Assembly: GCF_900115005.1 (NCBI RefSeq)
Contig: NZ_FOUY01000029.1
Coordinates: 1-64,000 of the forward strand
Reading direction: 5' to 3'
DNA length: 64,000 nucleotides
DNA from: Pseudonocardia ammonioxydans
GTDB taxonomy: Bacteria > Actinomycetota > Actinomycetes > Mycobacteriales > Pseudonocardiaceae
The first letter of the stretch is position 1, and the number at the start of each line of letters is the position of its first letter. The translations under genes were made by a program, and so were the position numbers. This document shows, one piece after another, positions 1 to 64,000 of this stretch. Below the pieces are notes generated by a model, which was not told where the DNA came from, made no database searches, and saw only the letters and a list, made by a program, of their open reading frames with translations.

Positions 1-312
1 GTTCGTGCCCTTCCTGGCCTTCGACGTCGAGATCCGCAAGATCATCTGCACCACCAACGCGATCGAGAGCGTGAACGCCCGGATCCGACGCGCGGTCAAG
101 GCCCGCGGGCACTTCCCCAACGAGGCCGCCGCGCTCAAATGCGTCTACATGGCGATCATGAGCCTCGACCCCACCGGAGCCGGGCAACGGCGGTGGTCGA
201 TCCGCTGGAAGCCAGCTCTGAACGCCTTCGACATGGCCTTCGACGGGCGCCTGTCCGCCGGTCGCCGTTAGCTCAACCAGCTTCAGTTACACCGGAAAGT
301 TGACAGTCCCGC
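1..312 (+). mobile_element. Right end of an IS256-family insertion sequence
   Basis: The transposase tail is followed by a TTACACCGGAAAGTTGACAG-type sequence at about 286-310. It resembles the terminal inverted repeats of actinobacterial IS256 elements, which often contain TTACAC and end near TTGACA. The left end lies outside the window, so the inverted repeat and target duplication cannot be verified. The 200 bp between here and the hydrolase gene contains no supportable gene. Confidence 0.55.
2..271 (+). CDS. IS256-family transposase, C-terminal fragment
   Basis: This is the last ~90 codons of a mutator-type (IS256-family) DDE transposase, which cuts and rejoins the element's ends. The reading frame is open from base 2, so the gene starts upstream of the window. 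The tell-tale part is the TTNAIES..N stretch followed by RRAVKARGHFPNEAAALK and a terminal W..ALN.F...F block, which together form the family's usual C-terminus. The Glu of NAIES is, by family knowledge, the likely third catalytic acidic residue. It ends normally with TAG and a terminal-repeat-like sequence follows within ~15 bp. Whether the missing 5' part is intact cannot be judged from here. Confidence 0.9.
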   Translation, partial: FVPFLAFDVEIRKIICTTNAIESVNARIRRAVKARGHFPNEAAALKCVYMAIMSLDPTGAGQRRWSIRWKPALNAFDMAFDGRLSAGRR

Positions 313-518
313 TAGAGCTCACAGACCCCGCGGAGACAAGATCCACTACAACGGGCGGTATCCGACGTTCGCAGTTGCTCCTTGTCCGCTGGACGGATTC
401 GTGCTCGCCCCTCCGCATGCAGCGGTCCTTCGTCGGCATCTTCCGTTGATCAGCGATGGGCGTTCCGGCCGGCTGGTGGGGCGCCCGGGGCACCGGGCCG
501 GGTCGGGGGCGGGCCAAC

Positions 519-1418
519 TCAGGACGTGAGGTGCTCCAGGAACCAGTCCCGTGCAGGGATCATGGAGGCGTCGAAGCCCTTGACATAGGCGTCGAAGTGC
601 CCGCCGGGCAGCATCACGAGCTTCTTGGGCTCGCGGGCCTTCTCATAGGTCGCCAGGGCCAACTCGGTCGGCGTCAGGACGTCATTCGCGGCGACGAGCA
701 TCAGCAGCGGCTTCGGACTGATCCGCTCGACGACACTGTCCGGGCTGTACTCCGACAACATCTCGACCGAGCGCAGGGTGATCTCGTTGCGCCAGGCCGG
801 AGCCCGCTCCTCGTGGGTCTCGGTGAACCACGTGTAGGAGTCCGGGGTCGGCATCGCGGCCGGTCCGAGGGGATCCTCGGATACAGCGGGAACCATGCCC
901 GGCGCCTCGCCGCGGAAGCGGGCCTCACGGTCGGCGTCGAACATGTCGCGGAAGCCACCGATGAAGTCCGAGCGGACCAGCGAGCGGATGTTCTCGTAAC
1001 CGTTCACCAGCGGGACCTGCGACACGACGGCCTTCACGCGGCTGTCGAACGCGCCGAGCGTGAGCACGTGGCCGCCGGAGTAGCTGCTGCCCCACACGCC
1101 GACCTGGTTCCGGTCGACCTCGGGAAGGGTGAGCGCGTAGGTGATCGCGTGGCGGTAGTCGCGGACCTGGGCAACGGGGTCGATCTCCTGGCGGGGCTCG
1201 CCGTCGCTGGCTCCGAAATTGCGGTTGTCGAACACCAGGGCGTTGAGGCCGGCTTCGGAAAACGCGGCGGCGTACTTGTCGAGGAACATCTCCTTGACCG
1301 CGGAGAGACCGTGCGCCATGACGATCACCGGAGCGGTACTGCTCGCGCCCTCGGCCGGGTAGAACCAGCCCCGCAGCGTGGTGCCTTCGGCGTCGAACTC
1401 GATATCGCGTCGAGCCAT
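519..1418 (-). CDS. Alpha/beta hydrolase (dienelactone hydrolase / CocE-like)
   Basis: A cytosolic serine hydrolase of the alpha/beta fold; the substrate is unknown. Visible features are the oxyanion-side MAHGLS near residue 35, the nucleophile elbow WGSSYSGG with Ser112 (GxSYxG form, as in X-Pro-peptidase/CocE-like esterases), an acid Asp in AANDVLTP near 245 and the general base His in GGHFDAY near 273. At 299 residues it has the usual single-domain length. ATG start is supported by GGAGGG 6 nt upstream. It lies 49 bp downstream of an AraC regulator on the same strand, suggesting co-transcription and AraC-type substrate control. The tail YVKGFDASMIPARDWFLEHL is typical of hydrolases annotated as acetylxylan esterase/DLH-like, which does not fix a substrate. 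Confidence 0.85.
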   Translation of the reverse strand: MARRDIEFDAEGTTLRGWFYPAEGASSTAPVIVMAHGLSAVKEMFLDKYAAAFSEAGLNALVFDNRNFGASDGEPRQEIDPVAQVRDYRHAITYALTLPEVDRNQVGVWGSSYSGGHVLTLGAFDSRVKAVVSQVPLVNGYENIRSLVRSDFIGGFRDMFDADREARFRGEAPGMVPAVSEDPLGPAAMPTPDSYTWFTETHEERAPAWRNEITLRSVEMLSEYSPDSVVERISPKPLLMLVAANDVLTPTELALATYEKAREPKKLVMLPGGHFDAYVKGFDASMIPARDWFLEHLTS

Positions 1419-1467
1419 CCTGAACCCTCCGTCGGGTCGTCACGGTCGCCCCGGAGGGAGTCTCGAC

Positions 1468-2520
1468 TCAGCTCCGGGCCGCTGTGACCCCAGTCTCCCG
1501 ACTCCGGGACGGAGTCTCATGAACTCCAGCGCCAGGCCCTTGCACGGACGCGCCATCCTGGTTCCCGGCCCGTGCCACGAGTCGGTACTCGCTCGGGGAG
1601 GAGCCGTAGTGGGCCTTGAACGCCCGGCTGAAGTGGCTGGCATCGGAGAATCCCCACCGGTGAGCGATGGAGGACAGGGGCAGGTCGGCCTCGGTGAGTT
1701 CCTCGCGGGCCCGGGCCAGGCGTCGGACCCGGATCACCTCGCCGGCGGTCTGGCCGGTGGCGTTGAAGATCCGGTTCACGGTCCGGACCGAGACGCCGTG
1801 CGCGCTGGCGACGGCCGCAGGGGTGACGGTGGCGTCGAGCAGGTGGCGCTCGATGTAGCGGTCCATCGCGTCTCGTAGGGCCGGCTGGGCCATGCTCGTC
1901 GTCGGCATGTCGCTCCCCGACCGCAGCGCCCCGATGAACAGCTCCAGGGTCGCGTTGCGGGCCGCACTCACCGACTGCGAGCCCAGATCCGGAAGGGCGA
2001 CGCTGAGGGTGTCGAGGTAGGACGTCAGCAGGCGGGTGGCCGGCTTCGTCCCGTCGAGCATGGCCCCGCCGGCGACCCACGCCCGCCCACCGACCTCGTC
2101 GAGCGCAGCCCGGGGGATCAGCAGACTCCGCTTGGACAAGGGCTCCGCTACCGCGAAGCGGGCAGGCTTGGTGCTGTCCCAGACCACGGCGTCACCAGGC
2201 TCGAGCGCGGCCTCGGCGTCGCCTTGCGCGACGGCCTCCCGCCCGGCCAGGGTGATCAGCACGATCACGAACTCGCCATCGGTCCCGGCGAGCTCCCGAC
2301 GTGTTCGCGTCCCCGAGCACGGGCCGCACGTACAGTCGACCAGGGCCAGGTCGTCGATCCACCACCGCCGGACGGCCGCCTCGAACGTCACGGAGCTGCG
2401 CTCGTGCCGCGGCATCGCAATCGACCAGGGCAGATGAGTCGTCGAGAGCATGTCCTGCCACTGCTCCGCCACACCGTCCTGCTCGTCGTCCGTTCGCCAG
2501 AACTCCCCGTCTCGCGCCAC
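1468..2520 (-). CDS. AraC-family transcriptional regulator
   Basis: A transcription factor of 350 residues. Residues ~50-200 resemble the AraC-binding-like (PF14525) sensor, including the GDAVVWDSTKPARF cupin-like strand. Residues ~215-320 are a two-helix-turn-helix AraC DNA-binding domain, with VASAHGVSVRTVNRIFNATGQTAGEVIRVRRL and the signature IAHRWGFSDASHFSRAFKAHYGSSPSEYR. The start is GTG; a later in-frame start is possible because the first ~20 residues are poorly conserved in style. The alpha/beta hydrolase gene follows 49 bp downstream and is its likely target. The ligand is not predictable from sequence. Confidence 0.88.
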   Translation of the reverse strand: MARDGEFWRTDDEQDGVAEQWQDMLSTTHLPWSIAMPRHERSSVTFEAAVRRWWIDDLALVDCTCGPCSGTRTRRELAGTDGEFVIVLITLAGREAVAQGDAEAALEPGDAVVWDSTKPARFAVAEPLSKRSLLIPRAALDEVGGRAWVAGGAMLDGTKPATRLLTSYLDTLSVALPDLGSQSVSAARNATLELFIGALRSGSDMPTTSMAQPALRDAMDRYIERHLLDATVTPAAVASAHGVSVRTVNRIFNATGQTAGEVIRVRRLARAREELTEADLPLSSIAHRWGFSDASHFSRAFKAHYGSSPSEYRLVARAGNQDGASVQGPGAGVHETPSRSRETGVTAARS

Positions 2521-2709
2521 GCCCTGGTCCCCTCGTCCGACAGCGCCTGTCCGACCACGTCAAGCGGCCCACGGTAGAGAGCACGAAGCGCTCCCCACCA
2601 GGGCCTACCGAGCTGACGCCGCCATGTAGACGAACGACGCACGAACGGAACGCCCGCGCGTCCTGGCTCGTCGCCGCCCCGGCGTACCACTCCCGGACGA
2701 GGCCGCCGG

Positions 2710-3321
2710 TCAGCTGACCTGCCCGCAGAGAAAGCGTTCCATCAGCTGCCGCGCGTCGAGGCCGAAAAGATTCAGCCGGCGGGTGTGACGCAGCAGGAGC
2801 AGACCGGAGGCGTGGGCGAACGCTTCCGCGGTGAGCCGATTCGCCTCCTCGGTACCGGCGAGTTCCTCGGCAGCGCTGCGGCTCGGCTCCAGGGTGGCCA
2901 GCAACGCGGTGTTGAGTTCCTGGTCGGCTTCGTCGTCGCCCAGTCCGCGAGGGGCCATCCCCCCGGCGAACAGGTAGAACCCCATGTCGAGGTCGCGGGG
3001 GTTGGCGTCGTAGAAGTCGAAGAACGCCAGGCCCGCGGCGATATAGCGCTGAGCCGCTCCGTCGATGCCGGCCACCGCGGTCTCGGTGTCGATGCGCAAC
3101 CGTTGCAGGGACTCACGCAGGGCTGCGGCGTAGAGGTGTTCCTTGCTCGGGAAGTAGCCGTAGATCGCCCCGGTGGCGTAGCCGGCCTCCTTGGCGATCG
3201 CCCGGATGCTCGCGTCGCGCAGCCCGTCACGGGCGAACACGCGGAGTGCCGCCTCGAGGATCAGTGCCCGCTTGGTCTCGGCCACAGCCTCGGCGCGTGC
3301 AGCGCGTGCGCCTCCCGGCAT
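2710..3321 (-). CDS. TetR/AcrR-family repressor
   Basis: One-component repressor. The N-terminal HTH is clear: ILEAALRVFARDG..DASIRAIAKEAGYATGAIYGYFPSKEHLYAA. The C-terminal part is a ligand-binding helical bundle ending in a Cys-containing tail. I place the start at ATG 3321 because AGGAAAGG (3331-3338, minus strand) lies 9 nt upstream of it. The longer GTG at 3330 would directly abut the ribosome-binding site. It is divergent from the acyl-CoA dehydrogenase-selD operon across a ~90-bp gap with two matching GAAC/GTTC palindromes, so it most likely represses that operon and itself. An effector such as an acyl-CoA is plausible but unproven. Confidence 0.9.
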   Translation of the reverse strand: MPGGARAARAEAVAETKRALILEAALRVFARDGLRDASIRAIAKEAGYATGAIYGYFPSKEHLYAAALRESLQRLRIDTETAVAGIDGAAQRYIAAGLAFFDFYDANPRDLDMGFYLFAGGMAPRGLGDDEADQELNTALLATLEPSRSAAEELAGTEEANRLTAEAFAHASGLLLLRHTRRLNLFGLDARQLMERFLCGQVS

Positions 3322-3363
3322 CAGTTCCACCCTTTCCTGCCGATGGCGACGACGCTACAGTCC

Positions 3364-3395
3364 GAACAGCGTTCATCCAAACGAACGGCGTTCGT
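3364..3395. promoter_or_regulatory. Twin palindromic operator between TetR gene and selD operon
   Basis: Two copies of GAAC-RGC-GTTC sit at 3364-3374 and 3383-3393, with centres 19 bp apart. The second extends to a 15-bp palindrome ACGAAC-GGC-GTTCGT (3381-3395). Size, symmetry and position between divergent genes fit a TetR-family binding site of two stacked dimers. A TACAGT at 3356-3361 could be the -10 of the rightward promoter. Binding is inferred. Confidence 0.6.
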
Positions 3396-3413
3396 ATCCG
3401 GGAGGGATCCACC

Positions 3414-4655
3414 ATGGCCGTCGCCGACATCGCTCCGAGCGAGCGGGTCCGCGCCTATACCGAGCGCTTCCGCACGTTCCTCGACACCGAGGTCGCCGAG
3501 CTGGAGACGGAACTGGCCCGGCAGAGCGCCGGCACGGCGAGTGGCCCGAAGTTCGACGAGCAGGGCCGCATGCATCCCGCGGTGTGGCAGGCACGTCGTG
3601 AGGTCCAGCGGCGCTCGGCCGCTCTGGGGCTCTACGCTCCGCACTCCGGCACCGCGGCCGGGGGTGGCGGGTTCGACCGGGTCGAGATGCACCACGTCGA
3701 GGAGTTCGTCTACCGGCACTCCGGCCTGGGACTGGGCCTGGCGGCGTTGGCCTGGACGGAGGGCCCGAACCCGGCGATCGAACACTGCTCGCCGGCCATG
3801 CGTGAGCAGTACCTGGCGCCGCTGATGGCCGGGAAGATCACCGCGGCGTTCTGCAACACCGAGATCGGAGCCGGCTCGGACGTGCTGCGGATGGCCACCC
3901 ACGCGACCCGCGACGGTGACGACTGGGTCATCAACGGCTCGAAGGGCTGGATCACCAACTCGCATTTCGCCGATGTCCTGCAGGTCGTGGCGGTCACCGA
4001 CCCGGGCGCCGGCACGCGGTCGCTGTCGATGTTCCTGATCGACGCCGACGCACCCGGGGTGAGCCGGGGGGCCGATCTGCCCACCACGATGGCCGACGGG
4101 CTGACCGGCACGCTGGAGTTCCGCGATGTGCGGGTGCCGGCCGAGAACGTCGTCGGCGAGGTCGGTGACGGTTTCGGTCTGGCCATGTCGTGGATCAACT
4201 GGCGCCGGCTGTGCCGCGGTGGCATGTGCGCCGGCTGGGGGGCGTGGCTGCTCGAGCGTGCCGTCGACTACGCCCGGCAGCGTGAGGTCGGCGGCAAGCC
4301 GATCGCCGCTCAACAGGCCGTGCAGCACATGCTCGCCGACATGGACGCCGACATCTACCAGGCCCGTTCGACCTCACTGGTCGCCCAGGCCGAGCTCGAC
4401 GTCCTCGGCCCCTACGGCACACCGCTGCACCGTGATGCGCCCCGGCTGATCAGCCTGGTGAAGGTCATCAACGACGAGGCGTTCTTCCGGGTCGCCGACA
4501 CCGCCATCCAGGTCCGAGGGGCGGTGGGTCTGGTGCAGGACTCGCCCGAGGAGAAGCTGTTCCGGGTGGCGCGCAACCTGCGGATCCCGGCCGGGACCTC
4601 GGAGATCCAGCGCAACGCCATCGCCCGCGGTCTGCTCAAGGCCACGGCGGCGTGA
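3414..4655 (+). CDS. Acyl-CoA dehydrogenase family flavoprotein
   Basis: A 413-residue FAD enzyme of the acyl-CoA dehydrogenase fold, expected to form an alpha,beta double bond in an acyl thioester and pass electrons to ETF. Visible are the flavin/substrate segment AFCNTEIGAGSD and WVINGSKGWITNS in the middle beta domain, and the C-terminal VRGAVGLVQDSPEEKLFRVARNLRIPAGTSEIQRN. At the place where many family members have the catalytic Glu (the YEG.. position) this protein has Ala in RIPAGTSEIQ, so the base may be elsewhere or chemistry may differ. ATG at 3414 follows GGAGGG; the frame is open further upstream but that part covers the operator. It is the first gene of the operon and its TGA overlaps selD by 1 nt. 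Confidence 0.88.
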   Translation: MAVADIAPSERVRAYTERFRTFLDTEVAELETELARQSAGTASGPKFDEQGRMHPAVWQARREVQRRSAALGLYAPHSGTAAGGGGFDRVEMHHVEEFVYRHSGLGLGLAALAWTEGPNPAIEHCSPAMREQYLAPLMAGKITAAFCNTEIGAGSDVLRMATHATRDGDDWVINGSKGWITNSHFADVLQVVAVTDPGAGTRSLSMFLIDADAPGVSRGADLPTTMADGLTGTLEFRDVRVPAENVVGEVGDGFGLAMSWINWRRLCRGGMCAGWGAWLLERAVDYARQREVGGKPIAAQQAVQHMLADMDADIYQARSTSLVAQAELDVLGPYGTPLHRDAPRLISLVKVINDEAFFRVADTAIQVRGAVGLVQDSPEEKLFRVARNLRIPAGTSEIQRNAIARGLLKATAA

Positions 4656-5746
4656 TGACCGCACCGGTTTCGCTCACACAGTTCTCGCCGGGCGGAGGTT
4701 GCGCGTGCAAGCTGCCCCAGCAGCTGCTCGACGAGGTACTGGGGCCGCTGCGTACCAGCGCAGCGCCCGGCGGGACCGACGCTCGCCTCCGGGTCGGGCT
4801 CGACCCCGCCGACGACGCCGCGGTCTACGACCTGCCCGGGTGGCACGGCCGATCGCTGGTCATGACGTGCGACTTCCTGACCCCGGTCGTGGACGACCCC
4901 TATGAATGGGGCCGGATCGCGGCGACCAACGCCCTGTCCGACGTCTACGCCATGGGTGGGCGTCCGCTGCTGGCGCTGAACCTGCTCGGCTGGCCATCGG
5001 ACCTCGACACCGAGCTGGTCGCCGAGGTTCTGCGCGGCGGGGCGGAAGCGGTCACCAGGGCGGGTGCGCTGCTCGCGGGCGGGCACAGCATCGTCGACCC
5101 CGCACCGAAGTACGGGCTCGCCGTCGTCGGCGAGGTCGCCCACGAGGCGATCCTGCGTAAGGGCGGCGGCCGGCCGGGTGACCGCCTGGTGCTGACCAAG
5201 CCCCTCGGCGTCGGCGTGATCGCCACCGCGGTCAAGCGGGGACGCGCCGCTGATTCCGAGGCGACAGGCGCCGTCGGGTCGATGACCCGGCTCAACGCCG
5301 CCGCCGCGCGTGCGGCGGTGGCCTGCGGACTGGTCGGCGGCACCGACATCACCGGATACGGCCTGATCGGGCACCTGCACGAGATGGCACTGGCCGGCGG
5401 CCTCGAGGCCAGGATCTGGGCGGGCGAGGTGCCGCTACTGCCCGGGGTCGCCCGGCTCGTCGCGAACGGGTGCGCACCCGACGGCAGCCGACGGACCCTG
5501 CAGGGTGCCCTGGACGCGGGCTGGTTCGTGCCGGGCAACGCGGACCCGGTCTGCCGGCTGCTGCTCGCCGACGCACAAACCTCCGGTGGTCTGTTGCTCG
5601 CCGCCCCTCCGACCGGGGTGGACGAGCTGCTGGCGACGCTGCACCGCGGCGGCGACACTGCGGCGACGGTCGTGGGCGAGCTGGTCGAGGGCATCCCCGG
5701 GCGTGTCCGCGTCGCGGCGAGCCAGGACGGGCGGGGGCGCGGATGA
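4655..5746 (+). CDS. selD: Selenide, water dikinase (selenophosphate synthetase)
   Basis: Makes selenophosphate from selenide and ATP, the activated selenium donor for selenocysteine, selenouridine or other selenium products. The N-terminal loop GGGCACK gives Cys16, Cys18 and Lys19 (17/19/20 if the GTG 3 nt upstream is used), matching the catalytic Cys/Lys of bacterial SelD. It is the cysteine form, not a selenoprotein. The family motifs DPADDAAVYDL, TCDFLTPVVDDPYEWGRIAA.N, GGHSIVDPAPKYGLAVVGEV and GGTDITGYGLIGHLHEMA follow in order. At ~363 residues it is full length. The start ATG overlaps the previous stop (TGATG) and its own stop overlaps the next ATG. No selA, selB, tRNA-Sec or selenoneine genes are in the window. 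Confidence 0.95.
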   Translation: MTAPVSLTQFSPGGGCACKLPQQLLDEVLGPLRTSAAPGGTDARLRVGLDPADDAAVYDLPGWHGRSLVMTCDFLTPVVDDPYEWGRIAATNALSDVYAMGGRPLLALNLLGWPSDLDTELVAEVLRGGAEAVTRAGALLAGGHSIVDPAPKYGLAVVGEVAHEAILRKGGGRPGDRLVLTKPLGVGVIATAVKRGRAADSEATGAVGSMTRLNAAAARAAVACGLVGGTDITGYGLIGHLHEMALAGGLEARIWAGEVPLLPGVARLVANGCAPDGSRRTLQGALDAGWFVPGNADPVCRLLLADAQTSGGLLLAAPPTGVDELLATLHRGGDTAATVVGELVEGIPGRVRVAASQDGRGRG

Positions 5747-6297
5747 GGCACCTGGCATGCGTGACCGGCCGCTTCCAACCGGTGCACGAACAGCACCTGG
5801 AACTGTTCGAACTGGCCCTGCGCGAGGCCGAGCACCTCGTGGTCGCGGTCACCAACCCCGACACCCGGGCCCGGCACGAGGAGACGACCTCCGAGCACCG
5901 CCACCTCGCCGAGGCCAATCCGTTCACCTACTACGAGCGCCTGCGACTGCTGGAGGCCGCGCTGGCGGAACGCGGCCTGTCGAACCGCACCGCGATCGTG
6001 CCCTTCGACCTGACCCGACCCGAGACTTGGCACGAGTACGTCCCGGGCCACGCACTGCAGTGGGTGCGTGCCTACAGCGCGTGGGAACGGCAGAAGGCCG
6101 GCCGGCTCGCCGACGCCGGATACGAGGTCACGGTCCTCGACGGCGACCCGGCGACCCGGCTGTCGGCTTCCGACATCCGCGCACATCTCGACGCCGACCG
6201 TGCGGTATGGGCACGCCTGGTCCCACCCGCCGTCGCGCCGGTGCTGTCCGAGCTGCTCGCCGACCGGAACCGGACCGACGCCGAGGAGGCGCCATGA
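5743..6297 (+). CDS. NMN-adenylyltransferase-like nucleotidyltransferase
   Basis: A 184-residue protein of the nucleotidylyltransferase superfamily, closest in style to archaeal NadM. The P-loop-like GRFQPVHEQH is the HxGH active-site region, here HEQH, so the Gly is replaced while both His are kept. NPFTYYERLRLLEAAL matches the NPFTAxER helix of NadM proteins, and RLSASDIRAHL corresponds to their ISGTEIR-type nucleotide-binding tail. It would transfer a nucleotidyl group onto a phosphate or phosphonate-like acceptor. Its acceptor is unknown, and a canonical NadD lies nearby, so a house-keeping NAD role is not needed. Both ends overlap neighbours by 4 nt (ATGA), indicating translational coupling between selD and the mutase-like gene. 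Confidence 0.85.
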   Translation: MRHLACVTGRFQPVHEQHLELFELALREAEHLVVAVTNPDTRARHEETTSEHRHLAEANPFTYYERLRLLEAALAERGLSNRTAIVPFDLTRPETWHEYVPGHALQWVRAYSAWERQKAGRLADAGYEVTVLDGDPATRLSASDIRAHLDADRAVWARLVPPAVAPVLSELLADRNRTDAEEAP

Positions 6298-7640
6298 AGC
6301 CCGCGGGCTACGGCGAGACCCAACCCCGACTCGACGACGACCGGCAACCGGTCGTGCTGGTCATTCTCGACGGACTGGGCGACCGCCCGATCCCCCAGCT
6401 CGGCGGCCGCACCCCGGCCGAAGCCGCCCACACCCCGCACCTCGACGCCCTGGTCCGTCGCGGCGCGAGCGGCTGGCACCTGCCGTTCGGCTGGGGCCGG
6501 GCGCCGGCCTCCGAGCTCGCCCACTGGGCCATGTTCGGCTACGCCGACGTGCCCTTCCCCGGCCGCGCCGTCCTCGAAGCCCTCGGCGGTGGCCTCGACG
6601 TCGACCCCGACAGCGCCGTCACCCACGCCAGCCTGCGCACCTCGCGCGTCGACGGGAACACGCTCACCCTCACCGGCAGGGCCCGACCGGACGACCTCGA
6701 CGACGTCACCGACCTGCTCACCGGGCTCGCCCCGGTCCTCCGTGAGCACGGCATGATCCTGCACCAGCTCGGAGGCCGAGGGGAGGCCCTCCTGTGCTCC
6801 CCGGCCCACCACAGCGGCGCCGTCACCGACTCCGACCCGCTGTTCGAGACCTTCCATCCCTGGATGCGCCCGGTCCCGACCGCGCCGGAAGCGGCGGCGT
6901 TCGCCGATGCCCTGACCGCCGCGCTGCTCGCGGCTCGCACTTGGCTGCGCACCAGCGACATCAACACACGCCGTGTCGCCCGCGGTCTGCCCGCGCTCGA
7001 CGTCCTCACCACCAAGTGGTCCGGCCGGCGCGGAACCATCCCGTCCTTCCTCGACCAGGTCGGCGTCACCGGAGCCGCGGTCACCAGCACCCGCCTCTAC
7101 CAGGGCATCGCCACCGCACTGGACATGACCTCGATCCACCTCGCCCCGGTCGACGACCTCGAGACCGACATGGCTGCCCGGCTCGACGCTGCCGAGCGAC
7201 TCATCGACGACGGGGCCCGGTTCGTGCACGTCCACACGAAGGCCACCGACGACGCCGGCCACACCAAACAGCCCTTCGCCAAACGCGACGTCCTGCACGC
7301 CATCGACCGCGGCCTGGCCGGACTCGGCGAGATCGCCGAGCGCGCCGTGGTCGCGGTGACCGGTGACCACGCGACCCCCTCCACCCACGGCGTCATGCAC
7401 GCCGGAGAACCGACCCCCCTGCTGGTGGCCGGACCCACCGTCCGGCCCGACGACGTGACGGAATGGGGCGAGCTACCGGCCAGATCGGGATGGTGGGGCC
7501 GTGTGCACGCCGCCGAACTCCTCCCGCTGCTGTTCGGACAGGCCAACCGCCCGGTCTTCATGGGCCACCGCATCACGGCCGGACCGGTCCCGGCGCTGGC
7601 CGACTCGCCCGAGGCGATGCCGATCCACGACCCGCCATGA
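6294..7640 (+). CDS. Archaeal-type phosphoglycerate mutase-like metalloenzyme
   Basis: A 448-residue member of the alkaline-phosphatase superfamily, aPGAM/ApgM branch (COG3635-like). Metal and core motifs seen are VLVILDGLGDRP at the N-terminus, ELAHWAMFGY...PGRAVLEALGGGL (equivalent to the DTAHLALFGY segment that carries the nucleophile), VHVHTKATDDAGHTKQ and VTGDHATPSTHGVMHAGEPTPLLVAG near the C-terminus. Family members move or remove phosphoryl groups. As the last gene of the selD operon, starting in an ATGA overlap, it likely acts on a phosphorylated intermediate of that pathway rather than in glycolysis, but this is inference. A 10-bp-stem hairpin follows 16 nt after the stop. Confidence 0.85.
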   Translation: MKPAGYGETQPRLDDDRQPVVLVILDGLGDRPIPQLGGRTPAEAAHTPHLDALVRRGASGWHLPFGWGRAPASELAHWAMFGYADVPFPGRAVLEALGGGLDVDPDSAVTHASLRTSRVDGNTLTLTGRARPDDLDDVTDLLTGLAPVLREHGMILHQLGGRGEALLCSPAHHSGAVTDSDPLFETFHPWMRPVPTAPEAAAFADALTAALLAARTWLRTSDINTRRVARGLPALDVLTTKWSGRRGTIPSFLDQVGVTGAAVTSTRLYQGIATALDMTSIHLAPVDDLETDMAARLDAAERLIDDGARFVHVHTKATDDAGHTKQPFAKRDVLHAIDRGLAGLGEIAERAVVAVTGDHATPSTHGVMHAGEPTPLLVAGPTVRPDDVTEWGELPARSGWWGRVHAAELLPLLFGQANRPVFMGHRITAGPVPALADSPEAMPIHDPP

Positions 7641-7655
7641 TCCCGCGCGAGAAGA

Positions 7656-7690
7656 TGCGACGCCGCTCAGCGAGGCCCGACGGCGTCGCA
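7656..7690 (+). terminator. Hairpin after the selD operon
   Basis: Perfect 10-bp arms TGCGACGCCG (7656-7665) and CGGCGTCGCA (7681-7690) with a 15-nt loop, 16 nt after the last stop codon of the operon. There is no U-run, as is common in actinobacteria. The remaining 160 bp to nadD contain no gene I can support. Confidence 0.5.
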
Positions 7691-7854
7691 ACCCGACGAA
7701 CCGACGGCTGACGATCAGCGCCGCGCCCCACGCCGGCCGGCGTCGTTGTGAGCGTGAGCCTACGAGCGCCCCATCTCCGCGCGCCGACCATCCGAGTCGG
7801 GTGACCTTGCACCGGATGTGCACCCATGAGTGTCCTCGCCGGAGAAACCGCAGG

Positions 7855-8448
7855 TCAGCGACCCGGATCCATGTAGAGACTGCGTTTGGAGATGTACTGG
7901 ACCACCCCGTCGGGCACGAGGTACCAGACCGGGCGACCCGCGGCGACGCGCGCGCGGCAGTCGCTCGACGAGATCGCCATCGCCGGCACCTCGACGGTCG
8001 AGGTGGACCCCTCGGGTAGGTGCCCGTCGGCCAGCTCGTAGCCGGGCCGGGTCACGCCGACGAAGTGCGCGTAGCGGAACAGCTCGTCGATCTTGCGCCA
8101 GGACAGGATCTGCTGGAGGGCGTCGGCGCCGGTGATGAAGAAGAGCTCGGCGTCGGGGATCGACGCGTGCAGGTCGGCGAGGGTGTCGGCGGTGTAGGTG
8201 AGTCCGCCGCGGTCGATGTCGACCCGGCTCACCGAGAAGCGGGGGTTCGAGGCGGTGGCGACGACCGTCATCAGGTAGCGGTCCTCGGCCGGGGAGACCT
8301 CGCGCTCGGACTTCTGCCACGGCTGCCCGGTCGGCACGAAGATCACTTCGTCCAGGCTGAAGCGGTCCGCCACCTCGCTGGCGGCGACGAGGTGACCGTG
8401 GTGGATGGGGTCGAACGTCCCGCCCATCACGCCGATCTTGCGGTGCAT
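7855..8448 (-). CDS. nadD: Nicotinate-nucleotide adenylyltransferase
   Basis: Adenylates nicotinate mononucleotide to deamido-NAD in NAD synthesis. The nucleotidyltransferase signature [13 protein letters not shown] near residue 8 contains the HxGH motif. [10 protein letters not shown] (substrate loop), [15 protein letters not shown] and the C-terminal [30 protein letters not shown], where the ISS..R motif binds ATP, are all typical. Length is 197 residues. ATG at 8448 is preceded by TAGTCT ending 6 nt upstream, a leaderless-promoter arrangement. In most actinobacteria nadD is followed by rsfS; here the convergent selD operon follows instead. Confidence 0.95.
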
Positions 8449-8457
8449 CGCCGCAGA

Positions 8458-9099
8458 CTATGCGGATCGTCCGTCCGGGGGCACCCCCGGTGCGCCGGGG
8501 TAGAGGTGGCGGAACTGCACACTGATCCGTGGCCCGGCCGCGGTGACCTTCGGGACGCTGTGCTGCCACGTCCGCTGACACGTCCCGCCCATCACGAGCA
8601 GGTCCCCCGACGCCAGCGGGAACGACACCGACGCCCCGCCACCAGTGGGACGCAGCCGCAGCGGCCGGGTCGCCCCCAGCGCGACCAGCGCGACGACGGC
8701 CTCGGGCCGCTCCCGTGCGACTCGGTCGCCGTGCCAGGCGACCCCGTCCGCGCCGTCGCGGTAGAGGTTCGCGCCGATCTGGCTGAAGCCGACGTCATAG
8801 CGCCGGCCCAGCTCGGCCGCCATGCCCGCCAGGCGCTGTGGTGGCGCGTCCCCCTCGGCGAGCTGCCAGCGGTGGGTCAGTCGCGGCTCGTCGACGATCC
8901 GGTCGTACATCCGCCGGCGGTGGCCGCGGAACGGGACCGTGGCCACCAGGAGATCGAACAACGCGTCCGGGTCCGGGACCCACCCGGGCACGACGTCGAC
9001 CCAGGCACCGCGTGCCAGCTCGTGCCGGAACGCCGAGGTGAGCTCACGACCGCCGCCCTCCACGGCGGCGAACAGCGATCCCTGCCAGCAGGCGTCCAC
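8458..9099 (-). CDS. AlkB-like 2-oxoglutarate/Fe(II) dioxygenase
   Basis: Probably repairs alkylated nucleic-acid bases by oxidative demethylation. Seen are WHGDRVAR (the HxD iron pair, as in WHsD of AlkB proteins), LLVMGGTCQRTWQHSVPK (third His) and ISVQFRHL (2-oxoglutarate-binding Arg). I take GTG 9099 as the start: TACGCT at 9107-9112 lies exactly 7 nt upstream, a leaderless arrangement, and the 213-residue product has normal AlkB length. The ORF could begin 75 nt earlier. It runs toward nadD, 9 bp away, and is divergent from a membrane protein gene. Confidence 0.87.
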   Translation of the reverse strand: MDACWQGSLFAAVEGGGRELTSAFRHELARGAWVDVVPGWVPDPDALFDLLVATVPFRGHRRRMYDRIVDEPRLTHRWQLAEGDAPPQRLAGMAAELGRRYDVGFSQIGANLYRDGADGVAWHGDRVARERPEAVVALVALGATRPLRLRPTGGGASVSFPLASGDLLVMGGTCQRTWQHSVPKVTAAGPRISVQFRHLYPGAPGVPPDGRSA

Positions 9100-9197
9100 G
9101 CAGCGGAGCGTACCCGAGATCGAACGAAAGTTCGAGTCGAGGAGTGCGGGTCCAGCCCGTCCTGGGCCCGACACGACCCGCGGGTAACGTCGACGCC

Positions 9198-9959
9198 ATG
9201 CGTGCTCCGGACACCGGTGACCGGGCTCCCCATCCCTCCGGTCCTCGCTCCCCCGCCGACCATCCGGACCTCCCGGCGTTCTCGGCCGGCGGCGGCCCGG
9301 CCGGGACCGGTGGCGACGGCGCGGGCACGGCGGCCGACGCTCCGGGCGTCACCCACGTGACCCCGGCCGGACCGTGGCCGACCGTGCGACCGCCGTCCAC
9401 CCGCGCGACGATCGTCGGCCGGGCGGCCGCCGTCGTCGCCGTCGTCTGGTACGGCGCGGTCTTCTCGGTCTCCACCGACGTCCTGTCCCGGTCGGACTAC
9501 CTGCTGGCCGGGGTCGTCGTCGGCGGGATCCTGAGCCTGGTGGGCGTGCTGCTGCTGTGGCTGTTCGCCTCGCGCTCGCCGTCGCGGGTGGCACCGGAAC
9601 GCGGACCGGACATGGGGCTGCCCCGCGACCGGGCCGCGGCGCGCAAGGTGCTGCGTTCCGGCGGGACGCCGGACGGGGAGCAGCGCCGGCTCGTCGCGAT
9701 CGAGGTCCAGGCCGATGCGAAGCTGCCGCTGGTCACCGGGGCCACGTTCGCGCTGCTCGGCCCGCTGGTCGTCGCCGTGAACCACTACAGCGGCACGTTC
9801 GGACCGCTCGGCCCCGTCACGTCCGGACTGATCCTGCTCCTGCTCGCCGGTCTGGGCTGGCGGACCTGGTCGGCCTGGTCGCTGCACCGCGCCGCCGACC
9901 GCAAGCACACCGTCCCCCGTTACGCCGGGTCCGGCGCGCCCTGGCGCCCCTGGCCCTGA
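9198..9959 (+). CDS. Membrane protein of unknown function
   Basis: A ~253-residue protein with a Pro/Gly-rich disordered cytoplasmic N-terminus (~1-70), two hydrophobic helices at about 75-95 and 102-124 (LLAGVVVGGILSLVGVLLLW), a charged loop carrying PERGPDMGLPRDRAAARKVLRSG, then two more helices around 185-225. The family is not recognised. ATG at 9198 is preceded by TAACGT (9185-9190) with a 7-nt gap, suggesting a leaderless mRNA. The frame is open upstream but that part lies in the promoter. It is convergent with a TetR gene 10 bp away. Confidence 0.75.
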   Translation: MRAPDTGDRAPHPSGPRSPADHPDLPAFSAGGGPAGTGGDGAGTAADAPGVTHVTPAGPWPTVRPPSTRATIVGRAAAVVAVVWYGAVFSVSTDVLSRSDYLLAGVVVGGILSLVGVLLLWLFASRSPSRVAPERGPDMGLPRDRAAARKVLRSGGTPDGEQRRLVAIEVQADAKLPLVTGATFALLGPLVVAVNHYSGTFGPLGPVTSGLILLLLAGLGWRTWSAWSLHRAADRKHTVPRYAGSGAPWRPWP

Positions 9960-9969
9960 TCCGGCCGGC

Positions 9970-10557
9970 TCAGGCGAGCGCGGCGGCGACGAACGCGAGT
10001 TCGTCCTCCATGCCGTCGCGTTCCTCGTCGCCGTGCCGGGCGACCGCGTGCCGGTGCCCGATCGCCGCGGCGAGCAGCCGGGCGGCGCCGCGGGTTCGTC
10101 CCGGGTCGGCGCCGGCGACCGCGAGGACCTCCGACACGGCCTCCTCCAGCTCACCCGAGCGGCGCTGCAGGGCGTCCCGCACCGCCGGATGGGTGTCGGC
10201 CTCGCGCCAGAGCAGGTGCGACAGCACCGCCGACGAGTCCAGCGCCCGGTCCAGCTCGCGCACGAGGGCGCACAGCCCCGCGTGGAGATCACCGGGGACG
10301 GCGACGTCGGCCCCGCGGACCGGATGCGGCAACCGGTCGACCAGCGCCTCGAGCAGGTCCGGTTTACGGCGGAAGTAGTAGTGCACCAGCCCCTTGGGCA
10401 CACCGGCGCGCTCGGCGACCCGGGAGGTCGGCGTCGCGTCGAAGCCGTGCTCGGCGAACAGGCCCTCGGCCGCGTCGAGGATCCGTTCCCGGGTCGGGAC
10501 GTCCTGCGGCGCCGTGGTGGACGGCGGGGTGGCGGACGGCGGCGCGGTGGAGGACAC
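9970..10557 (-). CDS. TetR-family transcriptional regulator
   Basis: A ~195-residue repressor. The N-terminal HTH is RERILDAAEGLFAEHGFDATPTSRVAERAGVPKGLVHYYFRRKPDLLEALVDR; the C-terminal helical domain has no recognised ligand signature. I prefer GTG 10557 (VSSTAPP...) because GGGAGGA lies ~8 nt upstream; a longer start at 10605 would add 16 unlikely residues. Its target is not obvious: the next gene upstream on the same strand is an SPW membrane protein ending behind a strong hairpin, so the regulator is probably transcribed alone. Confidence 0.85.
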   Translation of the reverse strand: MSSTAPPSATPPSTTAPQDVPTRERILDAAEGLFAEHGFDATPTSRVAERAGVPKGLVHYYFRRKPDLLEALVDRLPHPVRGADVAVPGDLHAGLCALVRELDRALDSSAVLSHLLWREADTHPAVRDALQRRSGELEEAVSEVLAVAGADPGRTRGAARLLAAAIGHRHAVARHGDEERDGMEDELAFVAAALA

Positions 10558-10582
10558 GGGGAGATCCTCCCCCGCACACGAC

Positions 10583-10611
10583 GGGGCCGCGACCGGTCCG
10601 GTCACGGCCCC
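10583..10611 (-). terminator. Strong GC hairpin after the SPW gene
   Basis: Arms GGGGCCGCGACCGG (10583-10596) and CCGGTCACGGCCCC (10598-10611) pair over 14 positions with one mismatch. The hairpin sits 23 nt beyond the SPW-protein stop and just ahead of the TetR start, so it probably ends the SPW transcript. It could also affect the TetR leader. Confidence 0.5.
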
Positions 10612-10633
10612 GCCTGCAGCACCCGGGCGGTCG

Positions 10634-11002
10634 TCAGTGCGCGACCGCGCCGCGGTGCACCGCGGTCGCCGCGGGCAGCGCCGACGCGGCCACCGCCACC
10701 GTCAGCACTCCCGCCACCCAGGACGTCCACGACGCCCCGGTCATGGCGGTGTAGCCCATCACCCACGGCGCCAGGAACAGCAGGACGCCGAGGATCCCGT
10801 GCACCCATTCGCTGGCCACCGAACCGGGGGCCGCGAGCGACCAGAGCGAGGTGGCGGCCAGCACCACGCCGAGCACGACCATCGTCCACGCGGCGGCGGC
10901 GTTCGTCGTCGTCACGAGGGGCGAGAGAGCCGTGAGCACACCGATCACCAGGGCGGCCCAGTCCTGCCACCGCTGCCACGACCGCTGAGTGGTCTCTGCC
11001 AT
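10634..11002 (-). CDS. SPW-repeat integral membrane protein
   Basis: A 122-residue protein with four hydrophobic helices arranged as two similar pairs. The first repeat is W.DWAALVIGVLTALSPLV and the second HGILGVLLFLAPWVMGY, matching the SPW repeat family (PF03779), found in actinobacterial and proteobacterial membrane proteins of unknown function. ATG follows AGGAGAAGG in a good position. The 120 bp upstream to the lipoprotein gene holds no other gene. Confidence 0.85.
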   Translation of the reverse strand: MAETTQRSWQRWQDWAALVIGVLTALSPLVTTTNAAAAWTMVVLGVVLAATSLWSLAAPGSVASEWVHGILGVLLFLAPWVMGYTAMTGASWTSWVAGVLTVAVAASALPAATAVHRGAVAH

Positions 11003-11121
11003 CGCGATTCACCTTCTCCTGTGAAGACCCTGTGGGGTACTTCCCGGTCTACGCCTGATCGGCCGGCCGGTCAAGAGTCCTCTGCACGCCCCTGGCAGGG
11101 GCGTCGTCGCAGGTCGGGCGG

Positions 11122-11814
11122 TCAGCCGGTCCCGGCGGTCACCGGGCCGATGTAGGTGCCGGGGCGGGTGGCGCCGTCCTGGCGCTGTACCGCGGCGCCG
11201 GGCCACGGCAGCGTCTTCGACCGCGTCTCGTCCGGCGGGGTGATCGCGATCCCGGTCGGCGTCCAGTCGCCGCCGGGCAGCCAGGTGATGACGGTGTGGG
11301 CGGTTCCGCCCGGCTCCAGGTGCACCGGCGAGGCCGCTTCCGACGACCGCGGCAACGAGTACGACGGGCCGTGCGTCGGGTCGTCCGGCCCGCGCAGGTC
11401 CACCCCGCCGAAGCCACTCATCGTGCACGGCCGGTCCGCGGTGTTGGTCCAGACGACGGTGGTGTGCCGCTGCCCGGCCTCCCCGGTCGTCGTGCCGGGC
11501 GCGGCCTCGAGGTCGCCGTCGGCGCAGCGCTGTACGGCCGGGTCGGAGCCGTCTGCGCCGTCGTCGGGAGCCGGGCTGCCCCCGCCACCGGAGCCATCGG
11601 AGCCATCGGAGCCATCAGGGTCGGCGGCGTCATCGGTGTCCGGTGTCGAGGATGCGGAACCGGTGGGGTCGGAGCCCGGTGAGCTCTCGCCGGACGTGGG
11701 CTCGGCCGGGACCGGGCCGGCGGCCGACGGCCACGGGTCCTCGCCACCGCAGGCGGAGAGCAGTAGGACGGTCGCGAGCAGGCCGGTCACCAGGGGTGCG
11801 CGCAGGGTCGTCAT
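11122..11814 (-). CDS. Secreted lipoprotein with DUF4232-like domain
   Basis: Begins with a lipoprotein signal, MTTLRAPLVTGLLATVLLLSACGG, with lipobox LSAC, so it should be anchored to the outer face of the membrane. A ~70-residue Ser/Asp/Gly-rich linker follows. The C-terminal ~140 residues fit DUF4232: CADGDLEAA....TVVWTNTADRPCTMSGFGGVDL...PGGTAHTVITW. Function is unknown; such proteins are common in actinobacteria. The correct ATG at 11814 was chosen from the signal peptide, although the frame stays open far upstream. Confidence 0.85.
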   Translation of the reverse strand: MTTLRAPLVTGLLATVLLLSACGGEDPWPSAAGPVPAEPTSGESSPGSDPTGSASSTPDTDDAADPDGSDGSDGSGGGGSPAPDDGADGSDPAVQRCADGDLEAAPGTTTGEAGQRHTTVVWTNTADRPCTMSGFGGVDLRGPDDPTHGPSYSLPRSSEAASPVHLEPGGTAHTVITWLPGGDWTPTGIAITPPDETRSKTLPWPGAAVQRQDGATRPGTYIGPVTAGTG

Positions 11815-11885
11815 GATCGACACCCTTACAGGTCGCAACGACCCGCGGTGGCGCGGGTAGGCCCGTCCACCCGGCCGGGTGGCGG

Positions 11886-13331
11886 TCAGACCGGCAGGAG
11901 CGCCTCGACGACGTCGGCCAGCTGCGCCGCCGTGCGGCACTCGTGCATCGGCAGCACCTCCCCGTACCTGCGCGCCGCCGAGTCCCCGCTGCCCCACATC
12001 CGCTCGGGCTCCGGGTTCAGCCAGTGCGCGTGCCGGGCCCGGTCGCGCATGCGTTGCAGGGCGCCCAGGTTGGGGTCGCGGTAGTTGGTGCGGCCGTCGC
12101 CGAGCATCAGCAGCGACGTCTTCGGGGTGAGTGCCTCGCTGTAGTGCTCGAGGAAGTCCCCGAACGCGCCGCCGTAGTCGGAGTGCCCGTCGAACGCGGT
12201 CAGCCGCGCCTCCCGCAGGACCCGCTGCATCACGCCGGACAGCTCCGCGCCCGGCTCGAACAGATGAGTGACCTCGTCGGTGCGCTCCACGAAGGCGAAC
12301 ACCCGCACCTTGGAGAACTGCTCGCGCAACGCCTGGACCAGCAGCAACGTGAAGTGGCTGAAGCCCGCGACCGAACCGGAGACATCGCAGAGGACCACCA
12401 GCTCCGGACGGCCGGGTCGCCGGGTGCGGTACGCCGGGTCCATCGGCACCCCGCCGGTGGACATCGATCGGCGCAGCGTGCGCCGAAGGTCCAGCTGCCC
12501 GCGGTTGGCCCGCTTGCGGCGCACCGACAGCCGGGAGGCCAGCCGACGGGCCAGCGGGTGCACGGTGCGGCGCAGCTCGGCGAGCTGCACGGCGTTGGCG
12601 CTGAGGAAGTCGACCCGGTCCGGCTGCTTCGGTGTGGTCGAGCGCGCGACCTGCTCCCGGCCCCGCTGCTCGGCGGTGCGACGGCGAACCTCGTCGCGGA
12701 TCATGTCGCGGAACCGGGCGATCCGGTCCCGGATCTCGCGGCGGCGGACCTCGGAGACGAAGTCGCTGTCGCCCTGCTGCCGCAGCCCGTCGAGGATCTG
12801 GGCCAGCAACGTGTCCGGCGACAGCGCGTTGAGCGCCTGGTAGGCCGACCAGTTGGGCTTCGCCATCTGCCCGCGGACACCCTGCCCCGCGGCGCCGGAG
12901 TTGCCGATCGCGTCCACGGCGGCCCGGGACAGCTCGCGCAGGGTCTCCTCGTCGCCGTCGCGCAGCAGCTCGGCGAGGATCTCGCGGAGCGCGTCGACGT
13001 CGACCGGGCCCTCGCCGGGGCCGCCCTCCCCGTCGTCGACCCGCGGGACGTCCACCTCGGACGCCCCGGCGCCGAGCGCGGGCGGGAACCAGAGGTCGAA
13101 CAGGGCGTCGAAGGTGTCCCGCTGGCCGGACCGGCGCAGCAGCGCCGCCGCCAGCCCCTCCCGCAGGTGCTCACGTTCCAGCAGGTCCAGCGCCCCGAGC
13201 ACCTGGGCCGCGTCCACCGTCTCCCCCGGGCCGACGGCCACGTGGTGGCGGCGCAGCGCGGAGACGAAGTCGACCAGATGGCCGGGCAGGCCGTGCTCGG
13301 CGGTGCCGGGAACCTCGGACGGGGCGGTCAC
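11886..13331 (-). CDS. VWA-domain protein of the CoxE family
   Basis: A 481-residue protein with a helical N-terminus (~1-270) and a C-terminal von Willebrand A domain (~290-480). The metal-ion site is LCDVSGSVAGFS (DxSxS); SDYGGAFGDFL and LLMLGDGRTNY supply the remaining MIDAS positions. CoxE-like VWA proteins pair with MoxR AAA+ ATPases to remodel or metallate partner complexes. A MoxR ATPase lies 1.05 kb upstream on the same strand, with a secreted protease gene in between. GTG 13331 is chosen from MTAPSEVPGTAEHG; CATGAT 6 nt and GGAG 4 nt upstream both fit. Confidence 0.88.
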   Translation of the reverse strand: MTAPSEVPGTAEHGLPGHLVDFVSALRRHHVAVGPGETVDAAQVLGALDLLEREHLREGLAAALLRRSGQRDTFDALFDLWFPPALGAGASEVDVPRVDDGEGGPGEGPVDVDALREILAELLRDGDEETLRELSRAAVDAIGNSGAAGQGVRGQMAKPNWSAYQALNALSPDTLLAQILDGLRQQGDSDFVSEVRRREIRDRIARFRDMIRDEVRRRTAEQRGREQVARSTTPKQPDRVDFLSANAVQLAELRRTVHPLARRLASRLSVRRKRANRGQLDLRRTLRRSMSTGGVPMDPAYRTRRPGRPELVVLCDVSGSVAGFSHFTLLLVQALREQFSKVRVFAFVERTDEVTHLFEPGAELSGVMQRVLREARLTAFDGHSDYGGAFGDFLEHYSEALTPKTSLLMLGDGRTNYRDPNLGALQRMRDRARHAHWLNPEPERMWGSGDSAARRYGEVLPMHECRTAAQLADVVEALLPV

Positions 13332-13362
13332 GGCTCCATCATGCGCGACCGCACCGACATTC

Positions 13363-14259
13363 TCATCCCGCCGGGTCGAGGGGCACGAGCTTCGGCTCGA
13401 ACGGGCGCTCACCGGGCACCAGCCGCAGCGCGCCGTCGAACCCGCCCGGCCCGTTGGCGTACTCCAGCGCCGTGCGCAGGTCGGTGAGGCCGTTCGTGCC
13501 GGGCGCGGGCGCCACGTTGAGGGTGGACAGCAGGCCCAGCGCCGAACCGTCGCCGGACAGGTAGCCCGAGCCGGAATCACCCGGCACGCCCGGCAGCACC
13601 GTCGTGACGGTGTGGGTCCAGCCGCCGCCCGAGGTGCCGGCCGAGGTGCCGGTCTTCGGCTGCAGGGCGGCGATCCCGTGCCGCAGCGCCGAGTCGCCGT
13701 AGCCGAACACGATCTCCCCGGTGGCCGTGCCGTCCGGGTCGACGCCGGTCGGGCCGCCGTAGAACGGCATGGTCGGGTCGGTCTTGGCGACGTCGTCGGG
13801 GTGCAGCGCCACCAGCGCGAAGTCGTTGTACCGGCAGGCGTCCGGGTCGGTCTCGCCGTGGTCCTGCATGGTCAGCCACGACGAGTACGCGAGCGTGCCC
13901 GGCCGGTCGGCACCCTCGACCTCGACCGGGGTGCCCAGCGGCAGCGACCCGGCCCGGCAGCCGTCCACCTCGGTGGACCCGCCGGTGCCCGCGCAGTGCG
14001 CGGCCTGCCCGAGGAACACCTCCGCACCGTCGGTGAACACGAAGTTCGCGGTGCACTGGGCGTCCCCGTCGGTCCGGGTCGTCACCCCGGGGGTGATGGT
14101 GGCCTCACCGGGTGCGGCAGGACCCGGCTCCTCCTGGGCGGAGACGGTTCCGGTGGCCGCGGCCGCGAGGACCAGTGCGGCGGCCGTCGCGACGACGGCG
14201 CGCAGGGTCCGTCGCCGGGCGGAGCTCGGTGCGGGCGGGTGGTCCGGGACGGCGGTCAT
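13363..14259 (-). CDS. Secreted trypsin-like serine protease
   Basis: A 298-residue exported protein. Residues ~15-42 are a signal peptide: Arg-rich start, hydrophobic VVATAAALVLAAAATG, cut near SAQ. The mature part has the chymotrypsin-fold triad in order: QAAHCAG (His), RYNDFALVAL (Asp) and GVPGDSGSGYL (Ser), with Cys residues that can form disulfides. It lies between the MoxR and VWA genes on the same strand, 31 bp ahead of the VWA gene, but behind a perfect 18-bp-arm palindrome that may separate it from moxR. The substrate is unknown. Confidence 0.88.
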   Translation of the reverse strand: MTAVPDHPPAPSSARRRTLRAVVATAAALVLAAAATGTVSAQEEPGPAAPGEATITPGVTTRTDGDAQCTANFVFTDGAEVFLGQAAHCAGTGGSTEVDGCRAGSLPLGTPVEVEGADRPGTLAYSSWLTMQDHGETDPDACRYNDFALVALHPDDVAKTDPTMPFYGGPTGVDPDGTATGEIVFGYGDSALRHGIAALQPKTGTSAGTSGGGWTHTVTTVLPGVPGDSGSGYLSGDGSALGLLSTLNVAPAPGTNGLTDLRTALEYANGPGGFDGALRLVPGERPFEPKLVPLDPAG

Positions 14260-14335
14260 CGGCGTCGGCCTCCGGGGGTCGCGCGGGGAGCGTTCATACG
14301 GCACAACTCGGAACACCGCCGTCCGGTTACGCCGA

Positions 14336-14383
14336 CCCCGTGAGTGGTTTTCGCGGTCCTGACCGCGAAAACCACTCACGAGC

Positions 14384-14384
<1 letters not shown>
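14336..14384. repeat. Palindromic intergenic repeat, copy 1 (terminator-like)
   Basis: A perfect inverted repeat: GTGAGTGGTTTTCGCGGT (14340-14357), 4-nt loop CCTG, then its exact complement at 14362-14379. It is preceded by CCCC and followed by GAGCT, whose last base is part of the moxR stop codon. A second copy with the same flanks lies right after proB (22949-22997). It probably forms the 3' hairpin of the moxR transcript and belongs to a dispersed repeat family. Confidence 0.85.
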
Positions 14385-15268
<884 letters not shown>

Positions 15269-15334
15269 CCTGCCCTGCGGGCACCGCCCGACGCCGCCCC
15301 ACCCGGCCGGTGGGTGAGCCGGATCACCGCCGGG

Positions 15335-16168
15335 TCAGCGGCCGCGGCGGGCGAACACCCACGCGGCCGCCGTCAGCGACACCACCCCGATGCCCGCGCA
15401 CCAGGCGAGCGCGACGGCGGCCGTCGCGCCGAGGTCGCCGACCGGGGCCCCGTCCGAGCCGAGCCCGATCAGCAGGCCGCGGACCGTCTCGATCACCGGT
15501 GTCACCGGCTGGTGCTCGGCGATGCCGCGCAGCCAGGCCGGCATCGTCTCCGGCGGGACGAACGCGCTGGAGACGTACGGCAGGAACAGCATGACGAAGC
15601 CCAGTCCCCCGGCCGCGGCGGGCGTGCGGGCCACGACACCGACCAGGGTCGCCGCGCAGGTGATGGCCACGATGTAGGCGGTGACGACGCCGACCGCCCC
15701 GAGCCAGGCGAGCGCACCCGCGTCCGACCGGAAGCCGATCGACGCCGCCACCGCCAGCACGATCGTCGTCGTCACCAGGTTCTTTCCCGTGCTCGCCAGC
15801 ACGTGCCCGGCGAGCACCGTCGCGTCCGCGACCGGCATCGACCGGAACCGGTCCATGATCCCGGTCGACGCGTCCTGGACCAGCGCGATGGCCGTGTTCG
15901 ACGCCCCGTACCCGGCGCACAGCAGGATCACCCCCGGCGTGGCGTAGCTCAGGTAGTCCGTGCCGACCTCGATCGCCCCGCCGAAGACGTAGACGAACAG
16001 CACCATGATCATCACCGGGAGCAGGAGCGCGACGAGCAGCTCGTCCGGGTCGCGGCGGGCGAGCCGCAGCACCCGGCCGGCCATGGTCACCGTGTCCGGC
16101 ACGACCCGCAGCCACCGGGCCGGCGCCGCCCCGGACCCCAGCCCCCGCACATCCACCGCTGTGGTCAT
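15335..16168 (-). CDS. ABC-2 type transporter permease (DrrB-like)
   Basis: A 277-residue integral membrane subunit with about six hydrophobic helices, starting near MVLFVYVFGGAIEVGTDYLSY, where the YVFGG...G.DY style is typical of DrrB-type exporters. It includes the conserved cytoplasmic MDRFRSMPVADATVLAGH segment. It pairs with the ATPase encoded immediately upstream; the two reading frames overlap by 4 nt (ATGA). Likely exports a hydrophobic drug or metabolite. Confidence 0.92.
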   Translation of the reverse strand: MTTAVDVRGLGSGAAPARWLRVVPDTVTMAGRVLRLARRDPDELLVALLLPVMIMVLFVYVFGGAIEVGTDYLSYATPGVILLCAGYGASNTAIALVQDASTGIMDRFRSMPVADATVLAGHVLASTGKNLVTTTIVLAVAASIGFRSDAGALAWLGAVGVVTAYIVAITCAATLVGVVARTPAAAGGLGFVMLFLPYVSSAFVPPETMPAWLRGIAEHQPVTPVIETVRGLLIGLGSDGAPVGDLGATAAVALAWCAGIGVVSLTAAAWVFARRGR

Positions 16169-17136
16169 GCCGCCACCTCCACGGGCTCGCGGTCGTCGGC
16201 TCCCCGGGCGGCGTGCCCGGTCAGCGCCAGGAACGCGTCGTCCAGGCTGGGGGCGCGCAGCTGCCACTGCTCGGGGACGGCACCGGCCGCCTCGACCCCG
16301 GCCAGCACGTGCCGCACGTGCCCGACCGAGGCGTCGGTGGGCACCCGCAGCACCCGCGCGGCGGGGGTGGGAACGCCGAGCGCGGACGCCACCCGCGTCG
16401 CCTCCGCGACCGCGGCGAAGGTCAGTTCCACGCTCGCGTCGCCCACCTCCCGCTTGAGCTGCGCCGGCGTGCCCTCGGCGACCACCCGGCCGCCGTCGAT
16501 CATGGCGACGCGGTCGGCGAGCCGGTCCGCCTCCTCCAGGTACTGGGTGGTGAGCAGCAGGCTGGTGCCGTCGGCGACGACGCCGCCGATCACGTCCCAC
16601 ATGCCGTGGCGGCTGCGCGGGTCCAGGCCCGTGGTGGGCTCGTCGAGGAACAGCACCCGCGGGTGCCGGAGCAGCCCGGCGGCCAGGTCGAGCCGGCGGC
16701 GCATCCCGCCCGAGTAGGTCCGCAGCTGCCGTCCGGCGGCACCGGCGAGGTCGAAGGCCTCGAGCAGCTCGTCGACCCGGGCCCGGACCGCGCGCCGCGG
16801 CAGGTGCGCCAGTCGGGCCATCATCGCCAGGTTCTCCCGGCCGGTCAGCTTCTCGTCGACCGCGGCGTACTGCCCGGTCAGCCCGATGACCTCGCGGACC
16901 CGCCGGGCCGCGGTGACGACGTCGTGTCCCGCCACGACGGCGGTGCCGGCGTCCGGCCGGGTCAGCGTGCTGAGCACGCGCACCGTGGTGGTCTTGCCCG
17001 CCCCGTTCGGCCCGAGCAACGCCAGCACCTCCCCGTGACCGAGCCGCAGGTCGACACCGTCCAGCACCCGCACGGGTCGGCGGGTGCCGCCGTAGCTCTT
17101 GTACAGGCCCTCGGCCCGTACCACCGGATCGTCCAT
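16165..17136 (-). CDS. ABC transporter ATP-binding protein (DrrA-like)
   Basis: A 323-residue nucleotide-binding subunit: Walker A GPNGAGKTTTV near 43, Q-loop GLTGQYAAVDEKLTG, signature YSGGMRRRLDLAAGLL, Walker B VLFLDEPTTGLDP and a C-terminal DrrA-type extension. It powers the DrrB-like permease next to it. ATG at 17136 is preferred over the adjacent GTG because AAGGAGG then sits ~5 nt upstream. It is divergent from a TetR gene, its presumed regulator. Confidence 0.92.
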   Translation of the reverse strand: MDDPVVRAEGLYKSYGGTRRPVRVLDGVDLRLGHGEVLALLGPNGAGKTTTVRVLSTLTRPDAGTAVVAGHDVVTAARRVREVIGLTGQYAAVDEKLTGRENLAMMARLAHLPRRAVRARVDELLEAFDLAGAAGRQLRTYSGGMRRRLDLAAGLLRHPRVLFLDEPTTGLDPRSRHGMWDVIGGVVADGTSLLLTTQYLEEADRLADRVAMIDGGRVVAEGTPAQLKREVGDASVELTFAAVAEATRVASALGVPTPAARVLRVPTDASVGHVRHVLAGVEAAGAVPEQWQLRAPSLDDAFLALTGHAARGADDREPVEVAA

Positions 17137-17167
17137 CACGGCCCTCCTTCTGTGTATGCCACAAACT

Positions 17168-17182
17168 GTTTATAGCATTAAC
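17168..17182. promoter_or_regulatory. Imperfect palindrome in the ABC/TetR divergent promoter
   Basis: GTTTAT-AGC-ATTAAC is a 15-bp palindrome with 5 of 6 arm positions matching, lying in an AT-rich patch between the drrA-like ATPase and the TetR gene. The AT-richness also suits promoter -10 elements. It is a plausible operator for the divergent TetR regulator. Confidence 0.45.
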
Positions 17183-17228
17183 TGACTGCGGCGGACACCG
17201 TGCGATCCCGGCGGAGCGGGCGGGGAGG

Positions 17229-17975
17229 ATGAGCGGCGTGGACGAGCAGGAGGTCCCGCCGGCCCTGCGCCGGCTCTGGGGACGGCCCGAGCGGCCCCGC
17301 CGTGGGCCGAAGGCGTCGCTGAGCGCGGAGCGGATCGTGACGGCGGCCGCGGAGCTCGCCGACGCCGAGGGACTGGCCGCGGTGTCGATGGCCCGGGTCG
17401 CGGACTCGCTCGGCTACACCGCGATGGCGCTCTACCGGCACGTGGAGAGCAAGGACGAGCTGCTGGCCCTGCTGGCCGACCGGCTCGCCGCGGACCTGGT
17501 GATGCCCGGGCACGCCGGTGACTGGCGCTCCGGGCTGGCGGCATGGACGCGCGCCCAGATCGACGCGGTGCTCGCCCGGCCGTGGTTCCTGGACCTGCCG
17601 CTGGCCGTGCTGCAGCCCGGTCCGCACCGGATGCGCTGGCTCGAGGAGGCGTTCGTGGTGCTGCGCGAGGTGCGGCTGACCGGCGAGGAGAAGCTGGCGG
17701 TGGTCGGCCTGCTCGCCCAGCACGTGCTGGCGGAGGCACGGGTGCAGGTCGAGACCGTCCGGGCTGCCGAGAGCGACACGGCGCACCCGGTGCACGACTT
17801 CGAGACGGTGCTGCGCCACCTGGCCGCACCCGGGGACTTCCCCGAGCTCGCCGCGGCGCTGACCGGCGCCGGGGACGGTCCCCGGACGCCCGCCGGCACC
17901 GACGCCGAGATCGACTTCGGGCTCGGGATCGTGCTCGACGGCGTGGAGGTGTTCGTGCGCAGCCGCACGGCCTGA
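17229..17975 (+). CDS. TetR-family regulator with TetR_C_1-type domain
   Basis: A 248-residue repressor. The HTH is SAERIVTAAAELADAEGLAAVSMARVADSLGYTAMALYRHVESKDELLALLAD. The C-terminal domain (RMRWLEEAFVVLREVRLTGEEKLAVVGLL..., then ...FGLGIVLDGVEVFV) looks like the TetR_C_1 class that often controls DrrAB exporters. ATG 17229 directly abuts GGGGAGG, so GTG 17238 (9 nt downstream) may be the true start, removing three residues. It is divergent from the ABC exporter it probably controls. Confidence 0.9.
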   Translation: MSGVDEQEVPPALRRLWGRPERPRRGPKASLSAERIVTAAAELADAEGLAAVSMARVADSLGYTAMALYRHVESKDELLALLADRLAADLVMPGHAGDWRSGLAAWTRAQIDAVLARPWFLDLPLAVLQPGPHRMRWLEEAFVVLREVRLTGEEKLAVVGLLAQHVLAEARVQVETVRAAESDTAHPVHDFETVLRHLAAPGDFPELAAALTGAGDGPRTPAGTDAEIDFGLGIVLDGVEVFVRSRTA

Positions 17976-18056
17976 CGAGGACTGCGCAGCGGACGCCGCC
18001 GCACCGGCGGGCCGGGCCGCCGCGAGACTGTCAGGGGTCGGCGCCACCATGGGAAC

Positions 18057-20156
18057 GTGACCACCGCATCGACAGACCTGCGCGAGCGTGCCGAGGCCGT
18101 CCTGGAACAGCTCGCCGGCGAGGGCGCCCGGTTGCGCGAGGACCAGTGGACGGCGATCGAGGCCCTCGTCGCACAGCACCGCCGCGCGCTGGTCGTGCAG
18201 CGCACCGGCTGGGGCAAGTCCGCCGTCTACTTCGTGGCGACCGCGCTGCTGCGCGAGCAGGGCGCGGGACCCACGGTCATCGTCTCCCCGCTGCTCGCGC
18301 TGATGCGCAACCAGATCGACGCGGCGATCCGGTCCGGGATCGTCGCGGTCACGGTGAACTCGGCCAACGCCGACGAGTGGGACGCGGTCTACGCCGACAT
18401 CGAGAACGGCGACGTCGACGTGCTGCTGGTCAGCCCGGAACGGCTCAACAACCCCGATTTCCGGGACCGGGTGCTGCCGAAGCTCGCGGCGAGCGCTGGG
18501 ATGCTGGTGGTCGACGAGGCGCACTGCGTGTCCGACTGGGGCCACGACTTCCGGCCCGACTACCGCAGGCTGCGCACACTGATCGCGGAGCTGCCGCCGG
18601 GGATCCCGGTGCTGGCCACCACGGCGACGGCCAACGACCGGGTCGTCACCGACGTGTCCGAGCAGCTCGGCATGGGGCGCGACCAGCAGGACACCCTGGT
18701 GCTGCGCGGCTCGCTGGACCGCGAGTCGCTGCGGCTGGCGGTGGTGCAGCTGCCGACACCGGCCCGGCGGCTGGCCTGGCTCGCGGCCCGGCTCGGTGAG
18801 CTGCCCGGTGCCGGGATCGTCTACTCCCTCACCGTGCAGGCCGCCGAGGAGGTGGCCGAGTTCCTCACCGAGCGCGGGTTCGCGGTGCGCTCCTACTCCG
18901 GCAAGACCGACCCGGAGCAGCGGCTGTCCGCCGAGTCGGACCTGCTGGAGAACCGGGTGAAGGCGCTGGTGGCGACGTCCGCGCTGGGCATGGGCTTCGA
19001 CAAGCCGGACCTGGGCTTCGTGGTGCACCTGGGCGCTCCCGCCTCGCCGGTGGCCTACTACCAGCAGATCGGGCGCGCCGGGCGCGCGCTGGAGCGGGCC
19101 GAGGTGGTGCTGCTGCCGGGCCGGGAGGACCGCGACATCTGGGCGTACTTCGCCTCGCTGGCGTTCCCGCCCGAGCCGCTGGTCCGCCAGACCCTCGCCG
19201 TGCTCTCCGAGCACCCGCAGTCGACGGCGTCGATCGAGACCCGGGTGGACCTGTCCCGGACCCGGCTGGAGATGCTGCTGAAGGTGCTCGACGCCGACGG
19301 TGCGGCGAAGCGGGTCAAGGGCGGCTGGATCGCGACCGGCGCCGAGTGGGTCTACGACACCGAGCGGCACCAGCGGGTGAACGAGGCACGCCGGGCCGAG
19401 CAGGCCGCGATGCTCGACTACATCGCGACCGACGAGTGCCGCCTGGTGTTCCTGCGGCGCCAGCTCGACGACCCCGACCCGACCCCGTGCGGGCGCTGCG
19501 ACACCTGCACCGGCACCGTCTGGACCGGTGATGTCCCGGCCGATGGCGAGCAGGCGGCTCAGGAACGTCTCACCCGGCCCGGGGTCGAGATCGCGCCGCG
19601 CCGGATGTGGCCGTCCGGGATGAAGGAGATCGGCGTCGGGCTGTCCGGCCGGATCCCGCCCGGCGAGCAGGCCGCGCCCGGCCGGGCCATCGGGCGGCTG
19701 TCCGACATCGGCTGGGGTACCCGGCTGCGCGAGCTGCTGTCCGGCGCCGACGACCCGGTCCCGGCCGACGTGCTCGACGCGCTCGTGCGGGTACTGGCCG
19801 GCTGGGGCTGGGAGCGGCGCCCGGTCGGGGTCGTCGGGATCGGCTCCCGTACCCGCCCGAACCAGGTGCGGCACCTGACCCGCCGGATCGCCGAGATCGG
19901 CCGGCTGCCGCTGCTCGGCACGCTGGAGCCGGTCGGCCAGCGGCCGGGCGCGAAGGAGAACTCGGCCCAGCGGCTGGCCGCGGTGTGGCAGGGCCTGGGC
20001 AGCGCGGAGCTGCCCGACCTGTCGGAGGTGGGCGGCCCGGTGCTGCTCGTCGACGACCTCGTCGACTCGGGCTGGACGATGACCGTGGCGGCCCGCGCCG
20101 TCCGGCTCGCCGGAGCACCGGAGGTGATGCCGCTCACGCTCGCCGTCGTGGCGTGA
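18057..20156 (+). CDS. RecQ-family helicase fused to a phosphoribosyltransferase-like domain
   Basis: A 699-residue protein. Residues ~1-500 are a RecQ-type DEAD/DEAH helicase: QRTGWGKS (Walker A), SPLLALMRNQID, VVDEAHCVSDWGHDFRPDY (Walker B), TTATAN, and domain 2 ATSALGMGFDKPDLGFVVHLGAPASPVAYYQQIGRAGR. A Cys cluster, C...P.PCGRCDTC, is the RecQ zinc site. The last ~180 residues end in GPVLLVDDLVDSGWTMTVAARAVRLAG, a PRPP-binding motif of type I phosphoribosyltransferases. Walker A has Trp where RecQ usually has S/T-G (GTGxGKS form). GTG start. It may act in DNA repair, with the extra domain acting as a nucleotide sensor or salvage enzyme. Confidence 0.9.
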   Translation: MTTASTDLRERAEAVLEQLAGEGARLREDQWTAIEALVAQHRRALVVQRTGWGKSAVYFVATALLREQGAGPTVIVSPLLALMRNQIDAAIRSGIVAVTVNSANADEWDAVYADIENGDVDVLLVSPERLNNPDFRDRVLPKLAASAGMLVVDEAHCVSDWGHDFRPDYRRLRTLIAELPPGIPVLATTATANDRVVTDVSEQLGMGRDQQDTLVLRGSLDRESLRLAVVQLPTPARRLAWLAARLGELPGAGIVYSLTVQAAEEVAEFLTERGFAVRSYSGKTDPEQRLSAESDLLENRVKALVATSALGMGFDKPDLGFVVHLGAPASPVAYYQQIGRAGRALERAEVVLLPGREDRDIWAYFASLAFPPEPLVRQTLAVLSEHPQSTASIETRVDLSRTRLEMLLKVLDADGAAKRVKGGWIATGAEWVYDTERHQRVNEARRAEQAAMLDYIATDECRLVFLRRQLDDPDPTPCGRCDTCTGTVWTGDVPADGEQAAQERLTRPGVEIAPRRMWPSGMKEIGVGLSGRIPPGEQAAPGRAIGRLSDIGWGTRLRELLSGADDPVPADVLDALVRVLAGWGWERRPVGVVGIGSRTRPNQVRHLTRRIAEIGRLPLLGTLEPVGQRPGAKENSAQRLAAVWQGLGSAELPDLSEVGGPVLLVDDLVDSGWTMTVAARAVRLAGAPEVMPLTLAVVA

Positions 20157-20180
20157 GCTACCGCCCACCCGATCGGTCGG

Positions 20181-20199
20181 TTAGGTTTGCCTACCTTGA
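20181..20199. promoter_or_regulatory. IdeR/DtxR-type iron box
   Basis: TTAGGTTTGCCTACCTTGA matches 14-15 of 19 positions of the IdeR/DtxR consensus TTAGGTTAGSCTAACCTAA. It ends 15 bp before the ATG of a siderophore-binding lipoprotein gene and directly ahead of its GAGGAGGA ribosome-binding site. Iron-dependent repression of that gene is inferred. Confidence 0.75.
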
Positions 20200-20213
20200 A
20201 TCGAGGAGGACCG

Positions 20214-21236
20214 ATGGGTGTCACGCGGGTCTGCCGCTTCCCCGTTCTCGCCGCGGCGCTCGTGGCCGTGCTGGCACTCGCCGGGTGCGGAGCCCCGGCC
20301 GAGCCGGACGGCGGGCCTGCGCCCGGCGCCGAGGGGGACGGCCGGTTCCCGGTGACGGTTCCGCACGCCTTCGGCGAGACGACCGTGCCCGCCGAGCCGC
20401 AGCGGGTGGTCGCGCTCGGACTCAACGACCTCGCCGTCGCCCAGACCGTGGGCGCGCCGATCGTCGGCGCCATGCAGAACATGACCGCCACCGGCCCAGT
20501 CCTGCCCTACCTGGAGCCCCTGCCGCCCGAGGTGCTGGCGCTGGACCCGAACGCCGAGCTGTCCGTGGAGCAGGTCGCCGCGTTCGAGCCGGACCTGATC
20601 CTGGGCGTCTCGGCCTACCAGGTCGTCGACCGCGCGACCTACGATCGGCTCAGCGCGGTCGCGCCGACGGTGGTCTTCGCCGAGTCGCTCTACGGCGCCT
20701 CCATGCAGGAGGACGCCCGCCAGGTCGGCCGGGCCCTCGGCGCGGAGGAGCAGGTCGAGGAGCTGATCGCCGCGGCGGACGCGCGGGTCGCCGCCGTCCG
20801 CGAGGAGCTGCCCGGCCTCGCCGGGCGGACGTACCTGTTCGGCCAGGCCCGGGGTGAGATCCTGCCCATGGTGGTCGGCGAGCAGAACCAGTCGACCGCG
20901 TTCATGCGCGCGCTCGGCCTGACGGTGCCGCCGTCGTTCGCGGACGCACCGGCGTCGGACGACCTGGCGCCCGGCACCGTCGGGCTCTCCTACGAGGAGG
21001 TGGGCCGGCTGTCCGAGGCCGACCTGCTGCTGATGACCTTCGCCGGGGACGGCGACCGCAGCGCCTTCGAGAGCAACGAGCTGGTGCAGCGGGTACGGGC
21101 GGTGCAGGAGGGCACCTACGTGCCGCTGACCCTCGACCAGGCCGTCGCGCTGCAGGCCCCGAACGTCGTTTCGGCCGGGTGGCTGGTCGACCAGCTGCGG
21201 CCGTCGCTGGAGAAGGTCGCGGCCGGCGGTACGTGA
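20214..21236 (+). CDS. Iron-siderophore ABC transporter substrate-binding lipoprotein
   Basis: A 340-residue exported lipoprotein. The signal peptide ends in a lipobox, ALAGCG, near residue 25. The rest is a class III periplasmic-binding-protein fold of the FepB/FecB/BtuF type: QRVVALGLNDLAVAQTVGAPIVGA, LSVEQVAAFEPDLILGVSAY, a long connecting helix and the C-terminal LQAPNVVSAGWLVDQLRPSLEKV. It should bind a ferric siderophore at the cell surface. ATG 20214 follows GAGGAGGA and an iron box. No permease or ATPase gene is adjacent, so it must partner with a transporter encoded elsewhere. Confidence 0.92.
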   Translation: MGVTRVCRFPVLAAALVAVLALAGCGAPAEPDGGPAPGAEGDGRFPVTVPHAFGETTVPAEPQRVVALGLNDLAVAQTVGAPIVGAMQNMTATGPVLPYLEPLPPEVLALDPNAELSVEQVAAFEPDLILGVSAYQVVDRATYDRLSAVAPTVVFAESLYGASMQEDARQVGRALGAEEQVEELIAAADARVAAVREELPGLAGRTYLFGQARGEILPMVVGEQNQSTAFMRALGLTVPPSFADAPASDDLAPGTVGLSYEEVGRLSEADLLLMTFAGDGDRSAFESNELVQRVRAVQEGTYVPLTLDQAVALQAPNVVSAGWLVDQLRPSLEKVAAGGT

Positions 21237-21251
21237 TCTAGGGTCGGCGGG

Positions 21252-21680
21252 GTGAACCCACCGGACTTCGCGCTCAAGGCGATGAACGCCGCCCACCGGC
21301 TGCTGATCAGGCTTACCGGTGGGAAGGTCGGCTACTCGGCGATGGGGATGCCGGTCGTCGAGCTGACGACGACCGGGCGGCGCAGCGGCGAACCGCGCAC
21401 GGTGCTGCTGACCGCACCGGTGCACGGCGGGGGCAGCTACGTCGTCGTCGCCTCCCGGGGTGGCGACGACCGGCACCCGGCGTGGTTCCACAACCTGCAG
21501 GCCACACCGGAGGTCGAGGTGGCCGTGCAGGGCGGGCCGCGCCGCCCGATGCGGGCCCGGGTCGCCTCGGCGGAGGAGCGCGCCCGTCTGTGGCCGCAGA
21601 TCGCCGGGAAGTACACGAACTACGCCGGCTACCAGCGCAGCACCGACCGCGAGATCCCGCTGGTGCACCTCGAACCCTAG
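21252..21680 (+). CDS. Nitroreductase/deazaflavin (F420)-dependent oxidoreductase, Ddn-like
   Basis: A 142-residue single-domain split-barrel protein of the Ddn (F420H2-dependent quinone/nitro reductase) family. Typical are VELTTTGRRSGEPRTVLLTAPVHGGGSYVVVASRGGDDRHPAWFHNLQATPEVEV and the aromatic tail YAGYQRSTDREIPLVHL. Likely binds F420; the substrate is unknown. GTG 21252 is preceded by TAGGGT (21239-21244) with a 7-nt gap, suggesting a leaderless transcript separate from the iron-regulated gene. Its end overlaps the convergent methyltransferase gene by 4 nt. Confidence 0.9.
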   Translation: MNPPDFALKAMNAAHRLLIRLTGGKVGYSAMGMPVVELTTTGRRSGEPRTVLLTAPVHGGGSYVVVASRGGDDRHPAWFHNLQATPEVEVAVQGGPRRPMRARVASAEERARLWPQIAGKYTNYAGYQRSTDREIPLVHLEP

Positions 21681-22936
21681 GCCGTGTCCCGGGACGGGGC
21701 CGTTCCCCCGCTCGCCCAGGACACCGTCAGCCGGGTCCCGGCACTGTCGATGATCGCGCCGTCGCCCGCCGGCCCGGCGCCGGTGTTCCCGGCAGACCCG
21801 CGGGCGGCGTCTCCGGCGACCCCGGGCACGACCGCGTCGATCCGCAGGTCCGCAGCGTGCGGGCTGCCGGCGGCCAGCCAGCCGTCGACGAGCGCGGCGA
21901 ACCGGTCGGCGGCGGCGTCCCCACCGGGCCCGAACGCCCGGATCGTGGCCGCGGGCTCGGCCAGCAGCACCGCGCACCCGTCGTCGCCGGTGAGGCCGAG
22001 TCCCGCCCGCGCGCCGGCCACCGGGAACAGGGCTGCGGCCGGTCCGGGCCCTGCCGGGCCGAACAGGCGGACGACGGCCGGGTCGGCCAGCGCGCACCAC
22101 AGCCCCAGCCCGTCCCACAGGTCCGATACCGAGCCGGGCGCCGGGGACGGCCGGTCGGTACCGGGCTCGCGCACCGCCCGTTCCAGCGACCGCAACGTGG
22201 CCGGGTCGACCTGCGGCACGGCGGCCTGCACCGTCCAGCCGCCCCCGGGCAGCACCGCCTCCTCCGCCCCCGGGGCTGCCCCCGCCCCGCGCAGCCGCAC
22301 GAACGCGCAGCTGCGCACCGAGGTCGAGGTGAGCCGACCGGCCTCGGTGCGGGTGAACGCGATCGACAGCTGGCTGCCGCGCACGGTCAGCGGGAGCAGT
22401 AGCCGGCCCCCGGGCGCGAGCTGCGCCACCCACTCCGGCCGGATCCCGGTGGACCCGACGGTGAGCTCGATCCGGTCGTAGGGCGCCGACGGCGGGTGGC
22501 CGACGGCGCCGTCCGCGGTCACGGTGACGACCCCGTCCAACCCGGCCGCGTCCAGGTTCGCCCGGGCGCCGGCCACCAGGTCGGCGTCGATGTCGACGGT
22601 GGTCACCGCCCCGTCCGGCCCGACGAGGTGCGCGAGCAGCCCCGCGTTCCAGCCCGCTCCGGCACCGATCTCGAGCACGTGGTGCCCGGCGGCGACGTCC
22701 AGTTGCTCCAGCATGATCGCCACCATCGACGGCTGGGACACCGAGCTGACGGTGACGCCGCCGTCGCTCTTGATGGGGACGGCCTCGTCGGCGTAGGCGG
22801 TCACCGGGTCGAGCTCGGGCAGGAACAGGTGCCGCGGGACCTCCTCCAGCGCGGCGCGGACCCGGGGACTGCGCACCCGGCCCTCCTGCACCAGGTCGGC
22901 GACCAGCCGGGCGCGGGCAGTCGAGTCCGTCGACAT
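21677..22936 (-). CDS. Protein-L-isoaspartate O-methyltransferase-like SAM methyltransferase
   Basis: A 419-residue protein. The N-terminal ~210 residues are PCMT-like: ALEEVPRHLFLPELDPVTAYADEAVPIKSDGGVTVSSVSQPSMVAIMLEQL, then the SAM-binding VLEIGAGAGWNAGLLAHLVG and VTTVDIDADLV. The C-terminal half (~215-419) is a less conserved extension found in actinobacterial PCMT-like proteins, some of which modify natural products. The substrate here is unknown. ATG 22936 has CAGAAT 6 nt upstream (leaderless style). It sits between proB, from which it is separated by a palindromic repeat, and the Ddn-like gene. Confidence 0.87.
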   Translation of the reverse strand: MSTDSTARARLVADLVQEGRVRSPRVRAALEEVPRHLFLPELDPVTAYADEAVPIKSDGGVTVSSVSQPSMVAIMLEQLDVAAGHHVLEIGAGAGWNAGLLAHLVGPDGAVTTVDIDADLVAGARANLDAAGLDGVVTVTADGAVGHPPSAPYDRIELTVGSTGIRPEWVAQLAPGGRLLLPLTVRGSQLSIAFTRTEAGRLTSTSVRSCAFVRLRGAGAAPGAEEAVLPGGGWTVQAAVPQVDPATLRSLERAVREPGTDRPSPAPGSVSDLWDGLGLWCALADPAVVRLFGPAGPGPAAALFPVAGARAGLGLTGDDGCAVLLAEPAATIRAFGPGGDAAADRFAALVDGWLAAGSPHAADLRIDAVVPGVAGDAARGSAGNTGAGPAGDGAIIDSAGTRLTVSWASGGTAPSRDTA

Positions 22937-22948
22937 GGCGGCATTCTG

Positions 22949-22997
22949 CCCCGTGAGTGGTTATCGCGGTGGGAGCCGCGACAACCACGCACGAGCT
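22949..22997. repeat. Palindromic intergenic repeat, copy 2 (terminator-like)
   Basis: Same element as at 14336-14384: CCCC, arm GTGAGTGGTTATCGCGGT (22953-22970), loop GGGA, arm GCCGCGACAACCACGCAC (22975-22992), then GAGCT running into the proB stop codon. Three arm positions are mismatched. It should form a 3' hairpin on the proB transcript. Confidence 0.8.
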
Positions 22998-24111
22998 ACA
23001 TCGTGACCAGGTCGTCGGCGTGCACGAGCTCGCGGCGCTGCTCGGGCGGCAGGTCCCGGGTCCGCCGGCCGATCATCGAGGGCAGCTCGGTGGCGTCGTA
23101 GGACACGACCCCGCGGGCGACCGCCCGGCCGTGCGGCGCCAGCAGCTCGACCACGTCACCGGCCACGAACTCCCCGGACACCCCGTGCACCCCGGCGGCG
23201 AGCAGCGACCGGCGCCGGGTGCGCACGGCCTCCACCGCGCCGTCGTCGAGGTCGAGGGCACCGCGGACGTCGGCGGCGTGGCGCAGCCAGAACCGGCGCG
23301 CGCTCATCCGGCGCCCGGACGCCCGGAACGCCGTACCGATCTTCGGTCCCTCGGCTCCGGCATCGACCGCGCCCGCGACCTCCTCCGCCGAGGTGAGCAG
23401 CACCGGGATCCCGGCCGCGGACGCCATCGCCGCCGCCGTCACCTTGGTCGCCATCCCGCCGGTGCCCAGGCCCGAGCCGGGCCGGGTGACGCTCACCCCG
23501 GCCAGCTCCGCCGGATCGTCCACGTCGCTGACCAGCGACGACTCCGGGTCACGGGGGTCGCCGTCGTAGAGGCCGTCGACGTCGGAGAGCAGCACCAGCG
23601 CGTCCGCTCCCACGATGTGGGCGACCAGCGCGGCGAGGCGGTCGTTGTCGCCGACCCGGATCTCGGCGGTGGCGACCGTGTCGTTCTCGTTCACCACCGG
23701 CAGCGACCCGAGCTGCAGCAACCGTTCCAGGGTGCGCTGGGCATTGCGGTAGTTGGACCGGCGGATCATGTCGTCCGCGGTGAGCAGCACCTGGCCGATG
23801 CCCTGCCCGTACCGGGCGAACGACGCCGAGTACGCGTGCGCCAGCAGCAGCTGGCCGACCGACGCCGCAGCCTGCTGGGTGGCGAGGTCCCGCGGACGCC
23901 GGCGCAGCTGCAGCGGTGCGAGCCCGGCCGCGATGGCACCCGACGACACGAGCACGACCTGGCTCCCGGCCTCGCGCCGGGCCATGAGCGCATCGACCAG
24001 CGCGTCGAGCCGGGCCGGGTCGAGACCGCCGGTCAGGCTGGTCAGCGACGACGACCCGACCTTGACGACGATCCGGCGGGCGGCGCCGATCGCGGATCTG
24101 GTGGGACTCAT
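22996..24111 (-). CDS. proB: Glutamate 5-kinase
   Basis: Phosphorylates glutamate to glutamyl-5-phosphate, the first step of proline synthesis. Residues ~12-260 are the amino-acid kinase domain: RRIVVKVGSSSLT, VVLVSSGAIAAG, NENDTVATAEIRVGDNDRLAALVA and GTGGMATKVTAAAMA. Residues ~285-365 are a PUA domain (RGALDLDDGAVEAV...GDVVEL). ATG 24111 is 4 bp after the obg stop, so the two are co-transcribed. proA is not the next gene, unlike in many actinobacteria. The stop codon abuts a palindromic repeat. Confidence 0.96.
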   Translation of the reverse strand: MSPTRSAIGAARRIVVKVGSSSLTSLTGGLDPARLDALVDALMARREAGSQVVLVSSGAIAAGLAPLQLRRRPRDLATQQAAASVGQLLLAHAYSASFARYGQGIGQVLLTADDMIRRSNYRNAQRTLERLLQLGSLPVVNENDTVATAEIRVGDNDRLAALVAHIVGADALVLLSDVDGLYDGDPRDPESSLVSDVDDPAELAGVSVTRPGSGLGTGGMATKVTAAAMASAAGIPVLLTSAEEVAGAVDAGAEGPKIGTAFRASGRRMSARRFWLRHAADVRGALDLDDGAVEAVRTRRRSLLAAGVHGVSGEFVAGDVVELLAPHGRAVARGVVSYDATELPSMIGRRTRDLPPEQRRELVHADDLVTM

Positions 24112-24115
24112 CCCG

Positions 24116-25615
24116 TCACTCGTCGAGCCGGCGGTCCGAGGCGTAGTGCGCCCCGGCCGCGAGCTCGGCGTCGGACAGGTGCGCACGGCGCGCCGCCCGG
24201 TCCTGCTTGCGCTGCTCCGCGCCGACCCGCCCGTCCTGCTCCAGACGGATGTCGCTGCCGCGACCGGTCATCAGGGCCGCCACGCCCGCCGGTGTGGACG
24301 GCTCCCAGTCGAAGGTGACCTCGCCGATCGTGACCGGGCAGCCCGGCACGGCCCCGGCCTTCGCCAGCGCCTCCTCGACCCCGAGCCGGGCGAGCCGGTC
24401 GGCCAGGTAGCCGACGGCCTCGTCGTTGTCGAAGTTGGTCTGCCGGATCCAGCGCTCGGGCCGCTCCCCGCGCACGACGAACCCGTCCTCGATCGCGGTG
24501 TCCTGCTCGATGGTGAAGCCGGTGTCGTCGACCGCCCGCGGCCGGATCACGGTGCGGGTCGGCTCGGCCACGGGCTCCGCGGCGCGGGCCGCCGCGACCC
24601 GCTCGGCGATGGCGAACGTCAGCTCCCGCAACCCGGTCCGGGCCGCGGTGGAGATCGGGAGCACCGGCCAGCCGAACCGCTCGGTGAGGTCCTCGCGGAC
24701 CATGTCCACCAGATCGGCCGCGTCCGGGACGTCGATCTTGTTCAGGGCGATCAGCCGCGGCCGCTGGTCGATCCGCTCGCCCAGCGCGCTGGTGCCGAGC
24801 ATGTCGGCGTAGTGGGCGAGCTCGGTCTCGAGCGCCTCGATGTCGGACACCGGGTCGCGGTCGGTCTCGAACGTCGCGCAGTCCACGACGTGCACCAGGA
24901 CCGCGCAGCGCTCGATGTGCCGGAGGAACTCCAGCCCCAGGCCGCGGCCGTCGGCCGCGCCCGGGATCAACCCGGGAACGTCCGCCACGGTGAACGTCTC
25001 GTCGCCCGCGCTGACCACACCGAGCTGCGGGACGAGCGTCGTGAACGGGTAGTCCGCGATCTTCGGCCGGGCCGCGGAGAGCGCCGCGACCAGCGACGAC
25101 TTGCCCGCACTCGGGAAGCCGACCAGGCCGACGTCGGCCAGCGAACGCAGCTCGAGAGTGTAGTTGATCTCCTCGCCGGGCTCGCCGAGCAGCGCGAAGC
25201 CGGGCGCCTTGCGCGCGGTGGAGGCGAGCGCGGCGTTGCCGAGCCCACCCCGGCCGCCCTGGGCCGCGACGAACCGGGTACCGCCGCCGACCAGGTCGGC
25301 GACGACCTCACCGTCGGCGTCGAGGATCACCGTGCCGTCGGGGACGCGCAGCTCCAGGTCGGGGGCGTTCGCCCCGTTCTTGAACGAGCCCTGGCCCTGG
25401 GTGCCGCTCTTCGCGACGGCGTGCGGGCGGTGGTGGTAGTCGAGCAGCGTGTGCACGCCCGGGTCGACGACGAGGACGACCGAGCCGCCCCGTCCGCCGT
25501 TGCCCCCGTCGGGGCCGCCGAGCGGCTTGAACTTCTCGCGATGCACCGAGGCGCAGCCGTTGCCCCCGGCCCCCGCGGTCGCATGCAGCACGACGCGGTC
25601 CACGAACCGGGACAT
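24116..25615 (-). CDS. obg: GTPase Obg/CgtA
   Basis: Ribosome-associated GTPase needed for 50S assembly and growth/stress control. The glycine-rich Obg fold is at ~1-158 ([35 protein letters not shown]); the G domain at ~160-340 has [11 protein letters not shown] (G1), [14 protein letters not shown] (G2), [11 protein letters not shown] (G3) and ALNKIDVPD (G4). An actinobacterial C-terminal OCT domain follows (~360-450), then a charged tail. Length is 499 residues. ATG is preceded by GAGGAGG. It lies downstream of rplU-rpmA in the conserved order. Confidence 0.97.
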
Positions 25616-25653
25616 ACTCGGTGCCTCCTCGATCTCGAGTCCTCAGACGACGA

Positions 25654-25684
25654 ACGGCGGGCCACCCGTGGGGTGACCCGCCGT
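25654..25684 (-). terminator. Hairpin between rpmA and obg
   Basis: ACGGCGGGCCACCC (25654-25667) and GGGTGACCCGCCGT (25671-25684) pair over 14 positions with one mismatch and a GTG loop. Placed 30 nt after rpmA, it can end or attenuate the ribosomal-protein transcript before obg, which has its own ribosome-binding site. Confidence 0.6.
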
Positions 25685-25713
25685 CGGCGCTGACTGTTGC
25701 TGGCGCGGGTCGC

Positions 25714-25971
25714 TCAGACCTCGGCCGGCACGATGTTGACGGTCTTGCGACCACGCTTGGTGCCGAACGCCACGCTCCCGGCGGCGAGGGCGAACAGCGT
25801 GTCGTCGCCACCCCGGCCGACGTTGACCCCCGGGTGGAAGGCGGTGCCGCGCTGGCGGACCAGGATCTCACCCGCGTTGACGGCCTGCCCGCCGAAACGC
25901 TTCACACCGAGGCGCTTCGCGTTGGAGTCGCGGCCGTTACGGGAGTTGGACGCACCCTTCTTCGTTGCCAT
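25714..25971 (-). CDS. rpmA: 50S ribosomal protein L27
   Basis: An 85-residue large-subunit protein at the peptidyl-transferase centre. The N-terminus [43 protein letters not shown] is the standard mature start, with no cleaved Firmicute-type leader; [18 protein letters not shown] follows. It is 11 bp downstream of rplU, as in nearly all bacteria. Confidence 0.98.
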
Positions 25972-25982
25972 GACGCGGCTCC

Positions 25983-26288
25983 TTACTTGCCGATCGCGGT
26001 GACCTGGACCTTCGTCAGCGGCTGGCGGTGGCCCTGACGCTTGTGGTACCCGGTCTTGTTCTTGAACTTGTGGATCCGGATCTTCGGACCCTTCGTGTGC
26101 TCGACGACCGTGGCGGTCACCGCGGAGGTGAGGCCGGTGGCTTCGGTGGTCACCTGGTCGCCGTCGACGAGCAGCACGGCGGGCAGGCTGATCTCGGCGC
26201 CGGGCTCACCGTCGATCTTCTCGACGGTGACCACGTCGTCGACGGCCACCTTGTACTGCTTGCCGCCGGTCTTGACGATCGCGTACAT
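25983..26288 (-). CDS. rplU: 50S ribosomal protein L21
   Basis: A 101-residue large-subunit protein that binds 23S r[17 protein letters not shown] at the start and [26 protein letters not shown] at the end are diagnostic. ATG 26288 is used although the frame is open upstream. The 164-bp leader to rne contains TTGACC (minus strand, 26417-26422), which could serve as a -35 box, and inverted-repeat material; no clear -10 or autoregulatory structure could be assigned. Confidence 0.98.
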
Positions 26289-26430
26289 CGCTGACGCACG
26301 ACTCCTGAAAATCGGGGGCACTCCGCTGGAGCGCGCTCTGGTCTCCACAGCTCGCACCGGGAACCGGCGCGCACGCCAGAGCCCCCAGATCTGAGCACAG
26401 AGGCCTGGCTTCTGTCGGTCAAGGGTACGC

Positions 26431-26448
26431 GACCCCGCTGGCGGGGCC
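26431..26448 (-). terminator. Short GC hairpin after rne
   Basis: GACCCCGC (26431-26438) and GCGGGGCC (26441-26448) pair with a 2-nt spacer, 4 nt beyond the rne stop codon. A likely 3' end or processing hairpin before the rplU promoter region. Confidence 0.4.
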
Positions 26449-26452
26449 GCAC

Positions 26453-29400
26453 TCACCCCCCGTCCTGGGGCGGGCCCGCCGGGCGGGAGGCCGCCCGGCG
26501 CGGACGGCGGGGCCGGGACGCGGCCGGCTCCGGCTGGGCGGGGACGGCCGGAGCCGCACCACCGGCCGGACCGGCCACCTCGTCCCGGGACGCGGCCGGG
26601 GTGGTCTCCCCCGCCGCGGAGGTGGTGATGACGACCGGGTCGACACCCCGCTGCGGGGAGCCGGCCGACCGGCTGACCCGGCGCCGGCGCGGTGCCGGTG
26701 CCGCCGGGGTGTCCGGGGTCGTCGCCGCCGGGGTGTCCGGGGTCGTCGCCGCGCCGGCGCCACCGGGCTGGGTGGCCCCGCTCGGGGCGCTACCGGTCGG
26801 AGCGGTGCCGGTGGTGGCGCCGGTGCCTGCCGCGGCGGTACCGGCCGGGGCGTCCGGCGCGGGCCCGGTCGATCCGCTCGGGGCCCGGTCGACCGTGCCG
26901 GGCGCGGGGGTCGCCGTCCCGGACGCGGTGGTTCCGCTGCCGGGGGCGGCCGTGCCGGTGAGCTCGCCGACCGGCTCGGCCACCGCGGTCCCGGTGTCCG
27001 GGTCGCCGCCCGGCTCGGGTGCCGGCGCGGCGTCGAGAACCGTGCTGTCGGCCGTGGCGGGAACGGTCTCCTCCGCAGCGGCGGGAGCAGCCCCGTCCGC
27101 AGCGGCGGGGGCAGCGTTGTCCGCAGCGGCAGGGACAGCGTTGTCCGCAGCGGCGGGAGCAGCGTTGTCCGCAGCGGCAGGGGCAGGGGCGCCCGGCTTC
27201 CCGGCCCCGGCGGCCGGTGCGTTCCCGGCCGGAGCCGGCGCGTCGGCAGCGGGACTGCCGGCGGTCGCGGCCTCGTCGCCCTTGGCGCTGCGGCCCGCGG
27301 CGACCGCGGCCACCCCGGCGACGGCGCTGGTGGTGTCCACCGGACGGTCGGCGTGACCGTTCCGCTCGGAGCCACTGTGTTGGGACCCACTGTGTTCGGA
27401 CCCACTGCGGTCGGACCCGCTGCGGTCGGCGCCGGTGTTCCCGCCGCCGTTCGCCCCGGAGTCCCCGCCGTTCCCACGACGACGCCGGCGGCGTCCGCCA
27501 CCGTCGCTGCCCTGGGAACCGTTGGAGCCGTTGCCGTTGCCGTTGTTGCCGTCGCCGTTGCCGTTGCCACGGCCGTTGCCGCCGTGCGAGTGATCCGCCG
27601 CCGGGTCGGTCGAGACGATCACGCCCCGGCCCCGGCAGTGCTCGCACTGGGTGGAGAAGTGCTCCAGCAGCCCGCCACCGACCCGCTTGCGGGTCATCTG
27701 CACCAGACCCAGCGACGTCACCTCGGCCACCTGGTGGCGGGTGCGGTCACGGGCCAGGCACTCGGTGAGCCGGCGCAGCACCAGGTCCCGGTTGGCCTCC
27801 AGGACCATGTCGATGAAGTCGACGACGATGATCCCGCCGATGTCGCGGAGCCGCAGCTGGCGGACGACCTCCTCGGCCGCCTCCAGGTTGTTGCGGGTCA
27901 CGGTCTCCTCGAGGTTGCCCCCGGAGCCGGTGAACTTTCCGGTGTTGACGTCGACGACGGTCATCGCCTCGGTCCGGTCGATCACCAGGGTGCCGCCCGA
28001 GGGCAGCCACACCTTGCGGTCCAGCGCCTTGAGCAGCTGCTCGTCGATCCGGTACTCGGTGAACACGTCGGACGGCCCGGTGTGCCGGTGCATGCGGTCC
28101 ACCAGCTCCGGCGCCACGTGCTCGACGTAGCCGGAGACGGTGTCCCAGGCGTCGGCCCCGGACACGATCAGCTTCGAGAAGTCCTCGTTGAACTGGTCGC
28201 GCACGACCTTGACCAGCATGTCCGGCTCCTCGTACAGGAGCGTCGGCGCCTTGGGCGCGCCCGGGCCGGTCTTCTGCGACTTCTCCTTGACGACCTCCCA
28301 CTGCGCCTGCAGCCGGCGGACGTCGCGCTCGAGCGCCTCGTGCGAGACCCCCTCGGAGGCCGTCCGGATGATCACCCCGGCCTCGGACGGGACGATCTCC
28401 TTGAGCATCTCCTTGAGCCGCTTGCGCTCGGTGTCGGGCAGCTTGCGGGAGATCCCGGCCGCGCCGCCGGAGGGCACGTAGACCAGGAACCGGCCGGCGA
28501 GGGAGATCTGGGTGGTCAGCCGGGCGCCCTTGTGCCCGACCGGGTCCTTGGTGACCTGCACCAGCACCTGGTCGCCGGAGGACAGCGCCTGCTCGATCTT
28601 GCGAGCCTTGCCGTTGAGGCCCGCGGCATCCCAGTTGACCTCGCCGGCGTAGAGCACCGCGTTGCGGCCGCGGCCGATGTCGACGAAGGCCGCCTCCATC
28701 GAGGGCAGCACGTTCTGGACGCGGCCGAGGTAGATGTTGCCGACCATGCTCGCGCTGCCGGTGCCGCCACCGGTGATGAAGTGCTCGACGAGGACGTCGT
28801 CCTCCAGCACCCCGATCTCGGTGCGGTCGGCCAGCTGGCGGATCACCATCTGCCGGTCGACCGACTCCCGGCGGGCCAGGAACTCGGCCTCGGACAGGAT
28901 CGGCGGGCGGCGGCGCCCGGCGTCCCGGCCGTCCCGCCGGCGCTGGCGCTTGGCCTCGAGCCGGGTCGAGCCGCGGACGCCCTGGACGCCGTCGTCGGTG
29001 GACTCGGCGCGGGCCTCGCGGACCTTGGTGACGGTGTTCGGCGGGTCGTCCTCCGACCGCTCGTCGACGTCGGAGCCCCCACGACGGCGCCGACGGCGCC
29101 GGCGCCGGGACCCGGCCGAGGACTGCTCGTCGTCCCCGGAGTCGCCGTCGGTCTCGTCCGAGCCGCTCTCGTCCGACCCGTCGGAGCCCCCGGAGTCGGT
29201 GTCCCCGGTGTCCCCGGAGTCCTCGCCGGCGTCGCAGTCCTGCTCGTCGCCGCCCTTGCCCCGGCCACGTCCGCGGCGGCCGCGGCGGCGGCGACGGCGG
29301 CTGCTGCCCTCGTCATCGGAGTCGTCGCCGTCGTCGTACCCCTCAGCGGAGTCGTCGCCCTCGGCGCCGTGCTCTCCCGAGGCGTCGCGGGCCTCGCTGT

Positions 29401-30223
29401 CCCGGGTGGTGCTGTCCCGGGTGGTGCTGTCCCGGCTGGTGCCGGCTCGGGTGTCGCTGCCCCCGGTGGCCGTCTCACCCTCGGCGGTGTCGGCAGCGGC
29501 GGCCGGCTGTCCGGAACCGGCCTGCGGCTCCTCGCCGGACCCGCCGGTGGCGGGCTCGGTGGACGCGGGGTCCTCGTCGCGCCTCCTCCGCCGGCCCTTG
29601 CGGCCGCTGCGGCCACCGCCGTCCGCGGACGTGGTGTCGTCGCCCTCGCCGGCCCCGGCGGACGGGGCCGCCGGACGGGCCGGCGCGGCCGGCGCGGTCG
29701 GCGCCTGGAACATCGGGACCGCGAAGACGGGCGCGAGCCCGGCCGACGACGTCTCGGCCGGGGCACCGGCGGCACCCTGCCCCGCGGTGTTCCCGGCGAA
29801 CGGGTCGTGCCGTGCGGGGGCGCCACCGGAGGGGGCCGCCGGGGCGGCGGTACCGGTCCCGGTCTCGGCTTCGGCCGGCTCCGGCGCGTCGACCGGCGCC
29901 TGGGCATCGCCGAGCCCCGGATCGGGCTCGGCCCCCGACGGCGCGGGCTCCGCGCTCACGCCGGACTGCTGGGGACCCCCGGCACCGGCGGCCGCGGGCG
30001 CCAGCGCCGCGGCGACCTGCTCGGCCGTCGCACGGATGATGTTGGACTGGACGCTGCGGACCTCGTGGCCGAGCGCGGACAGCGTCCCGAGGACGTCCTT
30101 GCTGGGGCGCCCGAGCAGCTTCGCCAGGGCATGGACCCGCATCTTCTCCGGGAGATCCGGGATGGGGGTGGGCTCACCGGAGGGCCCGCCGGTGCCGCCG
30201 GCGGGCGCGTCGTTCACGGACAT
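26453..30223 (-). CDS. rne: Ribonuclease E/G family protein with IF2_N-like N-terminus
   Basis: The main single-strand endoribonuclease for rRNA maturation and mRNA decay. The 1256 residues read: IF2_N-like module ~25-75 ([34 protein letters not shown]); long Asp/Ser/Gly- and Arg-rich disordered region to ~440; S1-containing catalytic core ~450-890 ([54 protein letters not shown] with the metal-binding Asp); Zn-link CEHCRGRG near 890; then ~360 residues of Asn/Gly-rich and Ala/Pro-rich low complexity, including a 24-bp coding repeat. Longer than the ~950-residue mycobacterial protein, entirely in the disordered tails. ATG 30223. The disordered arms probably scaffold degradosome partners. Confidence 0.95.
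27075..27187 (-). repeat. 24-bp coding tandem repeat in rne
   Basis: About 4.7 copies of GCAGCGGCGGGAGCAGCGTT-GTCC (24 bp), encoding the 8-residue unit AADNAAPA in the disordered C-terminal arm of RNase E. The units are 85-95 % alike, suggesting recent slippage expansion and likely length variation between strains. Confidence 0.85.
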
Positions 30224-30335
30224 TCAGCTCCTTCGCCCCCGGGCGCCTCACGGGGGAGGCGGCCGCGCAGGGACCTTGCGCGTTCTCGTTCCGCAGCACG
30301 CGCGGGTGCGCGGTGCGGCACACCTGGTGTCGCTG

Positions 30336-30351
30336 CCCCGGATCTCCGGGG
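30336..30351 (-). terminator. Hairpin between the DUF2344 gene and rne
   Basis: CCCCGGA-TC-TCCGGGG is a perfect 7-bp hairpin 44 nt after the DUF2344 stop. It may be a terminator or part of the rne 5' leader. RNase E leaders are often structured for autoregulation, but nothing more specific can be seen. Confidence 0.35.
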
Positions 30352-30394
30352 ATGGTGCCTCGACGGCGTTCCGGCGGCGATCGCGCCGTCCGCG

Positions 30395-31210
30395 TCAGGT
30401 CCCGGTCGGACGGCCCCGGGTCGCCGGTACCGCACCGAGCGGGTCCACCAGGTCGCCCCCGTCGTCGAGCAGTCCCTGCGCCAACCGGGTGGCCGTCACC
30501 GGTACCGGCGGCGTCAGGTCTGCGACAACGCTGAGCGCGCCCAGCACGTCGTCGGGTCGAACGGTCGGTGTCGTCTGCCGAACGACCGCCGTCAGTATCG
30601 CACAGTCGGTGCCCGCCTCCCCGGAACCCGCGACACCCGCCGCCGTGCCGGTCCCGTCGTCACTCACCTGGGGTTCGACGGTCAGCCCGGCCAGCGCGGC
30701 CCGGACGTCGATCTCCTTGCGGCCCGACGGTGTGACACGTGTCACGACGACCGAGTCGCGGGCGAGCAGCGTGGCGACGGCCCGCTCGACCTCGGCACGG
30801 GGCAGCCCGCGCACCTCGAGACGCCACCGGCCCGCGTCGATCCGCTCGGCCAGCGCGGGCGGCTCGGCGACGACGGCCTCGAGCACGTCCAGCCCCTCGG
30901 GCAGCGCCCGGTCCATCGCCTCGCACACCAGCGCGGGGTCGACCTCGCGGGTCAGCCCCATCTCGACGTACTCGGCCTCGCTCGCCGCACCGGTGGGGGC
31001 GGCACCGACCCAGGACAGCCGCGGGTGCGGGCTGAACCCGTGCGAGTGCGACACCGGGATACCGGCACGGCGTACCGCGCGCTCGAAGCTGCGGGCGACG
31101 TCACGGTGCGACAGGAATCGCAGCCGGCCGCGCTTGGCGAACCGCAGGCGTACCCGCTGCACCGTCGGTGGTGCCGGGTTCGCCGCCGCTCCGGCCTTCA
31201 CGCGTGCCAT
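30395..31210 (-). CDS. TIGR03936/DUF2344 radical SAM-associated protein
   Basis: A 271-residue protein of the DUF2344 family: VQRVRLRFAKRGRLRFLSHRDVARSFERAVRRAGIPVSHSHGFSPHPRLSW and the ASEAEYVEMGLTREVDP segment are diagnostic. It is nearly always encoded beside the TIGR03960 radical SAM protein, as here, and is thought to work with it in RNA or cofactor modification. The exact reaction is unknown. ATG 31210 has TAGACT (31218-31223) 7 nt upstream, so it probably also has its own leaderless promoter. Confidence 0.92.
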   Translation of the reverse strand: MARVKAGAAANPAPPTVQRVRLRFAKRGRLRFLSHRDVARSFERAVRRAGIPVSHSHGFSPHPRLSWVGAAPTGAASEAEYVEMGLTREVDPALVCEAMDRALPEGLDVLEAVVAEPPALAERIDAGRWRLEVRGLPRAEVERAVATLLARDSVVVTRVTPSGRKEIDVRAALAGLTVEPQVSDDGTGTAAGVAGSGEAGTDCAILTAVVRQTTPTVRPDDVLGALSVVADLTPPVPVTATRLAQGLLDDGGDLVDPLGAVPATRGRPTGT

Positions 31211-31288
31211 GGGTCCGAGTCTAGGAGCGCACCCGATCGCCGGGACTCCCGGGAGCCGCCGTGGCCGTACCGGCACCCACCGACCGGC

Positions 31289-31834
31289 TCAGCCGAGCAC
31301 GAGCAGCGTGTCCCCGGCCGGGCGGAACCCGGCCCGCTGGTAGAAGGCGGCGCTGCCCGCCGTCGGCGCCAGCATCAACCGCCGGTGACCGCGCTCGCGG
31401 GAGTGCGCGACGACCGCCGACAGCAACGCCCGCGGCACCCCGGCCTCGGCGAAAGCGGCCAGGACGAACGCGTTCCCGACCTGTCCGGTCCGGGCGCCGC
31501 GACCGCCGGGGCGGGGCATCTGCACGGTCTCCAGCACGTTGATCGACCCGATCGGGGTCCAGCCGGCCCGGTCGCTGCCCGCCTCGGCGATCCAGAACGC
31601 CCGGCGTGGCTGCTCGACCCGCCACCAGGCCGCGAACGCCTCCTCGAACGAGGGGTCGGCGACCGCCTTCCCTGCCCGCTCCTCGAGCCACTGCCTGCGG
31701 AGCCGGGCCAGGGCCGCCACGTCGCGCTCGTCGGCGACCCGGACCCGCAGCCGGCGGCCGGCGTGCTCCCAGGCCGAGCCGCCCGGCCGGTCGTCGACGT
31801 CGGGGATGGAGGACAGTCCGCTCTGTTCAGGCAC
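31289..31834 (-). CDS. GNAT-family N-acetyltransferase
   Basis: A 181-residue acyl-CoA-dependent acetyltransferase. The fold elements are RLRVRVADERDVAALARLRRQWLEE, GNAFVLAAFAEAGVPRALLSAVVAHSRERGHRRLMLAPTAGSAAFYQRAGF, the last two being the acetyl-CoA-binding and C-terminal strands. The acceptor is unknown. GTG 31834 overlaps the stop of the TIGR03960 gene by 8 nt, so it is translationally coupled to it and lies between the two radical-SAM-system genes. Confidence 0.85.
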   Translation of the reverse strand: MPEQSGLSSIPDVDDRPGGSAWEHAGRRLRVRVADERDVAALARLRRQWLEERAGKAVADPSFEEAFAAWWRVEQPRRAFWIAEAGSDRAGWTPIGSINVLETVQMPRPGGRGARTGQVGNAFVLAAFAEAGVPRALLSAVVAHSRERGHRRLMLAPTAGSAAFYQRAGFRPAGDTLLVLG

Positions 31835-33800
31835 CCGCACCCGGTCCCTGCAGCGACCCGGTGGCGGACGCCGTCGGATTGACCACGGTGAGCGGCAGCA
31901 GCGTGGTGCCGCTGGGGCCGACCTCGATGTCGGTCCCGGTGGACGGGCAGACCCCGCAGTCGAAGCACGGGGTCCAGCGGCAGTCGTCCTGCTCGCGCCC
32001 GGACAGCGCCTCCTGCCAGTCCTCCCAGAGCCAGTCCCGCTCCAGCCCGGAGTCGAGGTGGTCCCAGGGCAGCGGCTCGTCGGCGTGGCGCTCGCGGGTG
32101 GTGAACCACTCCAGCGAGACACCCTTCGGCTCCAGCTCCGCGGCCGCGCAGTCGACCCAGCGCTGGTAGGAGAAGTGCTCGGACCAGCCGTCGAACCGGC
32201 CGCCCTCGCGCCAGACCCGCTCGATCACGCCGCCGACCCGGCGGTCACCGCGGGCGAGCAGTCCTTCGATCAGCGAGGGCTCGCCGTCGTGGTAGCGCAT
32301 GCCGATGTTGCGGCCGATCTTCCGGTTCGAGTTGACGGCCTCGCGCAGCTTGCGCAGCCGCGAGTCGACGACCTCGGGGTGGCACTGTGCGGCCCACTGG
32401 AACGGCGTGTGCGGTTTCGGCACGAAACCGCCGATCGAGATGGTGCAGCGGACGTCGTTGCGCCCGGACGCCTTCCGTCCCGCCTCGATCACCCGGTACG
32501 CCATTCCCGCGATCTCGAGGACGTCGTCGTCGGTCTCGGTGGGCAGCCCGCACATGAAGTAGAGCTTCACCTGCCGCCAGCCCTGCGAGAACGCCTCCGC
32601 GCAGGTCCGGATGAGGTCGTCCTCGGAGACCATCTTGTTGATCACGCGGCGGATCCGCTCGGAGCCGCCCTCGGGCGCGAAGGTCAGCCCGGAGCGACGA
32701 CCGTTGCGGGAGATCTCGTTGGCCAGGTCGATGTTGAACGCGTCCACCCGGGTGCTCGGCAGCGACAGCGAGGTGTTGGTGCCCTCGTAGCGGTCGGCCA
32801 GGCCCTTGGTGATGTCGGCGATCTCGGAGTGGTCGGCCGAGGACAGCGACAGCAGGCCGACCTCGTCGAACCCGGAGGCACGCACCGAGGCGTCGACCAT
32901 CTCGCCGACCCCCTGCAGCGACCGCTCCCGCACCGGCCGGGTGATCATCCCGGCCTGGCAGAACCGGCAGCCGCGGGTGCAGCCGCGGAAGATCTCCACC
33001 GACGCCCGCTCGTGCACCGTCTCGGCCAGCGGCACCAGCGGCTGTTTCGGGTACGGCCACTCGTCGAGCTCGATCGTGGTGCGCTTCTGCACCGTCGCGG
33101 GGACCCGCTCGTCGGCCGGGGTGACGGCTGCGATGGTGCCGTCGTCGGCGTAGCGCACGTCGTAGAGCGCCGGCACGTAGCAGCCGGGGGTCCCGGCCAG
33201 GCGCAGCAGCAGCTCACGACGGCCGCCCGGGCGCCCCTCGGCCTTCCAGTCCCGCACGACGTCAGTGATGTCCCCGACGACCTCCTCGCCGTCGCCCAGC
33301 GCGGCGACGTCGACGAAGTCGGCGACCGGCTCCGGGTTGAAGGCGGCGTGCCCGCCGGCGACGACGACCGGGTGGGTCTCGTCGCGGTCGCACGCGTGCA
33401 GCGGGGTCCCGGCCAGGTCGAGCGTGGTGAGCAGGTTGGTGTAGCCGAGCTCGGTGGAGAAGCTCACGCCGAGCACGTCGAAGGCACCGACCGGGCGGTG
33501 CGCGTCGACGGTGAACGCCGGCACCCCGCCCTCGCGCATCAGCTGCTCGAGGTCGGGCCAGACCGTGTAGCAGCGCTCGGCCAGCGCGTCGTCCCGCTCG
33601 TTGAGGACCTCGTAGAGGATCTGGACGCCCTGGTTGGGCAGGCCGACCTCGTAGGCGTCCGGGTAGAGCAGGGCCCACCGGACGGCCGCGGAGTCCCACG
33701 GCTTGACCTGCGAGTTCCCCTCACCGCCGACGTACTGCACCGGCTTGGAGACACGGGGCAGGATCGGCTCCAGGGCAGGGAAGACGGAGGTGGGTGCCAC
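31827..33800 (-). CDS. TIGR03960 family B12-binding-like radical SAM protein
   Basis: A 657-residue radical SAM enzyme. Residues ~40-220 resemble a B12-binding-type Rossmann domain (FDVLGVSFSTELGYTNLLTTLDL, VVVAGGHAAFNPEPVADFVDV); the radical SAM core follows with the 4Fe-4S motif CTRGCRFCQ near 273 and YFMCGLPTETDDDV. The C-terminus carries a Cys cluster, CRWTPCFDCGVC, a possible extra metal site. It pairs with the DUF2344 protein; the modified target is not established. GTG 33800 has TACCCT 8 nt upstream. In some lineages both domains are fused. Confidence 0.93.
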   Translation of the reverse strand: MAPTSVFPALEPILPRVSKPVQYVGGEGNSQVKPWDSAAVRWALLYPDAYEVGLPNQGVQILYEVLNERDDALAERCYTVWPDLEQLMREGGVPAFTVDAHRPVGAFDVLGVSFSTELGYTNLLTTLDLAGTPLHACDRDETHPVVVAGGHAAFNPEPVADFVDVAALGDGEEVVGDITDVVRDWKAEGRPGGRRELLLRLAGTPGCYVPALYDVRYADDGTIAAVTPADERVPATVQKRTTIELDEWPYPKQPLVPLAETVHERASVEIFRGCTRGCRFCQAGMITRPVRERSLQGVGEMVDASVRASGFDEVGLLSLSSADHSEIADITKGLADRYEGTNTSLSLPSTRVDAFNIDLANEISRNGRRSGLTFAPEGGSERIRRVINKMVSEDDLIRTCAEAFSQGWRQVKLYFMCGLPTETDDDVLEIAGMAYRVIEAGRKASGRNDVRCTISIGGFVPKPHTPFQWAAQCHPEVVDSRLRKLREAVNSNRKIGRNIGMRYHDGEPSLIEGLLARGDRRVGGVIERVWREGGRFDGWSEHFSYQRWVDCAAAELEPKGVSLEWFTTRERHADEPLPWDHLDSGLERDWLWEDWQEALSGREQDDCRWTPCFDCGVCPSTGTDIEVGPSGTTLLPLTVVNPTASATGSLQGPGAGA

Positions 33801-33927
33801 GCTGAACCAGGGTAGCCCCGTCGGATACGCGCGCCCCGCCGGGTGGTGGTGCTGAGGTGCGGCTCACGGTGCGACGTCGCCGGTCTCCCCTACCCTGGGC
33901 GTGATCACGACATCCGGGGGGACGGCC

Positions 33928-34035
33928 ATGGCCACCGCGCGTTGCGCGCACCCGTGCCTGCTCGTGTCCCGGCGCCACATCGATCTGTGCCGGACGCGGT
34001 CCGACCTGTGCCGGACGGGCTGTCCGGCCCGCTGA
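33928..34035 (+). CDS. Cysteine-rich leader peptide (putative cysteine attenuator)
   Basis: A 35-codon ORF encoding MATARCAHPCLLVSRRHIDL followed by CRTRSDLCRTGCPAR, with five Cys codons. The SRRHIDLCR block is the hallmark of the short actinobacterial leader peptides found ahead of sulfur-assimilation genes. A GGGGGGAC ribosome-binding site lies 8 nt before the ATG, and TACCCT (33891-33896) is a good -10. The next gene, 81 bp downstream, is an SfnB/DszC-like sulfur-scavenging monooxygenase. Ribosome stalling at Cys codons under cysteine shortage would expose that gene's ribosome-binding site or read through an attenuator; that mechanism is inferred from known polycysteine attenuators in mycobacteria. 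Confidence 0.8.
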   Translation: MATARCAHPCLLVSRRHIDLCRTRSDLCRTGCPAR

Positions 34036-34116
34036 GCGTCCCTCCCCCCGTTCTCTCGCACCCGTCCGCGCCGCGCGCCCGGGCGGGCCCCACCCCTCGC
34101 ACACCCCGGGAGCACT
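34036..34116 (+). promoter_or_regulatory. Candidate attenuator between leader peptide and sulfur monooxygenase
   Basis: The 81-nt spacer contains GCGCGCCCGGGCGGGC (about 34073-34088) and CCCCGGGAG (34104-34112), which overlaps the ribosome-binding site of the downstream gene. The two CCCGGG cores can pair with each other or fold locally, giving alternative structures that could hide or expose the GGGAG. No U-run is seen, so translational control is more likely than termination. Confidence 0.45.
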
Positions 34117-35298
34117 GTGAGCACCGTGACCGACGCCGAGCTGCACGCCCGGTTCCGCCCGCTGTTCGACGAGATCGCCGCGGGCGCGGTGGAGCGCGAG
34201 CTGCACCGCCGCCTGCCCGACAAGGAGATCGCCGCCCTGCGCGACGCGGGTTTCGGCGCGGTGCGCCTGCCCGTCGCCGACGGCGGCTCCGGCGCCTCGC
34301 TGCGCCAGCTGTTCTCGCTGCTGGTGGAGCTGGCCGCGGCCGACCCGAACGTCCCGCAGGCCCTGCGCACGCACTTCGCCTTCACCGAGCTGTGGCTGGG
34401 CGCGGGCCCCGAGGACACCGTCGCCCGGGACCGCCTCACCGAGGTGGCCGCGGGCCGGCTGGTCGGCAACGCGATCTCCGAGCGCGGCGGGGTCGCCCGC
34501 AACTCCGCCACCACGGCGCTGCGCCGCGAGGGTGACCGGCTGCTGATCGACGGCGAGAAGTTCTACTGCACCGGCGCCCTCTACGCCGACCTGATCGACG
34601 TCGTCGCGCTCGACCCGGACGGCCACCGGGTGACGGTGCTCGTCCGCACCGACGCGCCCGGCGTCGAGCTGGTCGACGACTGGCAGGGCTTCGGCCAGAA
34701 GCTCACCGCCAGCGGCACCACCCGGTTCAGCGGGGTCGAGGTCGACCCGGCGCAGGTGCGGCCGGCTCCGGTCGACGTGCACGTGCCCGTCCGGCAGGGG
34801 TTCCTGCAGCTCGTGCTGCTCGCGACGCTGGCGGGCATCGCGCGCCGCGCGGCCGCCGACGCCGCGGCCTACGTCCGCGACCGCAAGCGGAACTGGCCCT
34901 ACGGCAACGCCGACCTGCCCAAGGACGACCCGCTGGTCCAGCAGGTCGTCGGGCGGGTCGACGCCGCGGCCTTCACCGTCGCGGCGACCGTGGACGCCGC
35001 GGCCGCCTCGCTGGAGCGGGCCGTCGCCGACCCGGAGCACGGGCCGACCGCCGAGCTCGACGTCTACCGGGCCCAGTCGACGGTCCCGCAGCTGGTGCTG
35101 GACGCGACCTCGGAGCTGTTCGAGGTCGGTGGCGCCTCGACCGTGGACACCGCCCGGGCGCTGGACCGGCACTGGCGCAACGCGCGCACGCTGTCGGTGC
35201 ACAACCCGATCGTCTACAAGCAGCAGGTGGTCGGCGACTACGTGCTCAACGGGACCGTGCCGGTGCTGTCGCTGGCCCCCGGGGTCGCCGCCTCCTGA
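34117..35298 (+). CDS. SfnB/DszC-like acyl-CoA dehydrogenase-fold monooxygenase
   Basis: A 393-residue flavin-dependent protein of the acyl-CoA dehydrogenase fold, in the SfnB/DszC branch that oxidises organosulfur compounds for sulfur supply. Typical are GFGAVRLPVADGGSGASLRQLFSLLVELAAADPNVPQALRTHF, ISERGGVARNSATT...GDRLLIDGEKFYCTGALYADL and the C-terminal LDRHWRNARTLSVHNPIVYKQQVVGDYVLNG, where the RNARTxxxHxP signature replaces the YEGT region of true dehydrogenases. It should use FMNH2 from a separate reductase. GTG start after GGGAG. A Cys-rich leader peptide precedes it, implying induction under sulfur limitation. Its 3' end overlaps a convergent regulator gene by 61 nt. Confidence 0.87.
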   Translation: MSTVTDAELHARFRPLFDEIAAGAVERELHRRLPDKEIAALRDAGFGAVRLPVADGGSGASLRQLFSLLVELAAADPNVPQALRTHFAFTELWLGAGPEDTVARDRLTEVAAGRLVGNAISERGGVARNSATTALRREGDRLLIDGEKFYCTGALYADLIDVVALDPDGHRVTVLVRTDAPGVELVDDWQGFGQKLTASGTTRFSGVEVDPAQVRPAPVDVHVPVRQGFLQLVLLATLAGIARRAAADAAAYVRDRKRNWPYGNADLPKDDPLVQQVVGRVDAAAFTVAATVDAAAASLERAVADPEHGPTAELDVYRAQSTVPQLVLDATSELFEVGGASTVDTARALDRHWRNARTLSVHNPIVYKQQVVGDYVLNGTVPVLSLAPGVAAS

Positions 35299-36104
35299 GC
35301 GAGGACCTGCAGCGCCGCGCGGGTGGTGTCGTCGGCGGGCAGGAACGTCTCCAGCGCCAGCTCGGCGAGGGTCACGTCGTGCGGCGCACCGAACGTCGTC
35401 ATCGTCGAGTGGAACGCCAGCGGGCCGGCCGGGCTGTCGAGCAGCAGCGGGAGCAGCACGTCCGCGGCCGCCGACGGGAGGGCGGTCACCGTGTCCGCCG
35501 GCGGGCCGGGGTAGCCGCGGCACTCGGTGAGCAGCGCGGTGAGCCGCCCGTCCGCGGTGACCCGGACCTGGCGTTCGAGGCGGTGCAGCAGGTGCTCGCG
35601 CCACTGCGCGAGGTTGCGGATGCGCGGGGCGAGCCCGCCCGGGTGCAGGCACACCCGGTAGACGTTGACCGGGGGACCGAGCGCGGCCGGGTCCAGGCCG
35701 TCCAGCAGCGCCCCCACGGTCGCGCCGGCCAGCGCGACGTCGCCCCAGCGGTCGACGACCAGCGCCGGGTACGGCTCGTGCGCGGCGACCAGCTGCTCGA
35801 GGGCCCCGCGGATCGGCGCCAGGCTCGGGTCGTCGAGCGGGCGCTCGGCGTAGGCGGGGGCGTAGCCCGCCGCGAGCAGCAGCGCGTTGCGCTCCCGCAG
35901 CGGGATCTCCAGTTCCTCGGCCAGCGCCCCGAGCAGCTCGCGGCTGGCCCCGGAGCGCCCGGTCTCGACGAAGCTCAGGTGCCGGGTGGAGACGCCGGCG
36001 GCGAGCGCCAGGTCCATCTGGCTGCGCCGGCGGCGGCCCCGCCAGAACCGCAGCATCTCCCCCGGCCCGGCGTTGCGGGAGGCCCGGATGTTCGCGCTGG
36101 TCAC
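35238..36104 (-). CDS. XRE-family regulator with MmyB-like C-terminal domain
   Basis: A 288-residue transcription factor. Residues ~15-75 form a Cro/C1 HTH (LRFWRGRRRRSQMDLALAAGVSTRHLSFVETGRSGASRELLGALAEELEIP). Residues ~90-260 are the MmyB-like ligand-binding domain (LVVDRWGDVALAGATVGALL, NVYRVCLHPGGLAPRIRNLAQW, LAFHSTMTTFGAPHDVTLAELALETFLPAD), a type that may bind fatty acids. I place the start at GTG 36104, since TAGCGT (36112-36117) is exactly 7 nt upstream; the ORF could begin 9 nt earlier. It is divergent from a SnoaL-like gene with nested palindromes between them and convergent, overlapping 61 nt, with the sulfur monooxygenase. Confidence 0.9.
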   Translation of the reverse strand: MTSANIRASRNAGPGEMLRFWRGRRRRSQMDLALAAGVSTRHLSFVETGRSGASRELLGALAEELEIPLRERNALLLAAGYAPAYAERPLDDPSLAPIRGALEQLVAAHEPYPALVVDRWGDVALAGATVGALLDGLDPAALGPPVNVYRVCLHPGGLAPRIRNLAQWREHLLHRLERQVRVTADGRLTALLTECRGYPGPPADTVTALPSAAADVLLPLLLDSPAGPLAFHSTMTTFGAPHDVTLAELALETFLPADDTTRAALQVLAQEAATPGASDSTGTVPLST

Positions 36105-36127
36105 GGCGCCCACGCTAGCGACCGCTG

Positions 36128-36172
36128 GGAGGTACGACGACTACCTCCGAGGTAACGGGCGCCGGTTACCTC
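36128..36172. promoter_or_regulatory. Nested palindromic operator for the XRE regulator
   Basis: Two adjoining palindromes share the core AGGTA: GGAGGTA-7 nt-TACCTCC (36128-36148, perfect) and GAGGTAAC-8 nt-GTTACCTC (36149-36172, perfect 8-bp arms). Together they place four AGGTA half-sites in alternating orientation directly upstream of the XRE promoter and ahead of the divergent SnoaL-like gene. This strongly suggests an autoregulatory, cooperative binding site. Confidence 0.65.
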
Positions 36173-36252
36173 ACGGGTCATCGCGCCGGCGCTCCCGGGG
36201 CAGCAGTGTCGGAGCGGTCCGCCCCTGCCGACCACCACGAAGGAGCGCCCCC

Positions 36253-36669
36253 ATGACCGAGATGACGACCAGGACCGAGACGACGACCGGGACCGACTTC
36301 ACCGCCCTCGCCGAGCGTTATGTCGCCGCGTTCAACGAGACCGACCCGGCCGCCCGCAAGCGGCTGGTCGCCGACCTGTTCAGCTCCGGCTCCCGCTACG
36401 TCGACCCGCTCGCCGACGTCACCGGCCACGACGGTGTCGACGGTTTCCTCGGCGCCGCCCAGGAGACGCTGGCGGGCTGCGAGTTCCGCGTCCTCGGCGA
36501 CGTCGACGCCCACCACGACCGCGCCCGGTTCCGCTGGGGTGCCGCCCCGCCGGCGGTGTGGGCGGACGGCGCCGAGCCACCGGTGATCGGGTTCGACGTG
36601 GTCGTGGTCGACCCCGACGGCCGGATCGACCAGGTGCACGGGTTCCTCGACCGGATGCCCGCGGCGTGA
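36253..36669 (+). CDS. SnoaL/NTF2-like fold protein
   Basis: A 138-residue protein with the cone-shaped NTF2-like fold: FTALAERYVAAFNETDPAARKRLVADLFSSGSRYVDPLADVTGHDGVDGFLGAAQ at the front and FDVVVVDPDGRIDQVHGFLDRMP at the end, the usual SnoaL-like polyketide-cyclase-style closing strand. It may be an isomerase, hydrolase or small-molecule binder; no catalytic assignment is possible. It is divergent from the XRE/MmyB-type regulator and probably its target. ATG follows AAGGAG. Confidence 0.87.
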   Translation: MTEMTTRTETTTGTDFTALAERYVAAFNETDPAARKRLVADLFSSGSRYVDPLADVTGHDGVDGFLGAAQETLAGCEFRVLGDVDAHHDRARFRWGAAPPAVWADGAEPPVIGFDVVVVDPDGRIDQVHGFLDRMPAA

Positions 36670-36677
36670 CCACCCGG

Positions 36678-36707
36678 CCCGCCGGTCCCCGGGCCGGGAC
36701 CGGCGGG
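36678..36707. terminator. Bidirectional hairpin terminator
   Basis: Perfect 12-bp arms CCCGCCGGTCCC (36678-36689) and GGGACCGGCGGG (36696-36707) with a 6-nt loop, in the 52-bp gap between the convergent SnoaL-like and desaturase genes. It can terminate both. Confidence 0.75.
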
Positions 36708-36721
36708 CGACCGGTGCCGGG

Positions 36722-37933
36722 TCAGCGCCTCCCGTTCGGCAGCGCCAGCCGGTTGATCGTCCCGAGGACCTGCAGGTACTGCTTCCACAGCGGCCCGCTG
36801 GTGTACTCCAGCCCGTACTCCGCGCACAGCGCCCGCACCTCGGGCGCGATCTCGGCGTAGCGGTTGCTGGGCAGGTCCGGGAACAGGTGGTGCTCGATCT
36901 GGAAGCTCAGCTGCCCGGTCATCAGGTGGAAGTACCGGCCGCCGTCCAGGTTCGCCGACCCCAGCAGCTGCCGGACGTACCACTCGCCGCGGCTCTCGTC
37001 CTCGAGCTGCTCCGGGGCGAACTGCACCGCCCCGGTCGGGAAGTGCCCACAGAAGATCACCGCGTGCGACCAGACGTTGCGCACGAGGTTCGCGGTGAGG
37101 TTGCCGGCCAGCACCGGCAGGAAGAACGGTCCGGCCAGCGCCGGGAACGCCAGGTAGTCCTTGAACGCCTGCCGTCCGGCCTTGCGGCCGATCGACTTCA
37201 GCTGCTGCCACACCCGCGACAGCGGCTTCTCCCCCGCGACGACCTTCTCGACCTCCAGGTCGTGCAGGGCGACCCCGTACTCGAAGAACAGCGAGAGCAG
37301 GACGTTGTAGATCGGGTTGCCCAGGTAGTACGGGTTCCACCGCTGCTCCTCGGACAGCCGCAGGATCCCGTAGCCGACGTCGCGGTCCTTGCCGACGACG
37401 TTGGTGTAGGTGTGGTGCATGTAGTTGTGCGAGTGCCGCCACTCGGCCGAGGACGAGACGTTGTCCCACTCCCAGGTCGACGAGTGGATCTTCGGATCGC
37501 GCATCCAGTCCCACTGGCCGTGCATGACGTTGTGCCCGATCTCCATGTTCTCGAGGATCTTGGCGATCGAGAGCATGGCGGTGCCCGCGATCCAGGCGGG
37601 CGGCAGCACACCGGCGAACAGCAGCGCGCGGCCGCCGACCTCGAGCGCGCGCTGCTTGCCGATCACGTTCCGGATGTAGGCGGCGTCGCAGGCGCCCCGC
37701 TCGGCGAGGATCCGGTCGCGGATCGCGTCGAGCCGGCGACCGAGCTCCTCGATCTGCTCGGCGGTCAGGTTCGTCGTGGCGGCGACGTCCGCGCGCCGGC
37801 TGGAGGGGACGAGCTCGAGCGCCGGGCGCTGCGGGTGCTGCTCCCGGCCGGTCTCCTCGGGGCCGGGCTCCGGGTCGGCGCTGCCGAGAGTGCCGGCGGG
37901 GCCGGTGGCGGGGGTGTCGGCGACTGCGGTCAC
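36722..37933 (-). CDS. Membrane fatty acid desaturase (DesA3-like)
   Basis: A 403-residue di-iron membrane enzyme that introduces a double bond into acyl chains. The three His boxes are HNVMHGQ, HSHNYMHHTY and QIEHHLFP; hydrophobic stretches lie around 110-130 and in the central part. The N-terminal ~60 residues are Pro/Glu-rich. GTG 37933 follows GAGGAGG. The next gene upstream on the same strand encodes a ferredoxin-NADPH-reductase-like protein, matching the mycobacterial DesA3-Rv3230c pair, where the reductase feeds electrons to the desaturase. Probably controlled by the MerR-type gene upstream. Confidence 0.93.
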   Translation of the reverse strand: MTAVADTPATGPAGTLGSADPEPGPEETGREQHPQRPALELVPSSRRADVAATTNLTAEQIEELGRRLDAIRDRILAERGACDAAYIRNVIGKQRALEVGGRALLFAGVLPPAWIAGTAMLSIAKILENMEIGHNVMHGQWDWMRDPKIHSSTWEWDNVSSSAEWRHSHNYMHHTYTNVVGKDRDVGYGILRLSEEQRWNPYYLGNPIYNVLLSLFFEYGVALHDLEVEKVVAGEKPLSRVWQQLKSIGRKAGRQAFKDYLAFPALAGPFFLPVLAGNLTANLVRNVWSHAVIFCGHFPTGAVQFAPEQLEDESRGEWYVRQLLGSANLDGGRYFHLMTGQLSFQIEHHLFPDLPSNRYAEIAPEVRALCAEYGLEYTSGPLWKQYLQVLGTINRLALPNGRR

Positions 37934-38021
37934 GCGGACCTCCTCGGGGTCGGGACGGGGCCGGGCGGCCCCGGGGTACGGGTATCGGTCGGCCGTGTGG
38001 CCGGGTGCGGCCGTCCGCCGC

Positions 38022-39068
38022 TCAGGGCAGCTCGATCCGGGCCGGACCACAGGCGGAGTTGATGCAGGTCTGGACGAGGTCGCCGGGCTCGCCGTGTGCC
38101 TCGCCGGTGCGCAGGTCGCGCACCCGGCCCTCGCGCAGCGGCAGCACGCAGCCGAAGCAGATGCCCATCCGGCAGCCGCTCGGCATGACCCGCCCGGCGG
38201 CCTCGCCGGCCTCGAGCAGGCTCTGCCCGGGGCCCACCTCCAGCGGGGCGCCGCCCAGGTCGACGGTGCCGCCGGTGCCCTCGGCGGTCCGGGCCGGCGC
38301 GGTGAAGCGCTCGGCGCGCAGCCCCTCCCAGGCATCACCGAGGGCGTCGAGCAGTGCCGCGGGGCCGCAGGCGTACACGGTGCGCTCGGCCCGGTCCGGC
38401 ACCGTTTCGTCGACCGCCGCCGGGTCGAGCCGGCCGGTGACCGACGTGTGGCGCAGCACCACGCGCAGCGACGGGTGCCGGGCCGCGAGCCCGGCGAGCT
38501 CGGCCGCGAAGATCGTGTCCTCCGGTGTGCGCGCACTGTGGACGAGCACCGCGTCGGGCATCGTGCCCCGCCGGTCCAGGGTGCGCAGCATGCTCATGAC
38601 CGGCGTGATCCCGCTGCCTGCGGTGACGAACAGCAGCTTGGCGGGCAGCGGGTCCGGGAGGGTGAAGTCGCCGCCGGCCTGCTCCAGCTCGACCACCGTG
38701 CCGATCGGCAGGTCCCGGACGAGCTTGGTGGAGACCACACCGCCGGGTACCTCCTGGACCGTGACGGTCAGGTGGTCGGTGCCCTCGGGACCGGACAGCG
38801 AGTAGCTCCGGCGGTAGCGGACGCCGTCGACGTCGATGCCCACGCCGACGTACTGCCCGGCCGTGTGCCCGGCCCAGCCGCGGCCCGGTTCGATCGTCAC
38901 CGAGACGGCCCGGCCGGTCTCCCGGCGCCGGGCGACGACGCGGCCGCGCAACGACGTCGTCGACCAGAGCGGGTCGACCAGGGTCAGGAAGTCCTCGGGC
39001 AGCAACGGTGTGGTCAGCCTGCTCACCGCGGCGAGCAGACGCCGGCCCGAGGGGGCGGATCGGAACAT
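38022..39068 (-). CDS. Ferredoxin reductase-like electron-transfer protein for the desaturase
   Basis: A 348-residue protein: FAD domain (~45-140; RRSYSLSGPEG gives the flavin motif RxYS), NAD(P)-binding domain (~150-245; LLFVTAGSGITPVMSMLRTL) and a C-terminal plant-type 2Fe-2S ferredoxin domain with CRMGICFGC and the fourth Cys in VQTCINSACG. It should shuttle electrons from NADPH to the desaturase, like mycobacterial Rv3230c. ATG 39068 lies inside a 29-bp inverted repeat. There is an 88-bp gap to the desaturase, which has its own ribosome-binding site. Confidence 0.92.
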   Translation of the reverse strand: MFRSAPSGRRLLAAVSRLTTPLLPEDFLTLVDPLWSTTSLRGRVVARRRETGRAVSVTIEPGRGWAGHTAGQYVGVGIDVDGVRYRRSYSLSGPEGTDHLTVTVQEVPGGVVSTKLVRDLPIGTVVELEQAGGDFTLPDPLPAKLLFVTAGSGITPVMSMLRTLDRRGTMPDAVLVHSARTPEDTIFAAELAGLAARHPSLRVVLRHTSVTGRLDPAAVDETVPDRAERTVYACGPAALLDALGDAWEGLRAERFTAPARTAEGTGGTVDLGGAPLEVGPGQSLLEAGEAAGRVMPSGCRMGICFGCVLPLREGRVRDLRTGEAHGEPGDLVQTCINSACGPARIELP

Positions 39069-39096
39069 GACATCAACTCTGCACAATTTGATGTCA
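39068..39096. promoter_or_regulatory. Inverted repeat at the reductase/MerR divergent promoter
   Basis: TGACATCAA (39068-39076) and TTGATGTCA (39088-39096) are perfect 9-bp arms around an 11-nt spacer. The left arm overlaps the first base of the reductase start codon, so binding here would block its transcription. TGTCACAT recurs at 39093-39100 and 39127-39134. Candidate operator of the divergent MerR-type regulator. Confidence 0.6.
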
Positions 39097-39155
39097 CATA
39101 GCAAGCTCGCCTCTACGGTATCTCGTGTCACATGCTCGGCTGCTACGGTCGTGTC

Positions 39156-39992
39156 ATGGTGGAGGAGGGCTCCGACCCGGAGGACTGGCAGACCATCGAC
39201 GAGCTGGCCCGGGCCAGCGGCGTCACCGTGCGCAACATCCGCGCCTACCAGTCCCGGGGGCTGCTGCCGCCGCCCCAGGTCAGGGCCCGCACCGGGTACT
39301 ACGGCCCCGGCCACGCGGCGCGCCTCGAGCTGATCAAGGACCTGCAGGACGAGGGCGTCAAGCTCGACACCGTCAAGAAGCTGCTCGACACCACGGGCGG
39401 GTCCACGGAACAGGTCGTGCAGTTCATCCGCACCGTGCGGGGACTGTTCGCACCGGAGGACCGGCAGATGGTCCAGCTCGCCGAGCTGGCCGAGCGCTAC
39501 CGCACGACCGACACCGGCCTCGCCAAGCGGGGGGTCAAGATGGGCCTGCTGCGCGAGGTCGGCGAGGACACCTACGAGGAGATCAGCCCGCGGCTGATGA
39601 ACGCGGCGGCGGAGCTGACCGGCCTCGGCATCCCGATCAACCGCTCGCTCGACGTCGTCGAGCAGCTGCGCAAGCACGCCGACGCCGTCGCGAAGCTCTA
39701 CGTCGATCTCTTCCTCGGTGAGATCTGGCAGCCGTTCGACGACTCCGGACGCCCGGACGACCAGTGGCCCCGCGTCTACGAGACGATCGAGCGGATGCGC
39801 CGGATCTCCGGCGAGGTCATGATCGCGGTGCTGGAGCTGGCCGTCGCCGAACGGGTGGACGTCACCTTCGGCCGCGACATCGTCCGCAACGTGCGGACCA
39901 GCAGCGCGGGGCCGACCTCCGACACCGGCACCAGCACCAGCACCGACACCGACACCGGCACCGGCACCGGCACCGGCACAGCCTCCGGCTGA
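39156..39992 (+). CDS. MerR-family transcriptional regulator
   Basis: A 278-residue regulator with an N-terminal winged HTH, WQTIDELARASGVTVRNIRAYQSRGLLPPPQVRARTGYYGPGHAARLELIKDLQDEGVKLDTVKKLLD, a long helical middle and a C-terminal ~25-residue Thr/Gly/Asp repeat tail. There are no Cys residues of the metal-sensing type. ATG 39156 is preceded by TACGGT (39144-39149) with a 6-nt gap, so the message is probably leaderless; an upstream ATG at 39132 is possible. It is divergent from the reductase-desaturase genes and likely controls membrane-lipid desaturation. Confidence 0.88.
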   Translation: MVEEGSDPEDWQTIDELARASGVTVRNIRAYQSRGLLPPPQVRARTGYYGPGHAARLELIKDLQDEGVKLDTVKKLLDTTGGSTEQVVQFIRTVRGLFAPEDRQMVQLAELAERYRTTDTGLAKRGVKMGLLREVGEDTYEEISPRLMNAAAELTGLGIPINRSLDVVEQLRKHADAVAKLYVDLFLGEIWQPFDDSGRPDDQWPRVYETIERMRRISGEVMIAVLELAVAERVDVTFGRDIVRNVRTSSAGPTSDTGTSTSTDTDTGTGTGTGTASG

Positions 39993-40019
39993 GCACGTCG
40001 CCGTGGCCCGCCGGCCCGG

Positions 40020-40466
40020 TCAGTGCACGATCGGCCCGGACGGCGGCGGAGCGCCCCAGGACGGGTGCGGCGCCGCCGGGCCGGGTTCCCGCCCGTCCCG
40101 TGGCCGCCCGGCCGCGACGGTGCCGGCCAGCAGCACCCCGGCGAGCACGGTCGCCAGCTGGGTCGCGACCAGGTCACCGACCCCGCGGCCGAGGTCGTAG
40201 GCCCACAGGGGGTCGACCAGCGCGTAGGCGCCTGCCACGAGCAGCACGGCCCCGGCCGCGCCGGGGACCCACCGGGAACGCCGGGCCAGCCCGACCAGGA
40301 CCCCGACGACCGCCCCACCGGCCAGCAGCATCAGCGCGCCCACCGGCATCAACGTCAGGTCGTAACGCGTCATCGCCTGGCGGGTGATCCCGAACCCGGT
40401 ACCCAGCAGGGCGACCGCCACGCACGCTCCGACCACACCGACCAGTACCCCCGGAACCGTGCGCAC
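40020..40466 (-). CDS. Membrane protein of unknown function
   Basis: A ~148-residue protein with four hydrophobic helices (VPGVLVGVVGACVAVALLG, LMPVGALMLLAGGAVVGVLVGL, a third around AAGAVLLVAGAYALV and a fourth at LATVLAGVLLAGTVAAG) and a Pro-rich tail. No family is recognised. GTG 40466 is chosen because GGAGGGG lies ~6 nt upstream; the ORF extends 54 nt further. It ends 27 bp from the convergent MerR gene. Confidence 0.7.
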   Translation of the reverse strand: MRTVPGVLVGVVGACVAVALLGTGFGITRQAMTRYDLTLMPVGALMLLAGGAVVGVLVGLARRSRWVPGAAGAVLLVAGAYALVDPLWAYDLGRGVGDLVATQLATVLAGVLLAGTVAAGRPRDGREPGPAAPHPSWGAPPPSGPIVH

Positions 40467-40536
40467 GACCGCCCCTCCGCCGTCCCCCGTGGACGGATCG
40501 GAGATTAGCGGACGAACCACCCGTAGCGGGCGGGGT

Positions 40537-41415
40537 TCAGCTCATCAGCCCCGCGGCGCGCATCGCGGCCCGGACGTCCTCGTGGTGCCACTCGTCCAGC
40601 GGCACCAGCGGCAGCCGGATCCCGCCGGGCATCAGCCCCAGCTCGGCCAGGGCCCACTTGACCGGGATCGGGTTCGGCTCGGAGAACAGCGCGTTGTGCA
40701 GACCGGCGAGGTCGGCGTCGAGCCCGGCCGCCGTCTCGGCGTCGCCCGCGACCGCCGCCTTGCACATCCGGGCCATCGGCTCCGGGGCGACGTTCGCGGT
40801 CACCGAGATGTCGCCGTGGAACCCGGCCAACATGGAGGCGCGGGCGGTGCCGTCGTCACCGGAGTAGAGCGCGAAGTCCTCCAGGCCCAGCGCGACCAGC
40901 TCGCGGACCCGGTCCAGGTCGCCCTTGGCCTCCTTGAGCCCGACGATGTTCGGGATCTCCGCGAGCCGGGCGACGGTCGTCGGCAGCAGGTCGCACGCCG
41001 TACGGCCGGGCACGTTGTAGAGGTACTGCGGGATCGCCACGGTCTCGGCGATCCGCTTGAAGTGCTGGTACAGCCCCTCCTGCGGGGGCTTGTTGTAGTA
41101 CGGGGTGACCAGCAGCGCACCGTCCGCGCCCGCCGCGCGGGCGGACCGGGTCAGGTGGATCGCCTCGGCGGTGGAGTTGGCGCCGGTCCCGGCGATCACC
41201 GGCACGCGGCCGTTCGCGACCTCGATGGTCCGGCGCATCACCTCGGTGTGCTCGAGCACCGACAGCGTCGAGGACTCACCGGTGGTGCCGACCGAGACGA
41301 TCGCCGAGGTTCCCGCGTCGATCTGGCGTTCGACGAGCTCGCCGAGGGCCTTGTGGTCGACCTCGCCGTCGTCGTGCATCGGGGTCACGATGGCGACGAT
41401 GCTTCCGGTGATCAT
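40537..41415 (-). CDS. dapA: 4-hydroxy-tetrahydrodipicolinate synthase
   Basis: Condenses pyruvate with aspartate semialdehyde, the first committed step of lysine and meso-diaminopimelate synthesis. It is a (beta/alpha)8 class I aldolase; key residues fall at the E. coli numbers: Thr44/Thr45 (GTTGES), Tyr133 (YLYNVPGRT), Arg138 and Schiff-base Lys161 (VGLKEAKGD). At 292 residues it is standard length. ATG 41415 follows GGGGAGGG. Many actinobacteria have several dapA-like paralogues, so a paralogue cannot be excluded, but all catalytic positions are kept. Confidence 0.93.
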   Translation of the reverse strand: MITGSIVAIVTPMHDDGEVDHKALGELVERQIDAGTSAIVSVGTTGESSTLSVLEHTEVMRRTIEVANGRVPVIAGTGANSTAEAIHLTRSARAAGADGALLVTPYYNKPPQEGLYQHFKRIAETVAIPQYLYNVPGRTACDLLPTTVARLAEIPNIVGLKEAKGDLDRVRELVALGLEDFALYSGDDGTARASMLAGFHGDISVTANVAPEPMARMCKAAVAGDAETAAGLDADLAGLHNALFSEPNPIPVKWALAELGLMPGGIRLPLVPLDEWHHEDVRAAMRAAGLMS

Positions 41416-41495
41416 TCCGGCCCTCCCCTGGTACCGCTGCGCGTGGAGCTCCGACGGTAGCAAGCGGGGCGGGCGCCGCCCCCGGGTAATACCGG

Positions 41496-42272
41496 TCAGC
41501 CCAGCGCCAGCCGGGCCGGCTGGACCGACCGGAGGATGCGGCGGGTGGCCGCCACCGCGACCACGACCGCGGCGGCGACCGCGACGACCGTGACCGCGAT
41601 CGGCCGGTCGTTGGCCGCGATGCCGGCGAGTCCCCACACCACTGCGGCCGCGAGCCCGGCGAACCCGGCCGTCGACCCGATCACCGACAGCACGGCGGCG
41701 GTCAGGACGATCAGCAACAGGATCGCCGCGGTCTGTGGGAGGGCGCCCGCGTCGGGCAGGCCCACCGAGACCCCGGCCGCCATCAGCCCCAGCACCAGCG
41801 CCGCCGACGACCAGCCCAGGTAGAGCGCGACCGGCAGCCGGAAGGCGATCCGCTCGGTCCAGCCCTGCGCCGCCTCACGGGCCAGCCGGGTGTACGCCAC
41901 CGCCAGCACGACGACCAGCGCGACCAGCACGAGCTCGGCCACGACCACGGCGCGGTGCGAGAACGCCAGGATCCACAGCGGGTTGAGCACGGCCGAGGCC
42001 GCCAGCCACCAGCCGACCCGCCGGTGGATCTCCCGTCCGCGCTGCGCGGGGAGCAGGGCGAACCCGGCCGCGGCGAGGAACCCCAGATAGATCAGGCCCC
42101 AGATCGAGAACGCCCACCCGGCCGCCAGCAGCGGCGTGTCGTAGGAGCGGGCGACCGTGCCGATCTCCGATCCGCCGAGTGCCGAGACCAGCACCTGCCC
42201 GATCGCGAGCACGGCCACCACGGCACCGCGGACCAGGTCCGCGGTGGTGGGGCGTGGGGTGAGCACCGTCAT
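41496..42272 (-). CDS. TspO/MBR-related multi-pass membrane protein
   Basis: A 258-residue protein with about eight hydrophobic helices. The stretch PLLAAGWAFSIWGLIYLGF followed by GWWLAASAVLNPLWILAFSH and LYLGWSSAALVLG resembles the tryptophan-rich TspO/MBR-like (tryptophan-rich sensory protein) group, although longer than bacterial TspO (~160). Ligand and role are unknown. ATG 42272 is chosen from the start of conserved sequence. It is transcribed toward dapA, 80 bp away. Confidence 0.7.
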   Translation of the reverse strand: MTVLTPRPTTADLVRGAVVAVLAIGQVLVSALGGSEIGTVARSYDTPLLAAGWAFSIWGLIYLGFLAAAGFALLPAQRGREIHRRVGWWLAASAVLNPLWILAFSHRAVVVAELVLVALVVVLAVAYTRLAREAAQGWTERIAFRLPVALYLGWSSAALVLGLMAAGVSVGLPDAGALPQTAAILLLIVLTAAVLSVIGSTAGFAGLAAAVVWGLAGIAANDRPIAVTVVAVAAAVVVAVAATRRILRSVQPARLALG

Positions 42273-42351
42273 GAACACATGGTGGCGCGCAACGGCGCAG
42301 GCTGCCATCCGGCAGACCGGGCGACCTGATCACCGCCCGGGCCGGGTCCGG

Positions 42352-42873
42352 TCACAGGGGACGGACGAACAGGTGGACGTCGCGCGCGTCCTCGGCGGAG
42401 AGCCGCACCCCGCGCGGGAGCCGGCCGTACTCGACGAAGCCCCGCGCGGCGTAGAACGCGGGCAGCGGCGTGCCGCCGCGGGCGCCGAGGGTCAGCATCT
42501 CGACGCCCATCTCCCGGCCCTGCTCGACGGCCGCCTCGAGCAGCGCCGAGCCGAGGCCGTGCCCCTGGCGGTCGGGGCGGACCATCAGGCGCTGCACGTC
42601 GGCCCGGTGCGCGGCGATCCCGCTGCCCCGGACCAGGAACACCGTTCCCTCCGGGGCCACCTGGTCACCGATGACGACCATGCGCGCGGCCCCGGCACGG
42701 ACCTCGTCGATCGTGGCCACGGCCAGGTCCCGGATCTCGCCGGGGTCCCAGCCGGGCACGAAGTCGACGGCGCCGCCCGCCTCGGTCACGGCGATCCAGA
42801 GGTCGCCGAGCGCGGCGGCGGCACCGGGGTGCGGCTCGACGACCCGGCGCGCGGCCGGGGCGCCCGCCGTCAC
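42352..42873 (-). CDS. GNAT-family N-acetyltransferase
   Basis: A 173-residue acetyltransferase. The acetyl-CoA loop is [26 protein letters not shown] (Q/RxxGxG form), with [16 protein letters not shown] as the C-terminal strand. The substrate is unknown. Its GTG start overlaps the ndk stop by 4 nt (GTGA), so it is translationally coupled to ndk at the end of the valS operon. Confidence 0.88.
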
Positions 42874-43280
42874 AGGTTCGGGAACCAGAGCTTGATCTCC
42901 CGGTCGGCCGACTCCGGGGAGTCCGAGCCGTGCACCAGGTTCGAGCCGGTCTCCAGCGCGAGGTCGCCGCGGATGCTGCCCGGGGTGGCCTTCTCCACCG
43001 GGTCGGTGCCCCCGGCCACCTGCCGCCACGCGGCGATCGCGCGCGGGCCCGAGACGACCGCGGCGAGGACCGGGCCGGAGGTGATGAAGGAGATCAGTTC
43101 CTCGAAGAAGGGCTTGCCGTCGTGCTCGGCGTAGTGCTGGGTGGCCAGCTCGCGGTCGACGGTGCGCAGATCGAGAGCGACGATGTCGAGGCCCTTGCGC
43201 TCGATCCGGGAGACGACCTCGCCGACGAGCTTGCGCTGGACCCCGTCGGGCTTGACGAGGACGAGAGTGCGTTCAGTCAC
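42870..43280 (-). CDS. ndk: Nucleoside-diphosphate kinase
   Basis: Equilibrates NTP and dNTP pools through a phospho-His intermediate. His117 in [16 protein letters not shown] is the active-site residue; [18 protein letters not shown] and [10 protein letters not shown]-like [13 protein letters not shown] are family signatures. Length is 136 residues. GTG 43280 has TACCCT (43288-43293) 7 nt upstream, so ndk has its own leaderless promoter inside the valS-folC-DUF4233 series. Confidence 0.97.
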
Positions 43281-43332
43281 GCGCGCCAGGGTAGCGACGG
43301 TGTGTGACGGCCCCCGAAGCGGTCGGCGACCG

Positions 43333-43749
43333 CTACTCCTGCTGCGACGGCAGCGTCCCCGCCGCCATCCGCCGCGCGACCTCGCGGCGCATCCACACCA
43401 GGACCGCCCAGACGATCACGAAGGCGACCGCCACGATCGTCAGGGCCGGCACGAACAGCAGCGACGCCACGATCAGCAGCACCTGCAGCCCCAGGGCGGC
43501 GGTCAGTCCCCACGGCCGCCGCTGCAGGCCCGAGGCCAGGATCATCGCGGCGGCCAGCCCGATGATCACGCCGAGGCCGGCGCCGGTGGAGCCGCTGCCG
43601 GACCCCGGCAGCACCAGCAGCGCGAGCAGCACGACGATCGCTTCCAGGATCAGCGTCGCGGCGAACACCCCGCGGGCGCCCTTCATCGGGTCCTTCGGCG
43701 GCGGGCGGACGCCCTCGGGCACCCCCTCGATCCCGCCCGCGCCGCTCAT
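43333..43749 (-). CDS. DUF4233 membrane protein
   Basis: A 138-residue integral membrane protein with four helices ([74 protein letters not shown]) and short polar ends. DUF4233 is an actinobacterial family almost always found between folC and ndk, as here; function unknown. It overlaps folC by 4 nt (ATGA). Confidence 0.9.
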
Positions 43750-45500
43750 TCCGGCTCCTTGCCGAACAGCGACCGCGCCTCACCGGCGGTCACCACGGAC
43801 CCGGTGACCACGACCCCGACCCCGGACCCGCCCGCCTCCTCGGCGATCTCGGTGCCCTGCTCGATCGCGGCCTGCAGCGACGGCTCGACGCTGACCCGGT
43901 CGGACCCGAACACCTCGGTGGCGATCGCGCCGAGCTCGTCGGGGTCCAGGGCCCGGGGCGAGGAGGTGCCGGTCACGACGACCTCGTGCAGCACCGGCTC
44001 CAGCCCGGCCAGGATGCCGCGGGCGTCCTTGCCCTGCAGCACACCGAGCACGCCGACCAGCCGGGTGAACCGGAACTCGGAGGTGAGCGCCGTGGCGAGG
44101 GCCCGGGCGCCGGCCGGGTTGTGCGCGGCGTCGATCAGCACGGTCGGGGTGTCCGGCCCGCCCTGCACCGGTTCCAGCCTTCCCGGCGAGCGGACCGAGG
44201 CGAACGCGGCCCGCACGGCCTCCGGGTCGAGCGGCTGCGCGGTGCCCGCGCCGACCAGCGCCTCGGCCGTGGCGAGTGCGACGGCCGCGTTCGACGCCTG
44301 GTGCTCCCCGTGGAGCGGCAGGAAGATCTCGTCGTAGCGGCCCGAGAGCCCCTGCAGGTCGAGGCGCTGGCCGCCCACGGCCAGCTCGCGCTCCCGGACG
44401 CCGAACTCGGCGCCCTCCCGCGCGACCTGGGCACCGACCTCGGCGCACCGCTCGATCAGCACCTCGGCGACGTTCTTGTCCTGGGCGGCGAGCACGGCGA
44501 CCGAGCCCTCCTTGATGATCCCGGCCTTCTCCCGGGCGATGCCGAGCACGTCGTCGCCGAGGTACTCGGCATGGTCCACGCCGATCGGCAGGATCACGGC
44601 CACGTCGGCGTCCGCGACGTTCGTGGCGTCCCACCGACCGCCGAGCCCGACCTCGATGACCGCGGCCTCGACCGGGGCGTCGGAGAACGACGCGAACGCC
44701 ATCGCGGTGAGCACCTCGAACTTCGACAGCTCCGGCTGGTCGCCGCGCTGCGCGTCGACCAGCTCGACCACCGGCTCCACCTCGCGGTAGGCCGCGACGT
44801 AGCGCTCGGGGGTCACCGGGCGGTTGTCGAGGTTGATCCGCTCGGTGGCGCGCTGCAGGTGCGGGCTGGTGTAGCGGCCGGTGCGCAGGCCCACCTCGGT
44901 GAGCAGTGCGTCGATCATCCGGGACGTCGACGTCTTGCCGTTCGTGCCGGTCAGGTGCACCACAGGGTAGCCGCGCTGCGGGTCGCCGAGAGCGTCGCAG
45001 AGGGCCTGCATCCGCTCCAGGGACGGCTCGATGACCGACTCGGGCCAGCGCCGGTCCAGCGCCGCGTCGACGGCCAGGAACTCGGCGTACCCGGCGACGG
45101 TGGACTGGGCCGGCACGACGTCCGGGGTGTCGCCACCGCGGATCTCGTCCAGCACGGCCGCGATGACCGCCTCCTGGGCGTCCTTCTCCACCACCTCCCC
45201 GGCCTCGTCCCGGGCGGCCGCGTCGGAGCGGTCCTCATCGCCCTCGCCATCGTTGTCGTTGTCGCTGTCGTCGCCGCCCCGGCCGTCGGTGTCACTGCCG
45301 TCGGTGTCACTGCCGTCGGTGTCACTGCCGTCGCGGCCGTCGCCCTCGGCGGAAGCGTCCTCGCCCGACTCATCGAAACCGTCCGGCTCACCGAACCCGC
45401 CCTCGGCCCAGCGGTCGCCGCCGTAGGTCGGCGAGTCCTCCTCGTCGAACTGGTCGTAGCCGTGCCGGTCGTCGCCGGACCGGTCGTCGCTGGGTGTCAC
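43746..45500 (-). CDS. folC: Folylpolyglutamate synthase/dihydrofolate synthase with acidic N-terminal extension
   Basis: Adds glutamates to folates and can make dihydrofolate. The Mur-ligase-type core starts near residue 110: VVHLTGTNGKTSTSRMIDALL (P-loop), VEVGLGGRWDATNV-type VIEVGLGGRWDATNVADADVAVILPIGVDHAEYLG, and C-terminal TVLIDAAHNPAGARALATAL. The first ~105 residues are unusual: Asp/Gly/Ser-rich, with three DGSDTDG-type repeats. GTG 45500 lies 4 bp after the valS stop. The true start could be further inside, but no good ribosome-binding site was seen there and the acidic reading frame stays intact. Total 584 residues versus ~470 for most relatives. Confidence 0.92.
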   Translation of the reverse strand: MTPSDDRSGDDRHGYDQFDEEDSPTYGGDRWAEGGFGEPDGFDESGEDASAEGDGRDGSDTDGSDTDGSDTDGRGGDDSDNDNDGEGDEDRSDAAARDEAGEVVEKDAQEAVIAAVLDEIRGGDTPDVVPAQSTVAGYAEFLAVDAALDRRWPESVIEPSLERMQALCDALGDPQRGYPVVHLTGTNGKTSTSRMIDALLTEVGLRTGRYTSPHLQRATERINLDNRPVTPERYVAAYREVEPVVELVDAQRGDQPELSKFEVLTAMAFASFSDAPVEAAVIEVGLGGRWDATNVADADVAVILPIGVDHAEYLGDDVLGIAREKAGIIKEGSVAVLAAQDKNVAEVLIERCAEVGAQVAREGAEFGVRERELAVGGQRLDLQGLSGRYDEIFLPLHGEHQASNAAVALATAEALVGAGTAQPLDPEAVRAAFASVRSPGRLEPVQGGPDTPTVLIDAAHNPAGARALATALTSEFRFTRLVGVLGVLQGKDARGILAGLEPVLHEVVVTGTSSPRALDPDELGAIATEVFGSDRVSVEPSLQAAIEQGTEIAEEAGGSGVGVVVTGSVVTAGEARSLFGKEPE

Positions 45501-45504
45501 GTGC

Positions 45505-48141
45505 TCAGGCCTCCGGCAGTGCGGCCAGCCGCGCGCCGATCCGCTCGATGTCGGCCAGCGCCGTCGCGTGCCGGGCGCGGATCCCGTCGACGACGTCGGC
45601 CGGCGCCTTCTCGGTGAACTTGGGGTTGGTGAGCTTCTTGTCCGCCTGGTCGCGTTCCTTCTCGGCGGCGGCGAGGTCCTTGCCCAGCCGGGCCCGTTCG
45701 GCGGCGACGTCGATCGCCCCGGAGGTGTCGAGCTCGACGGTGACCGGGCCGCCCGCGGTGGTGACCTCGAACGTGGCGGTGGCCGCGAAGTCGGTGCCGG
45801 CGGCGTCGAGACGGTTGAGGAACCGCAGCGCCGGCTCGTGGGCCGCCAGGCCGGCATCGGCGAGCCCGGTGAGCCGGGCCGCGACCGACTTGCGGTCGGG
45901 CAGCCCCTGCTCGGTGCGGAACCGGCGGACCTCGGTGATCACCTTCTGGACGTCGGTCACCCGCGCGGACGCGGCCGCGTCGACCGGTGCGCCCGCGTCC
46001 TGCGCGGTCGGCCACGTGGCCGTCACGACGGTCTCCCGGCCGGTCAGCGCCGTCCACAGCGCCTCGGTGATGAACGGCGTGATCGGGTGCAGCATCCGCA
46101 GCAGCGCGTCGAGGACGTGCCCCAGCACGGCGCGGGTGCCGTCCGCGGTCGCCGCCTCGTCGAGCTGGGTCTTGCACAGCTCGACGTACCAGTCGGCCAG
46201 CTCGTCCCACGCGAAGTGGTAGAGCCCCTCGGTCGCCTTCGCGAACTGGTAGGCCTCGAGCAGCTCGTCGGTCTGCTCGCGGACCTCGGTGAGCCGGCCC
46301 AGGATCCAGCGGTCGGCATCGGTGCGGTCCGCCTCGGCGGGCAGCGGCGCGGTCGGGTCCGCACCCTTCGACAGGGCGAACCGGGTGATGTTCCAGAGCT
46401 TCGTGGTGAAGTTCCGGGACCCGGCGACCCACTCCTCCGACAGCGACATGTCGGTACCCGGGTTGGACCCGCGGGCGATGGTGAACCGCAGCGCGTCGGC
46501 CCCGTAGGCGTCCATCAGGTCCAGCGGGTCGATGACGTTGCCCTTGGACTTCGACATCTTCTTGCCGTGCTCGTCGCGGATGAGCCCGTGCAGGTAGACG
46601 TCCCGGAACGGGGTCTCCCCCATCGCGTACGTCCCGAACATCATCATCCGGACGACCCAGAAGAAGAGGATGTCGTAGCCGGTGACCAGCACCGAGTTCG
46701 GGTAGTACTTCGCCAGGTCCGGCGTCTCCTCCGGCCAGCCGAGCGTGGAGAACGGCCACAGCCCCGACGAGAACCAGGTGTCGAGGACGTCGGTGTCCTG
46801 CCACCAGCCCTCGCCGGCGGGCGGCTCCTCGTCCGGCCCGACGCAGACGACCTCGCCGGCGGGCCCGTACCAGACCGGGATCCGGTGCCCCCACCACAGC
46901 TGGCGGCTGATCGTCCAGTCGTGCATGTTGTCGACCCAGTCGAAGAAGCGCTTCTCCTGCTCCTTCGGGTGCAGCACGGTGCGGCCCTCGCGGACCGCGT
47001 CGCCCGCCGAGCGCGCGAGCGGCTCGACCCGGACGAACCACTGCAGGCTCAGCCGCGGCTCGATCGGCACCCCGGTGCGCGAGCAGTGCCCGACCGAGTG
47101 CACGTACGGCCGCTTCTCGGCGACGATCCGGCCCTGCTCGCGCAGCTCCTCGCGGATCGCCGCGCGCGCCTCGAACCGGTCCATGCCGTCGAACCGGGTG
47201 CCGGACCCGGCGATGACGCCGGTCTCGTCCATGATCGTCGGCATCGGCAGGTCGTGGCGCCTGCCGACCTCGAAGTCGTTCGGGTCGTGCGCCGGGGTGA
47301 TCTTGACGGCGCCGGAGCCGAACTCGGGGTCGACATAGTCGTCGGCGACGACCGGGATCCGCCGGCCGGTGATCGGCATCTCGATCTCGGTGCCGACCAG
47401 GTGGCGGTAGCGCTCGTCGCCGGGGTGCACCGCGACCGCGGTGTCGCCGAGCATCGTCTCGATCCGGGTGGTGGCCACGACGACGGAGGCGTCCCCGTCC
47501 CCGTAGCGCATGGAGACGAGCTCGCCCTCGACCTCGGCGTGGTCGACCTCGATGTCCGAGATCGCCGAGCGCAGCGCCGGGGACCAGTTGACCAGGCGCT
47601 CCGCCCGGTAGATCAGCCCGTCGTCGTACATCCGCTTGAAGACCGTCGACACGGCGCGGGACAGGCCCTGGTCGAGGGTGAAACGCTCGCGGGACCAGTC
47701 GACGCCGTCGCCGAGGCGCTCCATCTGGCCGAGGATCGTGCCGCCCGACTCGGCCTTCCACTCCCAGACCTTCTCGACGAACGCCTCGCGGCCGATCGCG
47801 TGCCGGTCCGGCTCGCCGGCGGCCGCCATCCGCCGCTCGACGACCGACTGGGTCGCGATGCCGGCGTGGTCCATGCCGGGCAGCCACAGCGCGTCGTGGC
47901 CCTGCATCCGGCGCCGCCGGGTCAGGACGTCGATGAGCGTGTGGTCCATCGCGTGCCCGAGGTGCAGGCTGCCGGTGACGTTCGGCGGCGGGATGACGAT
48001 GCAGAAGGCGGGCCGGTCCGACGCCGGGTCGGCCCGGAAGTACCCGCGCTCGACCCAGCGGCGGTACATCGCGCCCTCTACCTCGCCCGGGTTCCACTTG
48101 GCGGGCAGGTCGGCAGTACGCGATGGCAGGGTCTCGGTCAC
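45505..48141 (-). CDS. valS: Valyl-tRNA synthetase
   Basis: Charges tRNA-Val. This class Ia enzyme of 878 residues has the HIGH motif as [17 protein letters not shown] near residue 52, the editing CP1 domain (~200-340), [11 protein letters not shown], the KMSKS loop as [14 protein letters not shown] near 525, an anticodon-binding domain and a C-terminal coiled coil of ~60 residues ([27 protein letters not shown]). GTG start overlaps the upstream cysteine-peptidase-like gene by 4 nt. folC follows after 4 bp. Confidence 0.97.
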
Positions 48142-48704
48142 ATGTCAAGTCTACGAGTCGGCACCGACGCGATTCCGGGCCCCCGGCGGCCGGATCGGCG
48201 TGCGGGGAGCAGGACGCACCAGGGGCGGGGCCGCCCGAGCGCGCGGGCCGCGGAGCCGTCGTCCCAAGGCCGGGCCCGGAACGCGTGCACCCGCCCGGAG
48301 CCCGGTTCGTAGACCCGCCACCGGCCGTCACCGGTGGTGCCGGTGACCAGCACCCAGTGCCGCGGCAGCCACCGCGACCCCACGAGCAGCGGCACCGGGT
48401 GTCCCGCCGCGGCCACCGCCGCGCGGGCCGCCGCCGTGGCCGGCCGGATCCGGAACCGGCCCGCGGCGGGCGCGTGCCGGTGCAACCACGCCCGCATGCC
48501 CCACGGCGTCGTGCCGAGTGCGCGGGGCCAGAACCGGTTCGCCTGCCGGTGGGCCGTGCGCTGGGCCGAGGCGAACCGGTCCGCGGCCGGGCCCGGCCAC
48601 CCGGACCCGGTCAGCGCGGCCGCCACCACCAGCACCGAGGGCCCGCACGAGACCCCGTCGGCCTGCCGGCCGAGTACCGCGCCGACCCCGGGTCCGTCCC
48701 TCAC
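48138..48704 (-). CDS. C39/papain-like cysteine peptidase-like protein
   Basis: A ~188-residue protein. [17 protein letters not shown] looks like the Cys-nucleophile helix of C39-type or papain-like peptidases, and [28 protein letters not shown] gives the His plus the following Asn/Asp-type strand. No transmembrane segment or signal is evident. GTG 48704 has CAGGAT 7 nt upstream (leaderless style). Its TGA overlaps the valS GTG by 4 nt, making it the first gene of the valS operon. Peptidase activity is an inference from motif arrangement only. Confidence 0.65.
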
Positions 48705-48756
48705 GCCACCGATCCTGGCACGGTGCCGGCGACACCGGCGCCCTACGCTCGCGGCC

Positions 48757-49179
48757 ATGAGCCCCCTCAGCCCCGAGGTCGTCGAGTTCCTCAACCACGG
48801 CACCCGTACCGGGATGCTGGGCTGGACCGCACGCGACGGCCGCCCGCTGGTCGCCCCGGTCTGGTTCCTCGTCGAGGACGGGACGATCGTGTTCAACACC
48901 GGGGCCGACACCGCCAAGGGACGCGCGATCGTCCGCGACCCGCGGGTGGTCCTGACCGCGGACCTGGCGGCACCGCCGTACGCGTTCGTGCAGGTCCAGG
49001 GCGTCGCGGAGGCCGGCGAGGACCCGGCCGAGCTGCTGCGGACCGCCACTGCGATCGGCGGCCGCTACATGGGCGCCGACCGCGCCGAGGAGTTCGGGCG
49101 GCGCAACGGCGTGCCCGGTGAGCTGGTCGTCCGGATCCGGCCGACGAAGGTCGTCGCGTCCCTCGACATGACGGCCTGA
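48757..49179 (+). CDS. PPOX-class (F420/FMN split-barrel) protein
   Basis: A 140-residue single-domain protein of the pyridoxamine-phosphate-oxidase fold: GTRTGMLGWTARDGRPLVAPVWFLVEDGTIVFNTGADTAKGRAIVRDPRVVLTAD is typical of the Rv1155-like F420-dependent group in actinobacteria. The substrate is unknown. ATG 48757 has TACGCT (48744-48749) exactly 7 nt upstream, a textbook leaderless arrangement. Divergent from the valS operon. Confidence 0.88.
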   Translation: MSPLSPEVVEFLNHGTRTGMLGWTARDGRPLVAPVWFLVEDGTIVFNTGADTAKGRAIVRDPRVVLTADLAAPPYAFVQVQGVAEAGEDPAELLRTATAIGGRYMGADRAEEFGRRNGVPGELVVRIRPTKVVASLDMTA

Positions 49180-49215
49180 GCGCAGCCGCCCCGTGAGCAG
49201 GCGGCTCCGGGCCCC

Positions 49216-49242
49216 TTGACCTGAACCTGACTTCAGCCTGAA
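49216..49242 (+). promoter_or_regulatory. Promoter with overlapping palindromes before MFS gene
   Basis: TTGACC (49216-49221) is a good -35 box. Immediately after it come CTGAA-6 nt-TTCAG (49221-49236) and TTCAG-C-CTGAA (49232-49242), two palindromes sharing one arm. This placement between -35 and -10 is typical of MerR-type activators, but no such regulator gene is adjacent. The start codon is 75 bp downstream. Confidence 0.45.
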
Positions 49243-49317
49243 TCGTCCGGCCCCGGATCGGATCGATGAGTTCCGGGGTGCGCTCCGGTCTCATGCTCGG
49301 AGAGGACGGGTGAGGAC

Positions 49318-50772
49318 ATGAGCACCACGCGGCTGGACCTGCGGCACGGCACGCAGCGGACCTTCGCGCACCTGCTGGTGAGCACGCTGACCGTGTCGGT
49401 CGTGAACTTCACGGTCTGGTTCGCGGTCACGTTCTGGGTGTTCGTCGAGACCGGGTCGGTCATGGCGACCGGGCTGATCGCCGGGATCTTCCTGGCGGCG
49501 ACCTCGCTGACCGGGATCTGGTTCGGCAGCATCGTGGACCGGTTCGGCAAGAAGGCGGTGCTGCAGGCGTCGGCGGCGGTGTCGCTGGTGTTCTACGCGG
49601 TGTGCCTGGCGTTCCACGCGGCGACGCCGGCGGAGTCCTTCCGCGACCCGGCGAGCCCGCTGCTGTGGAGCTTCGTCGTGGCGCTGCTGCTCGGCGTGAT
49701 CACCGGGAACCTGCGGACGATCGCGCTGCCGACGCTGGTGACGCTGCTGGTCCCGGCCGGCGTCCGGGACCGGGCGAACGGCCTGGCCGGGACCGCGACC
49801 GGGGTGTCGTTCCTGGTGACGTCGGTGCTGTCCGGCCTGCTCGTGGCCTACGACGGCATGCGCTCGGTGCTGGTGCTCGCGGTGGTCGTCCTGGCGGGTG
49901 CGCTCGTGCACCTGTGGCGGGTCCCGGTGCCCGGCGCGCGACCCGTCCCGGCGACGCCCGGCGGGATCGACCTGCGCGGGACGCTGCGAGTGGTCCGCTC
50001 GGTCCCGGGGCTGCCCGCGCTGATCGTGTTCACCTGCCTGAACAACCTGCTCGGCGGGGTGTTCATGGCGCTGATGGACCCGTACGGCCTGTCGATGGTC
50101 TCGGTCCAGGCCTGGGGTCTGTTGTGGGGCGCACTGTCGGCCGGAGTGATCATCGGCGGGCTGGTGGTCGCCCGCACCGGGCTCGGGGCGCGTCCGGTGC
50201 GGACGCTGCTGCTGGTCAACGCGACGCTGTGGGCGACGACGATGCTGTTCCCCCTGCAGGCCTCGATCGTGCTCCTGACCGTCGGGATGGCGGTGTTCAT
50301 GCTGCTGATGCCGTTCGCGGAGGCCGCCGAGCAGACCGTGCTGCAGCGTGTGGTGCCCTACGAGCGGCAGGGCCGGGTGTTCGGGTTCGCGCAGAGCGTG
50401 GAGCAGGCGGCCTCACCCCTGACGGCGTTCCTGCTGGCCCCGCTGACCGAACTGTTCGTGGTGCCGTTCATGAGCGACGGTGGCGCCGGGGCCCGCGCGG
50501 TCGGCGGCTGGTTCGGCACCGGAACCGATCGCGCGATCGCGCTGGTCTTCGTGATCACCGGGGCGGTCGGGCTGGTCGCGACGCTGGCGGCGCTGGCGTC
50601 CCGCCCGTACCGGCGGCTGTCGGCGGCCTTCCTGGCGGCGGGTGATGCCGGGACGCCGGCACCCGCTGTCCGGCCGGGCGCAGCCGGGCCCGCGGTCACG
50701 GGCGGGCACGGGCCGGCCGACCCGGTGGCGGCCTGCACACCCGCTCCGGAGCAGGCCTGCGCGCCGGCCTGA
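49318..50772 (+). CDS. Major facilitator superfamily transporter (DHA3/MefA-like)
   Basis: A 484-residue membrane protein with 12 predicted helices. The segment GIFLAATSLTGIWFGSIVDRFGKKAVLQAS is the MFS loop 2-3 signature; paired halves and the PYERQGRVFGFAQSVEQAASPLTAFLLAPL region match macrolide-efflux-like (MefA/DHA3) exporters. The C-terminal ~45 residues are Pro/Ala-rich and cytoplasmic. Probable drug or metabolite exporter driven by protons. It has its own promoter with palindromes suggestive of induced expression. Confidence 0.9.
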   Translation: MSTTRLDLRHGTQRTFAHLLVSTLTVSVVNFTVWFAVTFWVFVETGSVMATGLIAGIFLAATSLTGIWFGSIVDRFGKKAVLQASAAVSLVFYAVCLAFHAATPAESFRDPASPLLWSFVVALLLGVITGNLRTIALPTLVTLLVPAGVRDRANGLAGTATGVSFLVTSVLSGLLVAYDGMRSVLVLAVVVLAGALVHLWRVPVPGARPVPATPGGIDLRGTLRVVRSVPGLPALIVFTCLNNLLGGVFMALMDPYGLSMVSVQAWGLLWGALSAGVIIGGLVVARTGLGARPVRTLLLVNATLWATTMLFPLQASIVLLTVGMAVFMLLMPFAEAAEQTVLQRVVPYERQGRVFGFAQSVEQAASPLTAFLLAPLTELFVVPFMSDGGAGARAVGGWFGTGTDRAIALVFVITGAVGLVATLAALASRPYRRLSAAFLAAGDAGTPAPAVRPGAAGPAVTGGHGPADPVAACTPAPEQACAPA

Positions 50773-50802
50773 CCCGCCGCCCGCCGCGGGTCGTCCGGCC
50801 GG

Positions 50803-51870
50803 GTGAACCCGCGGCGGAGCGGGGCGCGCCGCCCACCGCGGCGCGGGCCGCTCCCCCACGGTGCGGCCGTGTCGCGAACCCGCCAGCCCGTACCGGCCGT
50901 GCTCGCCGCCGTCACCACCGTCGTCCTCGCGCTCGCCGCCGTCACGCTGTTGCCCGCCCCGGCGGACGCGGCCCCCGCGGACGCGCCCACCCGCCCGGTC
51001 GGCGGCCGGGCCGTGGACGGCCACTACGCCGATCCGTCGATCATCGTGCGGGACGGGACCTACTGGCTCTACCCGACCACCGACGGCGAGGGTGCCGCCG
51101 ACGCGTCGTTCACCGCCTGGTCGTCGACGGACCTGGTCCACTGGCGGCCCCGCGGGGAGGTCCTGAACCTGCGCACGGACGTGAGCTGGGCGGACAGCCT
51201 GGCGTGGGCCCCGGAGATCACCGAGAAGGACGGGCGCTGGTACCTGTACTTCACCGCGGAGGAGAAGATCGGCGTCGCGGTCGCCGACTCCCCGACCGGC
51301 CCGTTCCGCGACATCGGGCGGCCGCTGGTCGCCGAGAACCCGGGCGGGAAGGGGGCCGCGATCGACCCGGCCGTCGTCACCGGGCCGGACGGCACCCGCT
51401 ACCTGTACTGGGGCAACGCCCAGGCGCAGATGGTCCCGCTGAACCCGGACATGGTCTCGTTCGACCCGAAGAAGGTGCAGGTGCTGTCCGGTCTGGACGG
51501 CTTCGGCGAGGGCCTGCACGTGGACCGGCGCGCGGACACCTGGCACGTCACCTGGTCGATCGGTGACTTCCGCTCCGAGGACTACCGGGTCGGGTACGCG
51601 ACGGCCCCGGGGCCGGCCGGGCCCTTCACCAACCACGGCGTGATCCTGGAGAAGGACCTCGACCAGGGCGTGCGCGGGCCCGGGCACGGGTCACCGCTGC
51701 GGATCCCCGGCACCGACGAGTGGTACTACGCCTACCACCGGTTCGCAATCCCCGACGGCGACGGCACGCACCGCGAGGTGACCCTCGACCGGCTGCCGAT
51801 CACCCCGGAGGGCCGGTTCGGCCGGATCACCCCGACCCTGGCCGGACCCGCGCCGCGCCCGCTGATCTGA
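50803..51870 (+). CDS. Secreted glycoside hydrolase family 43-like enzyme
   Basis: A ~355-residue exported protein. A signal peptide (AVLAAVTTVVLALAAVTLLPAPADA) follows a basic N-terminus; GTG 50803 is used, but GTG 50869 would give a more normal signal-peptide start. The five-bladed propeller of GH43 is indicated by HYADPSIIVRDGTYWLYPTT (catalytic Asp), WAPEITEKDGRWYLYFTA, AIDPAVVTGPDGTRYLYWG (pKa-modulating Asp) and GFGEGLHVDRR (acid Glu). Likely an exo- or endo-acting arabinofuranosidase or xylosidase. The last 11 codons recur as part of a 34-bp direct repeat 1.28 kb downstream. Confidence 0.9.
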   Translation: MNPRRSGARRPPRRGPLPHGAAVSRTRQPVPAVLAAVTTVVLALAAVTLLPAPADAAPADAPTRPVGGRAVDGHYADPSIIVRDGTYWLYPTTDGEGAADASFTAWSSTDLVHWRPRGEVLNLRTDVSWADSLAWAPEITEKDGRWYLYFTAEEKIGVAVADSPTGPFRDIGRPLVAENPGGKGAAIDPAVVTGPDGTRYLYWGNAQAQMVPLNPDMVSFDPKKVQVLSGLDGFGEGLHVDRRADTWHVTWSIGDFRSEDYRVGYATAPGPAGPFTNHGVILEKDLDQGVRGPGHGSPLRIPGTDEWYYAYHRFAIPDGDGTHREVTLDRLPITPEGRFGRITPTLAGPAPRPLI

Positions 51871-51872
51871 CC
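51839..51872 (+). repeat. 34-bp direct repeat, left copy (GH43 3' end)
   Basis: TGGCCGGACCCGCGCC... to ...CTGACC covers the last codons and stop of the GH43 gene. It recurs at 53115-53148 with 32 of 34 bases identical and in the same orientation. The two copies bracket the eroded toxin-antitoxin/amidotransferase block. Confidence 0.8.
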
Positions 51873-52073
51873 GGGCGGCCACGCTTCACCGAAACCCCGG
51901 CCGCGGCCAGAACGAGACCGAGACCCTGCCGGACCGGACCTGGACCCGCCGGACGCCAGGTCAGCCCGACCCGGTCGGCCGGCCGAAGAACGCAGACTCG
52001 ATCGGCGGAGGATCCCGGAACCGGTCGTGCTGTCCCTCCACGCGTGCCGGGCTCCCACCACCCGGCGCCGACC

Positions 52074-52367
52074 TCAGTCTGCGGCTCGGTCGAACACGGC
52101 CTGCTCGAGGCGGGACAGGCGGGCTTCGAGGTCCCGGGTCTGGCCGCGGCGCTCCTCGATCCACTGCCGGATCAGCGCGGTGGGCTTGGTGTGCTGGTCC
52201 TCGGCCTGCTCGCGGACCCAGTCCAGGACGTCCTTGGGCAGCCGCAGCGAGGTGGTGACCATCGGGTTCGGGTCGACGTCGGTGTCGAGTCCGGCGCGGT
52301 CGATGCTGCCGCTGAGGTCGGTGTGGTCGTAGTGCTGACGGAGTCGTTCGAGCTCCTCGGGCTTCAT
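52074..52367 (-). CDS. BrnA-like ribbon-helix-helix antitoxin
   Basis: A 97-residue protein: acidic front half (LERLRQHYDHTDLSGSIDRAGLDTDVDP), then a ribbon-helix-helix segment MVTTSLRLPKDVLDWVREQAEDQHTKPTALIRQWIEERRG and a short coiled tail. This is the layout of CopG/BrnA-type antitoxins that bind a partner toxin and repress their own operon. ATG 52367 has AGGAGG 8-9 nt upstream, located in the 13-bp gap after the BrnT-like remnant. The antitoxin appears intact although its toxin is not. Confidence 0.85.
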   Translation of the reverse strand: MKPEELERLRQHYDHTDLSGSIDRAGLDTDVDPNPMVTTSLRLPKDVLDWVREQAEDQHTKPTALIRQWIEERRGQTRDLEARLSRLEQAVFDRAAD

Positions 52368-52380
52368 GACGGGTGACCTC

Positions 52381-52494
52381 CTAGGTGGTGCGCCGGAGGA
52401 AGGACCGGCGTTCGCTGTCGGTCATATCGCGGGCGGTGACGACGAACTCGCGGCCGTCGGCGGCCTCGCCGAGGATCACCACGAGATAGCGGCT
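52381..52494 (-). pseudogene. BrnT-like toxin, C-terminal remnant
   Basis: The last ~37 codons, SRYLVVILGEAADGREFVV then TARDMTDSERRSFLRRTT, resemble the C-terminal strand-helix of BrnT-family RelE-like RNase toxins (…TAR.MT..ER). The N-terminal ~60 residues are missing: upstream DNA switches to a glutamine amidotransferase gene in a different frame. It sits 13 bp before the antitoxin start in the normal toxin-antitoxin order. The toxin should be inactive. Confidence 0.7.
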
Positions 52495-52969
52495 CGTTGC
52501 TCGTTGCCAGGACGACCGCGTCGCGGGGTGGGACGATCTGGTCGGAGTTCCAGCAGAACCAGGGCCCGGCCGGGATGCCACTGCCAGTGGTGGGGCGGAT
52601 GTCGTGCCAGCCGATCCGTGAGCGGCCGAGAGGGCGGGTTGTGCCGCCGAGAGTCTCGGCGAGCAGTTGGGCACCGAAGCAGATCGCCAGAATCGGGACC
52701 CCGCCCTCGTGCGCGCAGCGCAGGAAGGCGGCTTCGGTGCCGGCCCAGTTGCGGATGCGCTCCCGGGGCCAGGGCGCGCCCAGAGTGATGATCAGATCCC
52801 ATGGCTCGGGGGCGGGGAACGCAACGTCGACGTCCGGAGTGTCGAAACGATCAGCCGGCACCACGGTGAGCCATTGGAGGTCGATGTCGTGGCTGTGTAG
52901 CGCGGATTCGAGCAGACCCAGACCTGCGACATGATCGTGGCCGATCACCAGGGCTCGGCGCGTGGTCAC
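52490..52969 (-). pseudogene. Class I glutamine amidotransferase, truncated
   Basis: About 160 residues of a GMP-synthase-like GATase1: ALVIGHDHVAGLGLLESAL, PWDLIITLGAPWP, and the nucleophile elbow VPILAICFGAQLLAETLGG with Cys97. Homology stops at WNSDQIVPPRDAVVLATSNEP, just before where the catalytic His-Pro-Glu would lie. From there the frame reads through the BrnT remnant out of frame to 52364. GTG 52969 is the likely original start. A stand-alone enzyme lacking its His/Glu should be inactive. Confidence 0.75.
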
Positions 52970-53114
52970 ACTCGGAGAACCTAGCGCGTCGACTCGATGG
53001 CCGGCGCGCCGAACGACGGCCTCGCTGTCCGGGAGGTCGTCCGGCCTCCGCACGACGATCTGACCGGCTGGGACGACGATGCGATCGTGGAGGCAGCGGG
53101 TCGGTCAGGCCGGA

Positions 53115-53148
53115 TGGCCGGGCCCGCGCCGCGCCCGCTGCTCTGACC
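53115..53148 (+). repeat. 34-bp direct repeat, right copy
   Basis: Near-identical copy (32/34) of the GH43 3' end at 51839-51872, again ending with an in-frame TGA. It follows ~115 bp of unrecognised sequence and precedes phoD's 3' end by 8 bp. Confidence 0.8.
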
Positions 53149-53156
53149 TCGCCCGT

Positions 53157-54761
53157 TCAGGCCCGGTGCAGGCGCGTGCTCCACAGCGACCCGCCGTCCT
53201 GGTCACGCAGGTGCACGTCGAGTACCGACCCGTCGGCGGCGACGTCGAGCTCCCCGAAGTGCTGGAACCCCTCCAACGGTGAGGCACCGTCGCGGTCCGG
53301 GCCGCGGACGAACTCGGCGCGCGGGCCGAACGTCGGGTCGAGCTCGTTCGGCCCGAACGCCCCCGCGTGCAGCGGGCCGGAGACGAACTCCCAGAACGGG
53401 TCGAAGCCGTCGAACGCGGCCCGCTCCGGGGCGTAGTGGTGCGCGGCGGTGTAGTGCACGTCCGCGGTCACCCAGACGACGTTGCGGACCGACCGCCGGT
53501 GCAGTCCCGCGAGCACCCCGGCGATCTCCGACTCGCGCCCGCGCGGCGGCCCGGGCCGCCCGTTGGCGACCGCCTCCCAGGCGGTGTCGCCGTCCGGGAC
53601 GAGGACCCCGAGCGGCATGTCCGACTGGACGATCTTCCAGGTCGCCCGGGACGACGCCAGCGCGTCGACCAGCCAGCGGGCCTGCGCCTCGCCGAGGATC
53701 GGCTCCGGTGCGCCGTCGTTGCCGGTGTTGCGACCGCGGTGGCTGCGCATGTCGAGGACGAACACCTCGACGTGCGGGCCGAACGGCATCCGCCGGTACA
53801 CCCGCCCGTCGACGGCGGCGCGGGGGTCCAGCGGCTGCCACTCGTGGAACGCGCGGAACCCGCGTGCGGCGAGCACGTCGACCCGCTTCTCGGTGTAGGG
53901 CTCCCCGGCCTCGCCGGTGAGGACCTCGCCCGGGTACCAGTTGTTGGTGACCTCGTGGTCGTCCCACTGCACGACCTGGGCGGTGCGGGCCGCGAACCGG
54001 CGCAGGTGCTCGTCGCGCAGGTTGTAGGCGAACTGCCCGCGGAACTCGGCGAGGGTCTGGGCGACCGCCGCCTTCTCCGGGGTCATCTCGTTGCGCCAGA
54101 CCCGGCCGTCGGGGAGCGTGACCGTCTCCTCCAGCGGACCGTCGGCGTAGACGGTGTCACCGCAGTGCAGGAACAGGTCCGGTTCCCGCGCCGCCATCGC
54201 GGAGAAGATCCGCATGCCACCGTGCGCCCGGTCGATCCCCCAGCCCTGGCCGACGACGTCGCCGGACCACTGGATCCGCACCGGCTCGCCGGGGCCGGGT
54301 ACGGCCCGGAACGACCCGGTCGACGGCTCGCTCGCGACACCGGTGTCGAGGTCCTCGGCGACGACCCGGTAGTGCACCCGCCCGCACCCGGCCGGGACCC
54401 GGAGCCGCCCGGTGAGGTCGGTCTCCGGGGTCAGCACGGGACCCGGGATGCGGCGGGCGTCGCGGAACGCGGCACCGGAGGCCCCGGACGCTCCGGGAAC
54501 CTCGGCGCCATCAGTGAATTCGGCGACCTCAGCGACTTCAGCGACTTCGACGACCATCCGCGACGGCCGGTCGGCCCGCACCCACACCAGGCCGGAGCCG
54601 GGTCGCACGTCCCCGGACTGCACGCCGTGGGTGAGCACCGGCCGGCCGGAGCGGACCAGCGCGGGCCCCGCCGTGGCGCCGGTCGGGAGGGCGAGCCCGG
54701 CCGCGGCGGTGAGACCGCCGGCGACCGCGCCCCGGAACAGGGAGCGACGGGAGAGGATCAC
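53157..54761 (-). CDS. phoD: PhoD-type alkaline phosphatase/phosphodiesterase, Tat-exported
   Basis: A 534-residue secreted metallophosphatase releasing phosphate from esters or teichoic-acid-like polymers. The N-terminus SRRSLFRGAVAGGLTAAAGLALP is a twin-arginine signal. After an N-terminal Ig-like domain (GVQSGDVRPGSGLVWVRAD...) come the metal motifs of the Ca/Fe PhoD family: SGDVVGQGWG, LHCGDTVYADGP, WDDHEVTNNW, VFVLDMRSHRG and VVWVTADVHYTAAHHY. A run of EVAEVAEVAE near 72-81 is an insertion in the first domain. Start is GTG 54761. Phosphate regulation is expected but no Pho box was identified. Confidence 0.93.
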   Translation of the reverse strand: MILSRRSLFRGAVAGGLTAAAGLALPTGATAGPALVRSGRPVLTHGVQSGDVRPGSGLVWVRADRPSRMVVEVAEVAEVAEFTDGAEVPGASGASGAAFRDARRIPGPVLTPETDLTGRLRVPAGCGRVHYRVVAEDLDTGVASEPSTGSFRAVPGPGEPVRIQWSGDVVGQGWGIDRAHGGMRIFSAMAAREPDLFLHCGDTVYADGPLEETVTLPDGRVWRNEMTPEKAAVAQTLAEFRGQFAYNLRDEHLRRFAARTAQVVQWDDHEVTNNWYPGEVLTGEAGEPYTEKRVDVLAARGFRAFHEWQPLDPRAAVDGRVYRRMPFGPHVEVFVLDMRSHRGRNTGNDGAPEPILGEAQARWLVDALASSRATWKIVQSDMPLGVLVPDGDTAWEAVANGRPGPPRGRESEIAGVLAGLHRRSVRNVVWVTADVHYTAAHHYAPERAAFDGFDPFWEFVSGPLHAGAFGPNELDPTFGPRAEFVRGPDRDGASPLEGFQHFGELDVAADGSVLDVHLRDQDGGSLWSTRLHRA

Positions 54762-54815
54762 CCACCCGTTGTAGCCCGTCCGGGTGAATGGGGGATGAAC
54801 CGCTCGTGAGCGGCG

Positions 54816-54955
54816 TCAGCCGAACAGTGCCGGGATCTTCAGCACCAGCTCGTAGAGCCCGTAGGCGAACGGCACCCCGACCCAGAGCCATGCGAGCACC
54901 GCGCCGACCCACTGCAGCGGGCCCCACGTCGCCGATCCGGTCGCCTGCTGCGGGC

Positions 54956-54959
<4 letters not shown>
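54816..54959 (-). CDS. Small single-helix membrane partner of MFS transporter
   Basis: A 47-residue protein, MSPQQATGSATWGPLQWVGA followed by a hydrophobic helix (VLAWLWVGVPFAYGLYELVLKI). Its ATG overlaps the stop of the oxalate/formate-type MFS gene by 4 nt (ATGA), so it is translationally coupled. Small proteins in this position are known beside OxlT-like carriers and are annotated as MFS small subunits; their role is unclear. Too short for many gene finders. Confidence 0.8.
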
Positions 54960-56362
<1,403 letters not shown>

Positions 56363-56443
56363 CGTGCCCTCCGTCGATCGTTGACGGCGCAACGCTAAGT
56401 AGCCGGACGGAGCAACGCAATTCGGGAAAGATCACGAAATGAC

Positions 56444-56476
56444 GACGCCGGCCCACCCGTCGGGTGAGCCGGCGTC
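56444..56476 (-). terminator. clpX terminator
   Basis: GACGCCGGC-c-CACCC / GTC / GGGTG-a-GCCGGCGTC forms a 14-bp stem with one internal mismatch, 37 nt after the clpX stop. On the transcribed strand it is followed by T-rich TCATTTCGTGATCTTTCCC. The best rho-independent terminator in the window. Confidence 0.8.
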
Positions 56477-56513
56477 GAGCCGGTGGGGGTCGGTCGCCCC
56501 CGTGGCGCGGTAC

Positions 56514-57803
<1,290 letters not shown>

Positions 57804-57967
57804 TGGTGTCGATCCCCAGTCCTGGTCCGGCGTTCTCGCGTCGTGCCCGTCGTCTCCCGGAGCGACCGGTCCGCAGGGACCGCGTGGCCTCCGGGGACGA
57901 CGGTACCTGCCCGGACCCGCCGCCGGGACTCCGAAGACGAGCCGATTTCGGCGGCGGGTCGGCGGGC

Positions 57968-58000
57968 GGTCACCGGTGCCGTCCCCCGGCTCCGGTGACC
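57968..58000 (-). terminator. Hairpin between clpP2 and clpX
   Basis: Perfect 9-bp arms GGTCACCGG (57968-57976) and CCGGTGACC (57992-58000) around a 15-nt loop, 10 nt after the clpP2 stop. Probably a partial terminator or RNA-processing site that sets clpX expression relative to clpP1P2. Confidence 0.45.
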
Positions 58001-58010
58001 CGGGATGTCG

Positions 58011-58700
58011 TTACCTGCCCGTGGCGGACAGCTTGCGGCTCTGCACGATCTCGTCGACCAGGCCGTACTCCTTGGCCTCCTCGGCCGTGAGGATCTTGTC
58101 CCGGTCGATGTCGTCGTGCACCTGCTCCGGCGTGCGGTTGGAGTGCCGGGCGATGACCTCCTCCATCCGGCGCCGGATGCGGGAGATCTCGGTGGCCTGG
58201 ATCTCCAGGTCGGAGGCCTGGCCGTAGACACCCTCGGTGGCCGGCTGGTGGATCAGGATGCGGGCGTTCTCGACCGCCATCCGCCGGCCCGGGCTGCCCG
58301 CGCAGAGCAGCACGGCCGCGGCCGACGCCGCCTGCCCGAGGCAGACGGTCTGGATGTCGGGGCGGATGAACTGCATCGTGTCGTAGATCGCCATCAGCGA
58401 CGTGAACGACCCACCCGGCGAGTTGATGTACAGCGAGATCTCGCGGTCGGGGTCCAGCGACTCGAGCACCAGCAGCTGGGCCATGGTGTCGTTCGCCGAG
58501 ACGTCGTTGATCTGCTCACCGAGGAAGATGATGCGCTCCTCGAAGAGCTTGTTGTACGGGTTGGACTCCTTGACCCCGTAGCTCGTGCGCTCGATGTAGG
58601 ACGGCAGCACGTAGCGGGCGCGGGCCGGGTCCGGCGCGTAGCCGCCGGGGCCGCGCAGATCGGCGACCGACTCGGGGTGGCGCGGATCGAAGGTGCTCAT
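58011..58700 (-). CDS. clpP2: ATP-dependent Clp protease proteolytic subunit ClpP2
   Basis: A 229-residue serine peptidase subunit. Catalytic Ser126 is in [11 protein letters not shown] and His151 in [19 protein letters not shown]. The oxyanion strand is [12 protein letters not shown]. In actinobacteria ClpP1 and ClpP2 form a mixed two-ring protease. This is the downstream, longer copy, with an N-terminal extension of ~30 residues. ATG overlaps the clpP1 stop by 1 nt. Confidence 0.97.
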
Positions 58701-59347
58701 CAGGCGCTCCCGTTCTGCGAGCCGGTCACCCGGCCGGCATGCGTCACGACGTGGTCGACGAAGCCGTACTCCTTGGCCTCCTCGGCCGTGAACCAGCGGT
58801 CACGGTCGGAGTCACGCTCGATCGTCTCGAGCGACTGGCCGGTGTGCTGGGCGATGAGCTCGGCCATCTCCCGCTTCGTCTTGCGCAGCTGGTCGGCGAG
58901 GATCGTGATGTCGGCCTCGGTGCCGCCGATGCCGCCGGACGGCTGGTGCATCATGATCCGCGCGTGCGGCAGCGCGCTGCGCTTGCCGGGGGTACCCGCG
59001 GAGAGCAGGAACTGCCCCATCGAGGCGGCCAGCCCCATCGCGGTCGTCGCGACGTCGCACGGGATGAGGTTCATGGTGTCGTAGACGGCCATGCCGTCGT
59101 TCACCGAACCGCCCGGCGAGTTGATGTAGAGCTGGATGTCCGACTCGGGGTCCTCGGCCGCGAGCAGCAGCATCTGTGCCGCGATCCGGTTCGAGATCTC
59201 CGAGTCCACCTGCTGGCCGAGCACGATGATCCGCTGCTGGAGCAGCCGCTCGTACACCGAGTCGGACAGCGACATCGCGCTGATCCCGGACCGCATCTGC
59301 GGCCCGGCGTCGCGGCCCGCGAGCGGGCCGATGTCCTGCTGGCTCAC
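58700..59347 (-). CDS. clpP1: ATP-dependent Clp protease proteolytic subunit ClpP1
   Basis: A 215-residue peptidase subunit that pairs with ClpP2. Ser109 in [11 protein letters not shown] and His134 in [17 protein letters not shown] are the active-site residues; [19 protein letters not shown] forms the substrate strand. The start codon is GTG, and the first ~25 residues are probably a processed propeptide (mature start near [11 protein letters not shown]). It is the first gene of the clpP1P2 unit, 250 bp after tig. Confidence 0.97.
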
Positions 59348-59492
59348 TTCACCCTGCTTTCCGAAGTCTCCGCCCTACCCGGTGCGGGGGCGCCGGACGG
59401 GCGGAGAAAGTCTTCCTCTGGATCGCTCTCGGTTCTCCGGTGTCGGGTCTTGCGAACCCGTTCTCGACCCCTGGGGGCCGGTTCGGGTCCGA

Positions 59493-59522
59493 CCCTACGC
59501 GGGCCGGGAGGCCCGCGTAGGG
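59493..59522 (-). terminator. tig terminator
   Basis: Perfect 13-bp arms CCCTACGCGGGCC (59493-59505) and GGCCCGCGTAGGG (59510-59522) with a GGGA tetraloop, 75 nt after the tig stop and before clpP1. No U-run, but the stem is very stable. Confidence 0.7.
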
Positions 59523-59596
59523 AACGACGCCCGATGTTCGCCGACAGCGCACCACACGGCGTGCCGGTGCGCTGCCGGCGCGGGCGAACAGCCAGG

Positions 59597-61060
59597 TCAG
59601 GCCTTGGCGTCGGCGGCGGTGCCCTCGGTGCTGTCGGCCGTGTCCGCACCGGACTCGGCCGACTCGGTGGACTCAGCCGACTCGCCGGTCACCTCGCCCT
59701 CCACGGTGTCGGGGGCCTCGTCGGCCTCGGCGTCGTCCTCCGGGCCCAGCAGGTCCGAGAGGTCGACGGCCTCCCCGCCGGGCAGGGTGACCGACACCGA
59801 ACGCACGGCGTTGATCAGCGCCTTGGAGCGGCGGACGTCCTGGTAGATCGCCGGGATCTGACCGGCCTGCTGGATCTGCTGGACGAACTGCTCGGGCGCC
59901 ATGCCGTACTGCTGGGCCTGGTAGAGGATCCGCTCGGTGAGCTCCTGGTCGTTGACCGAGATCTCCTCGCGGTCCGCCAGCGCGTCGAGCACCAGGCGGT
60001 AACGGACGGCCTTCTCGGCCTCCTCCCGCGACTCGGTGTCGAACTGCTCGCGGGTCTTGTCCTGCGCGGCGAGGAACTCGGCGAAGCGCTCCTCGTCGTG
60101 GTCGAAGGCGTGCACCGCGTCGTGCAGCCGGTTGTCGACCTCGCCCTGCACGACGCTCTCCGGCAGCGGGACCTCGGCACCCTCGACGAGCTTGTCGAGC
60201 AGCCGGTCGCGGGCCTGCGTGGCCTGCTCCATGCGCTTGGACTGGCCGAGACGCTCGCGCAGGTTCTCCTGCAGCTCCTCGAGCGTGTCGAACTCCGACG
60301 CGAGCTGGGCGAACTCGTCGTCGGCGTCGGGCAGGTGGCGCTCCTTGACCGCGGTCACCTTGACGGTGATCTCGGCATCCCGCTCGGCGTACTCACCGGC
60401 GACCAGCTTCGAGGTGAAGGTCTTCTCCTCGTCGGCGGACATGCCCTCGAGGGCCTCGTCGATGCCGTCGATGAGACCGCCCTGGCCGACCTCGTAGGAG
60501 AAGCCGGTGGTGGTCGCCTCCTCGATCTCCTTGCCGTCGACCGCGGCGGAGAGGTCGATCTGGACGAAGTCGCCGGTCTGCGCGGCGCGCTCGACGCCGG
60601 ACAGGGTGCCGAAGCGGGCCCGCAGCTGGTCGAGCTGCTCGGTGACCTGCTCCTCGGTCACCTCGGTCTCGTCGACCTCGACGGCCAGGCCCTCGAGCTC
60701 GGGCAGCTCGATCTCCGGCCGGACGTCGACCTCGGCGGTGAACGCGAGGCGCTCGCCGTCGGCGATCTCGGTGACCTCGATGTCCGGCTGGCTGATCGGC
60801 TTGACGTCCTCGGAGGAGACCACGGCCTCCTGGTACTTGGCCGGGATCGCGTTGTTGACGACCTCGTCCAGGACCGGGCCGCGGCCGATGCGGGCCTCGA
60901 GGATGCGGGCCGGCGCCTTGCCCGGGCGGAACCCGGGGATGCGGACCTGCTGGGCGATCTTCTTGTACGCGCGGTCGAAGTCGGGCTTGAGCTCGTCGAA
61001 CGGCACCTCGACGTTGATTCGGACGCGCGTCGGGCTGAGGTGCTCGACGGTGCTCTTCAC
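59597..61060 (-). CDS. tig: Trigger factor
   Basis: Ribosome-bound folding chaperone with peptidyl-prolyl isomerase activity. The N-terminal ribosome-binding domain has GFRPGKAPARILEARIG (ribosome signature GFRxGKxP). The FKBP-like domain (~160-240) follows with GDFVQIDLSAAVDGKEIEEA, and the C-terminal chaperone arms extend to ~430. The last ~50 residues are an acidic Glu/Ser/Ala tail. GTG 61060 follows AAGGAG. Its position before clpP1P2 is conserved. Confidence 0.97.
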   Translation of the reverse strand: MKSTVEHLSPTRVRINVEVPFDELKPDFDRAYKKIAQQVRIPGFRPGKAPARILEARIGRGPVLDEVVNNAIPAKYQEAVVSSEDVKPISQPDIEVTEIADGERLAFTAEVDVRPEIELPELEGLAVEVDETEVTEEQVTEQLDQLRARFGTLSGVERAAQTGDFVQIDLSAAVDGKEIEEATTTGFSYEVGQGGLIDGIDEALEGMSADEEKTFTSKLVAGEYAERDAEITVKVTAVKERHLPDADDEFAQLASEFDTLEELQENLRERLGQSKRMEQATQARDRLLDKLVEGAEVPLPESVVQGEVDNRLHDAVHAFDHDEERFAEFLAAQDKTREQFDTESREEAEKAVRYRLVLDALADREEISVNDQELTERILYQAQQYGMAPEQFVQQIQQAGQIPAIYQDVRRSKALINAVRSVSVTLPGGEAVDLSDLLGPEDDAEADEAPDTVEGEVTGESAESTESAESGADTADSTEGTAADAKA

Positions 61061-61269
61061 GGTGGAACTCCTTGCCGGTACGGGCTTCTGTACGGGGCCG
61101 CTGCGCGCGGCCCGTCTGTTCTCCGGCCCCCGGACGGATCCGGCGGTGACCCCGGGATCGCACCGGGCGTCCCCTCCCGGCCCACGGGCACGCGGACGTG
61201 CCGCTGCGACGGCGGGGGCTCGCGCGAGTCTAGGCGAGGCCACTCCCGGCATCTCGGGCCGGGCGTTCG

Positions 61270-61689
61270 TCACGGCGCAACGGCACCGGGCGGGGGATCC
61301 TCGAGACCGCCCACGTCGGCCACGGTGACCTCGACCGGACGCGACCCGTCGCCGAGGACGGCACGGACGCGGGCGGCGATCCCGTCGGCGATCTGCGCGA
61401 ACGGCGGGCCCAGCGAGACGACGACGGCGATCTCCACCGGGTCCCCCAGCCGCACCCCCGCGACGCGCCGGCCCGGGAGATAGGAGGCGATGGAACCGAA
61501 CGGGCCGCCGTCGAGCCGCAGTACCGACGGATGCTCGAGCACGGCGGCGGCGACGTCCTCCGGCCCGGCTGCTCCGTCCGGGCCCGGTACTCCGTGCGCA
61601 CCCGGCGCCCGCTCCGCCCGCTCCGCCTGCTCCGCCTGCTCCGCGCGCGGAGCGGTCTCCTCGGTCGCCGCACCGGCCTCCTCGGTCAC
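61270..61689 (-). CDS. Small Asp23/Gls24-like protein
   Basis: A 139-residue protein with an Ala/Glu-rich first third containing EQAEQAERAERA and a C-terminal ~90 residues (HPSVLRLDGGPFGSIASYLPGRRVAGVRLGDPVEIAVVVSLGPPFAQIADGIAARVRAVL...VEVTVADV) resembling the Asp23/Gls24 envelope-stress fold. GTG 61689 has TACGCT 6 nt upstream, a leaderless arrangement. It is divergent from the ECF sigma operon, which encodes two more proteins of this type, so it is probably part of the same system. Confidence 0.75.
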   Translation of the reverse strand: MTEEAGAATEETAPRAEQAEQAERAERAPGAHGVPGPDGAAGPEDVAAAVLEHPSVLRLDGGPFGSIASYLPGRRVAGVRLGDPVEIAVVVSLGPPFAQIADGIAARVRAVLGDGSRPVEVTVADVGGLEDPPPGAVAP

Positions 61690-61923
61690 CGCGCCAGCGT
61701 AGGGCCTGGCGCGCCACCGGCGGTGGCGCCGCACGGGGGCGGACACCGCCCGTTCGAGCGTCCGTTTCCCCTGCGTGTCCGACGCGCGACGCTGCGTGCC
61801 GGTCGCTACCGTCGCCGTCAGTCGTCGGCTTCCCGCCCACGGGTTCCCTTTCCGCACGCCGACGCGACAGCCATCCCGGACCCAGGGCGGCGGCCCGGTC
61901 CCGGCCCACGGAGACGGACGCAG

Positions 61924-62550
61924 GTGCAGGTCAGCGATCCCACGGTCCGCGACGGACCGCCCGGTGCGGGGGCCCCGGCCGCCGGTGCCGCCTCCGGGCG
62001 TGCCGTCCGGGCCGCGCTGGACGAGCCGACCCTGGTCGCCCGGGCCCAGGACGGCGACGTGCACGCCTTCGAGGAGCTCGCCCGGCGGCACCAGGACGCG
62101 TTGTTCCGGGTCGCGGTGCGGGTGCTCGGCCAGCGGGCGGACGCCGAGGACGCCCTGCAGGAGGCACTGCTCGACGCCTGGCGCAGGATCGGCACGTTCC
62201 GCGGCGAGGCCGCGTTCTCGACCTGGATGTACCGCATCGTGACGAACCGCTGCTCCGCGCTCGTGCGACGGAACCGGCCGACGGTGCCGCTGCCCGAGGA
62301 GGACACCGTCCTGATCGCCGGTCCGGACTCGCCGGAACGCAGTGCCGAGGTGGACGCGGAGCTGGCCGCGCTGTCCCGCGCGGTGCAGGAGCTGCCGCAC
62401 GAGCAACGCACCTGCTGGGTGTTGCGGGAGCTGGAGGGGTTGGGCTATGCCGAGATCTCCCAGGTCACCGGAGCCGGGGAGACCGCCGTGCGCGGGCGGA
62501 TCCACCGCGCACGGGCCGCGCTCGCTGAGAGGATGCGGGAATGGCGGTAG
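61924..62550 (+). CDS. ECF-type RNA polymerase sigma factor
   Basis: A 208-residue sigma-70-family factor with regions 2 and 4 only. Region 2: LVARAQDGDVHAFEELARRHQDALFRVAVRVLGQRADAEDALQEALLDAWRRIGTFRGEAAFSTWMYRIVTNRC. Region 4: LSRAVQELPHEQRTCWVLRELEGLGYAEISQVTGAGETAVRGRIHRARAALAERM. GTG 61924 is the likely start. The next gene overlaps it by 10 nt and encodes a protein with a zinc anti-sigma motif, its probable antagonist. Confidence 0.93.
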   Translation: MQVSDPTVRDGPPGAGAPAAGAASGRAVRAALDEPTLVARAQDGDVHAFEELARRHQDALFRVAVRVLGQRADAEDALQEALLDAWRRIGTFRGEAAFSTWMYRIVTNRCSALVRRNRPTVPLPEEDTVLIAGPDSPERSAEVDAELAALSRAVQELPHEQRTCWVLRELEGLGYAEISQVTGAGETAVRGRIHRARAALAERMREWR

Positions 62551-63179
62551 AACGGGTGCGGCCGCTGGCCTGCGGCCGGGACGCCGCCGACGTGTGGGAG
62601 CACGCCGAGCAGGGCGTCCTCGACGAGCACGAGCGGTCCTGCCCGCACTGCGTCACGGCCCGCGCCGACCGGGCGCGGCTCGGCGGGCTGGTCGCGCGGA
62701 TGGCGGCCGAGCCGCTGGAGCCGCCGTCGTCGGTGCTGGAACAGGTGATGGGCGCGGTGGTCGCCGACCTGCGCCCGCACGAGCTGTTGCGGATCGGGCC
62801 GGACGCCTGGCTGGGCCGCCCGGCCGCGGAGTCGGCGCTGCGGCACGTCGTCGACTCGATGGGCGGGCTGCGGGCCCGGCGCTGCCGGATCGAGCAGTCC
62901 GGTGCCACCCCCACGGCCGCCCCGGGCACGGCGGCACCGGGCACGGCGGTCCCGGGCACGACGGTTCCGGGCACGGCGGTCCCGGGCACGGCCGACCGGG
63001 ATCCGGCCGTCCGGCCGGTCCGGGTCCGGATGTCGGTGGCCGCGCGGTTCGGCGAGGACCTCACCTCGGTCACCACCCGGGTCCGACAAATGATCATCTC
63101 GGCCGGGGAGCGGACGCTGGGTCTCCCGATCGAGGTCGTCGACATCCTCGTGGAGGACCTGTGGGAGGAGCCGGCATGA
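62541..63179 (+). CDS. Zinc anti-sigma domain fused to Asp23/Gls24-like domain
   Basis: A 212-residue protein. Residues ~10-60 contain HERSCPHC, exactly the Hx3Cx2C motif of zinc-binding anti-sigma factors, in a helical setting. A linker around 118-150 is a run of ~5-residue APGTA/VPGTA repeats. Residues ~158-210 (VRVRMSVAARFGEDLTSVTTRVRQMIISAGERTLGLPIEVVDILVEDL) match the C-terminal part of the Asp23/Gls24 fold. No transmembrane helix is present. It overlaps the sigma gene by 10 nt and the next Gls24-like gene by 4 nt. The inferred role is a soluble anti-sigma factor coupled to Gls24-type proteins. Confidence 0.82.
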   Translation: MAVERVRPLACGRDAADVWEHAEQGVLDEHERSCPHCVTARADRARLGGLVARMAAEPLEPPSSVLEQVMGAVVADLRPHELLRIGPDAWLGRPAAESALRHVVDSMGGLRARRCRIEQSGATPTAAPGTAAPGTAVPGTTVPGTAVPGTADRDPAVRPVRVRMSVAARFGEDLTSVTTRVRQMIISAGERTLGLPIEVVDILVEDLWEEPA

Positions 63180-63571
63180 GCACCGTCCGGCTGCACGTCT
63201 CGGACCTCGCCGTCGCGCGGGTGGCCGCCCGCCGGGCCCGCGCGGTCCCGGGCGTCACGACACTGGTCGGGGACCTCCAGCAGACGCTGCTCGGCCTGGC
63301 CGCGGGCTGGCTGCCCCGCGATCCGGTGCCCGCGGAGCTGGACGCCCGGGGTGTCGTCGCCCGGGTCCACGGCGGGGCCGGTGCACACGGTGGGGCCGGA
63401 GCGCAGGACGGGGAGGTGGACCTGCGTGTGAGCGTCGGGGTCCGCTTCGGAACCCCCTGCGCCGAGCTCGCCGCGCGGGTGCAGCAGGAGGTCGCCACCG
63501 AGGTCGCCGCGGTGACCGGGCTGACCGCCCGGGTCCGGGTCACGATCGCGCACATCGACCTGCCGCATTGA
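63176..63571 (+). CDS. Asp23/Gls24-family protein
   Basis: A 131-residue protein: VRLHVSDLAVARVAARRARAVPGVTTLVGDLQQTLLGLAAGWLP at the front and EVDLRVSVGVRFGTPCAELAARVQQEVATEVAAVTGLTARVRVTIAHIDLPH at the end follow the Asp23/Gls24 pattern, with the Gly/Ala/His-rich insert HGGAGAHGGAGA between. Firmicute Asp23 proteins coat the membrane through a small anchor; none is visible here. Its ATG overlaps the anti-sigma fusion gene (ATGA). Confidence 0.85.
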   Translation: MSTVRLHVSDLAVARVAARRARAVPGVTTLVGDLQQTLLGLAAGWLPRDPVPAELDARGVVARVHGGAGAHGGAGAQDGEVDLRVSVGVRFGTPCAELAARVQQEVATEVAAVTGLTARVRVTIAHIDLPH

Positions 63572-63650
63572 CGACCCTGCCGCACTGAGGACCTGCCGCA
63601 CTGACGACCCTGCCGCACCGACGCCCTGCCGCCCTGCCGCACCGACCGCG
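63557..63650 (+). repeat. 16-bp tandem repeat spanning the last gene's stop codon
   Basis: About six imperfect units of CCTGCCGCACTGACGA (16-17 bp, later units shortened) begin inside the final DLPH codons of the Gls24-like gene and continue ~80 bp downstream. The stop codon itself lies in the first unit, so slippage here could change the protein's C-terminus. Confidence 0.7.
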
Positions 63651-63731
63651 CCTCGCAGCCGTGCGCTCGGGCACCGCAGCGGATCCGCCCACCTCGGTCG
63701 CCCCGCGCCCCGCTCCCAGCGCGGCGGGAAC

Positions 63732-64000
63732 GCGCTGATCACCGGACCGCGCCCGTCGACCGGCACGATGTCGCCCTCTCCGGGGCAGAAGTGTGCTGAT
63801 CACCGGGCCCACGCCGGTCCGGTCGCACGCTTCCGCCCCGAACAGGGCGAGAACGTGCTGATCACGGGCGCGGGGCGGTCCAGTCGCACGCTTCCGCCCC
63901 GAACAGGGCAAGACTGTGCTGGTCACCGAGCCGACGCCGGCCCACTCGCACGCATTCGCCCTCCTCGGGGCGAGATCGTGCTGAGCACCCGGCCACGTGC
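63732..64000. repeat. 61/62-bp tandem repeat array running off the window
   Basis: Units start at 63732, 63793, 63855, 63916 and 63978, giving periods of 61, 62, 61 and 62 bp. Each begins GTGCTGATCAC (variants GCG.., ..GGTCAC, ..GAGCAC), contains CGCACGCTTCCG or a variant, and then an inverted repeat (CGCCC...GGGCG) whose loop differs between units. No ORF fits the alternating period, so the array appears non-coding. The 80 bp before it contain no gene. Confidence 0.85.

What the first reader, a model, noticed from the sequence alone, without database searches (positions are those of the whole stretch)
3414..7640. Candidate undescribed selenium pathway: acyl-CoA dehydrogenase, selD, NadM-like transferase, aPGM-like enzyme
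Four genes overlap by 1, 4 and 4 nt behind a single TetR-controlled promoter. SelD supplies selenophosphate. A nucleotidyltransferase with an altered HxGH motif and an alkaline-phosphatase-superfamily mutase are families that handle phosphoryl intermediates; similar families occur in phosphonate/phosphinate biosynthesis. No SelA/SelB, tRNA-Sec, selenouridine, selenoneine or molybdenum-hydroxylase partner is visible. The arrangement suggests a selenium-containing small molecule or cofactor built from selenophosphate.
Basis: partly seen in the sequence, partly recalled or inferred. Interest (0 to 1): 0.78.

Follow-up and report, generated by a model that had tools for sequence, protein, structure and literature searches.

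The report
Undescribed selenium-linked four-gene operon
A small gene set that pairs the enzyme for activated selenium with three enzymes not known to work with selenium recurs in unrelated bacteria, and in a related form in salt-loving archaea, and probably makes an unknown selenium compound; one bacterium whose only such selenium gene lies in this set makes the idea directly testable.

Summary
The operon is real: TetR, then ACAD*, SelD, nucleotidyltransferase (NTase) and phosphoglycerate-mutase-like PGM*, overlapping by 1, 4 and 4 nt. The genome has a second SelD beside SelA and tRNA-Sec, so this one is extra.

A pattern scan of ~85,000 species genomes gave 44 loci: PGM* with NTase in 42, ACAD* in 40, SelD in the cluster in 10. 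SelD occurs somewhere in 42 of the 44 genomes, though most use selenocysteine anyway. Thirteen in-cluster SelDs form one clade apart from Sec SelDs. In Panacagrimonas perspica the cluster's SelD is the only SelD; SelA, tRNA-Sec, SelU, SenB and YqeB were not found; 3 of 60 relatives have SelD. Six Halobaculum plasmids carry ACAD*, PGM* and NTase with a SelD-related protein. Open-licence literature searches found no description.

Best reading: a mobile selenophosphate-consuming pathway, distinct from the known selenium traits, in which NTase and PGM* work like the PhpF/PhpG activate-and-transfer pair. Product and chemistry are untested, as is selenium versus sulfur in the archaeal form.

The parts
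2710..3330 (-). TetR-family regulator, divergent from the operon
   Evidence: PF00440 59.7 bits; related TetR near the cluster in 10 of 46 loci compared, incl. Panacagrimonas, Methylobacterium and a Rhodococcus plasmid
3364..3393 (.). probable TetR operator: two GAAC-N3-GTTC palindromes 19 bp apart
   Evidence: same pair and spacing in L057 and L095; one exact copy in L056, L058, L062, L068; degenerate in L083, L084; none in the other ten of 18 regions read
3414..4655 (+). ACAD*: acyl-CoA-dehydrogenase-fold flavoprotein with Ala393 where the three best PDB matches have the Glu of YEGT; near-invariant INWRR, invariant RGGMC
   Evidence: (39 sequences)
4655..5746 (+). SelD2: selenide, water dikinase of the cluster-specific clade (loop GGGCACKLPQ)
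   Evidence: TIGR00476 343.8 bits; C16, C18, K19 invariant in 11 aligned; one clade, 13 of 13
5743..6297 (+). NTase: NadM-like nucleotidyltransferase (HxQH variant; R10, H15, H18, R146 invariant; TNPD where archaeal NMNAT has GSAQ)
6294..7640 (+). PGM*: aPGM/PhpG-like alkaline-phosphatase-superfamily enzyme; D26, S73, D319, H323, D358, H359, H369 invariant in 20

Best explanation
The operon encodes a dedicated, horizontally mobile selenophosphate-consuming pathway, a selenium-utilization trait separate from selenocysteine, selenouridine, the molybdenum-hydroxylase selenium cofactor and selenoneine. SelD2 makes selenophosphate from selenide and ATP (strongly inferred from family and residues). 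NTase attaches a nucleotide to a phosphorylated substrate, most likely selenophosphate itself or the acceptor it will react with (inferred). PGM*, with its serine nucleophile and metal centre intact, moves the activated (seleno)phosphoryl group to an acceptor, as PhpG does after PhpF in phosphinothricin biosynthesis (inferred by homology). ACAD*, a flavoprotein that lost the usual catalytic glutamate, does an atypical redox or elimination step on an acyl or acyl-thioester intermediate (inferred). The product is probably an intracellular selenium-containing small molecule or cofactor, since no transporter belongs to the conserved core, and TetR controls its production (inferred). Confidence 0.7 is for the dedicated selenophosphate pathway as such; I give the specific activate-and-transfer order about 0.3.
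For: ACAD*-SelD-NTase-PGM* in that order, mostly with TetR near, in Pseudonocardia, Saccharopolyspora, Panacagrimonas (gammaproteobacterium) and an actinobacterial MAG; SelD/ACAD* divergent from NTase/PGM* in Methylobacterium. SelD, NTase and PGM* adjacent on five Rhodococcus plasmids; the full five-gene operon was read in two of them. In-cluster SelDs one clade, 100/100 support, 13 of 13, apart from 26 other SelDs. SelD somewhere in 42 of 44 cluster genomes, and in 11 of 11 cluster genomes of the family sample against 92 of 139 without the cluster, Fisher p 0.013. Five of five genomes outside Pseudonocardiaceae with no SelD seen in the cluster have it elsewhere (L080, L091, L092, L097, L098; 33.7% of bacteria have SelD, PMC5029168). 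Orphan SelD in P. perspica: one SelD, in the cluster; SelA, SelU, SenB and YqeB not found, best tRNA-Sec hit is a tRNA-Ser; SelD in 3 of its 60 relatives. PGM*, SelD-related protein and NTase adjacent, with an annotated acyl-CoA dehydrogenase, on 6 of 6 Halobaculum plasmids; ACAD* signature checked in two, SelD-relatedness in two plus Halorussus. NTase is in PhpF's Pfam (PF01467; PMC6697681) and PGM* matches PhpG at 165.8 bits.
Against: SelD was not seen in the cluster in 34 of 44 loci; most such genomes use selenocysteine (selA in 39 of 45; in 4 of the 5 genomes outside the family named above), so their SelD may be there for that reason, and the family-level statistic is weak and not corrected for kinship. 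Two of 44 genomes show no SelD (both MAGs; one has tRNA-Sec). The orphan case rests on one isolate genome plus one MAG (G177). SelB and YqeC were not searched. Haloarchaea use a distant SelD-related protein for which sulfur/thiophosphate was proposed. No substrate, product or activity is known; PGM* and NTase fall below the specific cut-offs of the families they match. CoA-transferase III genes near some clusters are unexplained.
Confidence: 0.7

Rival explanations
1. A branch of the same trait (part of the 0.7 above, not added to it): selenophosphate acts as a selenium nucleophile. NTase/PGM* (and ACAD*) make an activated electrophile such as a nucleoside-diphosphate-linked or unsaturated acyl intermediate, and selenophosphate attacks it to form a C-Se bond, as in SelA and SenB.
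For: Characterised selenophosphate users attack carbon electrophiles (recalled; for SenB only starts of abstracts seen). ACAD* and nearby CoA-transferase III or KASIII genes imply acyl-CoA chemistry.
Against: No glycosyltransferase, SelA-like or other known Se-transfer enzyme in the core; in Halorussus NTase stands next to a SelD-related gene and a Mn-pyrophosphatase-like gene with no annotated acyl-CoA dehydrogenase or alkaline-phosphatase-family gene in the 16 kb read, which fits NTase acting on the dikinase product.
Confidence: 0.3
2. The real donor is sulfur: the in-cluster SelD is a thiophosphate synthetase and the pathway makes a thio compound.
For: The haloarchaeal version uses a relative of NF038049, 'SelD-related putative sulfur metabolism protein' (119, 100, 173 bits, cut-off 250); PMC4210487 proposes thiophosphate for the crenarchaeal family; a SufS cysteine desulfurase lies about 7 kb upstream of ACAD* in L102.
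Against: Bacterial in-cluster SelDs score 328-372 bits against TIGR00476 (176 for one cut by a contig end; cut-off 125) and keep the Cys/Lys loop; genomes without SelD in the cluster nearly all have a genuine SelD.
Confidence: 0.12
3. SelD2 only boosts selenophosphate for the selenocysteine system, and its neighbours are unrelated.
For: Most cluster genomes also have SelA (39 of 45); in three genomes of genus g42 (Actinomycetospora) the cluster lies 52-55 kb from the other selD.
Against: P. perspica has the cluster and SelD but no SelA or tRNA-Sec found; gene order and cluster-specific SelD clade are kept across phyla.
Confidence: 0.05
4. ACAD*, NTase and PGM* form a selenium-independent pathway (catabolic or phosphinate-like) into which a selD gene was inserted in one lineage and then spread with it.
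For: SelD not seen in the cluster in 34 of 44 loci; CoA-transferase III, luciferase-like monooxygenase and transporter genes near some divergent clusters; the in-cluster SelDs are one clade, compatible with a single insertion.
Against: SelD elsewhere in nearly all those genomes; the haloarchaeal module contains a SelD-related gene in a different position.
Confidence: 0.13

Closest known systems
Selenoneine operon (SenA, SenB, SenC=SelD)
   Same: selD together with enzymes that put selenium into a small molecule, independent of selenocysteine (recalled and abstracts only)
   Different: No SenB (TIGR04348) found in 13 of 15 cluster genomes searched, incl. the window genome and P. perspica; partners are NTase, PGM*, ACAD*
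PhpF/PhpG of phosphinothricin biosynthesis
   Same: PF01467 nucleotidyltransferase plus aPGM-like phosphonoformyl transferase in one pathway (PhpF from PMC6697681; PhpG from the NCBIfam name)
   Different: PGM* scores 165.8 bits against PhpG's cut-off of 545; SelD present; PhpF itself was not compared
Archaeal SelD-like family (PMC4210487; NF038049)
   Same: SelD-related dikinase without known Se trait; the haloarchaeal relative sits inside the same module
   Different: Published family is crenarchaeal, near sulfur genes, thiophosphate proposed; the bacterial module has genuine SelD
Archaeal NMN adenylyltransferase (NadM)
   Same: Fold and catalytic R/H/H/R residues
   Different: Below cut-offs (60.3 vs 127; 47.9 vs 181.2 bits); GSAQ stretch replaced by TNPD; a normal nadD lies next door

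Membership tests
SelD (TIGR00476) | score over curated cut-off, catalytic Cys and Lys | tested here: met
   343.8 bits vs 125; C16, C18, K19 invariant in 11
Selenocysteine trait | selA and tRNA-Sec in every genome that has the cluster with SelD | tested here: not met
   P. perspica: selA not found, tRNA-Sec hit is tRNA-Ser, although the window genome has both
Selenouridine trait | SelU/MnmH TIGR03167 in genome | tested here: not met
   1 of 15 genomes, not the window's
Se-dependent molybdenum hydroxylase trait | YqeB TIGR03309 in genome | tested here: not met
   0 of 15; YqeC not tested
Selenoneine/ovoselenol | SenB TIGR04348 in genome | tested here: not met
   2 of 15, not the window's or P. 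perspica; that ovoselenol needs SenB is recalled
Phosphoglycerate mutase aPGM (TIGR00306) | score over cut-off | tested here: not met
   232.6 vs 320 bits
PhpG phosphonoformyl transferase (NF038358) | score over cut-off | tested here: not met
   165.8 vs 545 bits
aPGM superfamily catalytic centre | Ser nucleophile and metal ligands present | tested here: met
   invariant in 20 sequences, aligned to 2zkt; roles of the residues recalled
NMN adenylyltransferase (TIGR01527) | score over cut-off | tested here: not met
   47.9 vs 181.2 bits
Acyl-CoA dehydrogenase, classical | catalytic Glu in YEGT motif | tested here: not met
   Ala in 38 of 39, Gly in one; Glu in the three PDB alignments shown
Selenium pathway | selenium found in the product | not testable with these tools
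   needs labelling and mass spectrometry

The most novel reading that the evidence does not exclude
A new selenium-utilization trait shared by bacteria and, with a divergent chalcogenophosphate synthetase, haloarchaea: selenophosphate is itself nucleotidylated by NTase to a nucleoside-diphosphate-like selenium carrier, PGM* transfers the selenophosphoryl group through its serine to an acceptor, and a base-less ACAD-fold flavoprotein completes a selenium cofactor. To my knowledge this would be the first nucleotide-activated form of selenium, and it could explain some of the published orphan selD genes.
Probability: 0.25. Interest if true: 0.93.

Novelty: new variant of a known kind. Interest (0 to 1): 0.78.

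Why it matters
Few uses of selenophosphate are known, and a survey of 5,207 bacteria left at least 26 orphan-selD organisms and a suspected unknown SelD-based trait open (PMC5029168, passages). This module is a concrete candidate for such a trait, with a named test organism (P. perspica DSM 26377) in which the cluster holds the only selD, plus Rhodococcus plasmids that carry the operon. The partner enzymes predict selenium chemistry unlike SelA, SelU or SenB, and the haloarchaeal form offers a way into the unexplained SelD-related family.

Tried and rejected
Rejected: (1) SelD2 as the genome's Sec SelD: a separate SelD sits with selA and tRNA-Sec on C76. (2) Selenoneine, SeU and SDMH: SenB, SelU and YqeB not found in the window genome. 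(3) Plain NAD biosynthesis: NTase fails NMNAT cut-offs and nadD is separate. (4) tRNA-Sec in P. perspica and G177: hits of 48 and 50 bits, just over the family's cut-off of 47, proved to be tRNA-Ser. (5) The Pfam pass called the Halobaculum 481-aa protein unknown and I first took the haloarchaeal set as SelD-free; motifs and NCBIfam showed it to be SelD-related. Support from other tests is weaker: profile comparison gave 56% probability, E 1e-4, and a PDB profile search found nothing.

Led nowhere: literature searches for the gene combination or new selenium pathways (open-licence PMC only, and listings were capped, e.g. 20 of 38, 46, 22 and 109 papers). The Blodgett 2007 phosphinothricin paper is not held, so the PhpF/PhpG chemistry rests on the NCBIfam name, one passage of PMC6697681 and recall. 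Folding of the promoter strand gave nothing (z -0.74). The genome scan used two degenerate patterns and is not exhaustive: no Rhodococcus or Halobaculum locus is in its list. My own gene callers were crude and served only to choose stretches; conclusions rest on tblastn and family searches.
Full report
What is there. The window carries, on the + strand, ACAD* 3414-4655, SelD 4655-5746, NTase 5743-6297 and PGM* 6294-7640, overlapping by 1, 4 and 4 nt, with a TetR gene divergent at 2710-3330. Family searches confirm each identity. Between TetR and ACAD* stand two GAAC-N3-GTTC palindromes 19 bp apart. Of 18 upstream regions of related loci read, L057 and L095 have the same pair at the same spacing, L056, L058, L062 and L068 one exact copy, L083 and L084 degenerate copies, and ten none. 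A nadD gene follows on the other strand (7855-8448) and scores as a normal nicotinate-nucleotide adenylyltransferase.

The rest of the genome. The window genome (7.36 Mb, 99.99% complete, 3.92% contamination) has a second SelD at C76:99630-100547, selA at C76:96710-97981 and tRNA-Sec at C76:103105-103196. SelU, SenB and YqeB were not found in it; SelB and YqeC were not searched. So selenocysteine is served by its own locus and the window's SelD is an additional copy.

Distribution in the family. In 150 genomes of the same family, 12 matched PGM*, 11 of them full length (window included) and one a short E 1e-4 match. In the 10 relatives and the window, ACAD*, NTase and PGM* lie together; SelD lies between ACAD* and NTase in five of these 11 and is absent from the cluster in six. 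All ten relatives have a SelD elsewhere. SelD is in 103 of the 150 genomes, so 11 of 11 against 92 of 139 gives Fisher p 0.013, which ignores kinship.

Distribution beyond. A scan of the species-genome collection (84,980 species by its description) with the PGM* alignment gave 44 loci: mostly Pseudonocardia and Actinomycetospora, also Saccharopolyspora, Amycolatopsis, Panacagrimonas perspica, Methylobacterium, and MAGs named Pseudonocardiaceae, Burkholderiaceae, Actinobacteria, Chloroflexi, Acidimicrobiia, Deltaproteobacteria and 'bacterium'. By tblastn NTase is found with PGM* in 42 of 44 (missing at L073, a truncated contig, and L089), ACAD* at over 40% identity in 40 of 44 (missing at L059 and L073, both truncated, L089 and L097), and SelD in the cluster in 10 of 44 (L056-L059, L061-L063, L070, L083, L084). 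PGM* is in pieces at L089 and L098, ACAD* also at L098. SelD is somewhere in 42 of these 44 genomes. The two without are MAGs (L064/G158 and L096/G190); G158 has a true tRNA-Sec, so it is probably incomplete. Some of these 44 are the same genomes as in the family sample. Five genomes outside the family with no SelD seen in the cluster all have it elsewhere (L080, L091, L092, L097, L098); with 33.7% of bacteria having SelD (1,754 organisms, PMC5029168, passage), five of five would be about 0.4% by chance (my arithmetic). But selA is present in four of those five and in 39 of 45 genomes in all (not found in G158, G164, G177, G181, G186, G190, of which G181 and G158 have tRNA-Sec), so for most genomes selenocysteine alone could explain the SelD.

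The orphan case. P. perspica DSM 26377 (G164) has one SelD, the one in the cluster. SelA, SelU, SenB (family name confirmed) and YqeB were not found, and its best tRNA-Sec match is a tRNA-Ser. Of 60 relatives searched, 3 have a SelD, and none of those three shows ACAD*, NTase or PGM* within the ~3.9 kb held. The Actinobacteria MAG G177 shows the same pattern, but is a MAG.

One SelD clade. Thirteen in-cluster SelDs (window; L056, L057, L058, L061, L062, L063 from Pseudonocardia and Saccharopolyspora; L025 from G137; an actinobacterial MAG, Panacagrimonas, Methylobacterium and two Rhodococcus plasmids) form one side of a branch with 100/100 support; 26 other SelDs, many from the same genomes, fall outside (the program flags several long branches). 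They share a loop GGGCACK(L/M)PQ (AGGCACKVPQ in Methylobacterium); none of the 26 others has PQ there. Five Rhodococcus plasmids carry SelD, NTase and PGM* side by side (PGM* covered only to residue 377 in one). In the two whose annotation I read, both typed as mobilizable, TetR-ACAD*-SelD-NTase-PGM* run in one direction with 4-nt overlaps between the four enzymes. The cassette thus appears to move as a unit.

Haloarchaea. Six Halobaculum plasmids carry relatives of PGM* (33-35% identity) and NTase (32-38%), with an annotated acyl-CoA dehydrogenase next to PGM* in all six; in the two read, that protein is 44% identical to ACAD* and shares its NWRR, GMC and RNLRIPAGT signatures. The 'hypothetical protein' between PGM* and NTase has SelD-like CGCAGK, DSDAAV and NDVYASG motifs in L102; L102 and L103 match NF038049, 'SelD-related putative sulfur metabolism protein', at 119 and 100 bits (cut-off 250) and TIGR00476 at only 23 and 27 bits. 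It lies next to PGM* and NTase on all six. In Halorussus a relative (173 bits) stands beside an NTase and a Mn-pyrophosphatase-like gene. PMC4210487 (abstract, passages and part 1 of its results read) found its SelD-like family only in two crenarchaeal orders and proposed thiophosphate. Thus a SelD or a SelD relative is tied to NTase in more than one gene order.

The enzymes. NTase keeps R10, H15, H18 and R146 (invariant in 20); its nearest solved fold is M. thermoautotrophicum NMNAT (model pLDDT 88.1), but it lies far below NMNAT cut-offs. More distant NTases on four other plasmids sit beside PEP/pyruvate-binding proteins, another water-dikinase-like family; this hints that the NTase family acts on the product of a dikinase, which is inference. 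PGM* keeps the serine nucleophile and metal ligands, is nearest to P. horikoshii 2zkt (model pLDDT 79.6), falls below the aPGM cut-off (232.6 vs 320) and matches PhpG at 165.8 bits (cut-off 545). PMC6697681 (passages) places PhpF in PF01467, the Pfam of NTase. ACAD* has Ala in 38 of 39 where the three PDB relatives shown have Glu; the position that I recall as the alternative base is Arg in 37 of 39.

Mechanism. Shown by sequence: operon architecture, co-inheritance, SelD in nearly all cluster genomes, intact active-site residues of SelD, NTase and PGM*. Inferred: selenophosphate supply by SelD2; nucleotidyl activation by NTase; transfer by PGM*; an unusual flavin step by ACAD*; an intracellular product. 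CoA-transferase III genes near the cluster in L091, L092 and L097 (Pfam) and, by BLAST grouping, L082 and L089, and a KASIII gene in Halobaculum, suggest acyl-CoA chemistry. Whether selenium ends bonded to carbon or to phosphorus is open.

Novelty. Literature searches in the open-licence library listed no paper that describes this set (several listings were capped). PMC5029168 lists at least 26 orphan-selD organisms and names isochorismatase-like, ABC ATPase and cysteine-desulfurase-like neighbours, not these (passages). I rate it a new variant of a known kind: a selD-dependent trait with wholly different partners.

Noticed in passing
L126:5983-10346 (Treponema saccharophilum plasmid pTS2): NTase relative followed by PEP/pyruvate-binding protein, cysteine desulfurase and a viperin-family radical SAM protein, a possible nucleotide-modifying or defence module; NTase, PEP/pyruvate-binding and radical SAM genes also in L123.
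   Followed up: no
L032:8798-8953 and L033:8979-9134: Fragment of PGM* (residues 395-446, 75-77% identity) elsewhere in two genomes of genus g46 (taken as Saccharopolyspora because a G046 contig matches L057's length); in L032 it lies about 5 kb from the Sec-type selD, as if a second copy had decayed.
   Followed up: partly
   Followed up: no
G037, G071, G121; G155, G157, G167, G182, G185, G186, G192: SelD outside the cluster with one in-frame TGA, i.e. SelD itself probably a selenoprotein, in some Pseudonocardiaceae and MAGs.
   Followed up: no
L125:6659-9754 (Halorussus salilacus plasmid): SelD-related protein, NTase and Mn-pyrophosphatase-like gene without an annotated acyl-CoA dehydrogenase or alkaline-phosphatase-family gene: perhaps a smaller version of the module.
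   Followed up: partly
L082, L089, L091, L092, L097: CoA-transferase family III genes near the cluster; in L092 also RraA-like, 2-hydroxyacid dehydrogenase, HMGL-like and luciferase-like genes.
   Followed up: partly
window 42637: A third exact GAAC-N3-GTTC site in the window, context not examined.
   Followed up: no
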